A stretch of 64,000 nucleotides of DNA from Oscillatoria nigro-viridis PCC 7112 (lineage in GTDB: Bacteria > Cyanobacteriota > Cyanobacteriia > Cyanobacteriales > Microcoleaceae), in assembly GCF_000317475.1 (NCBI RefSeq), contig NC_019729.1, positions 4,168,501 to 4,232,500 of the forward strand, written 5' to 3'. Under the pieces are notes generated by a model, which had not been told where the DNA came from, searched no databases, and saw only the letters and a list, made by a program, of their open reading frames with translations. The position numbers were made by a program, and so were the translations under genes. Shown piece by piece: positions 1 to 64,000 of this stretch; the stretch's first letter is position 1; every line of letters starts with the position of its first letter.

Positions 1-2
1 GA

Positions 3-98
3 ACTCTTGCTGTTGTGACATCAAGCGGAAGGCATCATGTAGATATAGAAATTGATGCGAATGGTAAACTCCGGCTTAAGATTAGCCCAATCCATTGA
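3..98 (+). CDS. C-terminal end of an unidentified protein (partial)
   Basis: An open frame enters from the left edge and stops at a TGA at 96-98, giving 31 residues that end in RLKISPIH. The mix of residues (HHVDIEIDANGKL) looks like a real beta-rich C-terminus rather than random translation. Too little is visible to name a family, and no start or domain lies in the window. The CRISPR remnant begins 11 bases after the stop. It could also be a chance open frame. Confidence 0.35.
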   Translation, partial: TLAVVTSSGRHHVDIEIDANGKLRLKISPIH

Positions 99-109
99 AC
101 AACGCGACA

Positions 110-302
110 CTCCCCACTGGCTGGGGAAACTAATTGAATGGGAAGTTTGTTAACTCTGGGGTCAAGTTTGATAATCTGTGTTGGTGCTCCCCACTGGCTG
201 GGGAAACTAATTGAATGGAAACTGACCTGCATCGGCGCAAGGGTCGCACCAAATTTGTTGGCCCAACTCCCCACTCGCTGGCGAAACTAATTGAATGGAA
301 AC
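110..302 (+). CRISPR. Three-repeat CRISPR remnant, no cas genes in view
   Basis: Three 36-base repeats lie at 110-145, 187-222 and 267-302, separated by spacers of 41 and 44 bases. The middle copy has the core CCCCACTGGCTGGGG hairpin and ends in ATGGAAAC, like many cyanobacterial repeats whose last 8 bases become the crRNA 5' handle; this suggests plus-strand transcription. The first copy differs at its 3' end (GGGAAG instead of GGAAAC). The third has two changes in the hairpin (CACTCGCTGGCG), one of which breaks a stem pair, as is typical of the leader-distal end. No leader or cas gene is visible, so this is probably a decayed or orphan mini-array. Confidence 0.8.
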
Positions 303-337
303 GCGCCGCCTGCACTGCGATTTTCGCGCCAATATCG

Positions 338-406
338 CAGAAACCGGGTTTTTTAGCTAATCTGCTAGATACAGCAAATCATTTTCGTAAAAAAACCTGG
401 TTTCTG
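338..406. terminator. Inverted repeat after the peroxiredoxin gene
   Basis: Arms at 338-354 (CAGAAACCGGGTTTTTT) and 390-406 match in 16 of 17 positions when reversed. The element lies just past the 3' end of the minus-strand peroxiredoxin gene and could act as a terminator. The same AAACC(C/T)GGTTT core recurs four times in 38130-38345, so it is also a dispersed repeat. Confidence 0.5.
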
Positions 407-422
407 GCCACCCGCGCGCCAT

Positions 423-881
423 CTAACTTTGGATGGTTTCTAAAGTTTTGAGTGCTTCTGCAACGTGTGCTTTGAAGTCTAACATGGAGTCAAAAATATG
501 CTTGACAACGCCTTCTTTGTCAATGACATAAGTTACTCTACCGGGCATAATCCACAGGGTAGCTGGAACCCCGTACAATTGCCGCACTTTGTTGCCAGTA
601 TCGCTCAGCAGTGTAAAGGGTAGCTGATATTTGGCGGCAAATTGCTGGTGAGATTTTTGCGAATCTTCGCTAATTCCTATGACTTCTGCACCTGCGTCTT
701 TGAAGACTTCGTAGCTATCTCGAAAAGCGCAAGCTTGGGTGGTGCATCCGGGTGTGTCGTCTTTGGGGTAAAAGTAGACTATGACGTTTTTTTTACCTTT
801 AAAATCTTTGAGGCTGACTGATGTGCCAGTTTGAGATGGTAAGGTAAAATCCGGTGCGGTGTCTCCTACTTTGACTGTCAT
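423..881 (-). CDS. bcp: Thioredoxin-dependent peroxiredoxin, BCP/PrxQ type
   Basis: The 152-residue protein has the usual length and order of the PrxQ/BCP family, which reduces hydrogen peroxide and alkyl hydroperoxides using thioredoxin. The active-site stretch YPKDDTPGCTTQAC holds the peroxidatic Cys46 and a second Cys51 five residues later, the spacing of the intramolecular-disulphide BCP subgroup. There is no signal peptide, so it is cytosolic. It stands alone on the minus strand, separated by about 290 bases from the ABC permease gene. No strong Shine-Dalgarno sequence precedes the ATG. Identification is secure; its peroxide preference cannot be read from sequence. Confidence 0.95.
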   Translation of the reverse strand: MTVKVGDTAPDFTLPSQTGTSVSLKDFKGKKNVIVYFYPKDDTPGCTTQACAFRDSYEVFKDAGAEVIGISEDSQKSHQQFAAKYQLPFTLLSDTGNKVRQLYGVPATLWIMPGRVTYVIDKEGVVKHIFDSMLDFKAHVAEALKTLETIQS

Positions 882-1170
882 GTTTTTTAACTGAGTAGCT
901 CTGTTTGCGTGAAATTTTAACTTTTGTTATTGTACTGTTTTTTTGAGCAATAGTTCGCAGTTGCGATCGCCCGCTGCGACAGCCTCTCATTTTTGCTTTC
1001 TCGCACTCAAACAAAAAAACTCTTTTGACAACATCGGGATGCAGCAGGCGATTCGCAGTTAGGCGGATTAATTGGAGAAGCTTTTTTGAACCGCAGATGC
1101 ACGGGGATTAACGCAGATTTTTAGGGAAAATTGCTGTGGCGTCGCTGAAGTGTTACTAGAAACTTCATTG

Positions 1171-2067
1171 TTATCGGCCTTTGGTTAAATTTTTTAATTC
1201 CCGCCAGATTGGAGGAATTTGGCCGGAGTGTGTGCGGGGCTGGGTGAGGATTCCTTGAGTGGGACTGAACAGCAATGATAGCACAAATAATCCCGATGCA
1301 ACTAAAACTATTGCGGGGCCGGATGGTAAGTTATAAAAGTAGCTGAGATACATTCCGCTAATGCTGGAAATAACTCCGATTATTGCACCTAAAATCATTA
1401 CTTGGTGCAGGCGAGTGACTAGGAGATAGGCGGTACTTGCGGGTGTAATTAATAGGGACAAAACTAGCACTACGCCAACGGCTTTGAGGCTGGCAACTAT
1501 TGTGAGGGCGATGAGTACCATCAGTCCGAAGTTGAGCAGGTTTACTGGCAAACCTGTGGCTTGCGCTCCTAATGGATCGAATGTGTAAAATAGCAGTTCT
1601 TTGTAAAAGAATACTACAACTAATAAGACTGCGGCGACTATGACGGCTGTGTCGATCGCATCTTCGAGAGTAACGCCGAGGATATTGCCGAAAAGAAAGT
1701 GGTTGAGGTCTATTTTGTTGTCTTTTTGGACGATCGTAATTAGGGTGATGCCGAGGGCGAAGAATGCCGAAAATACGATGCCCATTGCCGCGTCTTCTTT
1801 GATTGTCGATCGAGCTTTGATCCAAGCTATGATGACTGTACTCAAAACTCCGGCAATGAAGGCGCCGACAAAGATATTTGCTCCCAGGATAAATGCGATC
1901 GCCAATCCGGGCAAAACCGAGTGGCTGATGGCGTCTCCGAGCAAGGCCAGCCGCTGTACCATTAGGTAGCTGCCGACGATCGCGCAGACGATGCCGACGA
2001 GAATGGCAATTACGAGCGATCGCTGCATGAATCCGTACTGTAACGGCTCAATTAAGGTTTGTATCAT
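1171..2067 (-). CDS. Metal ABC transporter permease (ABC-3 family, Mn/Zn)
   Basis: A 298-residue polytopic membrane protein with about eight hydrophobic segments and the ABC-3 family hallmarks: GDAISHSVLPGLAIAF near residue 45 and a late LLITPASTAYLL segment. Such permeases (MntB, ZnuB, TroC) form the membrane channel for Mn(II), Zn(II) or Fe(II) import. It lies downstream of the ATPase gene on the same strand, but 404 bases of dispersed repeats separate them, so co-transcription is plausible but not tight. The binding protein is encoded divergently at 3384. Whether the metal is manganese or zinc cannot be fixed from the permease. Confidence 0.92.
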   Translation of the reverse strand: MIQTLIEPLQYGFMQRSLVIAILVGIVCAIVGSYLMVQRLALLGDAISHSVLPGLAIAFILGANIFVGAFIAGVLSTVIIAWIKARSTIKEDAAMGIVFSAFFALGITLITIVQKDNKIDLNHFLFGNILGVTLEDAIDTAVIVAAVLLVVVFFYKELLFYTFDPLGAQATGLPVNLLNFGLMVLIALTIVASLKAVGVVLVLSLLITPASTAYLLVTRLHQVMILGAIIGVISSISGMYLSYFYNLPSGPAIVLVASGLFVLSLLFSPTQGILTQPRTHSGQIPPIWRELKNLTKGR

Positions 2068-2471
2068 AAAATTATCAAATCACAGCTAACTAATGAATAA
2101 CAACCAAACTAACCCGGTTTGAGCTGAGATGTTGCACCATTCTCCATAAGCTTTTTAGGAACAGGAAAGATGCCTGTGAAGCGAGAAAATTCACTTTTTG
2201 TGGAACAGGCATCTTGCCTGTTCTGGAGAATGGTGCAAGATGTGAGTGCGATCCTAGATTTATCGTTGTCCAATTCAAGATTATCAAAAAAACCTGATTC
2301 AAGAGTGTAACTCCTAGATTAATGACCGAGAATTTCAAATGTGGTACCCGCCACGTGATTTATCCGTGGAATCAATCCAAAATCGAAAATCCTCAAGAAA
2401 GAGCATTTATCTCGCGCAAGTCAATCTAAAATCTAAAATCTCAAATCTAAAATCGATTGACTGCTGGCTAA
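2068..2471. repeat. Two dispersed-repeat elements between the permease and ATPase genes
   Basis: This 404-base gap has no credible gene. Positions 2128-2245 hold a nested palindromic element (family A): outer arms TTGCACCATTCTCC and GGAGAATGGTGCAA, inner arms around AGATGCCTGT and ACAGGCATCT. Positions 2321-2461 hold family B: ACCGAGAATTTC, then GGTACCCGCCACG, then TCCGTGGAATCAATCC, ending in a run of AAATCTAAAATC units. Family A recurs inside the genes at 3384 and 17801; family B recurs at 37747-37886 and 49199-49344. Confidence 0.8.
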
Positions 2472-3281
2472 TCAAGCTGCTTGTCCGGCAAAGAACATTA
2501 CTTGTCCGCCGTAGGCGCGGTAAAGGTTTTCTTGGGTTAGCACTTCTTGGCGGGAACCAGCGGCAATCAATTCTGTATTGAGCAAAATTAAATCATCAAA
2601 ATTGGTGATTGATTCGCCTAAGTCGTGGTTGACTACTAAGACGATTTTCCCGGCATTTGCTAGCTGGTGGAATATCTCAAAAATGATATTTTGAGTTTTT
2701 TGGTCAACGCCGACAAACGGCTCGTCAAAGCAGAAAATAGCGGCTTCTTGGGCTAAGGCTCTAGCTAGAAATACTCGCTGTTGCTGTCCGCCGGAAAGTT
2801 GTCCGATCGGTCTATCTTTGTAAGCACTCATGCCTACTCTTTCTAAGGCATCGGAGGCAGTGCGGCGGCTAGCTGCCGAGAAGCGGCGAAACCAGCCGGC
2901 TTTTCTGACTCTTCCCATCATCACGACATCCCAAACGGTGGCGGGATAGTTCCAGTCTATTTGCGATCGCTGGGGCACGTAAGCTACTGTTTCGAGTCGA
3001 TCGGCGATCGCTTCTTCGCCCCAGGTAACAGTGCCGCGAGCTGCAGGAATTAAGCCCAACATTGCTTTGATCAGCGTGCTTTTTCCGGCACCGTTGGGCC
3101 CAATAATACCCGTCAGCCTTCCCGGTTTGACAGAAAGACTGATATCTCTGAGTGCTTCTACCGTGCGGTAGTTTACTGCTAAGTGCTTAACAGTGATAAT
3201 TTCAGTGTCGGTAGCGGCGTCTTTGAGGTGGCAAACCATTTGAGACCAAGGATTCTCGTTGGACAAGGCGGCGGTATTCAT
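2472..3281 (-). CDS. Metal ABC transporter ATP-binding protein
   Basis: A 269-residue ABC ATPase with Walker A GPNGAGKST, signature LSGGQQQRVFLARAL, Walker B AIFCFDEPFVGVD and the switch histidine in VVNHDLGE. This is the pattern of the MntA/ZnuC/TroB subgroup, which energises Mn or Zn import. The first ~28 residues precede the ABC fold and may be partly non-essential. It is transcribed away from the lipoprotein gene at 3384; the 102-base gap between the two starts should hold both promoters. Metal specificity is not decided by this subunit. Confidence 0.93.
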   Translation of the reverse strand: MNTAALSNENPWSQMVCHLKDAATDTEIITVKHLAVNYRTVEALRDISLSVKPGRLTGIIGPNGAGKSTLIKAMLGLIPAARGTVTWGEEAIADRLETVAYVPQRSQIDWNYPATVWDVVMMGRVRKAGWFRRFSAASRRTASDALERVGMSAYKDRPIGQLSGGQQQRVFLARALAQEAAIFCFDEPFVGVDQKTQNIIFEIFHQLANAGKIVLVVNHDLGESITNFDDLILLNTELIAAGSRQEVLTQENLYRAYGGQVMFFAGQAA

Positions 3282-3370
3282 GGGGGTGACTCTATCTCCT
3301 TTTTATTAAGTTTACTGTAAAAATGAAAAGAATATGAAATCATCGGTAAATAGGAATAATCTGGAACGCA

Positions 3371-3377
3371 GGAGAGG
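3371..3377 (+). promoter_or_regulatory. Shine-Dalgarno for the binding-lipoprotein gene
   Basis: GGAGAGG ends six bases before the ATG at 3384. It is the only good ribosome site for this frame, and it supports translation through the repeat block rather than from a later GTG or TTG. Confidence 0.6.
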
Positions 3378-3383
3378 TAGATA

Positions 3384-4769
3384 ATGGGACAGTGCAAGCT
3401 CGAAACCCCTCAAACCATAGGTTTTGTGGCGAAAATCTCAAGTCGGTTAAAACTCAGATGTTGCACCATTGTCAAGAACGGGCAAGATGCCCGTTCCACA
3501 AAGAGTGAGTTTTCTTGTGGGGTTGGCATCCTGCCCGTCAAGAACGGGCAAGATGCCCGTTCCACAAAGAATGAGTTTTCTCGCTTCACAGGCATCTTGC
3601 TTGTTCCCAAACAAGTAATTGAGAATGGTGCAAGATGTGAGTTAAAAGCGAAGAGTGACTTTTCTTGTGGGGTGGGCATCCTGCCCGCCCGTCCAAGACT
3701 TATTGAGAATGGTGCCAGATGTCAATTAAAACCGACGGCAATTGTGAAAAAATCCGATAAAGGGAAGTTTCGCGGTGAGTCGGGGATTGAAACCGCCGCC
3801 CCTGGATTGGACAAGTCCAAGGTATTTTGGATTAGAACTATTGCCTGCGGCATTTTGACTGTGGGTTTATTTAGTTGTGCTCCAGCGCAGGGCGATCGCC
3901 TATCTGCAGAGGCAGATGCTAAACCCAAGGTAGTTGCTACCAGCACAATTATTGAGGATTTGACCGATCGAGTAGCGGGAGGCGAAATTCAGCTAACAGG
4001 AATTTTGCAGCCGGGAACCGATCCTCACGTTTACGAACCAGTGCCAAAAGATTCTCAAGCTTTAGAAAAAGCTAACTTAATTTTGTATAACGGTTACAAT
4101 TTGGAACCGGGATTAATTAGGATGATGAATGCCGCCGGAATTAAGGCGCGGAAATTAGCAGTGGGCGAAGTTGTCAAGCCTTTGCTACTGAATAAAGAAG
4201 GCAATACCGTACCAGATCCGCACGTTTGGGGAAATGTGGAAAATGTAGTTCAAATGGTGGAAGCGATTCGGGATGCGCTAATCGAACTCTCGCCGGAAGA
4301 TCGGGAGAAGTTTACGCAGAATGCTGTGAAACTTACTGAAGAGTTAAAACGTTTGGATAGTTGGATCGAACAAGAGATTAAAACTATTCCCGAAAATAAG
4401 CGCAAATTAGTCACAACTCACGATGCTTTTCAATATTACAGCCGCGCCTACGGATTGGGAATAGCTGACAGTTTGATCGGGATTAGTACGGAGGAACAAC
4501 CGAGCGCTCAAACGGTGCAAAAGTTAGTAGAATCGGTGAAAGCTGCGGGAGTGCCTGCTATTTTTGCGGAGACTACAATTAACCCGCAACTGATTAGAAC
4601 AGTGGCGGAGGAAGCGGGGGTGAAATTGGCGGCGCAGCAACTTTATTCCGATTCGATTGGGGCGGCCGGAAGCGAGGGCGATTCTTATGTGAAAATGATG
4701 TCGGCTAATACTCGCACCATCGTCGAAGCTTTGGGTGGGAAATACACGCCGTTTGAAGCTAGCAATTAG
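3384..4769 (+). CDS. Metal-binding lipoprotein of the ABC transporter, with a repeat-encoded N-terminus
   Basis: The C-terminal ~310 residues are a cluster A-I (TroA/MntC/ZnuA) solute-binding protein. Likely metal ligands are the His in GTDPHVYEP, the His in PDPHVWGN, the His in TTHDAFQYY and the Asp in LYSDSIG. A His at the third site, and no His-rich loop, resembles TroA (Zn/Mn) more than Glu-bearing PsaA-type Mn proteins. The export signal is internal: FWIRTIACGILTVGLFSC, with a lipobox Cys near residue 164. About 140 residues precede it, largely encoded by family A palindromes at 3457-3725. Either the ATG at 3384, which has a good ribosome site, is used, or translation begins at the GTG at 3744 or TTG at 3807. 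Confidence 0.9.
   Translation: MGQCKLETPQTIGFVAKISSRLKLRCCTIVKNGQDARSTKSEFSCGVGILPVKNGQDARSTKNEFSRFTGILLVPKQVIENGARCELKAKSDFSCGVGILPARPRLIENGARCQLKPTAIVKKSDKGKFRGESGIETAAPGLDKSKVFWIRTIACGILTVGLFSCAPAQGDRLSAEADAKPKVVATSTIIEDLTDRVAGGEIQLTGILQPGTDPHVYEPVPKDSQALEKANLILYNGYNLEPGLIRMMNAAGIKARKLAVGEVVKPLLLNKEGNTVPDPHVWGNVENVVQMVEAIRDALIELSPEDREKFTQNAVKLTEELKRLDSWIEQEIKTIPENKRKLVTTHDAFQYYSRAYGLGIADSLIGISTEEQPSAQTVQKLVESVKAAGVPAIFAETTINPQLIRTVAEEAGVKLAAQQLYSDSIGAAGSEGDSYVKMMSANTRTIVEALGGKYTPFEASN
3457..3725 (+). repeat. Family A palindromic repeats inside a coding frame
   Basis: Successive hairpin units built on AACGGGCAAGATGCCCGTT, GTGGGGTTGGCATCCTGCCCG and CAGGCATCTTGCTTGTTC, closed by GAGAATGGTGCAAGATGTGAG. 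The block stays open in the frame of the lipoprotein gene with no stop over about 270 bases. Confidence 0.85.
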
Positions 4770-4943
4770 CAAGTAGGATGCCCCGGAAGAGTTTTATTTT
4801 CTCTGCGGGGTAACAGCTAACTGATAGCCGTTTCAAACAAGAATGCAACTGTAGGTAAACTCCAAACCCCGATAGTCATCCTTGATTCCCAATCTAAAAT
4901 CTCAAATCTCAAATCTAAAATTGTATGACGCACCCTACAAGTT

Positions 4944-7900
4944 TCAGTTTACCTGCTTCGACAAAATTAAATTAAGCACGTTCAATTCGTTGGAACTTAA
5001 AAGATATTTATCTGTAAAAATCTTTTCTCGGCTTTGTTCTAAACTGTAGCTTCTAAACACGATAAACGGGAATTCGTGATACTTGTGTCCGATCGGCATT
5101 ACACTGTCTATAGGGTAGGTCGATCGCACGCAAGCCGACAAAATATCCCGAAACCGCGTGTCTTCCGGTTCTTCCAGCTTGCTGTCAGCAAAATACTCCT
5201 GCATTTCCTCCCCGCTAACGAAGGCAAACAGCGGTATGGCATAATAGCGATCGAACTGCTGACTCTGCTCTTCAAAATACTGAGTTTTCTCCACATCGCC
5301 GTTGAGAAATTGCAAAAGCTCGATCGCACCGCCTCTTATAGCCGATCGTACATTCTCCGGGGACGAATCGCTATCCCTAATCCGATACATTTTGTCCAGC
5401 AACTGATTATCTACACATTTCTGAATTTCCCGATGTAGCCGCATCTGGTATTTTTCCAGCAAACTTTGATTAGCTAGAGGTACTACCAACAAACTACCAC
5501 AAACATGACCAATCTCTAGATTATCATAACTCAGCAAACCATCCAGCGGATTGCACTTATCCAAAAACTTACGATTAAAATCCTCCCGCATTTCTAGATA
5601 GGAATCGCCCTTTTGACGAGACTTATCATAATTTGTCAGAACGAACTCCCCGCGACCTAAAAGCTCTTCCAGACTCGTATAAACCTCCTTTAAAAACCTA
5701 TCTCCTCGGTAGCTTTCGCTTTTTAATGTCTTAATTAGAGCAGCCATTTTGCTGCTAAAAGTATCCCCTACTGCGGAAACCGACTTACCGCCAATCGGAA
5801 TCATCAAAAACTTTTCCCTACCTAAATAACCGTATCCCGAAATTCGCGTCATCACCGCCGTCTTGAGAATTAGCAATAAATTCAACAAACTCAATTTGCT
5901 TTCTTGCAGGGAAAGTTCCGCATCATCAGCGTAATAAACTGCGGTATCAGATAGGTAAAAAACCAATTGTTTGTCTTCACCATCAAGGGTTTTACCGTTC
6001 TCATCTTCCCCGCGTCCCCGATAAATCACCTGTATGACTTCCATCAGATTTTTCTCAATCTGAAAGCGGGGAATATCAACTAAAATATGCTTAGTCTTCG
6101 GGAAAGAAAGTCCACGACTTCCCGATGCAGTCATAAAGATTACTTTAGCTGTATTTTTGTATTTCTGTATTTTTTCTTTCTCCTCTTCCGAGATATTCGC
6201 GTGAATTTCCAGATAACCGGTAAACTGCTCAAACTTTTCGCGACTAGCTTTAATTTTTTCAATTAATTCTGCCAATCTTTGCTTGTTTTGAATGTATACT
6301 ATAATTTGTTCCACACCGGGGATTGCTAATCGCTGATTGATATCCTCAATTATTTCAGATTGTACCCGGTTTACTAAATTACTATTCTGTTTTAAAGGCG
6401 CATTTTCACTGTATTTAACAGTTTCGACAAATACCTTGTAAGTTATCTCTAAACTGCGCGCCGGGTAGGAATTCGCATTAATCACCTTGGCAGCTAGATT
6501 GTTATATTTAAAAGGAATAGCTTGTAAAGGTTGAATTTCTTCCGAATCTTTCGCTAACTTTTTAAAATAGATTTTGTCCGGTTCCGGTGACGTGTTATCA
6601 AGGTGCTGTTTAATCACATCGCAGTCCACAATCGAAGCATCTGCGACAATAATTTTAGTATTAAAGCCGTGTTCTCGCTTGTGCAACTCATGTTTTTTGA
6701 CAATCTTGGCAATTCCGGCTAAAAACTCAACGCCACCATCATCTCCCGTAATTTCATCTATCATAATGAAAATATGTTTGATGCGACTGGATATTTCTTG
6801 CATCTTAGCGGAAATGACCCGTTTGTCCCGTTTATTGTAAGTATCTTGAAAAATTTTATCTAAATGCTCTAGGGTATTTTTTCGGTTTTCTTTCATCTTC
6901 ACCGATTGAATAGAAACGGTAGCTACGATATTATTAGATACCTGGGCATTTATCAGCGCGTATATACCTTCGCAAATGCTCTTAAGCACTCCATTTCCTT
7001 TGGGATTAATGGGTTTAATTACTGTTTCTCCCTTTTTTTCAAGTTCTGATTGATGATATTCCGTCCTCTTAATTTCTGAATCATCCTTGAGGAAGCGAAC
7101 AGCTTTTTTTGTCAAATCTTCGCGATATTTATTCGATGCGTACTTGACGGTACAGTGTCCTGAATTACTTTTGATGATATCGGCGTTAGTGTTGATACAA
7201 AATAATCGATCGTTGCACAGCAAACCCGTATTTTTATCTTTGAATTTTTCGATAATATCTAAGTTTACTTGCTTGCGGGGACTGACGTAGAGGAATAAGA
7301 AACCGTCGTCGATATGGGTTTTGAGGAAATTGGCGATCGCAGTTGTTTTCCCAATTCCCGGATTCCCCGTCAAAAAGATATAAGTTTCCTCAGATTGAAG
7401 CGCTTTGACAATCAATTGAGCGTGAGCATTTCTCAGATGTAATCCGCGATCGATTTGCAAATCATCTGCCAGTTTATCTGATATAATATCTATGGAATTA
7501 GCAAAATTCTCGATCCGCTCTGTATTACATACAGGTGTAGAAATTTTGCCAATTGTTAACAAATCGCTGACAAACTTTTTGCCATTCTGAAAACTGTAAC
7601 CTGCGTTAAGTTGGATCGCATCTAAAACTTCGGCGCGAGCATCGTTAATTTCTTTGTTTTTCGCTTCCTGCTGATAAATTTTGGCACAAGTCGCCAAGAT
7701 GTCAATTTTATCACTGCGGAGGGAAATTGCGCTGATTGTGCGATCGCTATAACCGACAACATTCAACAAAACCTCAGCATCATGAGGAATAATACCAGTT
7801 GTTTGCAGAAAACCGTAGAAGCTGTGAGCGTAGCTACCCGCCTGAATCAACTTAGCGCTTTCCTTATCCTTATACTTAAAAGCCGTAAAATAGCGTTTTA

Positions 7901-8612
7901 AATCCTCCGAGAAATCAACACCTAAAGTGCTAGTATCGATTCGCAGATTAGAAAAAACACTTTTCGATCGCAAATAGTTAATTTCTCCGATCAAAGACTT
8001 ACGCATCACCTCTATTTCGTTGAGATTATCGATTCTTTCCGAAGTCAACGGGGGAGTAAACACAGATAAATCAACGCACAGAATTCTAAAATCCTTACCA
8101 TTCTGTAACAAAATCAAGGTATCAGCTTGCAAAAACTCGCCTTTTTTCTTGTAGCGGCGGATGTAGGAGTTAATCTCATCGTCTGAGAAATTTGGCTGCG
8201 CTGTTTCAAACTGAGATAATACCTTCTTAAACGCTTTAAAAACTTCTGTCTCCTCGTCATTCTGGGTTCTAATACTGTTAGCACAACTCAAACTGCACTG
8301 AAAATACAAGATTTGCGATAACCTTAAAGTCCAGCCCGTAGATGTGAGATACTCCCGGAAGAAATTCAACCCACCAATAAAGCCTTTTTGGACAAAAAAT
8401 CGACTCCACTTCTCAACAATTTTAGCATCCAAACTACCGAGGAGATTAGCTTCCCTAGTTATTTCCGCCATCATCTTTGGCAATTCTAGTTTCTGCAAAT
8501 CGAGACGGTAGGAATCTCCGAAATTGTGAGCTATATTTTCACGCTGAATATACGCCAGAATCCCAATATTAAATCCCACCTCAAACAGCCGTCCAAAATC
8601 TTCACCAATCAT
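4944..8612 (-). CDS. Large SF2-helicase-like ATPase, second gene of an unrecognised pair
   Basis: About 1222 residues from the ATG at 8612, chosen because a GGAGG ribosome site lies 8 bases before it; an ATG at 8636 would add 8 residues. Motifs, numbered from 8636: Walker A GNPGIGKT at 424-431, Walker B IMIDEIT at 625-630, a possible motif III VADAS at 665, motif V-like SGSRGLSFP at 838 and motif VI-like QVIYRGRGE at 869. This is a two-lobed SF2 helicase or translocase with ~420 residues before and ~350 after the motor. Around 171-192, ADTLILLQNG then ILCVDLS faintly recalls a PD-(D/E)XK nuclease but lacks the lysine. The start overlaps the upstream gene by 11 bases. I do not recognise the family; defence or nucleic-acid processing is inference. 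Confidence 0.85.
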   Translation of the reverse strand: MIGEDFGRLFEVGFNIGILAYIQRENIAHNFGDSYRLDLQKLELPKMMAEITREANLLGSLDAKIVEKWSRFFVQKGFIGGLNFFREYLTSTGWTLRLSQILYFQCSLSCANSIRTQNDEETEVFKAFKKVLSQFETAQPNFSDDEINSYIRRYKKKGEFLQADTLILLQNGKDFRILCVDLSVFTPPLTSERIDNLNEIEVMRKSLIGEINYLRSKSVFSNLRIDTSTLGVDFSEDLKRYFTAFKYKDKESAKLIQAGSYAHSFYGFLQTTGIIPHDAEVLLNVVGYSDRTISAISLRSDKIDILATCAKIYQQEAKNKEINDARAEVLDAIQLNAGYSFQNGKKFVSDLLTIGKISTPVCNTERIENFANSIDIISDKLADDLQIDRGLHLRNAHAQLIVKALQSEETYIFLTGNPGIGKTTAIANFLKTHIDDGFLFLYVSPRKQVNLDIIEKFKDKNTGLLCNDRLFCINTNADIIKSNSGHCTVKYASNKYREDLTKKAVRFLKDDSEIKRTEYHQSELEKKGETVIKPINPKGNGVLKSICEGIYALINAQVSNNIVATVSIQSVKMKENRKNTLEHLDKIFQDTYNKRDKRVISAKMQEISSRIKHIFIMIDEITGDDGGVEFLAGIAKIVKKHELHKREHGFNTKIIVADASIVDCDVIKQHLDNTSPEPDKIYFKKLAKDSEEIQPLQAIPFKYNNLAAKVINANSYPARSLEITYKVFVETVKYSENAPLKQNSNLVNRVQSEIIEDINQRLAIPGVEQIIVYIQNKQRLAELIEKIKASREKFEQFTGYLEIHANISEEEKEKIQKYKNTAKVIFMTASGSRGLSFPKTKHILVDIPRFQIEKNLMEVIQVIYRGRGEDENGKTLDGEDKQLVFYLSDTAVYYADDAELSLQESKLSLLNLLLILKTAVMTRISGYGYLGREKFLMIPIGGKSVSAVGDTFSSKMAALIKTLKSESYRGDRFLKEVYTSLEELLGRGEFVLTNYDKSRQKGDSYLEMREDFNRKFLDKCNPLDGLLSYDNLEIGHVCGSLLVVPLANQSLLEKYQMRLHREIQKCVDNQLLDKMYRIRDSDSSPENVRSAIRGGAIELLQFLNGDVEKTQYFEEQSQQFDRYYAIPLFAFVSGEEMQEYFADSKLEEPEDTRFRDILSACVRSTYPIDSVMPIGHKYHEFPFIVFRSYSLEQSREKIFTDKYLLSSNELNVLNLILSKQVN

Positions 8613-11600
8613 GATTAATACCTCCGTTATCCACATTCAATACTTCTCTTACCTTATTCAAAAATGCCAGGGAATTAAAATCCGCACTACCCCTACCATG
8701 ACTAAATATAGACAAAGCACCAACCGATTCATCGCCAATAATTCGCTCGTATGGGTCAAGTTTTAAACTAATATTGTGACGAGCTTCATACCGAGAAAAG
8801 TGGAATATTGTTAGATAATGTAGCAAAGTATTTTTGATTGCACCATCATAAATCAAACCTTCACGAATATCTTGATCGTCTAGGATACCTTGATAGATAT
8901 TCAACAGAGTAGAGTAGGAAATGACACCGTTATAAAAGTTCTTTTCCTCCCTGACTCTAATTCCGTTAAACAAGTTGAAAAACATCACAGCTTGCTGACT
9001 GGTATCTGCAAACAAGCTTTCAAGCTCCATTGCATCCTGAATGTAAAAGGATTTTCCTTTATCGCCTAGGAAACTGCGGACATAGTATTTGTCAAAGAAT
9101 ATCGGATAAATTTTGATATCCCGCCGCTCTCCCTTCAAAGTTCGGAGCAATTTTTTTGACATGAAAGATAATTCCTCATCTTCCTCAGTCTGAGTAATAT
9201 GCAGTGTACTCATGTAAGGTGCTTGCGAAATATATGCGAAATTCCGATATCCTTGCTGATAAAGCTGGCTCATGACATCTTCAAGGATTAACGGCTCAGA
9301 ATAAAGACGGCTGACACTGTAATTCTCGGAAAGTGTTTTCAGCATTTCAACTTGAATTGTACTGTCATCTAGGCGATTGATTCCGACAATTTCTCCGATT
9401 AAGCTGGCTTGTCTTTGGAAGCGGTTTTGATTGCTTCTTTTCGCATCACTATCCCGGCTGGAAACGACAATAATTGCTAACTTGTCTAATTCGGGAGCTA
9501 GCAGCACATTGTCGTTGAAGCGAAACTTTTTAGGAAGGATTGAATACAGGGAACTCAAGCCGTTACGAATTGTGAAACCATTGGGAGTTTTTTTAATCCG
9601 AAATCCTTGAGAAGTTGAGCGTTGTTTTTCACTCAAAATATGAGACAATGTTTTAGAAAGGTTAGCCATAAACACTTCTGACGGCGAAGGGTGATTGTGG
9701 TCGCCTTCGTGGAGCCTCACCATCGGAATAAACAAGTTATCTGCAGTGTTTTCGAGCAATATCCTCAGACAGATATAGGACAGCAGCAACATGGTAAACT
9801 TATAGACAAAAGCCGCCGCCGGTTGTAAACCTGTATCGCCACTGTCCAGTCGTCGGTTGTTATACCGGAATAACAGCAACTTATACTGTTTGAAAAAATT
9901 GTTATATGCACTCATCCGACTTTCTGGAACTGAAGCTACAGGCAAAATATCAACATCTTTGATATTATATTCCATGCTGAAATTTTGGCGTTCATCAGTC
10001 GGGAAATACCGGACATCTTCGATGCTGATATTGACTGGTAGCTGACAAATAGATTTTTCATCGACACTAGGTTCTTTGACGGTAATATAATGAAGCGTTT
10101 GCTTGTAATTTCGCTCCATAATCTCATTAAAAAATTTACCATTAGTCAAAATATTGTCAATATCTTCTACCAGACCTATTTTGAGGTTTACGTGTCGCGT
10201 TTCTGTGCGGGTTGGCAAAATTGTCTGACGTTCCAGAAAGCCTCTAAGCATTTTTCTCAGATGCGTAATTTTGTGTTTTATGTTAAACTGATTAAGCCCT
10301 TTAATAAAGTTGCGAAAAAGCTCTTTTTTATCCTCATCGTTAGAACCTTGCAAAACGGGCAATACTCTTTGTTCAAATATGGCTTTAGGCTGATGATTTA
10401 GTTCAGATTCCGGATCGTAATTTTGTGCTAGTGGGTTATTGCGGGAAGCAAGCACAAAATAGTAAAGCAATGCTATTTTTAACAGTTTGCGGACGAAGGT
10501 TTCGGGATTAGAATCTTCATCAAATTCTGCTTGATGTTCTTCACTGTCGGGATTTAGCAGGTTCAGATAATACTCAAATACATCTTTTCCACCGCGCGCT
10601 TGAACTGAGTTATCAAATTTTATTTTGAGGCCAAAGATAAACTTACGTTCGTTACGAGAATTGTCCGTACTTTCTCCCAAGTAACCTGATACAATGGGAA
10701 TAATTGGCAGTGCATCTAAAAATTCGGATCGGGCAAATATATCTCGATAATTAACTCGAACACCAGCATAATTAACTTCGTACTCGCCATCGGATTTAGT
10801 TGGGTCGTTGATGTATTCTTCTATCAATCTGAGGCGGCGAATCAAGTCTTCTAAATAGATGATGCCTACAGTATCTGTGCTGCTAGCGCGGATGTGTTCT
10901 AGCAGGTATTCCAAGTAGGTAATTTTAGCTTCTTTTTGAATTTTGCCGAGAGTTTCTTTGTCTACCAGTCGGATTAATTTGTGAAAATCCGAGTCGGGAT
11001 TTTTAACAATCTCATCAAGACGGTGGTTAAGGTCTTCTTTCTCACTGCTAGTGTCGGCATTTTCATTGATATAATTTTGCAAACCCTGCTTGAGTTCTTG
11101 TGCAAAAATATCAGTATTTCGGACGGTAACGGTCAATTTATGCAATTTTAAAGCCGCATGGCTTCCAGTACCTCGGCTTTCCAAAGTTAGCCTTTCTTTT
11201 TCTAAAGAAGGGTGGCGGGTGTCAAAATCGTATTTAAAGCCTAACTCTTTGCCGTTTCCCCGAAAAGATGGTGAGTCTAAGGGACTAATCAAATTAGCGA
11301 CAAAGCTTTCGATAGAAGTGTTTGGGGGCAGTTTTAATTCTAAATGTTGCCGCAAAAACTCTCTAATCTCTTTGACTTGACTGCCAAAATGCTCTTCAAT
11401 TTCCGGCGGTAAGTTAACAGTAGCAGAATCTGCTTGAGGTTCAAAAGAACCCAAGGGTTGCCGCACTTGCTTGCGGGAAACATCCGCAGCAATGGCATCA
11501 ATATCAATGAGCAAGCGGCGGTTGTCTTCTGATACGCTAAACGGGTTCTTTCCCTGCAAAACTTCTAAAATCTTGTCCAGCAAATCGCCATAGTCCACTG

Positions 11601-11637
11601 GAACTAAATCGCTGTCACCCAATGTTAAGCTGTTCAC
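8602..11637 (-). CDS. 1011-residue protein of unknown family, first large gene of the pair
   Basis: It starts at a GTG at 11637, with AAGGGG about 9 bases upstream, 13 bases after the YciI-like gene, and runs into the helicase-like gene with an 11-base overlap. No domain is recognisable. Visible features are acidic and helical N-terminal thirds, a hydrophobic helix (FVYKFTMLLLSYICLRILL) near 610-627, and a conserved-looking C-terminal part with AIIVVSSRDSD near 721, FAYISQAPYMSTLHIT near 800 and IYPIFFDKYYVRSF near 843. The alternating strands after residue 700 suggest an alpha/beta nucleic-acid or nucleotide domain, but I cannot assign one. I see no GCGATCGC octamer in this 3-kb gene, unlike its neighbours, which hints at horizontal acquisition. 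Strict co-expression with the ATPase implies a joint function. Confidence 0.85.
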   Translation of the reverse strand: MNSLTLGDSDLVPVDYGDLLDKILEVLQGKNPFSVSEDNRRLLIDIDAIAADVSRKQVRQPLGSFEPQADSATVNLPPEIEEHFGSQVKEIREFLRQHLELKLPPNTSIESFVANLISPLDSPSFRGNGKELGFKYDFDTRHPSLEKERLTLESRGTGSHAALKLHKLTVTVRNTDIFAQELKQGLQNYINENADTSSEKEDLNHRLDEIVKNPDSDFHKLIRLVDKETLGKIQKEAKITYLEYLLEHIRASSTDTVGIIYLEDLIRRLRLIEEYINDPTKSDGEYEVNYAGVRVNYRDIFARSEFLDALPIIPIVSGYLGESTDNSRNERKFIFGLKIKFDNSVQARGGKDVFEYYLNLLNPDSEEHQAEFDEDSNPETFVRKLLKIALLYYFVLASRNNPLAQNYDPESELNHQPKAIFEQRVLPVLQGSNDEDKKELFRNFIKGLNQFNIKHKITHLRKMLRGFLERQTILPTRTETRHVNLKIGLVEDIDNILTNGKFFNEIMERNYKQTLHYITVKEPSVDEKSICQLPVNISIEDVRYFPTDERQNFSMEYNIKDVDILPVASVPESRMSAYNNFFKQYKLLLFRYNNRRLDSGDTGLQPAAAFVYKFTMLLLSYICLRILLENTADNLFIPMVRLHEGDHNHPSPSEVFMANLSKTLSHILSEKQRSTSQGFRIKKTPNGFTIRNGLSSLYSILPKKFRFNDNVLLAPELDKLAIIVVSSRDSDAKRSNQNRFQRQASLIGEIVGINRLDDSTIQVEMLKTLSENYSVSRLYSEPLILEDVMSQLYQQGYRNFAYISQAPYMSTLHITQTEEDEELSFMSKKLLRTLKGERRDIKIYPIFFDKYYVRSFLGDKGKSFYIQDAMELESLFADTSQQAVMFFNLFNGIRVREEKNFYNGVISYSTLLNIYQGILDDQDIREGLIYDGAIKNTLLHYLTIFHFSRYEARHNISLKLDPYERIIGDESVGALSIFSHGRGSADFNSLAFLNKVREVLNVDNGGINHDW
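8621..8625 (-). promoter_or_regulatory. Shine-Dalgarno inside the upstream gene that fixes the helicase start
   Basis: GGAGG on the minus strand ends 8 bases before the ATG at 8612. It lies within the last codons of the upstream gene, the layout of translational coupling. Confidence 0.7.
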
Positions 11638-11650
11638 CCTGTTAACCCCT

Positions 11651-11920
11651 TCAAAAAGCTTGAATCCACTCTTTCACGTCGTACTCAGTCCAAACCCCAT
11701 TTACCCAATAAGGATCGGCTTCCACTAATTCTCGCACGGCCGCCTCATCTTCCGCTTCGTAAATTGCAAAAACTTTTGTTAAATCTTTGGTTGGCCCGAT
11801 CGTACTTAATACTCCCGATTCCTTCTGCTTAGCCAATCCGGCTAAATGAGCGTCTCGAAACGGAGCGCGTTTTTCGATAACGTCTTCGCAGTAACTTCCC
11901 CACATCACATATTTGGTCAC
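11651..11920 (-). CDS. YciI-like protein
   Basis: An 89-residue protein matching the YCII (DGPF-related) family: MTKYVMWGSYCEDV at the start, a conserved RDAHLAGLAKQKESG helix with the family's His, then FAIYEAEDEAAVRELVEADPY and a C-terminal strand. These ferredoxin-fold proteins are small enzymes or binding subunits of mostly unknown role. It ends 13 bases before the GTG of the 1011-residue protein, so all three minus-strand genes probably share one transcript. YciI proteins are common housekeeping-type genes, so it may predate the insertion of the large pair and simply lend it a promoter. Confidence 0.85.
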   Translation of the reverse strand: MTKYVMWGSYCEDVIEKRAPFRDAHLAGLAKQKESGVLSTIGPTKDLTKVFAIYEAEDEAAVRELVEADPYWVNGVWTEYDVKEWIQAF

Positions 11921-12081
11921 GGTTTTGAGCCTTAGATGAATTTGTTTAAAAGTTATTGTACAATAGGAGTAACAGGATTTAACGAAAATTTTAAGGATTA
12001 AGATTAATTAACCGCAGAGGGCGCAGAGGGCGCAGAGGAAGAGGGGAAACAGAGATGATTCTTAGATAGGAGAAGATTGCT

Positions 12082-12654
12082 ATGACTTTATTAGACATTC
12101 GTTTGTTGACGGTTCAAGAGTATCACCGTATGGCCGAAATTGGGATTCTTGACGAAGATGAACGAGTAGAATTACTAGCAGGACAGATAGTCAAGATGGC
12201 AGCAAAAGGAACAGCACACGGTGCAGCGATTGCGCGCACGAAGATATTACTGGATAACCGTTTAGGAGAGCAGATTTTTGTGCGGCTGCAAGACCCGGTT
12301 CGGCTCAATAATTACTCTGAACCAGAACCAGATATTTCTGTAGTCATACCCGATCCACTTTACTATGAAGACCACCATCCAACTCCCTCAGAAATTTATC
12401 TGATTATTGAAGTTGCCGATACAACCCTGAGAACAGATTTGGGGATTAAAGCGACTATTTATGCTCAGTCGGGAATTGCTGATTATTGGGTTTTGGATGT
12501 TAATAATCGGCAACTCCACGTTTTGCGAGAACCGAGTCAGGATGGTTATCAAAGTATAGTAGTTCTTGGGGATGATGCGAGCATTTCTTCTTTGCAGTTT
12601 CCCGAGATTTCCTTTATGGTTCGGGATATGTTGCGGCCGTTGGTGTCAATTTAA
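12082..12654 (+). CDS. Uma2 family protein (DUF820, restriction-endonuclease fold)
   Basis: A 190-residue protein with the Uma2 pattern: a start ending in VQEYHRMAEIGIL, then VELLAGQIVKM, then the putative active site EPEPDISVV followed by IYLIIEVADTTL and IKATIYAQSGIADYWVLD. These give the acidic residues of a PD-(D/E)XK-type nuclease fold. The family is hugely expanded in cyanobacteria and its biological role is unresolved; it is often carried as scattered single genes. AGGAGA lies 9 bases before the ATG. A second, divergent copy is at 32464. The upstream leader contains GAGGGCGCA tandem units. Confidence 0.9.
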   Translation: MTLLDIRLLTVQEYHRMAEIGILDEDERVELLAGQIVKMAAKGTAHGAAIARTKILLDNRLGEQIFVRLQDPVRLNNYSEPEPDISVVIPDPLYYEDHHPTPSEIYLIIEVADTTLRTDLGIKATIYAQSGIADYWVLDVNNRQLHVLREPSQDGYQSIVVLGDDASISSLQFPEISFMVRDMLRPLVSI

Positions 12655-12915
12655 TTAACGTTAAAAATTGAGTCCGGCAGGGGTTGAAACCCCCGCCTCA
12701 AAGCTGAAGTCCTCTCAAGAGGACTGAAGAGTTCATTAGTTAGAAATTATGCACTTTAGACGGTTTTATTGCAAGAATTTGAGATTCTTCGCTTTGCTCA
12801 AAATGGCAAATTTACCTTGTAATCCGTAAATCTTATTAGTCCTCTTGAGAGGACTTTAGCTTTGAGCCAGGGAATTCATTCCCTGGCGGTTTCCATTGGT
12901 TAGTAGCGGCCTATT
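12655..12915. repeat. Large inverted repeat between Uma2 and pheT
   Basis: Arms of 29 bases at 12697-12725 and 12838-12866 match at 28 positions when reversed. Each arm itself contains a hairpin, AGTCCTCT..AGAGGACT. Hairpins GGGGTTGAAACCCC (about 12680) and CCAGGGAATTCATTCCCTGG (about 12867-12886) flank them. It could terminate both converging genes and belongs to a family seen again at 45314-45371. Confidence 0.75.
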
Positions 12916-15378
12916 TTAGCTTCTCAAACTAACGCCGAATTTCTCTACTAAAACATCGCGCACTTTTTGTTGTGCCGGTTCGACATCGGTTTCGCTCAAA
13001 GTTCGATCGCCCGCGCGGTAAATTAACCGAAAAGCCAAACTCCGCTGTCCCGCCGGCACGTTGTCGCCCCGATATTCGTCGAACAATTCCACCGAATCCA
13101 GCAGACTACCCGCCGCCTTTTTCATCGCACTCTGCATCTCCACAACCGGAACTTCAACCGGTGCGAAAAATGCAATGTCTCTGTCGGAAGCGGGGAAACT
13201 CGAATAACCCGCAAACTTGCGAGTTAAGTTGCTGCATCGCCCTAATCCACCCAACAGCACCGCTAAATCTAATTGAAACACGTAAACCTGCTCGGGCAAA
13301 TCCTTTTCTTGCTGCAATTGCGGGTGCAACTGTCCGAAAACTCCTAAATGTTTCCCGTTTAACGATAACGCCGCCGTGCGGCCAGGATGCAAGCGCGTAT
13401 TCGAGGAATCGCTTTGATATTCCACCGACAAACCCAACTCTTGAAATGCGCTTTCCAAAATACCTTTTGCCTCAAACCAACTCAAAGGTCGATCGCGCCC
13501 GGACTGCTGCCATTTCCACACAGTCGGATCGCCGCCGATAATCCCCGCCACTGCATCGGCTTCCTTCATTGTGGGGTGGGCATCCTGCCCGCCCTCTTCC
13601 TTCCAGAAAATGCGGCCGACTTCAAAACCGTTTAGCGCGCCATTTCCCTGTTCTAAATTGTACTGGAAAGCATCAATCAAACCCGACAGCATTTCTGTCC
13701 GCAAAGCCGAATACTCCACAAACAGCGGATTCGCCAGCACTACCTGATTGTCTCCCTCAGTTTTCACCAAAGAATAGTGCATCAACTCCGTCAAACCGGC
13801 CGCCCGAAAAGCCGATCGCACATTCCGAATTGCCGCATATTCTGCCGACAGATAACCTGGTTCCGTTTTGCTAGGCAAAGTATCGCAGAAATTGTCATAA
13901 CCGTGGAGTCTGGCAACTTCCTCAATTAAATCAATTTCCCTTTCTAAATCGCGGTAGCGGTAAGGCGGCACAGTCACATTCCAAACCCGTTCTTTTTCCG
14001 TCGGAACAACTTCGCATCCCAAGGCTGTCAGAATATTTTTTACCTCTTCCGGTTCCAGATATTTAGAACCGCCCGTTTCTCCTCTTTTCAACTGCCCCAA
14101 AACCAGATTTACTCGGTCTAAACGCAATTCGAGCGATCGCGAAAAACTCAAATCATCGCCGGAACTCGCCGTTTTCTGAACCGTCGCAGTGCCTCCAGCC
14201 AACTCCAAAATTAGAGCTACAGCGCGGTTGCAGGCCGTCGCCAAGGCTGCCTGATTCACCCCCCGTTCGTAGCGGATCGATGCCTCGCTCCGCAAGCCTT
14301 GAGCGCGCGCAGAACGGCGAATCGTTGCCTGGTCAAAAATCGCTGCTTCCAAAACTAAATTTTGCGTTCCTTCGTGAACTTCCGTATCTTCGCCGCCCAT
14401 TACCCCAGCCAAAGCAACAGGTTTGTCGCTAGCAGTAATTAACAGATTTTGAGCTTGCAAATTGCGGTTTTGTCCGTCCAAAGTTTTGAAGGATTCGCCT
14501 GTTTTGGCAAAGCGGACGCCGATGCTGATATCTTGAGTACCGGTGAAAGATTGCAGGCGATCGCGATCGAAAGCGTGCAGCGGTTGTCCCCATTCCAATA
14601 AAATGTAATTAGTCACGTCAACCACATTATTAATCGGCCGCACTCCCGCCGCCTGCAACCGCTGCTGCAACCAAGCTGGAGAAGCAGCAATTTTCACACC
14701 TTCAATTGCCGTGCCGATGTAAATCGGGCATCCTTGCGGTTCCGATATTTCTACTGCCAAACCAGGACTTTCTTTGCCCTCAATTGCAACACCGTTCGCT
14801 GCGGGAATTCTCAAACTCGCCCCAGTCAGCGCCGCCACTTCCCGCGCTACACCCACCATGCTCAAAGCGTCAGCACGGTTGGCAGTTGCTGTCAAGTCTA
14901 AAATCACGTCATCTAAACCCAAAAGCGGGCGAATATCGCTGCCCAATTCTGGATTTTCCAACTCAAAAATGTGAATGCCGGCTGACTCTTTAGCCAGTCC
15001 CAATTCTGCTAGAGAACAAATCATTCCTTCTGAAGGAACTCCCCGCAATTTAGCAGGTTTAATCTTTAAATCAATAGTCGATAAATAAGTGCCAACAACA
15101 GCGACAGGCACGTAAATGTCTGCCCTAGCGTTGGGTGCGCCGCAAACAATATTCAAAGGTTCTTCAGAACCCACATCCACTTGACAAACTCTCAATTTGT
15201 CTGCATTCGGATGCTGTTCGCAGGCGATGATTTTGCCCAAAACTACACCGCTTGCCCACGGGCGGCGGTCTTCGATTTCTTCCACTTCAAACCCTGCCAT
15301 TGTCAGGGTTTCGGCTAATTCTTCCGGCGATATTGCCACATCCACCAATTCCCGGAGCCACTTTAGAGAAATACGCAT
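12916..15378 (-). CDS. pheT: Phenylalanyl-tRNA synthetase beta subunit
   Basis: An 820-residue protein with the full bacterial PheT order: an N-terminal EMAP-like tRNA-binding domain ([18 protein letters not shown] near 50), B3/B4 editing region ([21 protein letters not shown] near 165), B5 domain, catalytic-like core and a C-terminal anticodon-binding domain ([14 protein letters not shown] near 725). With PheS it charges tRNA-Phe; pheS is not adjacent, as is common in cyanobacteria. An oddity is the GGQDAHPT segment near residue 600, encoded by a dispersed hairpin repeat at 13571-13594. It lies in a loop of the core and the rest of the protein is intact. Confidence 0.97.
13571..13594. repeat. 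Hairpin repeat inside pheT
   Basis: GTGGGGTGGGCATCCTGCCC plus GCCC, the same unit as at 3666-3690 in the lipoprotein gene. It is read in frame on the minus strand as GGQDAHPT. Confidence 0.75.
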
Positions 15379-15911
15379 AATTTAGTCAGTAGTGAGTTGT
15401 CAGTGCTCTGTAGTTATTAGTCATTAGTCGGCGCCGACGGGCTACGACTTTTGAGTCCCAGAATTTATTCGGGAAAGCTTTTCATAGCATACTAATTCAA
15501 ATTTGTCAATACTATTAGGGTATACATCAGCAAAAACTAAGGATCTGCCCACAGGTGGATGGCGACTGGAGGATGAGTAGCATTCTCATTCAGAGAATGA
15601 GCTATGCTAGAAACATCTAACAACGCAAAAAGCACTTAAGTTTAGAAAGACTTTACACAAAAAAGGGCAACGTTAGCAAGTCTTTAAACTATCTTCAAGG
15701 ATAATCAACCGAAAAAACTCACAGCAGCGAGATAATCAAAATAGGGAAAAGATATCGGCCTAAAAGACTTAGGTGCAATTCCAATTCGCAATCGAAGGCA
15801 CGGCCTGCCGAAAACTGATAGATTAGTATGTCTACCAGAAGCAGGAACAGGCAATTTGTGCAGTCGAGCGACGCTGACAAGATCAGAACAACATAGGCAA
15901 ACTCAATCAAT
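15379..15911. other. 533-base non-coding region upstream of spkB
   Basis: No credible gene on either strand. It holds a short stretch of AGTCATTAGTC units near 15415-15430 and a small hairpin CATTCTC..GAGAATG at 15581-15599. The remainder is A-rich and should contain the promoter and leader of spkB. Confidence 0.5.
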
Positions 15912-17543
15912 ATGAGCTACTGCGTAAATCCGGGCTGTCCCCATCCTCAAAACCCTGCTGACTCTATTCTCCAATGTCAGACCTGCGGTGCGCGGTTATT
16001 GCTGCGCGCTCGCTACCGAGTTATTGAACCGTTAGGACAAGGAGGTTTTGGAGCTACATTTCTGGCAAAAGACATCTCATTGCCCGGTCAACCGAGTTGT
16101 GTAGTCAAGCAACTGCGACCCAGTAGTTCGTCGCCGCGAGTTTTAGAAATGGCGCGGGAATTATTCAAGCGAGAGGCAAAAACCCTCGGCCAACTGGGCG
16201 ACCACCCGCAAGTACCGAGGCTGCTAGACTATTTTGAAACGGAACAGCAATTTTACTTAGTTCAAGAGTATGTTAGAGGCTCGACTTTGAAACAAGAAGT
16301 CAAGCACTCAGGCCGTTTCAACGAATCGGATGTTAAAAATTTTCTATTAGAAATTCTGCCAGTAGTGCAATATATCCACAGCCAAGGAGTAATTCACCGA
16401 GACATCAAACCCGCAAATATTATTCGCCGAGTTCAAGACGGCCACTTAGTTCTGATTGACTTCGGAGCGGTAAAAGATCAAGTCAGCCAAACAATATTAT
16501 TAGACCCCGCCGACCAAAGCGCCAACACAAAATTTTCAGTCGGCACATTTAGTTTTGCTCCCCCGGAACAAATGGCGCTGCGGCCGATATTTGCCAGCGA
16601 CATCTACGCCTTGGGGATGACTTGCTTGTACTTGCTGACAGGAAAATCGCCCAAGGATTTAGATTTTGATGGAGTAACCGGCGAAATTGTTTGGCAGCCA
16701 CACGTTCAGCTGAGTCCAAATTTTGCGCGGATTCTCGAAAAAATGCTGAAGCCGATGGTTGGTCACCGCTTCCAATCAGCAGCAGATGTCCTCAGAGCTC
16801 TCTCTGGCGAATTTGAAGACCCAAGTCTTGTCGATGGCTTGGCAACTCAATTCCACGGCTCTTCTCGTGCTGTTGAAGAACCGACAATATTTAATGACGA
16901 GGGTTCTTCGTGGTCACCGCCGAGGAGCAAAATTAATCAAGATTTACGATCGAACCACACCCGCCCTGGTAGAACTTCCTTCAGCCAATCTGGGAACACG
17001 GGGATGCAGCCCAGAGTTTCCCGTACTCTGGCTGAGTCGGGCAGAACTTTCGGAACGGTTGGACCTTCTAGCGACAATTTAGCAGCGTCAAAGCTATCGA
17101 AAGTTGCTCCTAAGTGGGACACCAACAGCGTGCGAGCGGCATACTTTAAAGGCAAGCGCGATTTTGCTGACTGCGAACTGTCTGGCCTGCAACTGCAAAA
17201 ATTGCAGTTAGCGGGAAGTAATTTTTATCAGGCTAGGTTGGTGAAGGCAAATTTGCAAGCAGCGGATTTGTCGGGGGCGAATTTGGGTCACGCGAGGTTA
17301 ATTCAGGCGAATTTGCGAGATGCTAATTTGACTGAGGCTTATTGCAGCACTGCCAATTTTGAAGGGGCGGATTTCCGAGGCGCTGATTTGACGGGGGCTT
17401 ATTTGACTAAGGCGAATTTGCGGGGAGCAAATTTGTGCGGGGCGAATCTTACCAACGCTACAGTTTCTGATGAACAATTGGCAATGGCCAAGACCAATTG
17501 GCTTACTGTTAAGCCGGATGGCAAGCGAAGTTTTGGATTTTAA
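15912..17543 (+). CDS. spkB: Serine/threonine protein kinase SpkB, with zinc-finger and pentapeptide repeats
   Basis: A 543-residue protein with the architecture of Synechocystis SpkB. The N-terminus has CVNPGCPHPQNP and CQTCG, four cysteines able to bind zinc or sense redox state. The kinase domain follows (GQGGFGATFLAKD glycine loop, VVKQL lysine, HRDIKPANI catalytic loop, DFGAVKD, APPEQM). A low-complexity linker at ~300-410 precedes a C-terminal run of A(D/N)LXX pentapeptide repeats from ~425 to 520, a right-handed beta helix. SpkB acts in oxidative-stress signalling in Synechocystis; the same role here is inferred by homology. The kinase motifs are all intact. Confidence 0.92.
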   Translation: MSYCVNPGCPHPQNPADSILQCQTCGARLLLRARYRVIEPLGQGGFGATFLAKDISLPGQPSCVVKQLRPSSSSPRVLEMARELFKREAKTLGQLGDHPQVPRLLDYFETEQQFYLVQEYVRGSTLKQEVKHSGRFNESDVKNFLLEILPVVQYIHSQGVIHRDIKPANIIRRVQDGHLVLIDFGAVKDQVSQTILLDPADQSANTKFSVGTFSFAPPEQMALRPIFASDIYALGMTCLYLLTGKSPKDLDFDGVTGEIVWQPHVQLSPNFARILEKMLKPMVGHRFQSAADVLRALSGEFEDPSLVDGLATQFHGSSRAVEEPTIFNDEGSSWSPPRSKINQDLRSNHTRPGRTSFSQSGNTGMQPRVSRTLAESGRTFGTVGPSSDNLAASKLSKVAPKWDTNSVRAAYFKGKRDFADCELSGLQLQKLQLAGSNFYQARLVKANLQAADLSGANLGHARLIQANLRDANLTEAYCSTANFEGADFRGADLTGAYLTKANLRGANLCGANLTNATVSDEQLAMAKTNWLTVKPDGKRSFGF

Positions 17544-17800
17544 GCAGTCAGCAGTCATTAGTCAGCAGTCAGCAGTCAACAGTCAACAGTCATTAGTCAT
17601 TAGTCATTAGTCATTAGTCATTAGTCATTAGTCAGCAGTCAGCAGTCAACAGTCAACAGTCAACAGTCAGCAGTCAACAGTCAACAGTCAACAGTCAACT
17701 CCCCACTCCCCCAGTCAGGTGAGTCGTCAGGAGGAAGCCCGATCGCCCCAAAGCCGCCTAAATTAAAAACTAGGAATGGAGGATTCGATCGTACCTAAAC
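17544..17800. repeat. Heptamer tandem repeats after spkB
   Basis: About 150 bases (17546-17700) of AGTCAAC, AGTCAGC and AGTCATT heptamers in mixed order. Shorter stretches of the same units lie at 23947-23982, 27417-27451, 46883-46912 and 47650-47715. Past 17700 the sequence is the leader of the next kinase. Confidence 0.9.
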
Positions 17801-20800
17801 ATGAAACTGCTCAACCGCCGCACTCGAACGCTTCTGTACACCGGCATCCTGGCGCTGGCCTACTTTGTTACCGGAAAACTCGCAGCGTCGATGCTGGGAC
17901 TGGTGAAAGCCGAACCCTCCCCCGTGTGGCCGCCCGCCGGTATTGCTCTAGCGGCACTGCTACTGCAAGGGCGACGGATGTTGCCGGGAATTGTCCTCGG
18001 TTCAGTGCTGTTAAACTCTACCGGCGGTATACCGTCGGCTGTCATTGTCACATCGGCTTTTAGCGTCACCCTGCAAGCGCTGGCTGGAGAGGCTTTACTG
18101 ACTTGGAGCGGATTTTCTACCAAACTCGATCGACTGCGAGATGTTCTGGGTTTGGTAGCGGGCGCTGTCATCGGGTCTACTTTCCTCGGCTCTATCCTCG
18201 GCAACTTGGGTACGTGCATTTTTGGTTGGGCTCAGTGGAGCAATTTCTCTCGCAACTGGTGGACTACGTGGCTCGGAGACGGCATGGGAATTTTGATTGT
18301 GACGCCCCTGCTGCTGACTTTGAACCACCTCGTTAACAGTTTTCAATTTCCACTCAAACTCAGATCTTTCATTATTCTCAATTACTTGTTTAGGAACAGG
18401 CAAGATGCCTGTGAAGCGAGAGATGAATTTTCTGGTGGAACAGGCATCTTGCCTGTTCTCGATGGTGGTGTAAAATGTGAGATTAAACCTGGGAATATTT
18501 CAAGATTAAAAGCATTTTTTAACTGGGTAAATTCCAAATTACAATTGACTAATTACCAAGGATTAATTACTAATTATCGACCCAGATTTTCTGGATCTGA
18601 AAAACGCTATAATCTTCTATTTTTCATTTTTAATTATTCAGAAATAGCGCTCTGGCTGACTCTATTGCTGAGCGTGAGCTGGCTGTTTTTTTGCTCAAAA
18701 ACACAAGCGGCGATCGCTCTGTATCCGCTGGAGTATCTGCCTTTTCCTCTGATAGTTTGGGCAGCCCTGCGGTTTCAACCGGCGGGAGCGATTTTTGCTT
18801 ATTCGATCGTCTCTTGCATCGCGATTTGGGGAGCAGTGCAGGGAGGCGGCCCGTTTTTGGCCAAAAGCGATAATCTCAAACAGGCGGTTTTATTTTTACA
18901 AGCTTTTACCGGTACGATCGCCCTTGTGGCTCTGATGTTGGCCGCCGCCGTAGCAGAACGCCAGCAAGCGCTGGTGGAGGTGCGCCGCACGGCCGCCATG
19001 CTGCGGGATCGCGAAGCTAGTTTAGCCAACGCTCAGCGCATCGCTCAGTTGGGAAATTGGGATTTAAATTGCCCCGCCCTCACAGCAACTGACAACTGCC
19101 AAGAATCTGCAGAAGATCGTATATCCAATATCGAATTGCGGTGGTCGAACGAACTTTACCGCCTCTTGGGTTTTGCTCCGGGAACTGTCAAACCGACACC
19201 AGAAGTTTTTTTGCAGGCCGTACATCCAGAAGACCGAGAATTGGTGGCGCGATCGCAGCGCCAAGCTATGTTTGAGCACAAACCCTATTGCATTAACTAC
19301 CGAATTGTGCTGGCAGACGGCTCGGAACGCACTGTCTGCGAACAGTCGGCAATTGAGTCAGGGGCGATCGCGGCCACAGTCCAAGACGTTACCGAACGCC
19401 ACCGCGCGGAAACCGCTTTGCGGGCGTCCTCCGATCGCGATCGCTTGCTCTCAGAAATCGCCCTGCGAATTCGCAACTCCCTCGACCTCGAAGAAATTCT
19501 GAATACTACTGTTGCCGAAGTCCGGCAATTTTTCAAGGCAGACCGCGCTTTTATCGGTATTGTGGAAGCGAACGGAGTACATCTTCCCAGCCCGGTGTAC
19601 GGTAAGGTTGTGGCCGAGTCTGTGGATGCCCAATGCCGTTCTCTTTTGGGGTGGGTACTCGCTGACGAGAATCACCTCGAAAACCAGAAAACTTTTTATG
19701 CTAACAACCGCGTCCGAGCTATCTCCGATACTGCTAGCGTTCAAATCAGCGTTCCAATTGCCCAATTCTACAGCGACTATCAAATTCGCGCGACTTTAAA
19801 TGTGCCGATCGTCCTGGGGGATGAATTGTTCGGAATCTTGGCCGTCAACCAGTGTTCGGGGCCCCGCCAGTGGCAGGAATTTGAAATTGATTTGTTGGAA
19901 AAACTCGCTACCCAAGTGGCGATCGCCCTACAGCAAGCCCAACTTTTGCAGCAGGTAAAAGCTCTCAATGCCAACTTGGAATCTCAAGTGGAGGAACGCA
20001 CCCGCCAACTACAGCAAAAAATGCACGAGTTGCAAGAAAGCAACCGCCTCAAAGACCTATTTTTGCACGCAGTTTCTCACAATCTCCGCACTCCTGTTAT
20101 GGGAATGTTAATACTGCTGAAAAATTTGCTCAACAAATCGCCCTCTGACTCTCTACAAGATGTTCCGGTTTCTCGATCGATTTTGCAGCGCATCGTTCAG
20201 GCCAGCGAACACCAGTTGACTATGGTTAATGCCCTGCTCGACGCTCACGCTAGCGAGGTCAAAGGGATTGTTCTCAATACTGTACCGCTGGATTTGCCGT
20301 CTTTAGCTTCAGCCATTATTGCCGATTTAGAACCGATGCTGGCCAAAAATCAAGCAACTTTGACTCAGGATATTCCGGCGGATTTGCCACAAGTCAATGC
20401 CGATCGCCAACACTTGCAGCGGGTGCTAGAAAATCTGTTGACTAATGCTATTAAGCACAATCCTCCGGGAGTCAATATAACTTTTAAAGCAGAGGTAATT
20501 GCAGTTGAAACAGCGCTAAGTTATGAAGAAAATTCACAGGCTTTAAGATCGCCCAATAATCCGCTTGCCCGCTGTATCGCTAACGGGATATCTGCTGCGG
20601 GCGATCGTCCTAGGATGGGCGAGACCACCCAGAAAAATCAGGAAACCCTGGCCAAATTCAACCTCGACGGTAGTTGCAAAATGCCCCGCTATCAGGGTCA
20701 AATTGGCAAGATCGGCAGCAAATTGCCCGGAGTTACCGTAAAAATGGTTCGCTGTACTGTAACAGATAATGGAGTGGGAATCAGCGCCAAACAGCGGGAA

Positions 20801-20995
20801 TCTCTCTTTGAACTTTACGTTCAAGACCCTAATAGCCGACAATTAACAGGGCTGGGTTTGGGACTGTACCTGTCCAAGCAAATTATCAAAGCTCACGGCG
20901 GCTTCATCGGTGTCGAAAGCACTCCCGGCGGTGGTTCGACTTTCTGGTTTTCGCTACCTGTTGTCAACTCGGACGAGCCCTCTTTCTCAATCTAA
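17801..20995 (+). CDS. MASE1-PAS-GAF sensor histidine kinase
   Basis: A 1064-residue membrane kinase. Residues ~1-390 are a MASE1 sensor (PSPVWPPAGIALAALLLQ; about eight membrane helices). A PAS domain spans ~405-525, a GAF domain ~555-715, then a coiled coil, HisKA with phospho-acceptor His near 760 (HAVSHNLRTP), and HATPase_c with N-box NLLTNAIKHN near 878 and G1 DNGVGIS near 989. Two oddities: a repeat-encoded segment near 195-230 (18391-18480) in a loop of MASE1, and a ~75-residue insertion between N-box and G1. No response regulator is adjacent. A second kinase with a related C-terminus follows, after a duplicated fragment. Confidence 0.9.
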   Translation: MKLLNRRTRTLLYTGILALAYFVTGKLAASMLGLVKAEPSPVWPPAGIALAALLLQGRRMLPGIVLGSVLLNSTGGIPSAVIVTSAFSVTLQALAGEALLTWSGFSTKLDRLRDVLGLVAGAVIGSTFLGSILGNLGTCIFGWAQWSNFSRNWWTTWLGDGMGILIVTPLLLTLNHLVNSFQFPLKLRSFIILNYLFRNRQDACEARDEFSGGTGILPVLDGGVKCEIKPGNISRLKAFFNWVNSKLQLTNYQGLITNYRPRFSGSEKRYNLLFFIFNYSEIALWLTLLLSVSWLFFCSKTQAAIALYPLEYLPFPLIVWAALRFQPAGAIFAYSIVSCIAIWGAVQGGGPFLAKSDNLKQAVLFLQAFTGTIALVALMLAAAVAERQQALVEVRRTAAMLRDREASLANAQRIAQLGNWDLNCPALTATDNCQESAEDRISNIELRWSNELYRLLGFAPGTVKPTPEVFLQAVHPEDRELVARSQRQAMFEHKPYCINYRIVLADGSERTVCEQSAIESGAIAATVQDVTERHRAETALRASSDRDRLLSEIALRIRNSLDLEEILNTTVAEVRQFFKADRAFIGIVEANGVHLPSPVYGKVVAESVDAQCRSLLGWVLADENHLENQKTFYANNRVRAISDTASVQISVPIAQFYSDYQIRATLNVPIVLGDELFGILAVNQCSGPRQWQEFEIDLLEKLATQVAIALQQAQLLQQVKALNANLESQVEERTRQLQQKMHELQESNRLKDLFLHAVSHNLRTPVMGMLILLKNLLNKSPSDSLQDVPVSRSILQRIVQASEHQLTMVNALLDAHASEVKGIVLNTVPLDLPSLASAIIADLEPMLAKNQATLTQDIPADLPQVNADRQHLQRVLENLLTNAIKHNPPGVNITFKAEVIAVETALSYEENSQALRSPNNPLARCIANGISAAGDRPRMGETTQKNQETLAKFNLDGSCKMPRYQGQIGKIGSKLPGVTVKMVRCTVTDNGVGISAKQRESLFELYVQDPNSRQLTGLGLGLYLSKQIIKAHGGFIGVESTPGGGSTFWFSLPVVNSDEPSFSI
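18361..18480 (+). repeat. Family A palindromic repeat inside the MASE1 kinase gene
   Basis: AGGAACAGGCAAGATGCCTGT and ACAGGCATCTTGCCTGTTC form the inner palindrome, as at 2156-2224. It is read through in frame as a loop peptide (NRQDACEARDEF) between predicted membrane helices. Confidence 0.8.
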
Positions 20996-21275
20996 AATCT
21001 CAAATCTCAAATCTAAAATGGATGGAGTGGGAATCAGCGCCAAACAGCGGGAATCTCTCTTTGAACTTTACGTTCAAGACCCTAATAGCCGACAATTAAC
21101 AGGGCTGGGTTTGGGACTGTACCTGTCCTTTGCAAATTATCAAAGCTCACGGCGGCTTCATCGGTATCGAAAGCACTCCCGGCTGTGGTTCGACTTTCTG
21201 GTTTTCGCTACCTGCTGTCAACTCGGACGAGCCCTCTTTCTCAATCTCAAATCTCAAATCTCAAATCTAAAATGG
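20769..21275. repeat. Tandem duplication of a kinase 3' end
   Basis: Bases 20769-21021 (HATPase G1 box to the gene end plus an AAATCTAAAATC run) recur at 21022-21275, offset by 253 bases and nearly identical. Both units end in the same TCTCAAATCTAAAATGG tract, which suggests slippage or unequal recombination at the simple repeat. Confidence 0.9.
21022..21240 (+). pseudogene. Decayed copy of the HATPase C-terminus
   Basis: This second copy lacks the rest of the kinase and carries a frameshift: CTGTCCAAGCAAATT in the parent reads CTGTCCTTTGCAAATT here, one base longer. Other differences are few (for example GGTGTCG to GGTATCG), so the duplication looks recent. It cannot make a working domain. 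Confidence 0.8.
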
Positions 21276-21276
21276 T

Positions 21277-23085
21277 ATGAACTATTTGGGCAATGCAAAA
21301 TCAGTTCAGGCGTTAACGGTTTACGAGGTGTGGCGCGATCGCTTCCTCCGAGATCGGCTGCGCCCTGCTGTCGGAATTGCCATCTTTTTTGCCTTCACAA
21401 TAACTGTCTATTTTATGGGCGAAAGATTCTTCGCTCGCCAGGATTTTGAAAGTGTTTATTTGTACACGAGCGCTGCTGTAGAATTGGGTTTGTTGACCTG
21501 TTTTGTGTTGCAAAAAACCTCCTTCGGACAGCGCTATCCCGGTTTGCTATTTTTGGGTTTTTCGTGGTCGCTGACGCTGGTTGTACAGATTGGGCTAGCT
21601 GTCGCACAAGCCGGGGAATTACCAATTTTTACCTGGACTTTAGCATTTCTGATCCAAGCTACGCTGATGCCGGTTCGCTGGCGCCTCCACCTGATTTCTC
21701 AACTCGGCGTTTTGTGTTGCCACGTCGGGATAAATTTGGTTTTAAATCTAAGTTTTGCTAAGTATACTCCTTTTAAGTTGACCGGGTTGTACTTATATTT
21801 GTTTTGGTTTTGTTTGATATGTGACTTGTCCGTTTATTGGTACGAATGTCTGCAACGGACAGAGTTTAGTACGAGGCGTGAGTTGGAATCTGCTTACCAG
21901 CAGTTGGAGGCGGCGGAGGCGAAGTACCGCAGCATCTTTGAGAATGCCGACGAGGGGATTTTTCAAAGCACTCCCGATGGGCGTTATATTACTGCAAATC
22001 CAGCTTTGGCGCGGATTTACGGCTGCGATTCCCCGGAAGAAGTGACGGCAAAGTTTACTGATATTGAGCGGCAGTTGTACGTCGATCCGGCTCGCAGAAA
22101 TGAGTTTTTGCGATCGATCGAGGAAAGTGGCACAGTATCGGATTTTGAATCTAAAATTTACCGCTCAGACGGCAGTATTGTCTGGATTTCTGAGAAGGCG
22201 CGGGCGGTACGGGACAGCAGCGGCGCCGTGCTTTATTATGAGGGTTTAATTGAGGATATCACGCAGCGCAAACAGGCACAAGAATCGCTGCGGCTGTTTA
22301 TCCACGCTCTTTCTCACGACTTGCGAAACCCGGTAGCGGGAATGTTAATGGTGCTGAAAAATTGGCAGACGAAAACCGGGGATTCGATCGCAATTCCCCG
22401 TTCTGTTTTGGAGCGGATGATTCAAGGTAGCGAGCAGCAATTGCGCTTGATAAATTCGCTGTTGGAAGTTCACGCCGGGGAATTGCGCGGTTTGGTTTTG
22501 CACTGCGATGCCGTTGATTTGAGGGCGATAGTTGAAGCTGCTGCGACCGATTTGGAGCCTTTAATGAATGAGGGTAAAGCTACTTTTAAAAATTTGGTTC
22601 CCGATGATTTGCCAGCCGTGAATGCTGACAAAACTCAGTTGTTGCGCGTCCTCTCTAATTTAATTGCTAATGCTTTGAAACACAATCTACCCGGACTGAA
22701 TTTAACAGTCTCGGCTCAAGTAATCAAGGCTGGGAAATTAACTATCAATCAAAGAACAGCAAAACAAGACATTGACAAATTACCGATTACCAATCCACAA
22801 TCCCCCATTACCAATCCCCAATCCCCAATCCCCAATCCCGGAAGTAGGATGATTTACTGTACGGTGGAAGATGACGGGGCGGGAATATTGCCGGAACAGT
22901 GCGAAAATCTTTTTGACCTTTATGTTAGGGGCGATCGAGCCCGACACTCCGTCGGTTTGGGTTTGGGTCTATATCTTTGTCGGCAAATTATTGGTGCTCA
23001 CGGCGGCCAAATTGGGGTAATTAGCACTCCCGGTGCTGGGGCAAGTTTTTGGTTTACTTTGCCGCTGGCTGAGAATTTCCGTTAA
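21277..23085 (+). CDS. Membrane PAS sensor histidine kinase
   Basis: A 602-residue kinase. About five to six membrane helices fill residues 25-190, a PAS domain with PAC spans ~200-325 (YRSIFENADEGIFQSTPDG), HisKA has its His near 346 (HALSHDLRNPVAGML), and HATPase has N-box NLIANALKHN near 458 and G1 DDGAGI near 532. Its catalytic half resembles the upstream MASE1 kinase, so the pair probably arose by duplication. A repeat-encoded stretch (ITNPQSPITNPQSPIPNP) sits between N-box and G1, at the same place as the insertion in its neighbour. The ATG directly follows a simple-repeat tract with no clear ribosome site. Confidence 0.88.
   Translation: MNYLGNAKSVQALTVYEVWRDRFLRDRLRPAVGIAIFFAFTITVYFMGERFFARQDFESVYLYTSAAVELGLLTCFVLQKTSFGQRYPGLLFLGFSWSLTLVVQIGLAVAQAGELPIFTWTLAFLIQATLMPVRWRLHLISQLGVLCCHVGINLVLNLSFAKYTPFKLTGLYLYLFWFCLICDLSVYWYECLQRTEFSTRRELESAYQQLEAAEAKYRSIFENADEGIFQSTPDGRYITANPALARIYGCDSPEEVTAKFTDIERQLYVDPARRNEFLRSIEESGTVSDFESKIYRSDGSIVWISEKARAVRDSSGAVLYYEGLIEDITQRKQAQESLRLFIHALSHDLRNPVAGMLMVLKNWQTKTGDSIAIPRSVLERMIQGSEQQLRLINSLLEVHAGELRGLVLHCDAVDLRAIVEAAATDLEPLMNEGKATFKNLVPDDLPAVNADKTQLLRVLSNLIANALKHNLPGLNLTVSAQVIKAGKLTINQRTAKQDIDKLPITNPQSPITNPQSPIPNPGSRMIYCTVEDDGAGILPEQCENLFDLYVRGDRARHSVGLGLGLYLCRQIIGAHGGQIGVISTPGAGASFWFTLPLAENFR
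22780..22840 (+). repeat. CCAATCCC tandem repeat inside a kinase gene
   Basis: Repeated ATTACCAATCCCC / AATCCCC units, in frame within the HATPase domain of the kinase at 21277. They are related in style to the GGGAATTGG units in the PKS gene at 58504. Confidence 0.8.
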
Positions 23086-23400
23086 TTTTTTTGTATTTTA
23101 AATTACATTTAATCTAGCAATCGTCCCAGATATTTAGAACGTTATTAATTGCTGAAACCGTTGCGAAATATGCTTCTTCCTTCTGCCTGCGGCTATACTT
23201 TTCTTGTGCCGTGGCGGGTGCTTTTTGAGTGGTTCCATCCAAATCAGTCGATCGGAATATTTCCCTCGGACTATTGATATTAATTTAAAACCGTGGTATA
23301 GTTACCCAAATGTTTTTCAACAAAAAATAAATTTCCAATCTTCACATTTTCTTTAGAAACATCATTTAATCTAGAAAATATCTAAAACTAGATAAAAAAT
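23086..23400. other. 315-base AT-rich non-coding region
   Basis: No credible gene, RNA or strong hairpin seen. It is presumably the terminator of the kinase and the promoter of the small protein at 23401. Confidence 0.4.
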
Positions 23401-23898
23401 ATGCAACTTATGTTTATCGAGCAAAGCTCAGAAAATACAGCTAAAGACAATGCAGCTAAGTACGACTCAGCTCAATATAACGAGCGGTCGTTATCAACTT
23501 TAATTCGGACGCTCCGTCTTTCCCAAGGTTACTTTTCTTTCGTTTTAGTCAACTGCAACTCGCTGGCTTTGCGGCAGCAAATAGTCGATCGGCTGCAAGT
23601 AAGTTGTCCCGTGAAACCGCAGCAACTATTTTTGCCCGAATCGGCGACAACTCTCTACAGGACAATCGCAGCAGAAATAGACGGGGAACAGCCTCCAGCT
23701 TTAATGCTCCTCGGTTTGGAATCAGTGGAGGCGATCGATCGATTGCTCGTTTCTACCAACCTCTTATGCAGCGAATTCAGCAAAACATTTTCGTTTCCCC
23801 TCGTCTTTTGGGTGACGGATGAGCTCCTGAGAAAAATCATTCGCACCGCCCCAGATTTATACAATCGGATGACGACAATTAGATTCATCAGTAATTAA
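23401..23898 (+). CDS. Short protein resembling only the N-terminal domain of large cyanobacterial TPR/ATPase proteins
   Basis: 165 residues. The stretch LSTLIRTLRLSQGYFSFVLVNCN, then LMLLGLESVEAIDRLLVSTN and FPLVFWVTDELLRKIIRTAPDL, matches from memory the N-terminal region that precedes TPR repeats or an ATPase in many large cyanobacterial proteins. Here it stops right after that region (TTIRFISN) and is followed by AT-rich repeats. It is either a truncated gene remnant or a stand-alone domain. There is no signal peptide. The family link is from recollection of the pattern, not a search. Confidence 0.6.
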   Translation: MQLMFIEQSSENTAKDNAAKYDSAQYNERSLSTLIRTLRLSQGYFSFVLVNCNSLALRQQIVDRLQVSCPVKPQQLFLPESATTLYRTIAAEIDGEQPPALMLLGLESVEAIDRLLVSTNLLCSEFSKTFSFPLVFWVTDELLRKIIRTAPDLYNRMTTIRFISN

Positions 23899-23979
23899 TA
23901 ATCAGCCCATCGATTTTAGATTTTAGATTTTAGATTTTAGATTTTTAACAGTCAACAGTCAACAGTCAACAGTCATTAG
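23899..23979. repeat. AGATTTT and AGTCAAC simple repeats
   Basis: ATTTTAGATTTTAGATTTT units at ~23914-23946, then AGTCAAC heptamers from 23947. The heptamers continue into the stop codon (TGA, 23980-23982 on the minus strand) of the next gene. Confidence 0.8.
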
Positions 23980-24471
23980 TCAAGTGTTAAATTCCGCTTC
24001 CCAAATCAGAACCAATTCTCGCGCCGCCGCAGTTCCCTCAACAGGAAAACTTGCCAAAAAGTCTTTATCAGCCGCCACGTCGTAAGGCCCTTCCTTAAAC
24101 TCCAAAATCACAGTATCCTGTGTCAAAGCTACTAACGTGTGAATAGTGCCCTCTGGCAGTTCGACAGCGCGAGTCGGGCCGGTCGCGCTGACTCGCAAGG
24201 AGCGCAGGATTTGACCGTTTTCGTTCAAAATAACAATACCGACTTCTCCTTGAATCACCACAAAAAACTCAAAACCGTTAACGGCAGGCGGGCGCAGGTG
24301 TTGGTGAGGGCGGACGTAAGTGCCCGGTTGCAGCACGTTGACAAACCGCTGCACTTTTTCAGATAAATCGTGGAAATTGTAGTTTTGTCGCTGGCGGGGA
24401 CTGCGGCGGGAGGAAGCGGCAACTTCGTCTAGCAATTCTTGCGTCAGCAATTTGATCGGAGGGGGCTGCAC
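23980..24471 (-). CDS. WbuC-type cupin metalloprotein
   Basis: A 163-residue cupin. The metal motif RPHQHLRPPAVNGFEFFVVIQGEVG and the later His in GTIHTLVAL fit the WbuC cupin-fold family, often linked to polysaccharide or sugar-modification loci but of unproven reaction. No sugar genes are next to it here. The last codon is followed by a TGA supplied by an AGTCA heptamer repeat, so the C-terminus may have been trimmed or reset by repeat growth. Confidence 0.85.
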   Translation of the reverse strand: MQPPPIKLLTQELLDEVAASSRRSPRQRQNYNFHDLSEKVQRFVNVLQPGTYVRPHQHLRPPAVNGFEFFVVIQGEVGIVILNENGQILRSLRVSATGPTRAVELPEGTIHTLVALTQDTVILEFKEGPYDVAADKDFLASFPVEGTAAARELVLIWEAEFNT

Positions 24472-24547
24472 AACAGATATCCTGTATTTAATAGTTTTTG
24501 AACAAATGGGCTAGTCTGGGATCGTCGTTATCAGCATCTCTTGACAC

Positions 24548-25771
24548 ATGAAAATCGCAAATCAGGTGCGTATCACTAAGGCAAGGCGTTTGTCAAGTAT
24601 CTTTAGAAAAAGTATTAGCCCGATCGCCCTTTTGACTATTCTAGTCTGCGCCAGTAGCGTTTCTGCGTCTGAACCGAGGGTGACACTGTTGGTTCAGCAG
24701 CAATTCTCACAGCAGCAATTTAAAGAAGAAATTCGCGATCGAGTTCAAGAAGAAGTTGACATTGCTTTCGGGCGCACGGCGGTACTGCTTAACGGGCTGG
24801 TAATTGCCCTAACTTTTTTTCCGACAGCAGCCGGAGTAGGGGTTTGGTTTCTGTTAAACAAATTGTCCAAGCAGACAACAATTGCCCGCCAAGAAATTGA
24901 AAGTCTCCATTACGATACAATCTCTCAATTAAAACTATTAATTTCGGACGCTGAAACTATTTTAGGCGAAATTCAACACCAAAGTCACTCGACCGAGGCA
25001 GAAACAGACCTTTTATTCCCCGATGCCCAAATTCAAGAATTTGCTCCGGTTAACTATGGCAATTACCAACAGCTATTGACGGCCGGCGACTATGCTAAAC
25101 AGGGAGATGCTTGTTTCTTTGAAAATCGTTATCAAGATGCGATCGCCGCTTACGATCGGGCCCTGCAAATTCAGCCGGATTTAGCCGATACTTGGAATAA
25201 CCGAGGAGTAGTGCTCACGAGAATGCAGCGGTATCCAGAGGCGATCGCCTCTTACGAACAAGCTACTACAATTCGCCCCAATTATCCCGATGCTTGGAAC
25301 AATCGAGGCGTGGTATTGTTGGAGTTGCAGAAGTACCAAGAGGCGATCGGCTGTTACGAACAGGCAATTCAAGCCAAACCCGATTATGCCGATGCTTGGA
25401 ACAACCGAGGCGTTGCTTTTTCCAAAATGCAGGAGTACGAACAAGCAGTAATTTCTTACAATCAAGCCCTACAAATTAAAAATGATTATACTGACGCTTG
25501 GAACAATCGAGGCGTTGCACTCTCCAAATTGCAAAAATACGAAGCGGCGATCGCTTCCTACGAAAATGCTGCCAAAATTCGACCTGACTTTTACAGAATT
25601 TGGTACAATAAAGCCCGATGTTATGCGCTACAAGGTAAAATTGAATTAGCTATTGAAAATTTAAAGCGCGCCCTCAATCTCAATCCGAATGTGTGTAAAG
25701 AGTTGGCAAAAAGTGAAGCTGATTTGGAGAAGATTCGCGAACACGACGCATTCAAGCAGTTGATAAGTTAA
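24548..25771 (+). CDS. Membrane-anchored TPR protein
   Basis: 407 residues. A signal-like hydrophobic helix (~24-44) and a second membrane segment (~75-105, LLNGLVIALTFFPTAAGVGVWFLL) precede a short coiled region. About six TPR units follow from ~175 to 385, with the repeated AWNNRGVALSKLQKYEEAI-like pattern. TPR arrays mediate protein-protein contacts; the partner is unknown. The near-identical repeat units (DAWNNRGV occurs four times) indicate recent internal duplication. It stands alone on the plus strand. Confidence 0.85.
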   Translation: MKIANQVRITKARRLSSIFRKSISPIALLTILVCASSVSASEPRVTLLVQQQFSQQQFKEEIRDRVQEEVDIAFGRTAVLLNGLVIALTFFPTAAGVGVWFLLNKLSKQTTIARQEIESLHYDTISQLKLLISDAETILGEIQHQSHSTEAETDLLFPDAQIQEFAPVNYGNYQQLLTAGDYAKQGDACFFENRYQDAIAAYDRALQIQPDLADTWNNRGVVLTRMQRYPEAIASYEQATTIRPNYPDAWNNRGVVLLELQKYQEAIGCYEQAIQAKPDYADAWNNRGVAFSKMQEYEQAVISYNQALQIKNDYTDAWNNRGVALSKLQKYEAAIASYENAAKIRPDFYRIWYNKARCYALQGKIELAIENLKRALNLNPNVCKELAKSEADLEKIREHDAFKQLIS

Positions 25772-25911
25772 TCGTTCAGAAATAATCGTAAACTATAGGA
25801 TAACGAATAGGTCGTAAGATGAAATGAACCGCGAAGACGCTAAGGACGCGAAAGAAGAGAAAGAAGGGATGCAGTTTTTCCTTCGCGCTATTTGCGTCTT
25901 TGCGGTTCGTT

Positions 25912-26784
25912 TTACAAATATTTCTGCAACAACAAACCCATTTTCTCCTTAGTGGCGGCCGGCACTCGATCCAGCCGAGTCAGAATTGCATATTTTAAAG
26001 CTGAATGTGCATCAGATACGGGGGGATTTTCTGTTAGTCTACGGACTGTTTCTTGAATGACTTTTTGAGCATTCTCTGCATTGCGGTGCAAATTTGCTAT
26101 TACCATTTCTACAGTTACGCTGTCGTGTTCGGTATGCCAGCAGTCGTAGTCTGTGACTAAGGCTAAAGTTGCGTAGGCAATTTCAGCTTCTCTGGCTAAT
26201 TTTGCTTCCGGCAAATTTGTCATCCCAATGACTGTGGCATCCCAACTGCGGTAAAGGTTTGACTCTGCTTTTGTGGAAAACGCGGGGCCTTCCATGCAGA
26301 CGTAGGTGCCGCCCCGGTGGATGTTAACGTCGGGGAGGTTCAATGATTCGATCGCACTTGCCAACACTTTTGCCAATTCGCCGCAAACCGGATCGCCGAA
26401 TGTGATGTGACCGACTATTCCTTCTCCAAAAAAAGTAGAAACTCGATTTTTTGTGCAATCGATAAACTGATCCGGCACTACCATATCTAAAGGTTTCGCC
26501 TCTGTTTTCAGGGAACCAACCGCCGACGCTGAGATTAAATACTCAACTCCCAAACTCTTCATGGCATAAATATTTGCGCGATACGGCACTTCGGAGGGCA
26601 AAAAAGTGTGGTTGCGGCCGTGTCTAGCCATAAATGCTACGGGCGTACCGTCCAATGTTCCCACAATGGCGGCATCGGATGGCGATCCAAAAGGTGTATC
26701 AATTTTCACCTCTTCAATATCCTTGAGGGCCTCCATTTTATACAAACCGCTGCCGCCGATAATTCCGATTTTTGCTTGTGCCAT
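25912..26784 (-). CDS. mtnP: S-methyl-5'-thioadenosine phosphorylase
   Basis: 290 residues from the ATG at 26784, preferred because AGAGGG lies 7 bases upstream and the family begins with [12 protein letters not shown]; an upstream ATG at 26811 would add 9 residues. Motifs are GGSGLY, the phosphate-binding RHGRNH, SAVGSLK, the purine-binding CMEGPAFST and [14 protein letters not shown], and TDYDCW. The enzyme cleaves methylthioadenosine to adenine and methylthioribose-1-phosphate in methionine salvage. It is monocistronic. An AACCGCGAAGACGC-type repeat lies just downstream at 25826-25862. Confidence 0.96.
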
Positions 26785-26993
26785 TTTTACCCTCTGCTTG
26801 AGTTTTACCACAGTGATTCTATCGGGCCATCGTTAAGTTGGCGTAAAGATAATTGAAGATTTCGTGACAACAGTCACCCGACATACACTATTTTGTCACA
26901 AATTATATGTGATTCTAATCACAAATGACCTTCACAAAATCTTTAAAAATAAAGGTACATAGTTCTGTTACTTATTTTTAGCGTGTTAAGACC

Positions 26994-27200
26994 ATGACAG
27001 TCAGCTCTGCTAACCTCCCCAAAATCTCGATCGAGGCGATCGTCGAGCGCATCTTTGCTTTTCGCCAGATTACCCCCCTTGACAGACGGCTGCTGAAATC
27101 AGCAATGCTAGCCCAGAAAGGTCTCAACGAAAAAGACCAGTGTCACATCAACCGAGTGTGTCAAGGCATCCAAAACGGCTTGATTTTAGTTGTAGAATAA
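26994..27200 (+). CDS. Small conserved cyanobacterial protein
   Basis: 68 residues: ISIEAIVERIFAFRQITPLDRRLLKSAML, then LNEKDQCHINRVCQGIQNGLILVV. It looks all-helical and resembles a family of ~70-residue proteins I recall as widespread in cyanobacteria and without known function. The upstream region (26900-26990) is AT-rich and would hold its promoter. No membrane segment or signal is present. Confidence 0.7.
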   Translation: MTVSSANLPKISIEAIVERIFAFRQITPLDRRLLKSAMLAQKGLNEKDQCHINRVCQGIQNGLILVVE

Positions 27201-27489
27201 ATTTGCAGCACGATCTCTTGCTAGCTCAACAAGCTGTTTTAAAATTTTTGTCTGAGTCTGTATCTGCTGGAACTGAAGTTCGGGCGGTATGTTACCATTT
27301 TTCGGCGCGCGATCGCTCGACATCACAAATAATATTATTTATATCGTTTCCGGTTGCATCAGAATAATAAAATCGAGTCAACAGTTAACACTCAACCATT
27401 GAGTTTTTTGACTCCGAGTCAACAGCCAACAGCCAACAGTCAACAGTCAACGATCGTTTCGCTCGTACAACCGGAATGGATCTTACATC
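27201..27489. repeat. Intergenic stretch with AGTCAACAGCC repeats
   Basis: No gene seen. CAACAGCCAACAGCCAACAGTCAACAGTC units at about 27417-27451 belong to the heptamer family found after spkB. Confidence 0.6.
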
Positions 27490-28329
27490 TTATCGATCAA
27501 AATTCAACAGCCAAAAGCCTGTATAAGTCATGCCACTATCATCTGGCTGCACTAACAAAAAATGCAATCCTTTACTTAATTGCTTGCGCTGTTGGTAAAT
27601 TTGGGCCGCAGCTTTCACCTCGCTATCTTCAAAAGTAGCCACAACCCACCTATCTACTAACCCAGCTTCCAATATCAATCCGTCGGGTTCTCCAGCGATA
27701 TAATTCAAAGCGAAAGGTTTGGCATCCTGAAGCCATCTAGCCAACCGCATAGACTGGCGTCCGCCGTCAATCACAACTCCCGGTACGGGTACTGTTGAGG
27801 CCAAGCCCAAATTCAGCGGTAACAGGAATTCTGGCATTTCCAAAATTGGCAGGGGACGCCCTTGGAAAGCCTCTTCAATGTCGCCGGCGGGTAGGGAAGC
27901 AAAACGCCAGCCATCGCCCCAGAGGTTTTCGGGTAAGGGTACCGGCGGCGGCGAGTCGAGGGCGATCGCGCTGTAAGTTTCACCTGTATAATTAGGCATA
28001 CTCGAATATTCTTTTGCGCGTTGTTGCAGCAGCAATTTCAGAGCCGGAGTGCGCCGAGTCGCTTCCACCTTGACGCCCAAAACTTTGCCCGCAGCTTCGA
28101 TTAAGCCCAGAGACTGAGGCCTAAATACTTGAATCAAGTCGGGCAAATTGTGGGTTTGAGCTTGCTGCTGCAACTGCGAAGCTAGCCAATTAGAATTTGC
28201 AGCCCCCTGGCTACAAACTGCACTAAATTGGAAACTGCCTTCCGAGTCGCAAATGAAGAGTTCCCACAGTGGTTTGCCAGTTTCGTCTTGGAGAGGGCGG
28301 CGGTAAAAATCGGCTTGCCAAATACGCAT
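27490..28329 (-). CDS. Tab2/Atab2-family RNA-binding protein
   Basis: A 279-residue protein with the family start WQADFYRRPLQDETGKPLWEL and the C-terminal block QIYQQRKQLSKGLHFLLVQPDDSGMTYTGFWLL. Tab2 in Chlamydomonas and Atab2 in Arabidopsis bind RNA and are needed for translation or assembly of photosystem I; cyanobacterial members are the ancestral form and are less studied. It is soluble with no signal peptide. The gene is monocistronic, with the cyclase gene downstream across a ~285-base repeat-bearing gap. Confidence 0.92.
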   Translation of the reverse strand: MRIWQADFYRRPLQDETGKPLWELFICDSEGSFQFSAVCSQGAANSNWLASQLQQQAQTHNLPDLIQVFRPQSLGLIEAAGKVLGVKVEATRRTPALKLLLQQRAKEYSSMPNYTGETYSAIALDSPPPVPLPENLWGDGWRFASLPAGDIEEAFQGRPLPILEMPEFLLPLNLGLASTVPVPGVVIDGGRQSMRLARWLQDAKPFALNYIAGEPDGLILEAGLVDRWVVATFEDSEVKAAAQIYQQRKQLSKGLHFLLVQPDDSGMTYTGFWLLNFDR

Positions 28330-28614
28330 AAATAATTAAAAAATAAAATCTACAACTCGATAATTTTAATATAGCGTGGTGACAATACGATACAATACCG
28401 AACTGTGAAAAAAACTTCGAGCGATATATTCTTAGTTCATAGTGGATTTTTATTTCCAAATCTAACACCCGTTAAAAAAACTGCAACTGTAGGCAGGTGT
28501 TCCCAACGGTGCTAATAATCAGTCATTCCCCATTCTAAAATCTCAAATCTAAAATCTAAAATTGTATAAAGGCTCGGCTTGCCATCCTTCATTAGCAATT
28601 AGTCATTCCCAACA
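28330..28614. repeat. Repeat-bearing gap before the cyclase gene 3' end
   Basis: The stretch 28480-28563 (GCAACTGTAGG, then ATTCCC, then AAATCTAAAATC units, then ATTGTATAA) closely matches the layout at 4840-4925, so it is a compound dispersed repeat. Nothing coding is seen. Confidence 0.6.
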
Positions 28615-29820
28615 TTATTTAAGATGGCGAACCAAATACATATCCAATTCGCCCTTATTTTTAGCATAAATTTTTCCTCGGTATTCGCATTCAAAAAAAT
28701 CTCTAACTAATTCAAACGTGTCGTGAGAGATATTGATATTTCCAGGGACGCCGGAAGATTCCATCCGAGATGCAGTATTAACTGTATCTCCCCAGACATC
28801 ATAGGAAAACTTTTTATGCCCAATTACCCCAGCAAGTATTGGGCCTGAATGAATGCCAATGCGGATATCCCAATAAGGGATATTTTGTTGAGCTTTCTGC
28901 AATTTTCGCAAATCCATGAACTGTCGAATTTCTATGGCAGCAAGTACAGCGTCAAATGCGTGTGTTGGGCGAGGCGTAGGAATTCCCGCCGCACACATAT
29001 AGCTGTCGCCAATAGTCTTCAGTTTTTCCATAGAGTATTTATCCATCACGCGATCGAAATAAGAAAAACAATAATCTAGTTCGTCAACCAACTCTCGCGG
29101 CGTCATTTTTTCAGATAACTGAGTAAAGCCTTTAAAGTCAGTAAATAAAACCGATACGCAATCATAATAAAGTGGTTCCACTTTGCCGTTATTTTTGAGT
29201 TCCTCGGCAATTTCAACCGGCAGCACGTTCAACAGTAACTGATCGGATTTGTGCTTTTCGGCATCGAGTTCGGAATACAGCCTATTTATCTCTTTAAAAC
29301 GTTCAGCATTGCGGATGGCTGAGGATAGTTGCAAAGCCAAAAGATAGCCAATCCGCAAGTCTTCTTGAGTGTAAGCTCTCGACTTGGTTGTGGCAAAATT
29401 AATTGTCCCTAAAATCTTACCTTCGCTTTCCAAAGGAATGATAATTTGCGAAGCGTAGGGGGATAAAATAGCAGTAGCACCCGCTTCTTGAATTAATTGA
29501 GGTTGACGTGTTGTGAAAGCTTTGTGAATAGGGCCGCCCTCTGGGAGGGCTGCAATATCTACAGGGATATGTCGGCCGAATAAGGTCATGCAAGCGTTAG
29601 TGCTGTGCAGGCAAACGCTACAGTGTTCAAAGTCGAGCAACCATTTGGCTTGCTTGCCTACTACCCGCAAAATCTGGCCCAGATCGAGGGTGCGGTTAAT
29701 GGCAGTTGCAACTTCGTTGACGGCGGAAATGCGGATGGAAAGCGCTTGAGCTTCTGCTAACAAACGGCGGGCTGTCAACAGAAGTTCTTCTCGATCTTGA
29801 TCTTCTAGCCGATCGCCCAT
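28615..29820 (-). CDS. GAF-domain class III adenylate cyclase
   Basis: 401 residues: a short N-terminal helix, a GAF sensor at ~55-185 (SVCLHSTNACMTLFG; LGTINFATTKSRAYT), a coiled linker, and a class III cyclase domain at ~215-395. Metal-binding Asp residues lie in VLFTDFKGF and TIGDSYM. The purine-selecting pair is Lys in EKLKTIGD and Asp in FSYDVWGDTVN, which favours ATP over GTP, so cAMP is the likely product. The transition-state Asn and Arg are in TVNTASRM. There is no membrane segment, so this is a soluble cyclase driven by its GAF domain, whose ligand is unknown. Confidence 0.93.
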   Translation of the reverse strand: MGDRLEDQDREELLLTARRLLAEAQALSIRISAVNEVATAINRTLDLGQILRVVGKQAKWLLDFEHCSVCLHSTNACMTLFGRHIPVDIAALPEGGPIHKAFTTRQPQLIQEAGATAILSPYASQIIIPLESEGKILGTINFATTKSRAYTQEDLRIGYLLALQLSSAIRNAERFKEINRLYSELDAEKHKSDQLLLNVLPVEIAEELKNNGKVEPLYYDCVSVLFTDFKGFTQLSEKMTPRELVDELDYCFSYFDRVMDKYSMEKLKTIGDSYMCAAGIPTPRPTHAFDAVLAAIEIRQFMDLRKLQKAQQNIPYWDIRIGIHSGPILAGVIGHKKFSYDVWGDTVNTASRMESSGVPGNINISHDTFELVRDFFECEYRGKIYAKNKGELDMYLVRHLK

Positions 29821-29841
29821 AATATGGGTATAAAATATAGA

Positions 29842-30384
29842 TTACAAAGCATCTATTTCGAGGGCTATTGCATCAGTATATCGGTTGACAAAGCTAAACA
29901 AGTCTGCTGTTGCAATAATCTCAAATATTTCAGAATCATCTAGCCCTAAATCCCGCAGGTTTTGGTAATCATTTTCTGTCATTTCCAGGGGTTTTGTAGC
30001 AGCCAGCAAGCCAAAGGTAATTACGGCTTTATCGCGTTTTGGCAAAGGGCAGTTGGCAAAGTCAGAAACTAGGGTTCGCAGTAGTTCTTCGCTCATCCCC
30101 AAGGCTGACAATCCGTGCAGGTGAACTTGGAGAGCGTACTTGCTATTATTTGATTGGGAAATAGCGACGCCGACCATTTCTTTAAGCGTGCGGGGTAAGT
30201 CTCCTTGCAGGATTGTTCCCCGGAATTTTTTCCAATTTGCTTCTAATAAGTCAGGGTTGATTGCCATTGACTTGAACAGGTTGGGGACGATGCCAAACCC
30301 CAAGTCTGTCAATATTTCTTCGTACACTGCTTTGGCTTTAGGATCGGTAAGTTGCTCGTATTCTATAAGTGGAAAGTGTGTCAT
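29842..30384 (-). CDS. AhpD/carboxymuconolactone decarboxylase-like protein
   Basis: About 180 residues from the ATG at 30384 (THFPLIEYEQLTDPKAKAVYEEI), where family similarity begins; an upstream ATG at 30453 would add 23 residues. The helical core SKYALQVHLHGLSALGMSEELL matches the AhpD-like fold, but the redox CxxC of alkylhydroperoxidases is replaced by SKYA, so the usual thiol chemistry is absent. The role is unknown; such uncharacterised peroxidase-related proteins are common in cyanobacteria. Confidence 0.8.
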   Translation of the reverse strand: MTHFPLIEYEQLTDPKAKAVYEEILTDLGFGIVPNLFKSMAINPDLLEANWKKFRGTILQGDLPRTLKEMVGVAISQSNNSKYALQVHLHGLSALGMSEELLRTLVSDFANCPLPKRDKAVITFGLLAATKPLEMTENDYQNLRDLGLDDSEIFEIIATADLFSFVNRYTDAIALEIDAL

Positions 30385-30462
30385 TGTTGTGTTAAATTTT
30401 ACGGCAGTTAATTTTGATGTGGGTTTATAGATTGTCGATGTAACGCCACTCAAACGCTGACG

Positions 30463-30708
30463 TTACGAGCTATCTTGGCTAGAGTCGGATTGATGATGAA
30501 ATGCACCGCTGTCAGCAAACCGCGAATCCTGATAATGAGCTAGCAACAAATCTGATGCTTGAGGCTGGATTAAACCTGCAATTATAGCAGTAACCGGAAC
30601 CCATAAAATTCTGTTGCGATCGGGTTTTACGGCTAATTTTAAATTCTCCCAATGGTTATTGTCAAGTATCGGCAATTCATCTGGCGCGACGGCGTGAAAT
30701 CTTACCAC
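30463..30708 (-). CDS. Possible small protein, unidentified
   Basis: 81 residues with a mid-protein hydrophobic stretch (ILWVPVTAIIAGLIQ) and a Ser/His-rich tail. It lies just upstream of the AhpD-like gene on the same strand. No family is recognised, and it may be a chance frame. Confidence 0.3.
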   Translation of the reverse strand: MVRFHAVAPDELPILDNNHWENLKLAVKPDRNRILWVPVTAIIAGLIQPQASDLLLAHYQDSRFADSGAFHHQSDSSQDSS

Positions 30709-30966
30709 AACTCTTGAAGGAGAGATGGCTGTTCCGTTCGCTAATTTTTAGGCAAAAAACACTGTTCGATCGATCGAACTCCACAAATGGCGACAATCTT
30801 ATACTCCGGCGCGCGCAGGGGAAAAAACAAAATGCTGTGCGATCGAGTTTATTGAATTAATCAGACGCTCGATGACAACCCATGCTCCAGACAAGCTAGG
30901 CTAACGCCTGCGACTGGAGTTATCATGGGTAAACTGTAAACTTCTATCATTGTCGCTGCATTTGCT

Positions 30967-32235
30967 ATGAACCCTGCCCTGACTCAATTTGGCGCTCAGA
31001 TGTCCCACCTCACGGGAGTTCGGGCAATTATGAAAGATATTATTGAAACACTCAGAGCCGGCAGCGGGCAGGAGTTTATCAATTTGAGCGCCGGAAATCC
31101 GGTGATTTTGCCGGAAGTCGAGCAGTTGTGGCGCGACTGCACTGCGGAACTTTTGGCGAGCCCGGAATACGGCGAGGTGGTTTGTCGCTACGGTTCCAGT
31201 CAAGGTTATCAGCCGTTGATCGATGCGGTATTGGCAGATTTTAACCAGCGTTACGGGCTGAATTTGACGGATCGCAATATTCTAATTACTCCCGGAAGTC
31301 AATCGATCTATTTCTACGCAGCCAACGCTTTCGGCGGCTACACTACCAGCAAACAGCTTAAAAATATCGTCCTACCGCTGAGCCCAGACTACACCGGTTA
31401 CGGCGGCGTTAGCTTGATTCCCGAAGCGGTAGTCGCCTGCAAACCCACCCTCGATATTGATGCAGCCGCCCACAGGTTCAAATACCGCCCGGATTTCAGC
31501 CAACTGTCGATCGACCAAACCACCGGTTGCGTCATTTTTTCCCGTCCCTGCAACCCCACCGGCAACGTTCTCACCGACGACGAAGTTAAGAAAATTGCCG
31601 ATTTAGCGGCCGCTTTCGACGTGCCGGTGTTCGTTGATTCCGCCTACGGCCCTCCCTTCCCGTCCTTGAATTTTACCGAAATGACGCCGATTTTTGGGGG
31701 CAATATCGTGCACTGCATGAGTTTGTCGAAAGCCGGATTGCCGGGAGAAAGAATCGGAATTGCGATCGGCGATGAAAAAATCATTCAAATATTAGAATGT
31801 TTTCAGACCAATACGTGCATTCATTCGCCGAGATACGGACAGGCGATCGCAACTCGTGCCATTGCTTCCGGCGCTCTTGCCGATATTTCCATCAACGTAA
31901 TTCGCCCGTACTATCAAAGCAAATTTGCGATCGTAGAAAGCACTCTAGAACAAGCAATGCCGAAAGATTTGCCGTGGTTTTTGCACCGGGGCGAAGGAGC
32001 AATTTTCGCGTGGTTGTGGCTGAAAGATTTGCCAATGACTGATTGGGAACTGTATCAAGAGTTGAAGAAAGTCGGCGTAATTGTCGTGCCAGGAAGTTCT
32101 TTCTTCCCGGGTTTGCGGGAAGATTGGCAGCACAAGCACGAGTGTTTACGCATCAGTTTGACTGCAACAAATGATGAGATTGAAACTGCCATGAAACGCT
32201 TGGCTCAAATGGTTGAAAAGGTTTATCAGTCATGA
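30967..32235 (+). CDS. avtA: Valine-pyruvate aminotransferase
   Basis: A 422-residue fold-type I PLP aminotransferase matching AvtA throughout: INLSAGNPVILPEVE, ILITPGSQSIYF, the RPCNPTGNVLTDDEV substrate loop, VDSAYGPPFP with the PLP-binding Asp, and the PLP lysine in MSLSKAGLPGERIG. AvtA moves the amino group between alanine and 2-ketoisovalerate, the last step of an alternative valine route. It is monocistronic with ~260 bases upstream. Confidence 0.93.
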   Translation: MNPALTQFGAQMSHLTGVRAIMKDIIETLRAGSGQEFINLSAGNPVILPEVEQLWRDCTAELLASPEYGEVVCRYGSSQGYQPLIDAVLADFNQRYGLNLTDRNILITPGSQSIYFYAANAFGGYTTSKQLKNIVLPLSPDYTGYGGVSLIPEAVVACKPTLDIDAAAHRFKYRPDFSQLSIDQTTGCVIFSRPCNPTGNVLTDDEVKKIADLAAAFDVPVFVDSAYGPPFPSLNFTEMTPIFGGNIVHCMSLSKAGLPGERIGIAIGDEKIIQILECFQTNTCIHSPRYGQAIATRAIASGALADISINVIRPYYQSKFAIVESTLEQAMPKDLPWFLHRGEGAIFAWLWLKDLPMTDWELYQELKKVGVIVVPGSSFFPGLREDWQHKHECLRISLTATNDEIETAMKRLAQMVEKVYQS

Positions 32236-32463
32236 GTAACGGGTGATTGGTGATTGGTTATTTGTTAGCGGTCACCAATTACCAATAGCCCAATTATCAG
32301 TTACCGATTATAATGACCAAAGCATCCAGAATACAATCCCCCGGATTCATCCTGGGGCTCAATTCTTCAAATCTAAAATCTAAAATCTAAAATCTAAAAT
32401 CGATTGACTTTTTCCTTGGCAGCTCGACTACAATTGAAATAACAATTAGTAGCGCGGTGGGTT
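32236..32463. repeat. AAATCTAAAATC repeat between avtA and Uma2
   Basis: Units run at about 32369-32402, ending in AATCGATTGACT as in the copy at 2450-2461. Short TTACCAATTACC-like units lie near 32275-32305. Confidence 0.7.
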
Positions 32464-33024
32464 ATGGCAGTGCAATTACTCAAAAGGTTGTTGACCGTAG
32501 AAGAATATCATTTAATGAGCAAAGCTGGTATTCTTTCCGAGGGCGATCGGGTAGAACTGATAGAAGGAGAACTGATCCAAATGGCAGCAATTGGAACTCG
32601 TCATGCTTCCTGTGTGAGACGGTTCATCGGACTGTTGAGCGAAATTCCCAGTAACCGGGCTTTTCTGGATGTGCAAAACCCCATCCAGTTGAGCGATCGC
32701 ACCGAACCTCAACCTGATGTAGTATTGCTCAAACCCCGGGCTGATTACTATTCAACAGCACATCCAGTACCGTCAGAAGTTTTGCTGTTGGTAGAAGTAT
32801 CCGATCGCACGGTTGATTGCGATCGAGATGTGAAAGTTCTGATTTACGCTCGATCGCTGATTCAAGAAGTCTGGCTCCTAGATATAGAGGCACAATGTTT
32901 AGAAGTTTACCGCCAGCCAACTCCTAATGGTTACAGTTTAATCCAAAAATTTTGGCGGGGTCAACAAGTTGCGTCGCTCGCCTTTCCTGATTTGGAAGTG
33001 AATATCGATTTCGTACTGGGATAG
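32464..33024 (+). CDS. Uma2 family protein (second copy)
   Basis: 186 residues with the same scheme as the copy at 12082: LTVEEYHLMSKAGIL, VELIEGELIQM, the acidic EPQPDVVLL, VLLLVEVSDRTV and VKVLIYARSLIQEVWLLD. This supplies the putative PD-(D/E)XK residues. Sequence identity to the first copy is moderate, so the two are old paralogues rather than a recent duplication. Function is unresolved for the family. Confidence 0.9.
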   Translation: MAVQLLKRLLTVEEYHLMSKAGILSEGDRVELIEGELIQMAAIGTRHASCVRRFIGLLSEIPSNRAFLDVQNPIQLSDRTEPQPDVVLLKPRADYYSTAHPVPSEVLLLVEVSDRTVDCDRDVKVLIYARSLIQEVWLLDIEAQCLEVYRQPTPNGYSLIQKFWRGQQVASLAFPDLEVNIDFVLG

Positions 33025-33072
33025 ATTCAGATGATAGGTTATGGAAAACATTCCCAAGTCTCCATTCCTCAA

Positions 33073-35244
33073 TTAAACCACCCGATAAACAAAACTCAGA
33101 GTTGCCCAAACATTCACATCCAAAGCCAAATCATCCGTCGATATCCCCACTTTCTCTACCCCCGGAATGCTAGCCGCGTGCAAATCTTCGAGTACCGCCC
33201 GCGCCACATTTAAAGGATTCACCAACACTCGAATTGGCAGGGAATCCCTCGTTTGCTGCATTTCGGCTTCTATTGCAGCCAGAGTTCGATCGAAAGGACT
33301 CTCACTAAATATAATCACAGTTTCCGCAAGTCCGATCGGCCCAGATACCGCCCACCCGCTCCCCCCAGCCGCCGGCAGAGTCAAATTCTCCCCAGGAGCG
33401 ATCGCCCGCGACATCCCCGCCACAGAGTCTTTGCCCTCAGCGCCGAGCACGGACAGCCGTCCCCCGCTGTCCGAGCAAAACACCGCAAAGTAAACCGGGC
33501 GACCGCTGTCGTTATACAATCTGTACCGAACTCGGCTGCCTTCTGTTAAACTTAGTATATGAGGGCTGGCGGATTTCTCACTTTCCCCGCTCAGCGGTTC
33601 CAGCCGATAATCACCGCCGGCCCGCACCGGCTCTCGCTGCGCCACAGCCCGCGCTTGCGGTGCAGTAGTTGCCAGCACCGCCCGCACCTTCAGGCGCGAA
33701 GACCCCTCATTGACTGTCAGCCGCAGCAACTTCCCAGCCTGCAGCGCTTTCAACTGCGGAGTCAAGCGCTGCACCGCCACCTTGACTGCTTCTCCCCCGT
33801 CGCCCTCAGTATCGGGAATCAGCGTTTGAGCCAAAGAAAACAAACCGTAACGGCTTGGATACAAAGCAGGCTCGTGAGGCGAGACTGTTTCGGCTAAAGT
33901 CGTTTCCGGGACTCTGCCAAACCGACAGTCAGCCAATTGCTCGCTGCCTACCGCCGAAACTTGCGGCACAGTCGCAAAGGCGCTGGTAGCGTCCACCCGC
34001 TCGATGCGTTCCAAACCCGAGTCCAAAGCTACTGTCAAACCGATGTTTCGCGGCAATACCCGAATTTCTTCCGTCACCACTTCGCCGACTGTTAATTGGC
34101 CGTCTGTTAGAGCAGACCCATCTAAAACTTGCGCTTTAGCAGAGATACCAGTGCGTCCCCGCAGCAAAAGCCTCGCGCCTTCGGAGGAATCCACTGCAAA
34201 CACAGAACCCCCGCAGCACTCCAAAACCGAGGGCGACAACCCGCCCAGCCACAACTGCACAGTTTTGCCACCCTCTTCCAGGGCCGTCACAGCGCCGTCC
34301 GATGCAGGGGAATTGAAGATTAAATTTGAAAAATTCACCGCCGGCGCGGTTGTTAAATCGTGATTGAGAATTTGCGGTTGTTGCGATAACCCCGTGATTT
34401 GCTCGACCTTACCCGCAGCGCGACTGAAATTGACGCTGAAGCTGCTAGCGGGAGTTGCCCACCACAAAGTTTGGGTGAGGGCGTAGGTAAACAAACCTGC
34501 GGTAAATCCGCCCCACTCTTGTTCGGTGGCGAGTTGGGAATCCGCGCCTGCGGCAAGTACGGCGGTGGCAGGACGGAGATTGGGGCGGGAGCGGAGGTCT
34601 TCGGCAAACGTTAATTCTGCGAGGCGAGGCTCGCCGATGGTGGGGCGGGGGCGGGAGCGAATGCGAAAATTGCCGTTTGTGGGGAAACCCCGATAGTGGT
34701 AGCTGGTGTCGAGGATGGCGATCGCATTTTCTGTCGCGAGCGATCGCATCAACAGCAACAGCGTTTCCTCTAAAATATCGTTCACCGCCCGGTTTGCTAA
34801 CAACGGCAAAACATCATCCGCCGGCACCAAACTGTTTTGCATTTTGCCGGGAGACTCGCCCAAGCTGACTCGGCTACCGCAGCCGCTAAAGTGAAAAACT
34901 ACCACGTCACCGGGTTTTGCTTGTTGAGTCAAGTGAGTCACAAAAGCCGTCTCGATATTGTCCCTCGTAGCTTGAGCGTCAGTCAAAGTCAAAATGTCCG
35001 ACGGCACAAACCCAAACCGATATATCAGCAGTTCCCGCTGCATTTCCACATCCGTGACGCAGCCGTGCAGGGGCGAGTCTGGATATTTGTCAACGCCCAC
35101 CAACAAAGCCAATTTCCGGGCTGTCGGCTGCGCTAAGGCTTGGTGGTAGCGCGAACCCAACGGCAGCCACAGGGCCTCGCTGATTCCAATGGCGGCCAGC
35201 ACCCGGCCAGCTTGCTGCAAAAATTCCCGCCGCTTGAGTCCCAT
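33073..35244 (-). CDS. Tat-exported caspase-fold protein with a substituted catalytic dyad
   Basis: 723 residues. The start GLKRREFLQQAG plus a hydrophobic stretch and QALAQP fits a Tat signal. Residues ~43-250 form a caspase p20-like (peptidase C14) domain: KLALLVGVDKYPD, VVVFHFSGCGSRV, NSLVPADD, AIAILDTSYHYRG. In active metacaspases the third and fourth segments read SGHG and DxCHSG; here the His is Cys122 and the Cys is Ser181, so proteolysis by the usual dyad is unlikely. The remaining ~450 residues are beta-rich, with a DUF4384-like region near 560-640 (GSRVRYRLYNDSGRPVYFAVF). A pseudo-orthocaspase acting outside the cytoplasm is the best reading. Confidence 0.88.
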   Translation of the reverse strand: MGLKRREFLQQAGRVLAAIGISEALWLPLGSRYHQALAQPTARKLALLVGVDKYPDSPLHGCVTDVEMQRELLIYRFGFVPSDILTLTDAQATRDNIETAFVTHLTQQAKPGDVVVFHFSGCGSRVSLGESPGKMQNSLVPADDVLPLLANRAVNDILEETLLLLMRSLATENAIAILDTSYHYRGFPTNGNFRIRSRPRPTIGEPRLAELTFAEDLRSRPNLRPATAVLAAGADSQLATEQEWGGFTAGLFTYALTQTLWWATPASSFSVNFSRAAGKVEQITGLSQQPQILNHDLTTAPAVNFSNLIFNSPASDGAVTALEEGGKTVQLWLGGLSPSVLECCGGSVFAVDSSEGARLLLRGRTGISAKAQVLDGSALTDGQLTVGEVVTEEIRVLPRNIGLTVALDSGLERIERVDATSAFATVPQVSAVGSEQLADCRFGRVPETTLAETVSPHEPALYPSRYGLFSLAQTLIPDTEGDGGEAVKVAVQRLTPQLKALQAGKLLRLTVNEGSSRLKVRAVLATTAPQARAVAQREPVRAGGDYRLEPLSGESEKSASPHILSLTEGSRVRYRLYNDSGRPVYFAVFCSDSGGRLSVLGAEGKDSVAGMSRAIAPGENLTLPAAGGSGWAVSGPIGLAETVIIFSESPFDRTLAAIEAEMQQTRDSLPIRVLVNPLNVARAVLEDLHAASIPGVEKVGISTDDLALDVNVWATLSFVYRVV

Positions 35245-35451
35245 TTTTAAATAGCTTTGAATTTTAAGTTTTGAATTTTAACTTAAATTCCCCTCAATAA
35301 TTTTAGGGAAATTAATTAGATTGTGAGTATTTAGCATGAAGGGAGTTTTTAAGTTTTAACTTTTGAGCTTTAAGTTTAAAATTTCCCATTTAAAACTCAA
35401 AACTCAAAATTCCAAACTCTGCAGAATGTCGCCCACACCAAAGTTCAAGAT
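35245..35451. other. Short gap with TTAAGTTTTGAATTTTAA-type repeats
   Basis: Two stretches of AAGTTTTAACTTTTGAGC / AATTTTAAGTTTTGAATT units (35260-35290 and 35345-35410). No gene seen. Confidence 0.5.
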
Positions 35452-36633
35452 TTAAATCTCGTAATTGAAAATATTCATTGCCTTGGCTAATTCTGCGGCG
35501 ACTTCCGGCCGGGAAAACTGCGGCGGCGGCAATTTTCCAGCGCGCAGCATTTCCCGAACTTTGGTTCCAGACAAATGCACCCGTTGTTCGGGAGTGCTTG
35601 GGCTTGTTTTAGTTGTAGCCATTTGTTCCGTCAGTTTGCAATAGAAAGCGTGCTCGAATTTCATCGGCACAATTCCCAATTCTCCCGGCTCAAATTCATC
35701 AAAAATATGTTGGGCATCGTAAGTGCCGTAATAATCGCCAACTCCAGCGTGATCGCGCCCCACAATAAAGTGAGTGCAGCCGTAGTTTTTGCGGATTAAA
35801 GCATGAAAAATTGCTTCTCGCGGCCCGGCGTAGCGCATCGCCGCCGGATTAATTGCCAAAATTACGCGATCTTTTGGATAGTATTTTTCTAGCAGAATTT
35901 CGTAGCAGCGCATCCGCACATCAGCCGGGATGTCGTCTTCTTTTGTCGTCCCGACAAGCGGGTGCAGGAACAAGCCGTCTACTATTTCTAAGGCGCATTT
36001 TTGGATGTATTCGTGGGCCCGGTGAATGGGATTTCGGGTTTGGAAACCGACTATGGTTTTCCATCCTTTTTCTGTGAACAGCATTCTCGATTTCGCCGGG
36101 TCAATTTGGTATTGGGGGAAACGGACATCTAGTTCGCGTTCCAGCAGCCAAATGTCGCCTGCGAGGTTAACGGGCCCGGATTTGTCTACTACCTGGACAC
36201 CGGGGTGTTTGAGGTCGTCGGTGCGGTAGACGTTGAGGGCTTCTTCTTCTTTACTGTAGTGGTATTTTTCTGCAAGTTCCAAGAGCCCGACAAATTCGCC
36301 CGCCGGCGAGTCGAGGCGCACTAAAGTGCCTTCTTTCAGGGTGTCGGCGACTGCTTGTGTTACCGAGAGGGTGATGGGAACCGACCAAGGAAGGCCGTTG
36401 GAGAGGCGCATTTGTTTGACGACCGATCGATAATCAGCTTCGTTCATGAACCCTTTGAGGGGACTCAGGGCGCCGATGGCGATCATTTGCAGGTCGGAGA
36501 TCGATCGATCCGACAACTGGACTCGCGGCAAGACTTCTGCTTTGTCGAAAAATTCTTGTCTTTGGTCTAGTGTGGCAATGCGGTTGACCAGGATGCCGCC
36601 GTGAGGGGCAATGCGGTCTGAATGCTGGCTCAT
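35452..36633 (-). CDS. sat: Sulfate adenylyltransferase (ATP sulfurylase)
   Basis: 393 residues, the usual length of the bacterial/cyanobacterial Sat. Key segments are [18 protein letters not shown] with the HxxH nucleotide-binding histidines, [14 protein letters not shown], and [15 protein letters not shown]. The enzyme makes adenosine phosphosulfate from ATP and sulfate, the first step of assimilatory sulfate reduction. There is no APS-kinase fusion at the C-terminus. The gene is monocistronic, with ~160 bases upstream. Confidence 0.97.
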
Positions 36634-36796
36634 GTCGATTTGAAGTTGTGGGTTTTAGCTGCCAGAGTACATAGTATCAAGCGGTGGCTGCAATTCTACA
36701 TTTTTTAATTGTTCTGGGCTTGTGCAGAACGCTGCTTTTGTGGCGCTGTAATTCTTGAACTGTAAGCTACCGCACTGAAAACTCTAAACTTTCCGG

Positions 36797-38038
36797 TCAA
36801 GTCTGCACTTGAAATTTTTCCGGATCGATTCCCCAATTTACCCAGCTAATCGCTTCTTTAGCCGTTAGCGAAGCCCTCGAAGAGGATCGCACTTTTGGCG
36901 GCACTCGCAAAACGTGAACCTGTCCCGTACTCGGACAAGTCATCTTTAACAAATAAATTGGCTCTATGTCAATATTATTCTCAATTTTCAACAAAGTATA
37001 TTCTTGGTAGGGGTAGCCCCCCGTGGCTACCCACTTATCCAATTCTGTTGCTGGCAATTCTTGACAAATTCTCCGATAGCCGATCGCCTGAATCAAAACT
37101 CGCCGCACTTCGGCATTCTGTTCTGTTAACAGCCATGAAGCTTGCCAAGAGTGGGGCGGAACTTGACCGATTATTTCCGGCAGTCGGACGCCACGATAAG
37201 AGTATACACTGAACTTGTCAGCAAATTCAACCGCTGGTTGACCTTCTGCGTGGAGCAAATATTCCCTATCAAAATGAAGTTGGATCGGGCGATCGCACAC
37301 AAAGCACTTTTTCTCAAACGGGTAAATCCAGCCGCAGTTTTCCACTAAAGATTTAAAGGCTGAGTATAAAGGGCGATCTATCTCCAAATTTAACACCTCT
37401 ATACAAAATTCAACCCAACTTCCGTGACAGGCTGAAAGTTCGGAAGCTATGCAGTTATTGTTGTAAAATTGGCGGTTCAGGATGCTGTCCCAATCGCTAC
37501 TATCTAATTCGCCGATCAATCTGTTTAGAAGTTCATCTTTAATTTGATCGTGCAATTGACCTATCCATTGGTACAGCGGGTCGTCAAGTTGGCTGTAAAC
37601 TTGGTTTTGCAGTTCGCTGCCGAGTTTATACCTCAATTGATTGTACAATTTAGTGTGAATTTTTTTGATAATTTCCCTGCCCAGCTCGCTCCCAAAATCG
37701 CCTTCTATTAGCGGTTTAAAAGCTTGCAAAGCAGCGTCAGGGCTGTCAATCGATTTGAGATTTGAGATTTGAGATTGACTTGCGCGAGATAAATGCTCTT
37801 TCTTAAGGATTTTCGATTTTCGATTTGGGATTGATTCCACGGATCGATCGCGTGGCGGGTACCACCTTTGAAATTCGTGGTCACAGAAAATAATTTTCGG
37901 TTCTGAACAGCGGATGATGTTGTAGGCGGTGTTGATAGCCGCTGTAGCTTGCGGGCGATCGATCGGTGCGATCGAAAGTCCAATTTGTCGCCACTGCTCG
38001 CGATAAATCGGAATTAGCGCTGTTTGTTCTGGAGTCAT
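36797..38038 (-). CDS. DUF6745-like protein carrying a repeat-encoded insert
   Basis: 413 residues. The start YREQWRQIGLSIAPIDR and the C-terminal IGYRRICQELPATELD, YTLLKI and LLKMTCPSTGQVHVLRVPP resemble DUF6745, a large family often linked to internalin-like proteins and of unknown function. About 40 residues (RWYPPRDRSVESIPNRKS onward to NLKSID, near residues 59-98) are the direct translation of a family B dispersed repeat at 37747-37886. The frame resumes cleanly on both sides, so the repeat acts as an in-frame insertion. Confidence 0.75.
   Translation of the reverse strand: MTPEQTALIPIYREQWRQIGLSIAPIDRPQATAAINTAYNIIRCSEPKIIFCDHEFQRWYPPRDRSVESIPNRKSKILKKEHLSRASQSQISNLKSIDSPDAALQAFKPLIEGDFGSELGREIIKKIHTKLYNQLRYKLGSELQNQVYSQLDDPLYQWIGQLHDQIKDELLNRLIGELDSSDWDSILNRQFYNNNCIASELSACHGSWVEFCIEVLNLEIDRPLYSAFKSLVENCGWIYPFEKKCFVCDRPIQLHFDREYLLHAEGQPAVEFADKFSVYSYRGVRLPEIIGQVPPHSWQASWLLTEQNAEVRRVLIQAIGYRRICQELPATELDKWVATGGYPYQEYTLLKIENNIDIEPIYLLKMTCPSTGQVHVLRVPPKVRSSSRASLTAKEAISWVNWGIDPEKFQVQT
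37747..37886 (-). repeat. Family B dispersed repeat inside a coding sequence
   Basis: On the minus strand it reads GAATTTCAAAGGTGG, TACCCGCCACGCGATCG, ATCCGTGGAATCAATCCC, then TTATCTCGCGCAAGTCAATC and AAATCTCAAATC units. The other copies at 2321-2461 and 49199-49344 lie outside conserved coding sequence. Confidence 0.85.
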
Positions 38039-38445
38039 TGCGATCGTTGGTACAGCTAGATTATTTGATTTGCGGTCAAACTTTTTAGAGTTCGCATCCG
38101 GTTAAAAAATCTACATTCCTGGAAAAACGCTTCGCAAAACAACCCGGTTTCTCGTTGTCGCGATCGAGCGTATACGACCAAATTACCTGTATAAACCTGG
38201 TTTTTGCATCCAGGACGGTTCGAGATAGAAAGCGAGTGAAAATAAACTCAACTGGCTTGTATAAAAACTTACACAAAAAAACCGGTTTTCTGCGAATAAT
38301 CTTGGTTTGGTAGCGAAGTATCTAGGAATAAACCCAGTTTCTTACCCCTGCGTAAGTCCTAATACAGCAAATCTTGCAGAATTTGTGAACCTCTTTTTTT
38401 TGACTTCTGACTTCTCTCGCGACGATAACTAAATCATTCTTGATT
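38039..38445. repeat. Cluster of AAACCxGGTTT repeats
   Basis: This 407-base gap has no gene. Four copies of the AAACC(C/T/G)GGTTT(C/T) core lie near 38137, 38197, 38280 and 38331 in alternating orientation. They match the inverted repeat at 338-406, and hairpins between them could terminate transcription arriving from the gene at 38446-39960. Confidence 0.65.
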
Positions 38446-39918
38446 CTAAACATTTAACCACTCAAGGAGTACCCTGGGCGCCGGCAACAAAATCATTAAC
38501 AAAAGCCCGATCGCCATTAGCCCCAAAAAATCCCGCCGATTATCCAATTCACTGACATCATTCAACGCCGGTTCGTCGTTTAGTGGCGTGAAAAACAAAA
38601 TAATCGCCCACAGCAGCAAACCCTGTTCCAAAAAAGAAAGCAGCAGCATACAAAATCTAGCAACTTGCCCGATCGCCATACTCGCTCGCTGACCTAACAT
38701 CGCGTGTACAATGTGTCCGCCGTCGAGTTGTCCCACCGGCATCAAATTAAACGCCGTCACGATCAAACCCAAATAACCCGCCACCGCTACCGGATGCAAA
38801 TCGATCGCAGTTTCCGCATTTAAAGCACCACCCAAGCTGAACTTGCTCAAGAGAGTCATCAGCAGCGAAAAATTGGGTTTGAAAGACTCAAAATTTAACA
38901 TTCCCGACTTGTCGGACAGCGGTACAATAGTCGAATGATTCAAACCCCAAATTAATAATGGCACTGTCGCCACTAAACCCGCAAGGGGGCCGGCAATGCT
39001 AACATCAAATAAAGCTCGGCGGTTGGGAATTGGACTCCGTATTTGAATGAAAGCCCCAAAAGTTCCCAAGAAAAAAGGAATCGGTATAAAATAAGGCAAA
39101 GTCGTGCGAATTTGGTAAAATCTGGCAGCTAAATAGTGGCCGGATTCGTGAATTGCTAAAATTGCAATTAGAGCAAGCGAGTAAGGCAAACCCTGGAGCA
39201 ACATTGATGGGTTGGACTGCAAAGCTTGTTCAGTAACTCCGGCAAATCCCGCCCCGACAAGCGTAGTCGTAAACACCGCGATCAGCAGCAAAGCTAATGC
39301 GAAAAATGGCTTGGTTACAGATTCGGTTTTGACAGGAGTTTCCCCTGATTGGTGGCTGGGATTGGGAACTATAGCAAAAAAAGGTTGACCGCTCAAGCTG
39401 TTTTGAAATACTACTAAAAAGCGATCGCCAAAAAGCCTCTCCACATTCTCCCGAATTGCCTGATAAGCCGCCTCCGGGTTCGTCCGCAACTGTCCGCGAC
39501 AAATTACAGCCTGCGGCCGAAATTCCAAATCTCGCAAAAAGTAAATTGACCAAGGAAAACAATCGCGCAAACTCGCTTCTTCTGCAGCATCGATCGGGCG
39601 CAGGGGCGGTTTTGGCTTTGCAGGTTCAGTCTCCGAGTCTGCTACCTGCTCTGCAGTTTCGGCGGTAATTTTCTTGCGCCCCAACTGTACCAAAAACCAA
39701 TACAAAAAAGGGCAAACCAGAAAAGGTATAATTACCAACTCCGGCGGTACAGTTTTGCTCGTGCCGTAAACTAAAATCCAACTACCCCAAATCAGCGCGG
39801 GCGCCATCATTACCAGCCACAGCAGCCATATCGGAGTCCTGGTGATGCGGCTGGTGCCGTTCTGCAACAAGAAGTAGGATATCAGCCCCAATACGAACAA
39901 CCATAGTAAAAAGAACAT
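38446..39918 (-). CDS. Site-2 protease (M50), EGY1-like
   Basis: About 490 residues from the ATG at 39918 (FFLLWLFVLGLISYF); an ATG at 39960 would overlap the divergent gene. Two membrane helices and a soluble region (~100-200) precede a polytopic core. Zinc ligands are in IHESGHYLAARF (HExxH) and the distal NLMPVGQLDGGHIVHA (Asp ligand). The GTFGAFIQIRSPIPNRRALFDVSIAGPLAG segment is typical of the plant EGY1/cyanobacterial branch. It cleaves substrates within the membrane; targets are unknown. The gene is divergent from the MBL-fold gene, with start regions almost touching. Confidence 0.9.
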   Translation of the reverse strand: MFFLLWLFVLGLISYFLLQNGTSRITRTPIWLLWLVMMAPALIWGSWILVYGTSKTVPPELVIIPFLVCPFLYWFLVQLGRKKITAETAEQVADSETEPAKPKPPLRPIDAAEEASLRDCFPWSIYFLRDLEFRPQAVICRGQLRTNPEAAYQAIRENVERLFGDRFLVVFQNSLSGQPFFAIVPNPSHQSGETPVKTESVTKPFFALALLLIAVFTTTLVGAGFAGVTEQALQSNPSMLLQGLPYSLALIAILAIHESGHYLAARFYQIRTTLPYFIPIPFFLGTFGAFIQIRSPIPNRRALFDVSIAGPLAGLVATVPLLIWGLNHSTIVPLSDKSGMLNFESFKPNFSLLMTLLSKFSLGGALNAETAIDLHPVAVAGYLGLIVTAFNLMPVGQLDGGHIVHAMLGQRASMAIGQVARFCMLLLSFLEQGLLLWAIILFFTPLNDEPALNDVSELDNRRDFLGLMAIGLLLMILLPAPRVLLEWLNV

Positions 39919-39951
39919 AATATTTATCCCATTCCCTTCTGAAATACTTCC

Positions 39952-40626
39952 TTGAAACAACAGAGTTCAGTCTCCAAACAACCCAGGCCCGTGCTCGACA
40001 ATATCCTTGCTTTCGGGCCTAACCGGGATACCCTGGGTGCAACAGCCTATTTCATTGTAGAAAACCAAACTAACATCCTGGTGGATTGTCCCGCTTGGGA
40101 TGAGATTAACCAAACATTTTTGCGGGAACACGGCGGCGTGCGACTGCTGTTTCTCACCCACCGCGGCGCTATCGCCAAGGCGCGGGAGATTCAGGAAGCC
40201 ACGGGGTGCGAGATCCTGATTCAAGAGCAGGAAGCTTATTTACTGCCGGGTTTGAAGGTGACGGTTTTTGAGCGAGAATTTGTTTTGAGCGATCGAATGA
40301 AAGCATTTTGGACTCCCGGCCATTCTCCTGGTTCCTCTTGCCTTTATCATAGTGGCAGCGGTGGAGTGCTGTTTTCGGGTAGGCACTTGCTCCCCAACCG
40401 AGAAGCGGCCCCAGTACCGCTGTTGACAGCAAAAACTTTTCACTGGCCCCGCCAAATTAACAGCGTGAAGTCAATTATCGATCGATTTTCGCCGGAAACT
40501 TTACAGTATATTTGTCCCGGTGCAAATACTGGTTTTTTGCGGGGAAAAAGATCGATCGATCGAGCTTTTGAGAAATTAGCCAATCTGGATTTAGCTGTTT
40601 GTTTGCAGTCAAAACCTGAACCATAA
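39952..40626 (+). CDS. Metallo-beta-lactamase-fold protein with a degenerate metal motif
   Basis: Up to 224 residues from a TTG at 39952; a GTG at 39991 is an alternative start. The fold is visible (TAYFIVENQTNILVDCPAWDE, then VRLLFLTH, FWTPGHSPGSSCLY, GVLFSGRHLLP). The defining HxHxDH is reduced to THRGAIAKA: only the first His remains, and the later SGD-type Asp is SGR. Hydrolysis with two bound metals is therefore unlikely. I believe similar proteins occur in other cyanobacteria, which would suggest a conserved non-hydrolytic role. Confidence 0.8.
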   Translation: MKQQSSVSKQPRPVLDNILAFGPNRDTLGATAYFIVENQTNILVDCPAWDEINQTFLREHGGVRLLFLTHRGAIAKAREIQEATGCEILIQEQEAYLLPGLKVTVFEREFVLSDRMKAFWTPGHSPGSSCLYHSGSGGVLFSGRHLLPNREAAPVPLLTAKTFHWPRQINSVKSIIDRFSPETLQYICPGANTGFLRGKRSIDRAFEKLANLDLAVCLQSKPEP

Positions 40627-40666
40627 ATGTATGCTGCAACATCAAAAAATGAGCTGATGCGCTAAT

Positions 40667-40825
40667 TATAGCGGTAAGGTGCGCCTAGCGCACCTACATT
40701 ATCCCTCTTCTGTCACTTTCGGTAGAGATTGCGATCCTACTCCTATTCTAATTAAAGTAGGGTGCGTCGCCGCCAGAATTCTGATTGTTGACGACTATCA
40801 ACGAGCGACGCACCCTACCGCTATA
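40667..40825. mobile_element. MITE-like element with nested inverted repeats
   Basis: Outer arms of 17 bases (40667-40683 TATAGCGGTAAGGTGCG, and 40809-40825) match at 16 positions when reversed. An inner pair of 14 bases (40757-40770 and 40805-40818, GTAGGGTGCGTCGC) is perfect, and a small GGTGCGCCTAGCGCACC hairpin follows the left arm. No gene is inside. The size and layout fit a non-autonomous transposable element, though no target duplication is obvious. Confidence 0.5.
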
Positions 40826-40897
40826 CTCTCGCCCGAAGTGACAAAAGAGAGTTATTCTTCAGTCTCTTTGAAAGGAAGTTAGTTGGTGAAGTAGCGG

Positions 40898-41491
40898 TTG
40901 CAACCGCCGATTCTTACTGTGGAAAAAACTGTGGAAAAAACCGAAAAACAAAAAATGCTCGCCGGCGAATTGTATTTAGCTGCGGATGAGCAATTAATTT
41001 TAGATCGCCAGCGAGCCCGCCGCCTCGCCCGAACCTACAATTCTACCCGCGAAGACGAACCAGACAAACGGTTAGAAATTCTCGCAGAATTGTTCGGTGC
41101 AGTTGGCCCAAAAGTTGAAATCGAGCCACCTTTCTACTGCGACTACGGCAGTAATATTTATGCTGGAAACGGATTGTATATGAATTTTGGCTGCGTGATT
41201 CTCGACTGCAATCGAGTTAACATTGGCGAGAATTTGCTGTGCGGGCCCAACGTACAAATTTACACCGCTCTTCACCCCACAGACCCGGAAATTAGGCTTT
41301 CTGGGCTAGAACTCGCCGCTGAAATTAATATTGGCAATAATGTTTGGATTGGCGGCGGCAGTATTATTTGTCCGGGAGTCACTATTGGCGACAATAGCAC
41401 GATCGGCGCAGGCAGTGTTGTTGTCAAAGATATTCCCCCAAACGTCGTGGCGGCGGGGAATCCTTGCCGAATCATCCGGCATCTACCTTGA
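40898..41491 (+). CDS. Hexapeptide-repeat O-acetyltransferase, maltose acetyltransferase type
   Basis: Up to 197 residues from a TTG; translation may instead begin at the GTG at 40920 or the ATG at 40955 (MLAGELYLAADEQLI). An N-terminal Mac domain (DRQRARRLARTYN) precedes a left-handed beta helix of hexapeptides (VNIGENLLCGPNVQIYTALHPTDPEIR, IGNNVWIGGGSIICPGVTIGD). The catalytic His is in TALHP. Relatives acetylate maltose, galactosides or Nod factors from acetyl-CoA; the true acceptor is not readable. No sugar gene is adjacent. Confidence 0.9.
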   Translation: MQPPILTVEKTVEKTEKQKMLAGELYLAADEQLILDRQRARRLARTYNSTREDEPDKRLEILAELFGAVGPKVEIEPPFYCDYGSNIYAGNGLYMNFGCVILDCNRVNIGENLLCGPNVQIYTALHPTDPEIRLSGLELAAEINIGNNVWIGGGSIICPGVTIGDNSTIGAGSVVVKDIPPNVVAAGNPCRIIRHLP

Positions 41492-41599
41492 TGTGGTACG
41501 ATCGACACAATCGCGCGATCGGCTCCTTGGAGCTTAACCAAAAAATTTTAGGTTTAGAACAGCCGGTTTGAGATTTTTTACGTAAAATCCCCGAAAAGA

Positions 41600-41635
41600 A
41601 CCGTGGAATAAATCTAAAATCTAAAATCTAAAATC
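41600..41635. repeat. AAATCTAAAATC simple repeat
   Basis: Three to four units, upstream of the conserved gene at 41680. Confidence 0.7.
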
Positions 41636-41679
41636 GCTTAATTTCTGGTTCCCGTTTTCCACACTAGCAAGTTTTTCTT

Positions 41680-42144
41680 ATGACGACTGCAACAGTTTAT
41701 TCCAACGCTCCAGATCTCTGCACCGACGACTACATAGCCGTCGGTGTAGCTACCTGCTTCATCAAAGAAGAAGGCGAAGTTTTTGAAGTGCCCGTAATCG
41801 AAGCTATTCCCTCAGCAGCTTTAGAAGCAATTGTGAAGGGCATTCCCACATCCTATTTAATGGTTAGCGGGACGACTTTGGGAGCAGTGCTCGACGGCGA
41901 AACACCCAAAATGTTGCCAGAATTCCCGACATCAGCTCAGTTTAGCGAAGAATTTGCCTTTCGGGCGATCGCCGCTGCCCGCACTTACAAAATCCGCCCC
42001 CAAGCTCAACTTCACATTCCCTTGGGAACAGTTCGCAACGACTTTACTTATTCCTTAGAACGCAAAAGGGTGCTCAATTCCGAGCGCATCATTCGCACTG
42101 AAGACAATGTGAAACAGCACGAACACACTCACAAGGTTCTTTAA
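41680..42144 (+). CDS. Conserved cyanobacterial protein of unknown function
   Basis: 154 residues, soluble. Distinct segments are YIAVGVATCFIKEEGEVFEVPVIEAIPSAALEAI, GIPTSY, and a strongly conserved-looking C-terminus YSLERKRVLNSERIIRTEDNVKQHEHTHKVL. I recall similar proteins as widespread in cyanobacteria without an assigned role. It is monocistronic, followed by a 690-base non-coding region. Confidence 0.75.
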   Translation: MTTATVYSNAPDLCTDDYIAVGVATCFIKEEGEVFEVPVIEAIPSAALEAIVKGIPTSYLMVSGTTLGAVLDGETPKMLPEFPTSAQFSEEFAFRAIAAARTYKIRPQAQLHIPLGTVRNDFTYSLERKRVLNSERIIRTEDNVKQHEHTHKVL

Positions 42145-42834
42145 GCAAATCCCGCAACTGGGGCAATTTAGCTGCCTCAGCCAGCGGATGCAGCAAAAAA
42201 ATTTTTGATTGTTGAGATATAAATTAAAGATTTAATAAGTTTTTTGTTCATTAATGAAGGAAAAACTTTTAATATTTCGTTATTAAGCAATACTGCGAAC
42301 AGTTTTGGATTACCAACTGTAGAATAAGGGTTTCAAGGCAATTCGGCAATCGAACTATCAACGGAATATCTAGGGTTTCAGACTATGAACTAAAAACAGT
42401 CTGGACTATTGATTGAGACACGCACCAAACCTCTCAACCTAAAATGTCTACTGCTCGCATCACCTAAATAACATCAATTATTAACGACTGTAAAAAAGAA
42501 TTAAGTAGTTGATGAAAATTTTTAATTTGTCAAAAATGTGGTATGATATTATTCCTGTTTAATAAAGTGATATCAAATCGGGTAGCATCGGAATTAATAT
42601 TACCCACCGCTTTCGACACGGCAGTGCTGTGTCCCTACAATTAATCTGGGTAGGGAAACGGTACTGTCGTGTCCTTGATATCATTCCGGTGCCACCGGAA
42701 ACGATAGGAGCTACTTGGGGGGAAATTTTAAAAAATCCCCGCAATTATTGAATGCTAGTAGTTTAAGACTACTGGCAGGCTCGGACTAGATCGTAGGTGA
42801 GCTAAGGATTTCAATCTCACAAATTGGTCAAACC
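42145..42834. other. 690-base non-coding region with a palindromic element
   Basis: No gene on either strand. The first 400 bases are AT-rich without clear structure. At 42581-42696 lies a palindromic element: inner arms of 24 bases (42615-42638 and 42650-42673, GACACGGCAGTGCTG and its reverse) match at 20 positions, and outer arms (GGTAGCATCGGAAT and ATTCCGGTGCCACC) pair with few mismatches. The rest should hold the promoter of the kinase at 42835. Confidence 0.6.
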
Positions 42835-45243
42835 ATGCGAAGCTTTGCGAGAGTAAAGTGGTGGAAATTAACTCGACTATTGCCAGCGGAATTAAAGGGC
42901 GAATACCATCTTGGGTACCAAACTGCGCTCTTAATTTTGGGGGGAACAATTCTGGCAGCTAGCATCACTGGTTGTATCAGCTATCAAAGCATTCGCCGCT
43001 TGATTATCACCAAAAGCGAGCGAAATGCTTTGTTAGAAGTTAGGGAGCGGGCCAACAAGATCGATCGCTGGATCGGCACTAGAAAAGCCGAGATCGAAAT
43101 CCTCGCCAACACTCCTCCCGTTCGTTCGATGAATTGGTTAGTAACAGAGCCTTATTTAAAATCGGAAGTAAATCGACTGCAAGAATTCCAGCACTTTGCA
43201 TTAATTGCACCCGACGGTTCTTATTTCACCACAAAAGTGGGCAGAGCGTTGATTAATGTCAGCGATCGCCAACACTTCAAAAAGGCAATGGCTGGGGAAG
43301 TCTATGTTTCAGATCCTACCATTTCTCGCACGCTCACAAAACAAAGAAGGATTGTTCCCATTTCGGCTCCCGTGTGGTCAAGTTCGGTAAATTCTCTTGA
43401 TAAAACAGCACAAAAGCCGATCGGAGTAATGAACGGCGTCATTAGGATGGAGCGAATTGCCGAAGTAGTAGGAAAGCTGGAATATGGGGCAGGAACTTAC
43501 GCTTTTGTTCTCAATTCTGAAGGAGTGCCGATTGTCCATCCCGACGCTCGATTAATCGGAAATATCGACAAGCCGGCTTCCAGTCTTTTAGAGTCTGCAG
43601 ATGCTAATTTGGCAAATGTAGCCCGGGAGATGGTTTATCAAAAAACGGGCATTTTGCTGACTCAAATCAACGGTGCCAGAGTTTATGTTGCCTATCTTCC
43701 TTTAGAACAAGCTGAATGGTCGATCGCCCTCGTAATTCCCCGCGACAATATCGAAAAAGAACTGCTCCCTTTAAATATACTCGCAGCAGCGGTCGCCGTA
43801 CTTGTCGCCGCAGGTATTTTCGCAGAAATTGTGGCACTCAAGCTGTTTGCCCTAAATTGCATTCGCACTCGCACAGAAGCCCTTCTCCACCGCTTGACCG
43901 GCCGCATTCGCGCTTGCTTGCACCTCGATCGCATCCTCCAAACTACAGTAGACGAACTCGGTACTTTACTTAAGCTCGATCGAGCAATTTTCGCATGGTA
44001 CGACCCCCGACAAGATACTTTAGAATTTGGCTGGGAATATTGCCGGGAAGGTTTGCCGGGGCGCTTGGGAATCTTTGGTGTTCCAGGAGGGCCCTCTGGA
44101 GATTTAGCTGCACGGCTTCACCGCTGCGAAACGATACTGCTACATAAAACCGCCGCCCCTGATGCCAAAGCGTCTGAGGAACACGCCCATATCGAACTCA
44201 GAAACAGTCACTACGCAGCAGTACCCGTACTAACTCAGAATCATCGGCTGGGATATCTGTTCGCCTGTGCAAACCGCCGGTTTGCGACTCCCGACGAGGT
44301 GGAAGTTTTGGAAGCAATTGCAGACTCGCTGGCGATCGCAATTTGCCAATCCCAACTCCACGGGCAAATTCAAGAAGAACTCCAACTTTTGGAAGAAGTA
44401 TTAGCCAAACTCAGAAGCACCGAAGAGCTTTTAGTACAAAGCGAAAAAATGACAATTATCGGTCAACTAACCGCCGAAGTTGCCCGGGAAATTCATACCC
44501 CGATTAACTTTATTTACGGCCGCCTGATTCACCTCAACGATTATATCAAAGATTTGCTTCATGTAATTCGCCTCTATCGAGAACAATATCCCGAACCTGG
44601 GCCGCGAATTGCTAAAAAAATAGAGACCTGCGACCTGGATTTTATCAGCCAAGAGTTGCCGCAAATCCTCAATTTTTTGAAAATAGGAGCCGATCGCATT
44701 CGCCAGATAGTCCTGGCTTTGCGAAAATTTTCCCTTCCTGACGAAGCTAACAAAGAACGCGCCAACGTTAATGAGAGCATCGACAATATTTTGCTGTTGC
44801 TGGCTCACAGACTGGAGCAAAAAATATTAGTAGTCAAGGAGTACAACAACCTGCCGCCAATTTTGTGTTATCCCGGTCAAATTAGCCAGGTATTCGCGAG
44901 TCTCATCATCAATGCTATTGATGCTGTTAAAAGTATTGAAAACTCCGCTCAAATTATTACAATTACCACCGATATTGTCGAGGAGTCTAGAGGCAGGTTT
45001 ATCGTAGTAGCGATCGCCCACAATGGCTCAATAATTCCGCAGGAAATTCAACACAGAATATTTGAGGAGTTTGGCCGTACTAAATCCTTGAAAAATTTGA
45101 GAGGACTAGAGTTGTCGGTTTGCTATAAAATTATTGTAGAATTGCACGGCGGCCGCCTTACAGTTGAATCTCCGGTTCAACCTCAAATTAAATCTAAAAC
45201 AGGGGGCGGTGCTGAGTTTATAGTAAAATTGCCGGTCGTTTGA
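42835..45243 (+). CDS. Cache-GAF sensor histidine kinase
   Basis: 802 residues. The N-terminal membrane helix (~30-55) and a second at ~300-330 bracket a periplasmic double-Cache-like sensor (FALIAPDGSYFTTKVGRALINVSDRQHFKKAMAG; VGVMNGVIRMERIAEVV-like stretch). A GAF domain spans ~345-515. The kinase core has its His near 554 (EVAREIHTPINFIYGRL), N-box ASLIINAIDAV near 700 and a glycine-poor ATP lid. The G1 DxGxG is weak (AIAHNGSIIP replaces DNG-type), so ATP binding may be altered. No regulator gene is adjacent. Confidence 0.87.
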   Translation: MRSFARVKWWKLTRLLPAELKGEYHLGYQTALLILGGTILAASITGCISYQSIRRLIITKSERNALLEVRERANKIDRWIGTRKAEIEILANTPPVRSMNWLVTEPYLKSEVNRLQEFQHFALIAPDGSYFTTKVGRALINVSDRQHFKKAMAGEVYVSDPTISRTLTKQRRIVPISAPVWSSSVNSLDKTAQKPIGVMNGVIRMERIAEVVGKLEYGAGTYAFVLNSEGVPIVHPDARLIGNIDKPASSLLESADANLANVAREMVYQKTGILLTQINGARVYVAYLPLEQAEWSIALVIPRDNIEKELLPLNILAAAVAVLVAAGIFAEIVALKLFALNCIRTRTEALLHRLTGRIRACLHLDRILQTTVDELGTLLKLDRAIFAWYDPRQDTLEFGWEYCREGLPGRLGIFGVPGGPSGDLAARLHRCETILLHKTAAPDAKASEEHAHIELRNSHYAAVPVLTQNHRLGYLFACANRRFATPDEVEVLEAIADSLAIAICQSQLHGQIQEELQLLEEVLAKLRSTEELLVQSEKMTIIGQLTAEVAREIHTPINFIYGRLIHLNDYIKDLLHVIRLYREQYPEPGPRIAKKIETCDLDFISQELPQILNFLKIGADRIRQIVLALRKFSLPDEANKERANVNESIDNILLLLAHRLEQKILVVKEYNNLPPILCYPGQISQVFASLIINAIDAVKSIENSAQIITITTDIVEESRGRFIVVAIAHNGSIIPQEIQHRIFEEFGRTKSLKNLRGLELSVCYKIIVELHGGRLTVESPVQPQIKSKTGGGAEFIVKLPVV

Positions 45244-45313
45244 TATCGCATCTTGCCGCCAGGGAAACCCGTCGCAAATCTTGCTAGCAAGCTGCGCGAA
45301 AAGCTTAATTTCT

Positions 45314-45371
45314 GTTTGTACTGAGGACTTTAGCCGTCAGAAAACAGAGGGCTGAAGTCCTCACTACAAAC
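45314..45371. terminator. Inverted repeat between convergent genes
   Basis: Arms 45314-45335 and 45350-45371 (GTTTGTA..GAGGACTTTAGCC) pair at 20 of 22 positions around a 14-base loop. It sits between the kinase and the minus-strand cytochrome gene and could stop both; it belongs to the GGACTT(T/C)AGC family also at 12697-12866. Confidence 0.6.
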
Positions 45372-45409
45372 CTAACGATCGTTTGTCAACCCAAATTGCT
45401 ATGATAGGA

Positions 45410-45514
45410 TTAGGGAAATAATAAAGGTGCAACCACAGCAAACAACCAACCTCCCATTACCAAGACTTCCGCAACAATTAATAAAATATTTCTGTTCTTT
45501 TTCAAATTAAGCAT
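45410..45514 (-). CDS. Possible 34-residue single-helix membrane protein
   Basis: From the ATG at 45514: MLNLKKNRN, then a hydrophobic helix ILLIVAEVLVMGGWLFAVVAPLLF. It starts 8 bases after the stop of the cytochrome b561-type gene, on the same strand, with a basic N-terminus that would stay inside. No good ribosome site is visible, so coupled translation would be needed. It could be a small subunit of the cytochrome or a chance frame. Confidence 0.4.
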   Translation of the reverse strand: MLNLKKNRNILLIVAEVLVMGGWLFAVVAPLLFP

Positions 45515-45521
45515 TTTCACA

Positions 45522-46127
45522 TTAAGAGCGATCGAGCAAAGAGCGAATTTTCTTCCACCAAGCAGCCGGCGAATCTTCCGGGCGATATGCGGCATCAAAC
45601 ATCGACAAAATTAGCGGCAAACCCCCCACCTTCGCACTCATCAACAAGTGCATTGCCAGACAAAATACCAATACCACCCAACCAGAAGCGTGTAAATAAT
45701 ACCAAACCTGCGTCAATTCCCCAGCCGGCAGCCATTCTTCCTTAACCATACTGCCAGAAGCGATCGCCCAAGTCAGTGCCAGCAACATCAACGTATTCAC
45801 AATCCGGTGCAAACTGTACCACCAAATCGGTTTTCCTAACTGCGTTAGTTTGCCAAAAGAATCCGGCTGCACCAAGCGTTTTTGACCTGCGTGGAAACTG
45901 TACAATGCAAAAGCCGGCATTATTCCTAACAGCAACATCTTGCCAAAAGTGCCGTGAATCCCGATAATATCTGCAATCTGAGGCACTGGGACTTTGCCAA
46001 ACCGCCCATCGTAGGTGTTGTAAACCAGAAATGCGCTCAAAATTGCTAAAAGGGCGATCGCAGCGTTAACCCCGTGCAGTAACCTGAGCAGCAGTGGCTG
46101 GTAGGGTCTAGATTGCGGCATAATCAA
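45522..46127 (-). CDS. Cytochrome b561-type membrane protein
   Basis: 201 residues with four hydrophobic helices. Histidines suited to haem ligation occur in LRLLHGVNAAIALLA, GIHGTFGKMLL, YSLHRIVNTLML, WYYLHASGWVVL and AMHLLMSAKVGG. This is the pattern of the bacterial cytochrome b561 / Ni-hydrogenase cytochrome-b fold, which moves electrons across or within the membrane. The partner is unknown; a tiny hydrophobic protein may follow it directly. Confidence 0.82.
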   Translation of the reverse strand: MIMPQSRPYQPLLLRLLHGVNAAIALLAILSAFLVYNTYDGRFGKVPVPQIADIIGIHGTFGKMLLLGIMPAFALYSFHAGQKRLVQPDSFGKLTQLGKPIWWYSLHRIVNTLMLLALTWAIASGSMVKEEWLPAGELTQVWYYLHASGWVVLVFCLAMHLLMSAKVGGLPLILSMFDAAYRPEDSPAAWWKKIRSLLDRS

Positions 46128-46318
46128 TTCTGCTACTCGATCGATAATTTTTTAGAGAATACAGCTAAGCGCCCATTTTTTCAACCCTCGCCAATAGTGA
46201 AATAAATCTGAAATAAAAATGAAAGGTTTATGAAAAAAAAGCATTAATATCAAAGTTTAGTGTAAAATAAAATTGTCAAGAAGAACAGTTTATTTATAAC
46301 ACCTAACACTTTACAAAA

Positions 46319-46900
46319 ATGGATGCAGCCACTACCATCTTACTTTCCTTGGGACTAGCAGCAGATGCTTTTGCTGTTGCTGTTTCTAGCGGTTTAGCAA
46401 TTAAACACATGAAGGTGAATAAAGCTTTAAAAATCGCCTTATTTTTCGGAGGTTTTCAAGCTTTAATGCCCGTATTAGGATGGTTTTTCGGCCTTAGTTT
46501 TAGTTTTTTGATAACACCTATCGACCATTGGATAGCTTTTGGTTTATTGAGTTTCATTGGCGGTAAAATGATTTACGAATCGCTGCAAACCGAAGAAGGC
46601 GAGAAAAAATTTAATCCCTTAGATACGGGTACTTTGATAACGCTGTCGGTGGCGACAAGCATCGATGCTCTTGCAGTTGGCATCGGATTTGCAGTGCTAA
46701 AAACTGCGATCGGCCCTGTCGCTAGTGCGATCGGGTTTATTACTTTCTTTGTCGTATTTGCTGGCGTGTTCATCGGCCACAAGTGCGGCAATTTATTTGG
46801 AAATAAAATAGAGTTACTAGGAGGCGTAATTTTAATTGCGATCGGCAGCAATATATTATTTTCGCATTTAACAGAAGCGTCGGCAGTCATCAGTCATTAG
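46319..46900 (+). CDS. mntP: Manganese efflux pump MntP
   Basis: 193 residues in two three-helix halves, each with the family motif: LGLAADAFAVAVSSG near 11 and SVATSIDALAVGIGFA near 111, whose Asp residues form the metal path. MntP exports Mn(II) and protects against manganese overload. No yybP-ykoY riboswitch pattern is seen in the ~190-base upstream leader. The last residues (AVISH) and the stop are encoded by AGTCATC/AGTCATT heptamer repeats, so the C-terminal tail was reset by repeat growth. Confidence 0.94.
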   Translation: MDAATTILLSLGLAADAFAVAVSSGLAIKHMKVNKALKIALFFGGFQALMPVLGWFFGLSFSFLITPIDHWIAFGLLSFIGGKMIYESLQTEEGEKKFNPLDTGTLITLSVATSIDALAVGIGFAVLKTAIGPVASAIGFITFFVVFAGVFIGHKCGNLFGNKIELLGGVILIAIGSNILFSHLTEASAVISH

Positions 46901-47043
46901 TCATCAGTAATGGGTAATTGGTAATTTATACTTTTTCCAGGCTATGCCTGAGAACACATACCCGGAGGCTGTGGCTACAATGCCGAATTTCTCATGCCCA
47001 ATTCCCGCTACAATAATAATATTGCGTTAGAGGACAAAATTCT

Positions 47044-47598
47044 GTGCTGAAACTTTACGGCGGAGCCCGCAGCAGGGCCTCAATTGTCAAGTGGTATCTA
47101 GAAGAAATAGCGGTTCCCTACGAATTTGTGATGCTGGATATGCAAGCAGGGGCACACTTGCAGCCAGAGTATCTCGAAATTAACCCGATCGGCAAAGTAC
47201 CGGCAATTGTTGACGGAGATTTTAAACTTTGGGAATCCGGCGCAATTCTGCTGTATTTAGCTCAAAAATATGGTAAGATGCCCGACACTTTGGAGGAGCA
47301 AGCTCAAATCGTGCAGTGGGTCATATTTGCTAACGCTACGTTGGCGCCGGGAATATTTACAGAAGCAACTCGCGATCGCGAAACTCCCAAGTTGTTAACA
47401 CCGCTTAATCAAATCTTCGAGAAACAGCCGTTTTTGATGGGCGATGAATTCGGTGTCGCCGACGCAGCAGTAGGGTCAGCTTTAGCCTACATTCCAATGA
47501 TGCTAAAACTAGACCTCAGCCCTTATCCGGCTGTTGTAGATTACATCAAGCGGATCTCAGAAAGGCCTGCTTTCAAAAGTGCGATCGGCGGTAGCTGA
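47044..47598 (+). CDS. Glutathione S-transferase family protein
   Basis: 184 residues from a GTG at 47044, with AGAGGA ten bases upstream. The N-terminal thioredoxin-like half has KLYGGARSRASIVKWYLEE (catalytic-type Ser/Arg region), the cis-Pro site GKVPAIVDGDFKLWESGAIL, and the glutathione gamma-Glu contact ESGAI. The all-helical half ends in GVADAAVGSALAYIP. It is a typical cytosolic GST; the electrophile substrate cannot be read. Confidence 0.92.
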   Translation: MLKLYGGARSRASIVKWYLEEIAVPYEFVMLDMQAGAHLQPEYLEINPIGKVPAIVDGDFKLWESGAILLYLAQKYGKMPDTLEEQAQIVQWVIFANATLAPGIFTEATRDRETPKLLTPLNQIFEKQPFLMGDEFGVADAAVGSALAYIPMMLKLDLSPYPAVVDYIKRISERPAFKSAIGGS

Positions 47599-47639
47599 AG
47601 GATGGCACTACACGGATTTTGACACGGATACACGGATGA

Positions 47640-47725
47640 ATTATTGAGGGTGAGTCAGGAGTCAGGAGTCAGGAGTCAGAGGGCAACAGTCAGCAGTCAG
47701 CAGTCAGCAGTCAGAGGGCAAAGTC
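47640..47725. repeat. AGTCAGC heptamers and ACACGGAT units
   Basis: CACGGATTTTGACACGGATACACGGATG lies at ~47610-47637, then CAGGAGTCAGGAGTCAGGAGTC and AGTCAGCAGTCAGCAGTC at 47651-47715. Confidence 0.8.
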
Positions 47726-47741
47726 ATAAAACTTAATAGCT

Positions 47742-47777
47742 AAAAGCAGGGGCAATTTGTGAATTGCCCCTGCTTTT
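47742..47777. terminator. Strong terminator between gst and psbK
   Basis: A perfect 16-base-pair stem, AAAAGCAGGGGCAATT with its complement, around a TGTG loop. The ends are A/T runs, so it can act as an intrinsic terminator in both directions for the convergent gst and psbK. Confidence 0.9.
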
Positions 47778-47790
47778 GATGAAATCAAAC

Positions 47791-47928
47791 TTATCTAAAT
47801 CCGACAGCCGCCTGCCAAACAAAAGCCAGCAGCAAGAAAAATACGGGAATGACCGGCAAAACATTAACCAAAGGCTCAAAAATCGAATAAGCTTCGGGCA
47901 GTTTTGCTAAGAGTAATGCAGCTTCCAT
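47791..47928 (-). CDS. psbK: Photosystem II protein K
   Basis: A 45-residue precursor translated from ATG 47928 to TAA 47791: [14 protein letters not shown], then [17 protein letters not shown], ending [10 protein letters not shown]. This matches PsbK almost residue for residue. The first 8 residues are normally removed, leaving one transmembrane helix that sits near CP43 and helps hold plastoquinone and accessory subunits in photosystem II. It lies 60 bases downstream of tgt on the same strand and ends at the strong hairpin at 47742-47777. Confidence 0.97.
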
Positions 47929-47988
47929 GAATCAACCTACCTATCCAACAGAATTTTCATAATTGTCGCATATCTTTACCCAAGGCAA

Positions 47989-49119
47989 TCACGATCGATC
48001 GACTCTCGGTGCAAGCCAGCAGGCAAACTCTTCAGTAAATCGATCGGCCAAAATCGCCTCCCGCATCCTCCCCGTAAAGCGAATCAACTCCGTCACATTG
48101 TGAAGCGCCAGCAAAGTATACCCCAGCACTTCGTTAGCCCGCGCCAAATGGGCCAAATAAGCCCGACTGAATTTTTGGCAGGTATAACAAGGACAAGACT
48201 CATCCAGCGGAGCAAAATCCTCCCGGAACCGAGCATTTTTCAAACTCCAGCGTTCCCCACCAACAAACGCCGTCCCGTGGCGGGCCAGCCGAGTCGGAAT
48301 CACGCAGTCAAACATATCTACGCCACTCGCCACCGCCAGCGCCATTTCCCGATAAGTCCCAATCCCCATCAGATAACGCGGTTTATTTGCCGGCAACAGA
48401 GGCGCAGTCACCTTCACAATCTCTGCGATCAAATCCCCCGATTCCCCCACACTAACGCCGCCGATGGCGTAGCCCGGTAAATCCAAATCTACCAACTGGT
48501 TCGCCGCGCGCGATCGCAAATCGGGGAAAACGCCCCCCTGGACGATTCCAAACAAAGCTTGATCCGGGCGCGAGTGAGCTTGAATGCAGCGTTGCAGCCA
48601 GCGGTAAGTGCGATTTGTGGCGGCCTCCACCTCCTCCCGCGTAGCGGGGTAAGGGGGACACTCGTCAAAGGCCATAATCACATCGGCGCCCAAGTCATTC
48701 TGAATTTCGATCGATCGTTCCGGTGTCAAATTAATCATGCGGCCGTCGCGGGGAGAGCGAAAAGTCACCCCATCATCAGTAATCTTCCGCATTTGGCTCA
48801 AGCTAAACACCTGAAAGCCACCCGAATCCGTCAGCATCGGGCCCGGCCAAGCCATAAATTTATGCAATCCGCCGGCGCCGGCGACAATTGCTTCCCCCGG
48901 CTGCAAGTGCAAGTGATAAGTATTTGCCAAAACCATTTGAGAACCCGCCGCCTCAAGATGTGCCGGCGTCAAAGTTTTGACATTAGCTAGCGTCCCCACT
49001 GGCATAAATTTAGGTGTTTCCACCACACCGTGGGGAGTGGCAAAAACCCCTGCACGCGCTTGGGTATGGCTGCAATTAGCCTGACATTTAAAAGAAAATT
49101 TCGCCTTGTCCTCAGTCAT
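47989..49119 (-). CDS. tgt: tRNA-guanine transglycosylase
   Basis: About 376 residues from the ATG at 49119, chosen because homology starts at [17 protein letters not shown] and GGGGA lies just upstream. A longer frame to 49305 would add 62 residues that are only translated dispersed repeat. Motifs are the substrate-binding [15 protein letters not shown], the Asp of [12 protein letters not shown], the nucleophilic Asp of [14 protein letters not shown], and zinc ligands [14 protein letters not shown] with the later His in LLALHN. The enzyme swaps guanine for a queuine precursor at position 34 of GUN-anticodon tRNAs. psbK follows on the same strand. Confidence 0.95.
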
Positions 49120-49198
49120 TAGTCCCCGATGCTCGTTAACCGCTACTCGGCCGTCCGTGTTATTTAATCTATTGTTGATGACATCGCGACCAAAAAAA

Positions 49199-49475
49199 CC
49201 ATGACCGAGAATTTCTAGATGGTACCCGCCACGCGATTTATCCGTGGAATCAATCCAAAACCGACAATCGAAAATCCTTGCATCCCCCGAATTTATCTCG
49301 CGCAAGTCAATCCAAAATCGACAATCGAAAATCTAAAATCGAATGACCCCGCCCAAAAACGGAGACAAGTTTCCGACAATCGCCGTGGAGGGCAAAAATT
49401 TTTAGACCTTAGTTCTACCTCCCAGATTCACGGCGCTGCGAGTAAATCTAAAATCTAAAATCTAAAATCTAAAAT
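49199..49475 (+). repeat. Family B repeat and AAATCTAAAATC runs upstream of tgt
   Basis: A full family B copy (CCGAGAATTTCTAGATGG, TACCCGCCACGCGATT, TCCGTGGAATCAATCC) ends near 49344, followed by AAATCTAAAATC units at 49445-49478. It probably displaced or carries the tgt promoter. No gene seen. Confidence 0.8.
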
Positions 49476-49485
49476 CGACTGACGA

Positions 49486-49935
49486 TTAAAAGGGGGAATC
49501 ATCATCGTCCAATTGCAGATCCCAGTTGCCTGAGAGTACCTGATCGACAACCGCATCCAAAGCCGCAGCATTTAAATTCCGGGCGAATTGCTCTTGCAAA
49601 GGATTGGAGAGGGGAATTAACCGCAACAGCCGTCCGTCTTGAATCAAGTCAAAATAAGCACCATCTTCAGGGGACTGTTTCAGTTCCAGGTAATCAAAAC
49701 TATACACGTTCAAATAAAGGGCATGGTTGGCAATCAGGGTAGAACGATCGGGGTTGGCGAAGACTTCGAGCACATACCCTTCGCCTTCGCTGTAAATCTT
49801 GCCATCTTGTATGTGAAGGTAGCGGACACGTCCTAAATCAAACAGCAATCTTTTGATATCGCGTTTGTTGACGACAATCCCTGTATCGATGATGCAAGGA
49901 GCAACTACCCTGTTATTCAATTGATCGTGACTCAT
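49486..49935 (-). CDS. Conserved cyanobacterial protein
   Basis: 149 residues, soluble, acidic tail (LQLDDDDSPF). Segments: IIDTGIVVNKRDIKRLLFDLGRVRYLHIQDGKIYSEGEGYVLEVFANPDRSTL, written here only to show the strand-rich centre, and FDLIQDGRLLRLIPLSNP. I recall similar proteins in many cyanobacteria without a function. It stands alone, with repeats downstream and the divergent cobS upstream. Confidence 0.72.
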   Translation of the reverse strand: MSHDQLNNRVVAPCIIDTGIVVNKRDIKRLLFDLGRVRYLHIQDGKIYSEGEGYVLEVFANPDRSTLIANHALYLNVYSFDYLELKQSPEDGAYFDLIQDGRLLRLIPLSNPLQEQFARNLNAAALDAVVDQVLSGNWDLQLDDDDSPF

Positions 49936-50194
49936 GGAGTAAAAGCCTCTGTTGTAGTATTTTCCCGTCTTGAAAATCAGGGAGTTAGCTAGAATTCTTG
50001 GTACGGGAAACGCGGATCTTGAGTTTAGTCATTTTAGATGGGGAGCTTTGGGATCGCTGCCGACAGAGGTTTTCCGGGGAAAAGAGCGGGCGACAGGAGG
50101 AATGCTCGATCCAAAAAACTAGGGTGTTACAGTCCAATTCTGGCACACGCTAATCGATTGACAACTGCATACCAGATGAAAAATTTTCTATCTT

Positions 50195-50992
50195 ATGGTG
50201 CATGATAAATGGGTTCGCTCTACGATCGACTTTTTCCGGAATCAAGGCGCTGCCATCGCAGCCGCAGTCGCTTTTTATACTTGTTTGCCGGTACCGGTGT
50301 CTTGGACTTTGGAGTTTCGGGGCATTGCCCGCTTGGCACCGGCGATCGGGCTTTTGATTGGGGGAATGCTGGGACTGGCGGATGTTGGGTTGCAGTTGTT
50401 GGGAATGCCTGCTCTGACTCGATCGGCCTTGGTGGTAGTCTCGGGCATCGCCGTTACTGGCGGGCTGCACCTAGACGGCGCAATGGACGCGGCGGACGGG
50501 CTGGCTGTACCAGACCCCGTGCGCCGGCTGGAAGTGATGCGGGACAGCGTTACAGGAGCCTTTGGGGCGATGGCTGCGATCGCGATCGTCCTGCTGAAAA
50601 CTGCCGCTCTCTCGGACTTGAACAACTATCGGTGGCTGGCTTTGATGGGTGTGGCGGGTTGGGGGAGGTGGGCCCAACTGGTGGCGATCGCCCGCTATCC
50701 CTATCTCCGGGCCGAGGGTAAGGGAGCTTTTCACAAGGAATCGATTTATTCTCCTTTTGATTTTATACCGGGAGTGCTGTTGCTGCTGAGTTTGAGCCTG
50801 GTGCAAGTTGTCTTGGAGGGCGATCGGTGGCTGTTGGCGGTGGGGATGGCTTTGGGGGGAAGTGCGATCGGAATTTTTGCCGGAGCCTGGTTTAACCACC
50901 GTTTGGGCGGCCACACGGGCGATACTTACGGTGCTGTAGTCGAGTGGACTGAGGCTTTGTTGCTGTGTCTTTTGGCAGCATTGGAAGGGTAA
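50195..50992 (+). CDS. cobS: Adenosylcobinamide-GDP ribazoletransferase (cobalamin synthase)
   Basis: A 265-residue polytopic membrane protein with the CobS motifs: [11 protein letters not shown] near 28, [16 protein letters not shown] near 89, [34 protein letters not shown], and a late [20 protein letters not shown]. It joins adenosylcobinamide-GDP with alpha-ribazole in the last assembly step of B12 or pseudo-B12. No other cob gene is close. About six or seven membrane helices are visible. Confidence 0.95.
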
Positions 50993-51160
50993 GTTATGCC
51001 ATGTTGCCATAGTTTTAATTAAGACTTTAGTCCTCAATTTACCAAATAATGACTGCTCTAGCAGGTGGAAATCCGCACTCAACAGCAATGATTTTCATCC
51101 TGTCTGGCTTCAAATGCTGCGCTAGATTTGATACAGCAAACCTCAACTTTCAAGAAAGCT

Positions 51161-51460
51161 ATGGGATACTTTATTGCTGCGATCGTCCTCGGAATGTTAA
51201 TTTGGGCTGGGTTCGAGATTGTCCAAACAATCCGCAATTGGGAAACGAATCCCGAAGAAACCACCAGCAACATTCAAGCTGAAATGCTCAAAGAAACATA
51301 TCGCGGTCAATTTGGTGCCGATGCGTTGGAGGGAGGGAGTCAGGCTGTCGGAAACGCACTCCACGCCGGCCACTGCGCCGCCGAAGCTGGGACTTGCGAA
51401 GCTGCTGCAAGTGCGATCGCCCCTATCGTAGAAGGCTTGTTGCACGTAGGGCATCATTAA
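51161..51460 (+). CDS. Small protein with one membrane helix, unidentified
   Basis: About 99 residues from ATG 51161 (a longer frame starts at 51128). A membrane helix YFIAAIVLGMLIWAGFEIV is followed by a charged stretch and a Gly/Ala/His/Cys-rich tail (NALHAGHCAAEAGTCEA, HVGHH) whose His and Cys could bind metal. No family is recognised. It may be a real small membrane protein or a chance frame. Confidence 0.45.
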   Translation: MGYFIAAIVLGMLIWAGFEIVQTIRNWETNPEETTSNIQAEMLKETYRGQFGADALEGGSQAVGNALHAGHCAAEAGTCEAAASAIAPIVEGLLHVGHH

Positions 51461-51519
51461 TTCGATCGACAAATACAGATAAAATCTGTGTTTATCTGTG
51501 TCGATCTGCGGTTAAAATC

Positions 51520-54500
51520 TCATAAGTTCTTACGCTGAAACCGATCGACCGCAGCCTGCAATTTTTCCCCCAGTATCCGAACGTGAGGTTCTTTTAACAT
51601 CCCAAGGTGGTTGCTGGGAATCTCGTGAACCTCTATTCCTCCCGTAATTACCCCGCCCCAACCCAATTCGCGATCGGCACCAGACGCCTCCGCACTCTCA
51701 ACTGCCTTGAAAATAGAAGCCCGACCCGGATAAACTCCCCCTACATAATTTTTCAATGCCTGATGATTTAATTCCCGATGAGTGAAGTTTTCCAAATAAA
51801 TTGGCAGGGGACGCCCCACCGCGCGGTACAAATTGCACAAAATTCTCCACTGAATCTCAGTGAGATCCTCGATTTTTCCGATCAGATTGCTCTTCGCTTT
51901 ATTCATAAATGCACCGGGGGTGAGACGTAAAATTCTCATGATCCCTTCACTTTGCTTCATCTCAGACGAATTTTTGAAAGCAGCCGGCCCGTAGGTGTCC
52001 AACAATCCCAGCAAAGCTACCTTCTCACCTAGATCGTGAAGTTGCCTGGCCATCTCAAAAGCTACTGTCCCGCCAAAAGATACTCCTAACAGAAAATAAG
52101 GGCCGTGCGGCTGAAAATTTTGCATTTCTTTTATGTAATAAGCTGCCAATTCCTCAACTCGATTGGGGGGAGCCAATTTTTCATCCATAATCTGGGTTGA
52201 CAGTCCCAAAACAGGCTGCGATCGATCGATATAATTCATTAAAGGACGGTAAAATTCCAATCCTCTACCGAGTACGTGGATGCAAAACAGAGGCGGTTTG
52301 TAACTTCCGGTTCCCGGTTGAATCACCACCATTGACGGAGACGGTGACGACCATTCCGGTTCGCGGAGAATGTCAGCCAATTGTTCAACCGTTGGCGATT
52401 GGAAAATAGCAGACAGCGGCAGCTTTTTGTCGAATACTTTCTCAATTTCAGCTAACAAGCGCGCTGCTAGCAGGGAATGTCCTCCCACCTCGAAGAAATT
52501 GTCCCTAATTCCCATTGAATTAATGCCTAAAACTTGTTGCCAAATTTCTGTCAGTTGGATATCTAATTGGTCGCGCGCGGCAACAGCAATTGTTTCATTG
52601 GGCGCAGCGTCGCTAGATTGCCACTTTTGAGTTGCCAAAGCGCGGCGGTCTACTTTGCCGTTGGGGTTTAAGGGCAGTTCTTTCACCAACACAAAAGCAC
52701 TCGGTATCATATAGTCGGGTAGCCTTTGTTTTAGGTAGTCGCGCAGATTGCCAGTCAAAGTGCGCTGCAAAGTTTTCCACAAGCCTTGAGTTTCCAACTG
52801 ATAGGCTACGCTTTGGTTAACTGTATTCTGTTCGTTCGGTGTAAGCTGAAACTGAATCCCGGTTTGTGGTGGACGCGACCAGGCGACTATCCCTGAAAGC
52901 CAGCGCGGTTCGTTCTCTCCAGGCAGTTGCAGGTGCAGGCGAACGCTCCTACCTCGATCGAGAACTGGCACGCCCACCAGAGCAACGCCACTCGTGGAGA
53001 TATCCTCTGTGTCGAGTTTGATGGGTTTACCGTCTAGTTCTAGTTGGCATTCACTGTGATAAGGGATGCGCTCTGGAATGAGTTTGGAGACGAGATAAGC
53101 CACGAGACGCTTGTTGCCAGGTGTGTCTTCTCGGTCAATGACTGCTGTAGAGAGTACGTCTGGGTGTTGTGTTAGTAAAGTTTCAATTTCGCCGAGTTCG
53201 ATGCGGAAGCCGCGAATCTTTACCTGATTGTCGGCGCGTCCGAGGTATTCGATGTTACCGTCACTCAGGTAGCGCGCTAAATCCCCTGTTTTGTAAAGGC
53301 GATTTGATTTGGTACGATCGGATGCTTCTTGGTTTTGGGCAATCTCTAGTTTTTCACCAGCATTCCCCAATCTAAAATCTAAAATCGGCAATCTAAAATC
53401 GTTGAAGGGATTGGGAATGAACCTTTCGGCTGTCAAATCGGGGCGGTTGAGGTAGCCTCTGGCCAAGCCGGCGCCGCCTGCATACAATTCCCCCGCAACG
53501 CCGATCGGCACTGGCTGCAAATGCCGATCGAGTATGTAAACTTGAGTATTGGCGATCGGCCGCCCGATGGGCACAGAATTAGTAATTTGACTGTCAGGGG
53601 CGATCGGCGCGCAGCAAGTAAAAGTGGTATTTTCGGTCGGCCCGTAACCGTTAATTAATTTGCAATTTGGAACTTCTCGCAGCAACTTCTGGACGTGAGG
53701 AACAGATAAAACGTCGCCGCCTGCCAACAGTTGGCGCACGCCCTTTAAATCGTCAATGCGATCGTCCACCATCAAGTGAAACAGTCCGGCTGTCAGCCAC
53801 AAAATTGTCACATTGTATAAGCGAATCGCCTCTCCCAACTCTGCCAAAGACGGGCTGCCGGGAGGGAATACCACCAGTTGCGCTCCGTTGAGCAGCGCTC
53901 CCCAAATTTCCAAGGTCGAGGCGTCGAAGGAAATCGGAGCAAGTTGCAGGAAGACTTCTGCTGCGGTGAGGCTGGCAAAATTAGTGTCTTTGACTAACCG
54001 CACTACGCCCCGGTGGACGACGCAAACGCCTTTGGGCTTGCCTGTCGAACCGGAAGTATACATGACATAAGCTAGATTGTCTGCATTAGCGAGATTGGCT
54101 GGGTTTATCTCACTTTGTGCGTCTATTTCCTCCCGCGCCGCATCCAGGCAAATGACTTTTGCTCCGCTGTCGGGAAGTCTTTCTACGAGGTTCTGTTGAG
54201 TCAAAAGCAGCGATATTTGGGCGTCTGACACCATGAAATCCAGCCGGTCTTTGGGATAAGCTGGGTCTAAGGGCAAGTAAGCCGAGCCTGCTTTAAGAAC
54301 AGCCAAAAGCGAGACGATCGCATCGATCGATCGATCCAAACAAATGCCCGCTAAAACTTCCGGGCCGGCCCCCAAAGTTTGCAGGTAATGTGCGAGTTGA
54401 TTGGCGCGACAATTTAGCTGTTGGTAGGTTAGCTGTTGCTCTCCAAAAACTAAGGCTACAGCATCGGGAGTTTGTTGTGCTTGAACTTCAAATAGTTGGT

Positions 54501-55962
54501 GAATGCAGGCTGATTCGGGATAATTTGTGTGAGTGTTGTTCCACTCGACTAATAGCTGTTGTTGTTCCGCTGCTGTCAAAATTGGCAAGTTTTTCAGCGG
54601 ACACTGAGGATTAGCAACTATCCCCTCTAACAGCACCTCAAATTCAGCCATGCGGCGGCGGATTGTCGCAGCATCAAATAAGTTGGTATTGTACTGGCAC
54701 TCCAGCACGAGTTTGTTTTTTGTTTCGCTGGCATTCACTGCCCATTCAAAGTTTTCGCAAGTTCTCGGATTCGAGAAAACTTCAGCCTTAAAACCGTCAA
54801 AATTAAGTTGCTCTTCTGCAAGCTGCACGTCCAGATTAAAAGTTACAGGCACTAGCGGAATGCGACTGAAATCCCGCGGCACTGCTAGTTTTTTTACGAG
54901 AGTACCGAAGGTAATCTGCTGGCAGTCGAGAGCATCTAAAATTGCCGTGCGGCGCGATCGCAAATAATCTCTAAAAGATTGTTCCTCCTTAATGCGGGTG
55001 CGGATCGGCAACAAGCTCACGCAGTGTCCCGCAAGCTTGTCTTTTCCCCCAACAAGTTGTCCTGCCGCCGGCATTCCGACAACCAAATCTTCTTGCCCGC
55101 ACAAGCGGTACATAAAAGCTTCAAATGCAGCAAACAGAGTTGTAAAAAAACTGCATCCTGCTTTTTTTCCCAGACGTTTGAGGTTAACAACCAAATCACG
55201 ATTGAGTTCCCAATCTTCCCGCGAACCCTGGTAAGTTCTCAAAGCAGGTCGCGCTCTGTCTGTCGGTAAATCTAGCACCGGAATTGTGCCTGAAAACTGT
55301 TCTAACCAATACTTTTGGACCTCAAGAATTTCGGCTGTTGTTGAGTTTTCTTCTTGTAAAATAGCGTATTCTATAAAACTTTCGGGCTGTGGAAGATTGG
55401 CAGCTAACCCTTGCTGTCTGGCAGAATAAATTGCTCCCAAATCCGGGAGTAGTATGCCCCAAGACCAGCCATCGCAAATGATGTGGTGGCCTGTGAGAAT
55501 AACGATGTGTTCCTGTGCTTGCAGCTTAATAATTTGACTGCGAAACAGCGGCCCGCGCACTAGATTGAAAGGTCGATCGACTTCTTGACGGCGCAAATGT
55601 GCTAATTTCGATTCGCGATCGCGATCGTCCACAATTGACAAGTCGAGCACCGGAATGTCAAGTTCGATTGACGACGCAATACAAAGAGTCGATCCGTCAG
55701 GGCTAAATGTTGTCCGCAGCGCCTCGTGCCGCTGCACCAATTCCTGAATGGAAAATCGGAGAGATTCAACGTCGAGGTTTCCTTGCAACCGCAGACACAT
55801 CGACTCGTTGTAAGCGCAATTTGCTTCGTCTCCCATTTGCACGGCAATCCAGATTTCTTTCTGCGATTCTGTCGCGGGTACGCAAGCAAAAAGTTCTCCG
55901 CCGACGAAAGGATCGAAGTCTACAGCAGTTAGTTTTGGTTGTAAATCTGCGGTTGTTTTCAT
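51520..55962 (-). CDS. NRPS module C-A-PCP-TE with a PilZ-like domain in the A domain
   Basis: 1480 residues: condensation at ~20-450 (HHIICDG at 159-165); adenylation at ~485-1110 (YTSGSTGKPKG at 635, GYGPTENTT at 772, KTGDLARYL at 891, NGKVDRRAL at 1101); carrier protein with Ser1163 (GGHSLL); and thioesterase at ~1215-1470 (GVSFGGT). By hand alignment to GrsA the A-domain code reads DALWLGGTF(K); I assign no substrate. Between LVAYLV (953) and LRDYLKQRLPDYM (1073) sits a ~110-residue PilZ-like insert. A repeat-derived stretch (NDFRLPILDFRLGN) lies near 854-867. This is the final module: it adds one residue and releases the product. Confidence 0.93.
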   Translation of the reverse strand: MKTTADLQPKLTAVDFDPFVGGELFACVPATESQKEIWIAVQMGDEANCAYNESMCLRLQGNLDVESLRFSIQELVQRHEALRTTFSPDGSTLCIASSIELDIPVLDLSIVDDRDRESKLAHLRRQEVDRPFNLVRGPLFRSQIIKLQAQEHIVILTGHHIICDGWSWGILLPDLGAIYSARQQGLAANLPQPESFIEYAILQEENSTTAEILEVQKYWLEQFSGTIPVLDLPTDRARPALRTYQGSREDWELNRDLVVNLKRLGKKAGCSFFTTLFAAFEAFMYRLCGQEDLVVGMPAAGQLVGGKDKLAGHCVSLLPIRTRIKEEQSFRDYLRSRRTAILDALDCQQITFGTLVKKLAVPRDFSRIPLVPVTFNLDVQLAEEQLNFDGFKAEVFSNPRTCENFEWAVNASETKNKLVLECQYNTNLFDAATIRRRMAEFEVLLEGIVANPQCPLKNLPILTAAEQQQLLVEWNNTHTNYPESACIHQLFEVQAQQTPDAVALVFGEQQLTYQQLNCRANQLAHYLQTLGAGPEVLAGICLDRSIDAIVSLLAVLKAGSAYLPLDPAYPKDRLDFMVSDAQISLLLTQQNLVERLPDSGAKVICLDAAREEIDAQSEINPANLANADNLAYVMYTSGSTGKPKGVCVVHRGVVRLVKDTNFASLTAAEVFLQLAPISFDASTLEIWGALLNGAQLVVFPPGSPSLAELGEAIRLYNVTILWLTAGLFHLMVDDRIDDLKGVRQLLAGGDVLSVPHVQKLLREVPNCKLINGYGPTENTTFTCCAPIAPDSQITNSVPIGRPIANTQVYILDRHLQPVPIGVAGELYAGGAGLARGYLNRPDLTAERFIPNPFNDFRLPILDFRLGNAGEKLEIAQNQEASDRTKSNRLYKTGDLARYLSDGNIEYLGRADNQVKIRGFRIELGEIETLLTQHPDVLSTAVIDREDTPGNKRLVAYLVSKLIPERIPYHSECQLELDGKPIKLDTEDISTSGVALVGVPVLDRGRSVRLHLQLPGENEPRWLSGIVAWSRPPQTGIQFQLTPNEQNTVNQSVAYQLETQGLWKTLQRTLTGNLRDYLKQRLPDYMIPSAFVLVKELPLNPNGKVDRRALATQKWQSSDAAPNETIAVAARDQLDIQLTEIWQQVLGINSMGIRDNFFEVGGHSLLAARLLAEIEKVFDKKLPLSAIFQSPTVEQLADILREPEWSSPSPSMVVIQPGTGSYKPPLFCIHVLGRGLEFYRPLMNYIDRSQPVLGLSTQIMDEKLAPPNRVEELAAYYIKEMQNFQPHGPYFLLGVSFGGTVAFEMARQLHDLGEKVALLGLLDTYGPAAFKNSSEMKQSEGIMRILRLTPGAFMNKAKSNLIGKIEDLTEIQWRILCNLYRAVGRPLPIYLENFTHRELNHQALKNYVGGVYPGRASIFKAVESAEASGADRELGWGGVITGGIEVHEIPSNHLGMLKEPHVRILGEKLQAAVDRFQRKNL
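53361..53401 (-). repeat. AAATCTAAAATC repeat inside the NRPS gene
   Basis: CAATCTAAAATC units, read on the minus strand in frame as FRLPILDFRL. The matching place in the adenylation domain of the gene at 61340 has an unrelated linker, so this loop tolerates insertions. Confidence 0.8.
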
Positions 55963-56233
55963 TCGCTATGCCTTGGTTAGTATCTACAGGTCGATCGCGA
56001 GGGAGCATCTCAATGAAAGCAGGCAAGCTAGAAATAGGAGTTTTGAGGCTCTCTTGCTGCGGGGAAACAGGAAGAATGAAGAAGCCAGAAGAAGTGTTTT
56101 TACAAATATGAGATGCTCCCTCGCGATCGATAGTTCGAGCGTTGGGTGGGGGCGGGTTTTTGAGATTATGGATTTGTGGCAATTACGGTTGGTAAAACCC
56201 GCCCCTACAGGATTTAATTACCAACCCTAACCG
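55963..56233. repeat. Gap between PKS and NRPS genes with two inverted repeats
   Basis: A perfect 22-base inverted repeat (55991-56012 TCGATCGCGAGGGAGCATCT plus CA, and 56109-56130) encloses 96 bases and looks like a 140-base MITE. A second, 12-base pair (56149-56160 GGGGCGGGTTTT and 56194-56205) follows the PKS stop. Neither has a T-run placed as an intrinsic terminator on the minus strand, so the two genes may still be one transcript. Confidence 0.7.
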
Positions 56234-59200
56234 TCAATTTGATAAACTATCTCCTACTTGTAAATGTTTGCCCGGACGCTCTGGATCTGCGATGTACCAA
56301 GCTGGATTTCCATTGGGGTCTCGCCCTAATTTGGCACCGGGTACGGGAGAATTGCTTGCGAAAACAGTTGACGATTTCGATCCATTTGTATTGCCATTTT
56401 TGTTGAACTCAAGAACCTTAACAGTCGCACCAGATGGAGCGGTCAAAAATCCGGCTGACTGCAATTCGGCAATGCTATTTTTAAATGCTTCCTTGGCAAA
56501 AGCAATATCTGCGTCGGAATGCGCTAGCGTCAGAAAACACGGGCGGTGATCCCAAATGTGAATTCCTTTTTCGCGCAGCGAGTAAAACAGCAGTTCTCCA
56601 TGAGTAAAATCTTGCGGGTAGGTGATTTTGAACAGGGAACCAAAGTTTTTAACTGTGAAAGGTGCTTGCTCTCGATCGAACATGGCGTTCAATTCTGCAA
56701 CGAATTTGTCAGTTTTGGCATTGAGTTCGCGCTGCAATGAAGGCCCGCCGCGCTTCAAATATTCGAGGGATGCCTTGGCCGCTGCTAAAGTCAGGGGATG
56801 GCGCACAAAAGTCCCTGCAAAATAAGTGACGCCTACTTCCGGGAACGAGTCGTCGCCGAACTGCCAAAAACCGCCGTCTAAAGCGTCCATCCAGGCGGAT
56901 TTGCCCGCGATTACCCCGATCGGCATCCCGCCGCCGACGACTTTGCCGTAGGTGCCAATATCCGCTTGTACGCCGAAATATTCTTGGGCGCCGCCCGGTG
57001 CAACTCGGAATCCGGTAATCACTTCGTCCATAATGAAGGCGCAACCGGCTTGTTCGGTAATTCGGCGCACTTCGTGGAGGAATTCTCGCGGCTGCAAGTC
57101 GGGGCGGCGGCTTTGTACCGGTTCTACCATGATGGCTGCGAACTCGCCCGCCCGCGCTTTGAGGATTTCCAGGGATTCGGGTTCGCCGTAGTCGAGAATG
57201 AGAGTATTGTCAACGGCGGATTGGGGAATTCCCGGTGCTGCGGGGAGCGATCGCAGTTTTTTGGTGCCGCGCACGATCACTTCGTCGAAAATCCCGTGAT
57301 AGTCTCCGGTAAACATGACGATCGTACTGTTGCCCGTGACGGTGCGGGCCAGCCGCATTGCGCCCAAAACTGCCTCTGAACCCGTGTTGCAGAAGGCGGC
57401 GCGATCGTGTTTTGTCATCTCGCACACGAGTTCGGCAACTTCCCCGGCTAGCGGTGTTTGCGGGCCGATTTCATACCCGCGCTGCATTTGGGCTGCGATC
57501 GCTTCTGTGATAAATGCAGGCGAATATCCGAAAAAGTTCGACCCGAAACCGTTGGTTAAATCCACGTACTCGTTACCGTCTTCATCCCAAAGCTTAGAAC
57601 CGGACGATCGCCCCACCACGATCGGATAAACCAACTCTTTCATCGTCCGGTTAAACCCCGAAACTACCCGCGGATCTGCGAGGTGGTGGCGGTGAGTCTG
57701 AGTGTACTGTTTGGATTTCTGAGTTCGCGCCGTATATCGCTTGACAAATGTTTCTAAATATGCTGATTGCTGCGGAGTTAATCCGTCGCGATCGGATGTG
57801 TCGATGCGGGCGGCGGCCCCGAACACCTTTTTCGGTTCTGCGGTTGGTTCCGCTGTTGGCGCTGCTGTTGGTGCGATCGCGCTGCCGTGAGTCTGGGATT
57901 GCGGGATATTTTGAACGGCTGCCGGCTGCGAGGGGGCAGGCACGGGGGCACTGCCCCTACCGTTAGTTGTCGGTGCCGGCTGTGCGGGAACAGAACCAGC
58001 GCCGCCCAACAGTTCTAGCTGTCGCGACATAATTTGCAACTGCTGCCCGATCAGGTATTCGAGATTGCCAGACTGTACGGGATGCAAAATTTGAGGCCCA
58101 GGGCTGGGTAAGGGCAGATTTACAGGGGCGCTTGCGGGAACGGGAATCGCAGTTTGTTCTGGAGGTGCGATCGGCGGTGCGGGTGCTGGTACGGGCGCGG
58201 CTTGTTGGACGGCAGGAGTTGCAGGCAAAACCTCCGGCGGCAGAGCACCGTCGATAAATTCAGATAAAGTGCCGAGAGTGGGGAAAGTTTCTAATAGCTG
58301 GCGAAAGGTAATTTTGATGCTAAATTCTTTTTGCAAATTCAGCGCTACTTGAGTCAAAGATAGAGAATCTAAACCCATTTCTAGGAAAGTTAAGTCCTCA
58401 TCAACACTGCCTAAATCCTCGCCAGAAGTTTCTTCTAGGATGTTTTTGATTGCAGGAATTAGTCTGTACTTGCGCGCTGCAGTTTGGGTTTCAGCCTGTG
58501 AATTTGGCATCGGTAATTGGGAATTGGTAGTTGGTAATTGGGAAGTGGTAATAGGGAATGGGGAATCGGGCATCGGGAATTGGGAATCGGGCATCGGGAA
58601 TTGGGAATTCTCCCACTCTCCCACTCTCTCACTCTCCCCATCTCCCCCTCTCCCACTCTTGTCCTCTGACACTTTTGGTTCGATCCAGAAACGCTTGCTC
58701 TCGAAGGGATAAGTCGGCAGGGGAAGGCGATCGCGCGTTTCCTCCTGATAAAAACTCTGCCAGTCGATCGATACTCCGCACAGCCAAAGCTGTCCGGCTG
58801 CACTCAACAAAGCCGCCCATTCAGTTTGATTTTCATGGCTGTCGCTGAGGGAAGAAATGGCAACTTGTTTTTTCAAATCTTTGGCTTGTTTGCGAGCTAA
58901 AGTAGCAGCCGTTGTTCTCGGCCCGACTTCCAAAAGTATCCTGTTAGGATCTTCTTGCCAAAGCTCTTTTATCCCGTCGGCAAAACGCACTGTCGCCCGC
59001 AAATGCCGCGCCCAATACATCGGATCGGTTGCTTGTTCCGCTGTTATCCAACTAGCAGTTACAGTAGAAACAAATGGGATAGTTGGCGCTGACAACTGCA
59101 CTTTTTTGACATATTCGGCGAAAGGTTCGACGATCGAATCCACCATCGGCGAATGAAAAGCGTGGGAAGTGTGCAGTTGTTTGCAGACAACGCTTTCGCT

Positions 59201-61336
59201 TTCTAGTTGCTGCTGAAAAAGTGCGATCGCCTCCGTCGGCCCGGAAACAACACACAAATCCGGCGCATTCACCGCAGCCACTGCCAAATCCGCGCTCAAC
59301 CGCCCTTCTACTTCGGCAGCAGGCAAGCGCACCGACAGCATCGAACCCCCCGGCAAATCTTGCATCAAGCGCCCCCTCGCTGCTACCAGCATCAAGGCAT
59401 CTTCCAGGGAAAACACGCCTGCGATCGTTGCCGCCACAAATTCGCCGATGCTGTGCCCGATCGCACCTTGGGGAATGATGCCCCAACTCTGCCACAGCTT
59501 GGAAAGCGCGTATTCTACGGTAAATATCGCAGGCTGAGTCAAGAAAGTTTGGCGCAGCGATTCGGCTGCTGTCGCTTCATCGCTGCCGGGATAAAGCACT
59601 TTCCGCAAATCTCTGCCGAGGTGCGGCTGCAAAATTTCGGCGCAGCGATCGACTGTTTCGCGGAATAAAGGCTCGGATTCGTACAAATTCAAGCCCATAT
59701 TGACGTATTGCGACCCCTGTCCCGGAAACATGAAGATTACTGCCGGATTTCTCGATTCGGTGCAGCGGGTTGCTGTACGCAGCGGCGGCAGGGATTCGAG
59801 TATCTCAACGGCATCGGTGCGATCGCTGCAAACGGCGAAACGGCGGTAATTGAAGGCTTGCCGCCCGGTTTGCAGGGTATAAGCAGCATCGGCGAGATCG
59901 ATCTCCGGGTTTTGGGCGAGGTGCGATCGCAAATTTGCGGTAGCTGCATCCAAAGCAGATGGAGTTTTTGCCGACAGCAGCAGCAACTGCCGCGGGCGAG
60001 AAGGGCTTGACGGTTCCAGCGCGGGCGCTTCTTCGAGGACGACGTGAGCGTTGGTGCCGCCGACGCCAAACGAACTGACTCCGGCTCTTCTGGGCGTTTT
60101 GCCGGCTTTCCATTCCGAGAGTTCGGCGTTGACGTAGAAGGGGCTGTTGGCAAAATCAATGGCTGGATTCGGTTGCTCAAAGTGCAGAGTGGCGGGTATT
60201 TGCCGGTGTTTGAGGGCTAAAGCTGTTTTGATCGGCCCTGTGACTCCCGCTGCGGCGATCGTGTGTCCGAAATTGCTTTTGACGGAGCCGATCGCGCAAA
60301 ATTGTTTGGCTGCGGTTTTCAGAGCAAAAGCCTGAGTTAGGGCTTCTATTTCGATCGGATCGCCCAGGGGGGTTGCCGTGCCGTGGGTTTCGACGTAAGA
60401 TATCGTTTCGGGATCGACGCCTGCCATCGCCTGCGCCATCGCGATCGCGTCTGCTTGCCCGTCTACGCTGGGTGCTGCGAAGCTGACTTTGGCTGCCCCG
60501 TCGTTGTTGAGCCCGACTCCGCGAATTACGGCATAGATTGTATCTCTGTCGGCGATCGCTTCTTCCAAACGCTTGAGTACCACAGCCCCGGCTGCGTTGC
60601 CGAACACGGTTCCTTCAGCCTTGGCGTCGAAAGGTTTGCAGTGTCCGTCGCTGGAGAACATCCCCCCTTCTTGATACAAATAACCGCTATTTTGGGGCAC
60701 CGTAATTGATATCCCGCCGGCCAGGGCTAAGTCGCATTGATAGCTCATCAAAGCATAAAAAGCTTGACAAACTGCAACTAATGATGTAGAGCAAGCGGTA
60801 TGCACGCTGACGCTCGGCCCCTTGAGATTCAGCTTGTAGGAGGTGCGGGTAGCAATGTAGTCTTTTTCGTTGGCTACCATCACCTGAAACTCGCCCGCGC
60901 GGGAAATTACGTCCGATCGTCCGGCGATGTTGTTGGGAAAATAAGTATTGTTGCCCGTGCCGGCGTACACTCCGATCGAGCCGCTGAAGGTATTCGGATC
61001 GCAGCCTGCATTTTCTAGGGCGGCCCAAGCTATTTCTAAAAAAACGCGCTGCTGCGGGTCGGTAATTTCGGCTTCGCGGGTACTCACGCCGAAAAATGCT
61101 GCATCAAAGCGATCGGCCCCGTCAATAATTCCTCTAGCTTTGACGTAATTGGGATTTTGTCTGAGATTGGGGTCGATGCTGGGGTCTAGTTCCGCGTCGC
61201 TGAAAAACGCTGTGGACTCCACCCCGCCGCACAAATTCTGCCACAGTTCACCGACACTGGCAGCACCGGGAAAGCGGCCGGCCATGCCAATAATCGCAAT
61301 GCCGTCAAGTTCTGAGTTTTCCTGCGAATTTGTCAT
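56234..61336 (-). CDS. PKS module KS-AT-ACP with a fused aminotransferase
   Basis: 1700 residues. KS at ~10-435 with Cys182 (HTACSTS), His318 (ETHGTAT) and His358 (SNFGHT). AT at ~530-830 with Ser629 (GHSIGEF) and HAFH (725), the malonyl-CoA type. ACP at ~955-1030 with Ser991 (GLDSL). A Pro/Ala-rich linker with a helix ([19 protein letters not shown]) leads to a PLP aminotransferase of the glutamate-semialdehyde type at ~1220-1640 ([20 protein letters not shown] Lys in TYGKVVGGG). No ketoreductase or methyltransferase is present, so the beta-keto group should be transaminated directly, as in McyE, mycosubtilin and puwainaphycin enzymes. A repeat-encoded linker (58504-58668) lies between AT and ACP. 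The start is 3 bases after the upstream NRPS stop. Confidence 0.95.
58504..58668 (-). repeat. GGGAATTGG/GGGCATCGG and CCCACTCTC tandem repeats inside the PKS gene
   Basis: Units of GGGAATTGGGAATCGGGCATC followed by CTCCCACTCTCCCACTCTC. They are read in frame as [18 protein letters not shown] and a Glu/Gly-rich stretch, and make the AT-ACP linker longer. Confidence 0.85.
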
Positions 61337-61339
61337 AAA

Positions 61340-64000
61340 TTAGGGTTTTTTGGTAGATTGCTTTTGCCGTTTAAAAGCAGCTTTTTGCCGATCGGCCCTG
61401 TCTTGAAATTTGTTGTTGGATTGGCTCGCGCTTTTTCCCTCGTTTAAATAATTTGCCAATTGGGCGATCGTCGGGTGCTGGAACAATTTCACCACCGGCA
61501 AGTCTTTACCTAACAGAGTCCGAACTTGGACTGCAACTTGCAGCGTCATCAAAGAATTGCCTCCTATCTCGAAGAAATTGTCGTGAATGCCGACGCGATC
61601 GAGTTTCAACAACTTAGACCAAACACCCGCCAGCAAAAGCTCCAACTCGCTTTGCGGTGCCGCGTAACTCTGGGACTGTTCTTGTCGCTGCGAGTCAGGT
61701 GCCGGCAGGGCGCGGCGGTCGATTTTCCCGCTGGGCGTCTTCGGCATCGCCTCAACATTCACAAACACCGCAGGCACCATGTAATCTGGGAGTTGCTCTT
61801 GCAGGTAACGGCGGAGGTCGGCTATTGCCAATTGCTCTTCTGGATTGGCAACTATATAAGCAACCAGTCGTTTGTCCCCCGGTACGTCTTCCCGCGCCAG
61901 CACCACAGCTTGTTTGACGGCGCGATGTTTTGCCAGTGCGGTTTCGATTTCTCCCAACTCTATGCGGAAGCCGCGAATTTTGACTTGACCGTCAATCCGC
62001 CCGATGTACTCGATGTTACCGTCACTCAGGTAGCGGGCTAAATCTCCAGTTTTATAAAGGCGATCTTCTGAAGGCAGAAGGGTAATATCTGATTCCTGTT
62101 CGATCGCGCGTATTTCATTGTGTTTAAAAGGATTAGGAATAAATTTTTCAGCAGTCAAGTCCGGGCGGTTGAGATAGCCCCGGGCCAAACAGATACCCCC
62201 GATGTAGAGTTCTCCGGGGACGCCGATCGGTACAGACTCATAGTTCCTGTGTAACAAATATATCTGCGTGTTGGCAAGAGGGCGGCCGATCGGAGGCAGT
62301 GCGGGCCAATCTCCGGGCGGGCCTGCCAGGGTATAAGCTGTAACAACGTGGCTCTCGGAGGGGCCGTATTGATTGTGCAGGGTACAGTTTTCTAGCTGTT
62401 GAAAGAAACTGGCTATGTAACGGTTGACTTGCAACTGTTCGCCGGCGGTGATTACTTCGCGCAGCGATTTCGGTATTAGCTGATAAGTATCGGCTGCTTC
62501 GGCTAAGTGTTGCAGGGCGATAAAAGGGAGAAATAGTCTTTGAATCTTTTGTTTGTCGATTAGCTGCAACAAACTTTGGGCATCTCGCCGGATTTCTTCT
62601 GTGATGAAAACGAGGGTGCCGCCGGCGCACCAAGTACAGAACATTTCTTGAAATGAGACATCGAAGCTGAGAGATGCAAATTGCAGGGTTTTGGCTGGGC
62701 CCTCAAGGGTCGAGTTTTGGAGTTGCCACGCAATTAGGTTGACTAGGGCGCGGTGCGGGAGGGGAACTCCTTTGGGTTTGCCTGTGGAACCTGATGTATA
62801 TATTGTATAGGTTAAATTGTCGGGAGAGACGCTGCTGGGTGGGTTTTCGGTGCTGTGACTGCTGATTGTTTCCCAGTCTGCGTCCAAACAAACGGCGCGG
62901 GCTTGATGCGCTGGCAGCCCCGACACTAAGTGAGATTGAGTGAGTATAACGGGAGTTTGGGTGTCGGCTAACATGAAGGTCAGCCTTTCTTGGGGATAGG
63001 CGGGATCTAGGGGAACGTAAGCTGCGCCTGCTTTGAGAACGCCTAAAACGGCGATCGCAATTTCTAAGGAACGTTCCATGCAAATAGCTACTAAAACATC
63101 GGGCCCGACGCCTAATTGCTGCAAGTAACGGGCTAGTTGATTGGCTTTGGAATTGAGTTCGAGGTAGGTGAGTTGCTGTTGGAGATTTTGGGAAAAAACG
63201 GCGGCAATGGCATCGGGCGATCGATCGACTTGTGCTTCAAATAATTGGTGAACGCATTTGTCTTGCGGATAATTTGCTTGAGTTTGATTCCACTCCTGCA
63301 ACTGAGCGAGTTCGGCTGCTGTCAGCATTGACAATTTGCTGATTTTCTGCTGGGGATTGGCGGCTATACTTTCTAGCAAAGTTTGCAGGTGTCCCAACAT
63401 TCGGGTAATGGCGATCGGATCTAACCGCTGGCGATCGCCCGCAATTTTCAACAGCAGTTCGGTTCCCCCGTATGCGTAAACTGTTAGCGGAAAACTTGTC
63501 TGTTCTAAAAGCTGAAATTCTCGGTTTTGCCAGTTGCCGCCGAGAGCTTGCAAGGCAGAATTAATGTGATATTTTTCAACTACTAGCAGGCTTTCAAATA
63601 AAGCTGTGCCGCGGGATATCTCGCTCCATTCTTGAGTTTTTGCCAGCGGCACGTTCCCGTATTCTTGAAATGCCGTCCACTGAGTTTGCAGTTGTTTGAG
63701 CCAGTCGATCGCTGGTAAATCGGGAGATACAATTACCCGACACGGCAAAGTATTTATAAATAATCCTACGGCTGATTCTGCGTTTTCTATATTCTGCGAT
63801 CGGCTGTTGCAAATTGCTCCAAATACTACATCTTCCGAACCGGAACAGCGGCTCAAAAGTAGGGCCCACGCTCCTTGCAGCAGGGTATTTAGGGTGATAT
63901 TGTGTTCTTTAATTAGGGAGTTTAAGGCTGCGGTTACGGTGCTAGAAAGCCGGATTTCTGGTGGTGTCAGGAACAGGCAAGATGCCATTGGTGTAAACTT
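61340..64000 (-). CDS. NRPS module C(partial)-A-PCP, cut by the window edge
   Basis: The frame is open to base 64000, so the gene starts outside; at least 886 residues are visible. They are the C-terminal half of a condensation domain, an adenylation domain (YTSGSTGKPKG; QYGPSESHVV; KTGDLARYL; SGKIDRRAL), a carrier protein (FEIGGNSLM), and a basic C-terminal tail (ADRQKAAFKRQKQSTKK) that may dock to the PKS. A hand-aligned code reads DVQFIAQVV(K), close to published proline codes of the DVQxIAHVVK type except His to Gln; proline-like specificity is a tentative guess. The visible 5' end overlaps a family A repeat core at 63968-63986. The PKS gene starts 3 bases downstream. Confidence 0.92.
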   Translation of the reverse strand, partial: KFTPMASCLFLTPPEIRLSSTVTAALNSLIKEHNITLNTLLQGAWALLLSRCSGSEDVVFGAICNSRSQNIENAESAVGLFINTLPCRVIVSPDLPAIDWLKQLQTQWTAFQEYGNVPLAKTQEWSEISRGTALFESLLVVEKYHINSALQALGGNWQNREFQLLEQTSFPLTVYAYGGTELLLKIAGDRQRLDPIAITRMLGHLQTLLESIAANPQQKISKLSMLTAAELAQLQEWNQTQANYPQDKCVHQLFEAQVDRSPDAIAAVFSQNLQQQLTYLELNSKANQLARYLQQLGVGPDVLVAICMERSLEIAIAVLGVLKAGAAYVPLDPAYPQERLTFMLADTQTPVILTQSHLVSGLPAHQARAVCLDADWETISSHSTENPPSSVSPDNLTYTIYTSGSTGKPKGVPLPHRALVNLIAWQLQNSTLEGPAKTLQFASLSFDVSFQEMFCTWCAGGTLVFITEEIRRDAQSLLQLIDKQKIQRLFLPFIALQHLAEAADTYQLIPKSLREVITAGEQLQVNRYIASFFQQLENCTLHNQYGPSESHVVTAYTLAGPPGDWPALPPIGRPLANTQIYLLHRNYESVPIGVPGELYIGGICLARGYLNRPDLTAEKFIPNPFKHNEIRAIEQESDITLLPSEDRLYKTGDLARYLSDGNIEYIGRIDGQVKIRGFRIELGEIETALAKHRAVKQAVVLAREDVPGDKRLVAYIVANPEEQLAIADLRRYLQEQLPDYMVPAVFVNVEAMPKTPSGKIDRRALPAPDSQRQEQSQSYAAPQSELELLLAGVWSKLLKLDRVGIHDNFFEIGGNSLMTLQVAVQVRTLLGKDLPVVKLFQHPTIAQLANYLNEGKSASQSNNKFQDRADRQKAAFKRQKQSTKKP
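63968..63986. repeat. Family A repeat core at the window edge, inside an NRPS gene
   Basis: CAGGAACAGGCAAGATGCC, the same core as at 18392-18410. It is read on the minus strand in frame as ASCLFLT within the condensation domain. Confidence 0.55.

What the first reader, a model, noticed from the sequence alone, without database searches (positions are those of the whole stretch)
52800..53085. PilZ-like domain inside an NRPS adenylation domain
Between A8 (KIRGFRIELGEIE, then LVAYLV) and A9 (LPDYMIPSAF) of the terminal module lie ~110 extra residues. They carry the PilZ signature DxSxxG (DISTSGVALVG near 987-997), then strands VRLHLQLPGENEPRWLSGIVAW and TGIQF, as in c-di-GMP-binding PilZ domains. 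Methyltransferases and similar enzymes are known at this A-domain site; a second-messenger receptor there would be new to me. It could gate the C-terminal lid that swings during adenylation. The usual RxxxR is weak (PERIPYHS), so binding needs proof.
Basis: partly seen in the sequence, partly recalled or inferred. Interest (0 to 1): 0.85.

Follow-up and report, generated by a model that had tools for sequence, protein, structure and literature searches.

The report
PilZ signalling domain in peptide-making enzyme
A protein fold best known as a bacterial signal sensor (PilZ) is built into the moving lid of a cyanobacterial peptide-making enzyme, and the same arrangement recurs in many relatives, which suggests that the lid of these enzymes may be controlled or docked in a way I found no description of.

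Summary
The c-di-GMP reading is half supported. Single inserts keep the second Arg of RxxxR and mostly DxSxxG, but the first Arg is absent in 115 of 115. In some tandem double inserts the second PilZ has both motifs (4 of 13 proteins read). All 12 carrier genomes tested have GGDEF domains.
Most likely a lid-borne, non-catalytic regulatory or docking module; direct c-di-GMP binding by this copy is less likely than not. No description found in ten searches of the open library.

The parts
51520..55962 (-). NRPS gene, 1480 aa: C - A core - A-sub with PilZ insert - PCP - TE
   Evidence: ORF; Pfam
54550..55881 (-). Condensation domain, residues 28-471
   Evidence: PF00668, 316 bits
53221..54492 (-). 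Adenylation core, residues 491-914; specificity code read by eye as D-A-L-W-L-G-G-T-F-K (Val-like; numbering and meaning recalled, not from a call)
   Evidence: PF00501 306 bits, residues 491-838; sequence. The script set position 278 by a fixed offset and printed A there
53182..53220 (-). A8 hinge motif KIRGFRIELGEIE, residues 915-927
52747..53085 (-). PilZ insert in the A-sub lid, residues about 960-1072: six strands and a C-terminal helix
   Evidence: PF07238 residues 964-1048; AlphaFold2 models; fold matches
53068..53082 (-). Position of RxxxR, here L961-I-P-E-R965: first Arg missing, second kept
52987..53004 (-). DxSxxG motif D987-I-S-T-S-G992
53047..53049 (-). Cys972, Cys in 202 of 209 family rows with a residue there
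52693..52722 (-). A9 motif LPDYMIPSAF, residues 1081-1090
52645..52662 (-). A10 motif NGKVDR, residues 1101-1106
52369..52557 (-). PCP domain, residues 1136-1198
   Evidence: PF00550
51580..52293 (-). Thioesterase domain, residues 1224-1461
   Evidence: PF00975
56234..61336 (-). Upstream assembly-line gene: KS-AT-ACP-aminotransferase, 1700 aa
61340..64000 (-). First assembly-line gene: C-A-PCP (plain A domain), 1180 aa, starts outside the window

Best explanation
The insert is a PilZ-fold domain built into the A-sub lid of the terminal module, in the loop between the A8-side strand and the helix that leads to A9. It belongs to an NRPS-specific PilZ family that goes with the lid more than with the substrate-selecting core. 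It most likely acts as a non-catalytic regulatory or docking module on the moving lid: by binding a partner protein, or weakly a nucleotide, it would help or hinder the roughly 140-degree lid rotation between adenylation and thioester formation, and so set how fast this one module loads. Shown by sequence: identity, position, conservation, spread, independence of specificity type. Predicted: the fold. Inferred: that it regulates, and how.
Against: No direct evidence of regulation. The insert differs more between relatives than the A-sub flanks (mean identity 0.52 against 0.72 and 0.75). One relative (L018) has lost the DxSxxG region in an open frame, so the ligand face is not always needed. 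I did not search for a conserved partner gene. How PilZ sits against the core was not assessed: the tool gives no coordinates or pairwise error. GGDEF is common in cyanobacteria (recalled), so its presence says little.
Confidence: 0.6

Rival explanations
1. Direct c-di-GMP gate: the PilZ of this copy binds c-di-GMP and thereby locks or frees the lid.
For: R965, D987, S989 and G992 are among the 16 most conserved columns of the aligned stretch. The own genome has 25 GGDEF matches, and 11 of 11 other carrier genomes have GGDEF. In tandem inserts the second copies of P0128, P0130, P0139 and P0232 have both RxxxR and [DN]xSxxG, and these four match Pfam from profile position 2, against position 6 for the window's copy. 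The only PilZ match found in the own genome is this one.
Against: The first Arg of RxxxR is Leu here and is absent in 115 of 115 single inserts; no row of 210 with a residue in that column has Arg or Lys. Replacing both Args abolished binding in a Leptospira YcgR (PMC11800159, passages).
Confidence: 0.22
2. Passive insert: a PilZ that landed in a permissive loop and is kept as a folding or spacing element without regulation.
For: The A8-A9 loop is a known landing site (PMC11355689, PMC8949500, PMC8097286, passages). Closely related A cores occur with PilZ, with a methyltransferase or without insert. The insert is less conserved than its flanks.
Against: Conserved polar positions R965, C972, D987, S989, Q1066 and R1067 are more than a spacer would seem to need (judgement). 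Tandem doubling with full motifs in the second copy of some relatives.
Confidence: 0.2
3. The insert senses another signal, for example another nucleotide or redox state through Cys972.
For: Half of the canonical pocket is kept while the first Arg is lost; Cys972 in 202 of 209 rows.
Against: Cys972 lies in the first barrel strand of the model and may be buried. No ligand was tested.
Confidence: 0.08

Closest known systems
Interrupted adenylation domains with inserts at a8-a9 (TioS, KtzH, McyA, McnC; structure 5wmm)
   Same: Same insertion site, A motifs kept on both sides, insert carried by the A-sub lid; 5wmm is among the fold matches of the model (rank 20). One group of A cores carries PilZ in P0001 and a methyltransferase in P0003, P0005, P0006 and P0007.
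   Different: Inserts named in the passages I read are enzymes: methyltransferase, oxidase, ketoreductase or reductase, monooxygenase. PilZ has no catalytic activity known to me (recalled).
Canonical PilZ c-di-GMP receptors (YcgR, MotI/DgrA, Alg44, BcsA C-terminus, MrkH)
   Same: Predicted fold, DxSxxG, second Arg of RxxxR. BcsA too is an enzyme controlled through an attached PilZ (recalled).
   Different: First Arg of RxxxR missing in single inserts; both ends of the domain are tied into another domain.
PilZ proteins with little or no c-di-GMP binding (XC1028, XAC1133 of type IV pili)
   Same: Best sequence-profile matches in the PDB (E about 0.005); such proteins work through partners (passages).
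Natural A-core swapping in NRPS (Baunach et al. 2021, PMC8097286, passages)
   Same: A core replaced while A-sub and its T interface stay.
   Different: That paper has no occurrence of PilZ (search row).

Membership tests
PilZ domain family (PF07238) | Profile match above the curated cutoff | tested here: met
   39.3 bits against 22.5; 18 of 18 members of A1 match at E up to 0.1
PilZ domain family (PF07238) | Six-stranded beta barrel with C-terminal helix | tested here: met
Canonical PilZ c-di-GMP receptor | [D/N]xSxxG motif | tested here: met
   D987-I-S-T-S-G992; 108 of 115 single inserts
Canonical PilZ c-di-GMP receptor | RxxxR motif | tested here: not met
   LIPER here; first Arg in 0 of 115 single inserts. 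Column checked against a PilZ of a 694-aa frame of a carrier genome (L042, ERIAPR; weak match). Met in second copies of five tandem relatives
Canonical PilZ c-di-GMP receptor | Binds c-di-GMP | not testable with these tools
   Needs a binding assay
Interrupted adenylation domain | Extra domain between A8 and A9 with A motifs kept on both sides | tested here: met
   A8 915-927, insert, A9 1081-1090, A10 NGKVDR 1101-1106; the A-sub profile is split, positions 41-76 matching after the insert
Interrupted adenylation domain | Insert is a tailoring enzyme (as in the cases named in the passages read) | tested here: not met
   PilZ is the only Pfam match in the insert
Interrupted adenylation domain | Adenylation activity retained | not testable with these tools
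   Motifs intact by reading; activity needs an assay

The most novel reading that the evidence does not exclude
A second messenger acts directly on an NRPS: c-di-GMP (or another nucleotide) bound by the lid PilZ gates the swing from adenylation to thioester formation, so that mat-forming cyanobacteria and Beggiatoa-type bacteria tune peptide output to their motile or sessile state. Tandem forms with a canonical second PilZ would be the strong sensors, single inserts the weak or partner-dependent ones.
Probability: 0.25. Interest if true: 0.9.

Novelty: new variant of a known kind. Interest (0 to 1): 0.62.

Why it matters
Inserts at A8-A9 named in the passages I read are enzymes that change the product. 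A signalling-type insert would mean that single NRPS modules can be controlled after translation, through the lid that drives the cycle, and would offer a ready-made switch for engineering. It makes a question directly testable: does a body attached to A-sub alter lid rotation? Tandem relatives with complete c-di-GMP motifs are natural positive candidates, single inserts the comparison. The precomputed Pfam column already shows the combination, so domain databases hold it; I found no description of it in print.

Tried and rejected
Rejected: chance or mis-annotation of PilZ. Rejected: substrate-linked insert, because PilZ and plain A domains mix on the tree of A cores and share specificity types (the code column has an unreliable position 278). 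Not found: standalone relatives; a profile search among short proteins gave 6 hits, all A-domain or A-sub pieces by reading. Rejected as family members: the two weak genome hits L012 and L013, which lie in other PilZ proteins. No plasmid record matches. The PDB sequence search with the single sequence gave nothing. Not resolved: how many times the insertion or the tandem doubling arose (few columns, many open forks).

Limits: one search scored at most 11 candidates per genome. Searches list only the best 120 of 7982 and 1936 proteins. One search gave 115 single inserts from 105 of 120 listed proteins; seven others had double inserts, the rest were not caught by my motif patterns. One search left out domains of unclear kind (11 of 206), then duplicates and near-copies, leaving 146. 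One search printed 25 of 325 pairs, those with the lowest synonymous difference in the insert: two pairs have identical inserts and no ratio, and five pairs with L034 reach 0.57-0.78 at synonymous distances of 0.95-1.22. A recheck by segment (22 of 276 pairs printed, chosen the same way) shows synonymous difference in the insert mostly lower than in the A-sub flanks, partly an effect of that choice, so ratios of insert and flanks should not be compared. One search read 13 of the 15 distinct tandem proteins; the other two, P0088 and P0110, lack the first Arg by the letters. The genome of L011 (G053) is listed with 9% contamination.

Literature: ten searches of the open PMC library, seven of which combined PilZ with NRPS, A-domain or peptide synthetase terms (all but 52, 53, 94). 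The six papers were checked: 'Pilz' there is an author name or German text; PMC7288161 does not join the two subjects in the passages found. Most papers of the other listings were not opened. Subscription papers are not covered.

Full report
What was checked. The gene at 51520-55962 on the minus strand encodes 1480 residues with condensation, adenylation, carrier and thioesterase domains. The stretch from A8 to A10 is 186 residues, against 82-86 in uninterrupted A domains and about 500 in A domains with a methyltransferase in the same hit set. The insert is thus about 100-104 residues, at roughly 960-1072 (window 52747-53085).

How widespread. Of the 120 homologues listed, 118 carry PilZ with AMP-binding in the precomputed Pfam column. 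Named sources include Microcoleus, Kamptonema, Argonema, Phormidium, Oscillatoria, Laspinema, Limnoraphis, Nostoc, Leptolyngbya, Rippkaea orientalis and Candidatus Parabeggiatoa, and Geitlerinema and a Thiotrichaceae genome. A scan of named genomes gave 8 loci: five in cyanobacteria, two in Candidatus Parabeggiatoa, one in Candidatus Marithrix. The Parabeggiatoa genome has four copies and the Marithrix genome two. In an even sample of 386 genomes of the phylum, 12 matched at E 1e-6; ten have best matches of E 2.1e-29 or lower in long frames, and two (L012, L013) lie in other PilZ proteins. In the own genus 2 of 7 sampled genomes match, the own one included. So it is sporadic but recurrent, and shared between cyanobacteria and gammaproteobacteria. 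That both groups include mat-forming gliding filaments is recalled, not tested.

In the own genome. It has one PilZ match at E up to 1, this one, and 25 GGDEF matches. Of 13 A-sub matches, 11 are full length (some in frames of 496 and 660 residues that need not be NRPS), this one is split, and one is a half match below the cutoff. The insert was thus found in one module only. The assembly line is C-A-PCP (1180 aa, starts outside the window), KS-AT-ACP-aminotransferase (1700 aa), then this terminal module.

Is it constrained? In the printed pairs that give a ratio, dN/dS of the insert is 0.26-0.53, five pairs with the distant L034 aside, which reach 0.57-0.78 (lowest 25 of 325 pairs). The insert is therefore under purifying selection. 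It is less conserved at the protein level than the A-sub flanks (mean identity 0.52 against 0.72 and 0.75, core 0.55). In the pairs printed the synonymous difference of the insert is mostly below that of the flanks; the pairs were chosen by a low value in the insert, so part of this is selection of pairs, and part may reflect separate exchange of the insert. This is unexplained.

Does it follow the substrate? On a tree of 146 A cores, built without the insert, rows group by specificity type, and PilZ, plain and methyltransferase forms are mixed: 24 changes between PilZ and not, and for the single-PilZ group 28 changes, 23 of them forced by well-supported branches alone. The label is still more clustered than shuffled labels (28 against a mean of 37.5, 0 of 500 as low). 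The sample was drawn from homologues of a PilZ form, so proportions mean nothing. Over 115 single inserts, distances between PilZ domains follow those of the A-sub flanks (r 0.81) more than those of the core (r 0.54). L010 and P0017_913 have identical PilZ domains and cores only 51% identical; at the DNA level L010 and L016, loci of that genome, are identical or nearly so in A-sub and insert while the cores differ at 64% of synonymous sites. A core swap or conversion of the lid would both give this. It fits the published rule that natural recombination mainly swaps A cores and spares A-sub (PMC8097286, passages). The PilZ goes with the scaffold more than with the substrate pocket.

The c-di-GMP question. 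Canonical PilZ domains use RxxxR and [D/N]xSxxG, and loss of both Args abolished binding in a studied YcgR (PMC11800159, passages). In 115 single inserts the second Arg is present in 114, Asp or Asn in 115, the full [DN]xSxxG in 108, and a Cys seven residues after the Arg in 115; the first Arg position is L 97, V 10, H 4, F 2, S 2. A PilZ of a 694-residue frame in a carrier genome (L042; cellulose-synthase-like by length, not checked) aligns with its first Arg on this Leu, which supports the column, though the match is weak. In the wider set of 210 distinct domains no row with a residue there has Arg or Lys, and eight rows have a gap. Reading those rows showed the exception: in tandem double inserts the second copies of P0128, P0129, P0130, P0139 and P0232 do have RxxxR, and all of these but P0129 also have [DN]xSxxG. 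That is 4 of the 13 tandem proteins read with both motifs; P0131 has His at the place, and the other second copies lack the Arg. The four second copies with both motifs match Pfam from profile position 2, whereas the first copy of P0128 and the window's insert start at position 6. My reading, which is inference: joining the PilZ to the A-sub strand overwrote the first Arg in the copy next to the joint, while a second copy is free of that joint and can keep it. All 11 other carrier genomes tested have GGDEF domains, 3 or more each, and in four of them (G278, G334, G382, G387) every PilZ match lay in a frame of 1303 residues or more. That leaves c-di-GMP available, but proves nothing about binding.

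How it probably works. The lid turns by about 140 degrees between the two half-reactions (PMC8097286, PMC10590383, passages). An engineered fluorescent protein inserted at a hinge of such enzymes left the adenylation step working but impaired the thioester step in the cases tested (PMC10590383, passages), so a body attached near the lid can affect the second step. A PilZ on the lid could therefore change loading when it binds a ligand or partner. I rate a lid-borne regulatory or docking module at 0.6, direct c-di-GMP gating by this copy at 0.22, and a passive insert at 0.2; these overlap in part.

What is known. Two reviews and one study of recombination name methyltransferase, oxidase, reductase and monooxygenase inserts at this site (PMC11355689, PMC8949500, PMC8097286, passages); PilZ occurs in none of the three texts (and the row). 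A survey of Microcystis PilZ proteins names cellulose synthase and stand-alone forms (PMC7063779, passages). Ten full-text searches, seven of them joining PilZ with NRPS-type terms, brought up no paper on PilZ in NRPS among what was listed and checked (checks). The library is open-access only, and most listed papers were not opened, so absence from print is not shown.

Verdict. Observation confirmed; interpretation partly supported. A new variant of the interrupted A domain, with a signalling-type rather than an enzymatic insert, found in many NRPS proteins of cyanobacteria and in Beggiatoa-type bacteria.

Noticed in passing
Tandem relatives P0068, P0085, P0088, P0106, P0109-P0111, P0128-P0133, P0139, L011: Two PilZ domains in a row inside one A domain; P0128-P0131 carry carrier and reductase domains and no condensation domain in the Pfam column, and several second copies keep the complete c-di-GMP motifs.
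   Followed up: partly
P0018; G129 (L005, L014): P0018: A core, A-sub with PilZ, a truncated carrier domain, then a second A-sub with PilZ without a core, then a carrier domain; G129 has two PilZ inserts about 700 bases apart in one frame. Looks like the product of a recombination deletion.
   Followed up: no
P0122 (215 aa) and L032:1345-1911: Short A-sub plus PilZ proteins without an A core and with a degraded A10 motif, L032 from the Parabeggiatoa genome; fragments or free lids.
   Followed up: partly
L018: PilZ insert with the DxSxxG region replaced by other residues in an open A-domain frame.
   Followed up: no
Close pairs of PilZ-bearing loci, for example L025/L026, L010/L020, L001/L023: Synonymous difference in the insert is about half that in the A-sub flanks; partly a choice effect, otherwise unexplained.
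   Followed up: partly
P0001_425 against P0003_445, P0005_464, P0006_425, P0007_464: Closely related A cores that carry PilZ in one protein and a methyltransferase in the others at the same A8-A9 site.
   Followed up: partly
window 56234-61336: KS-AT-ACP-class III aminotransferase gene in a three-gene NRPS-PKS line; product unknown.
   Followed up: no
L045:4855-6606 (own genome, outside the window): 583-aa protein with six clostridial hydrophobic W (ChW) repeats beside the assembly line, unexpected to me in a cyanobacterium.
   Followed up: no
L045:13345-17235 (own genome, outside the window): Replicative helicase DnaB with intein splicing and LAGLIDADG domains.
   Followed up: no
G000:C1:1210015-1211397 and 1214699-1214824: Condensation domain with two stops inside and, downstream, a half A-sub match: probably a decaying NRPS gene.
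   Followed up: no
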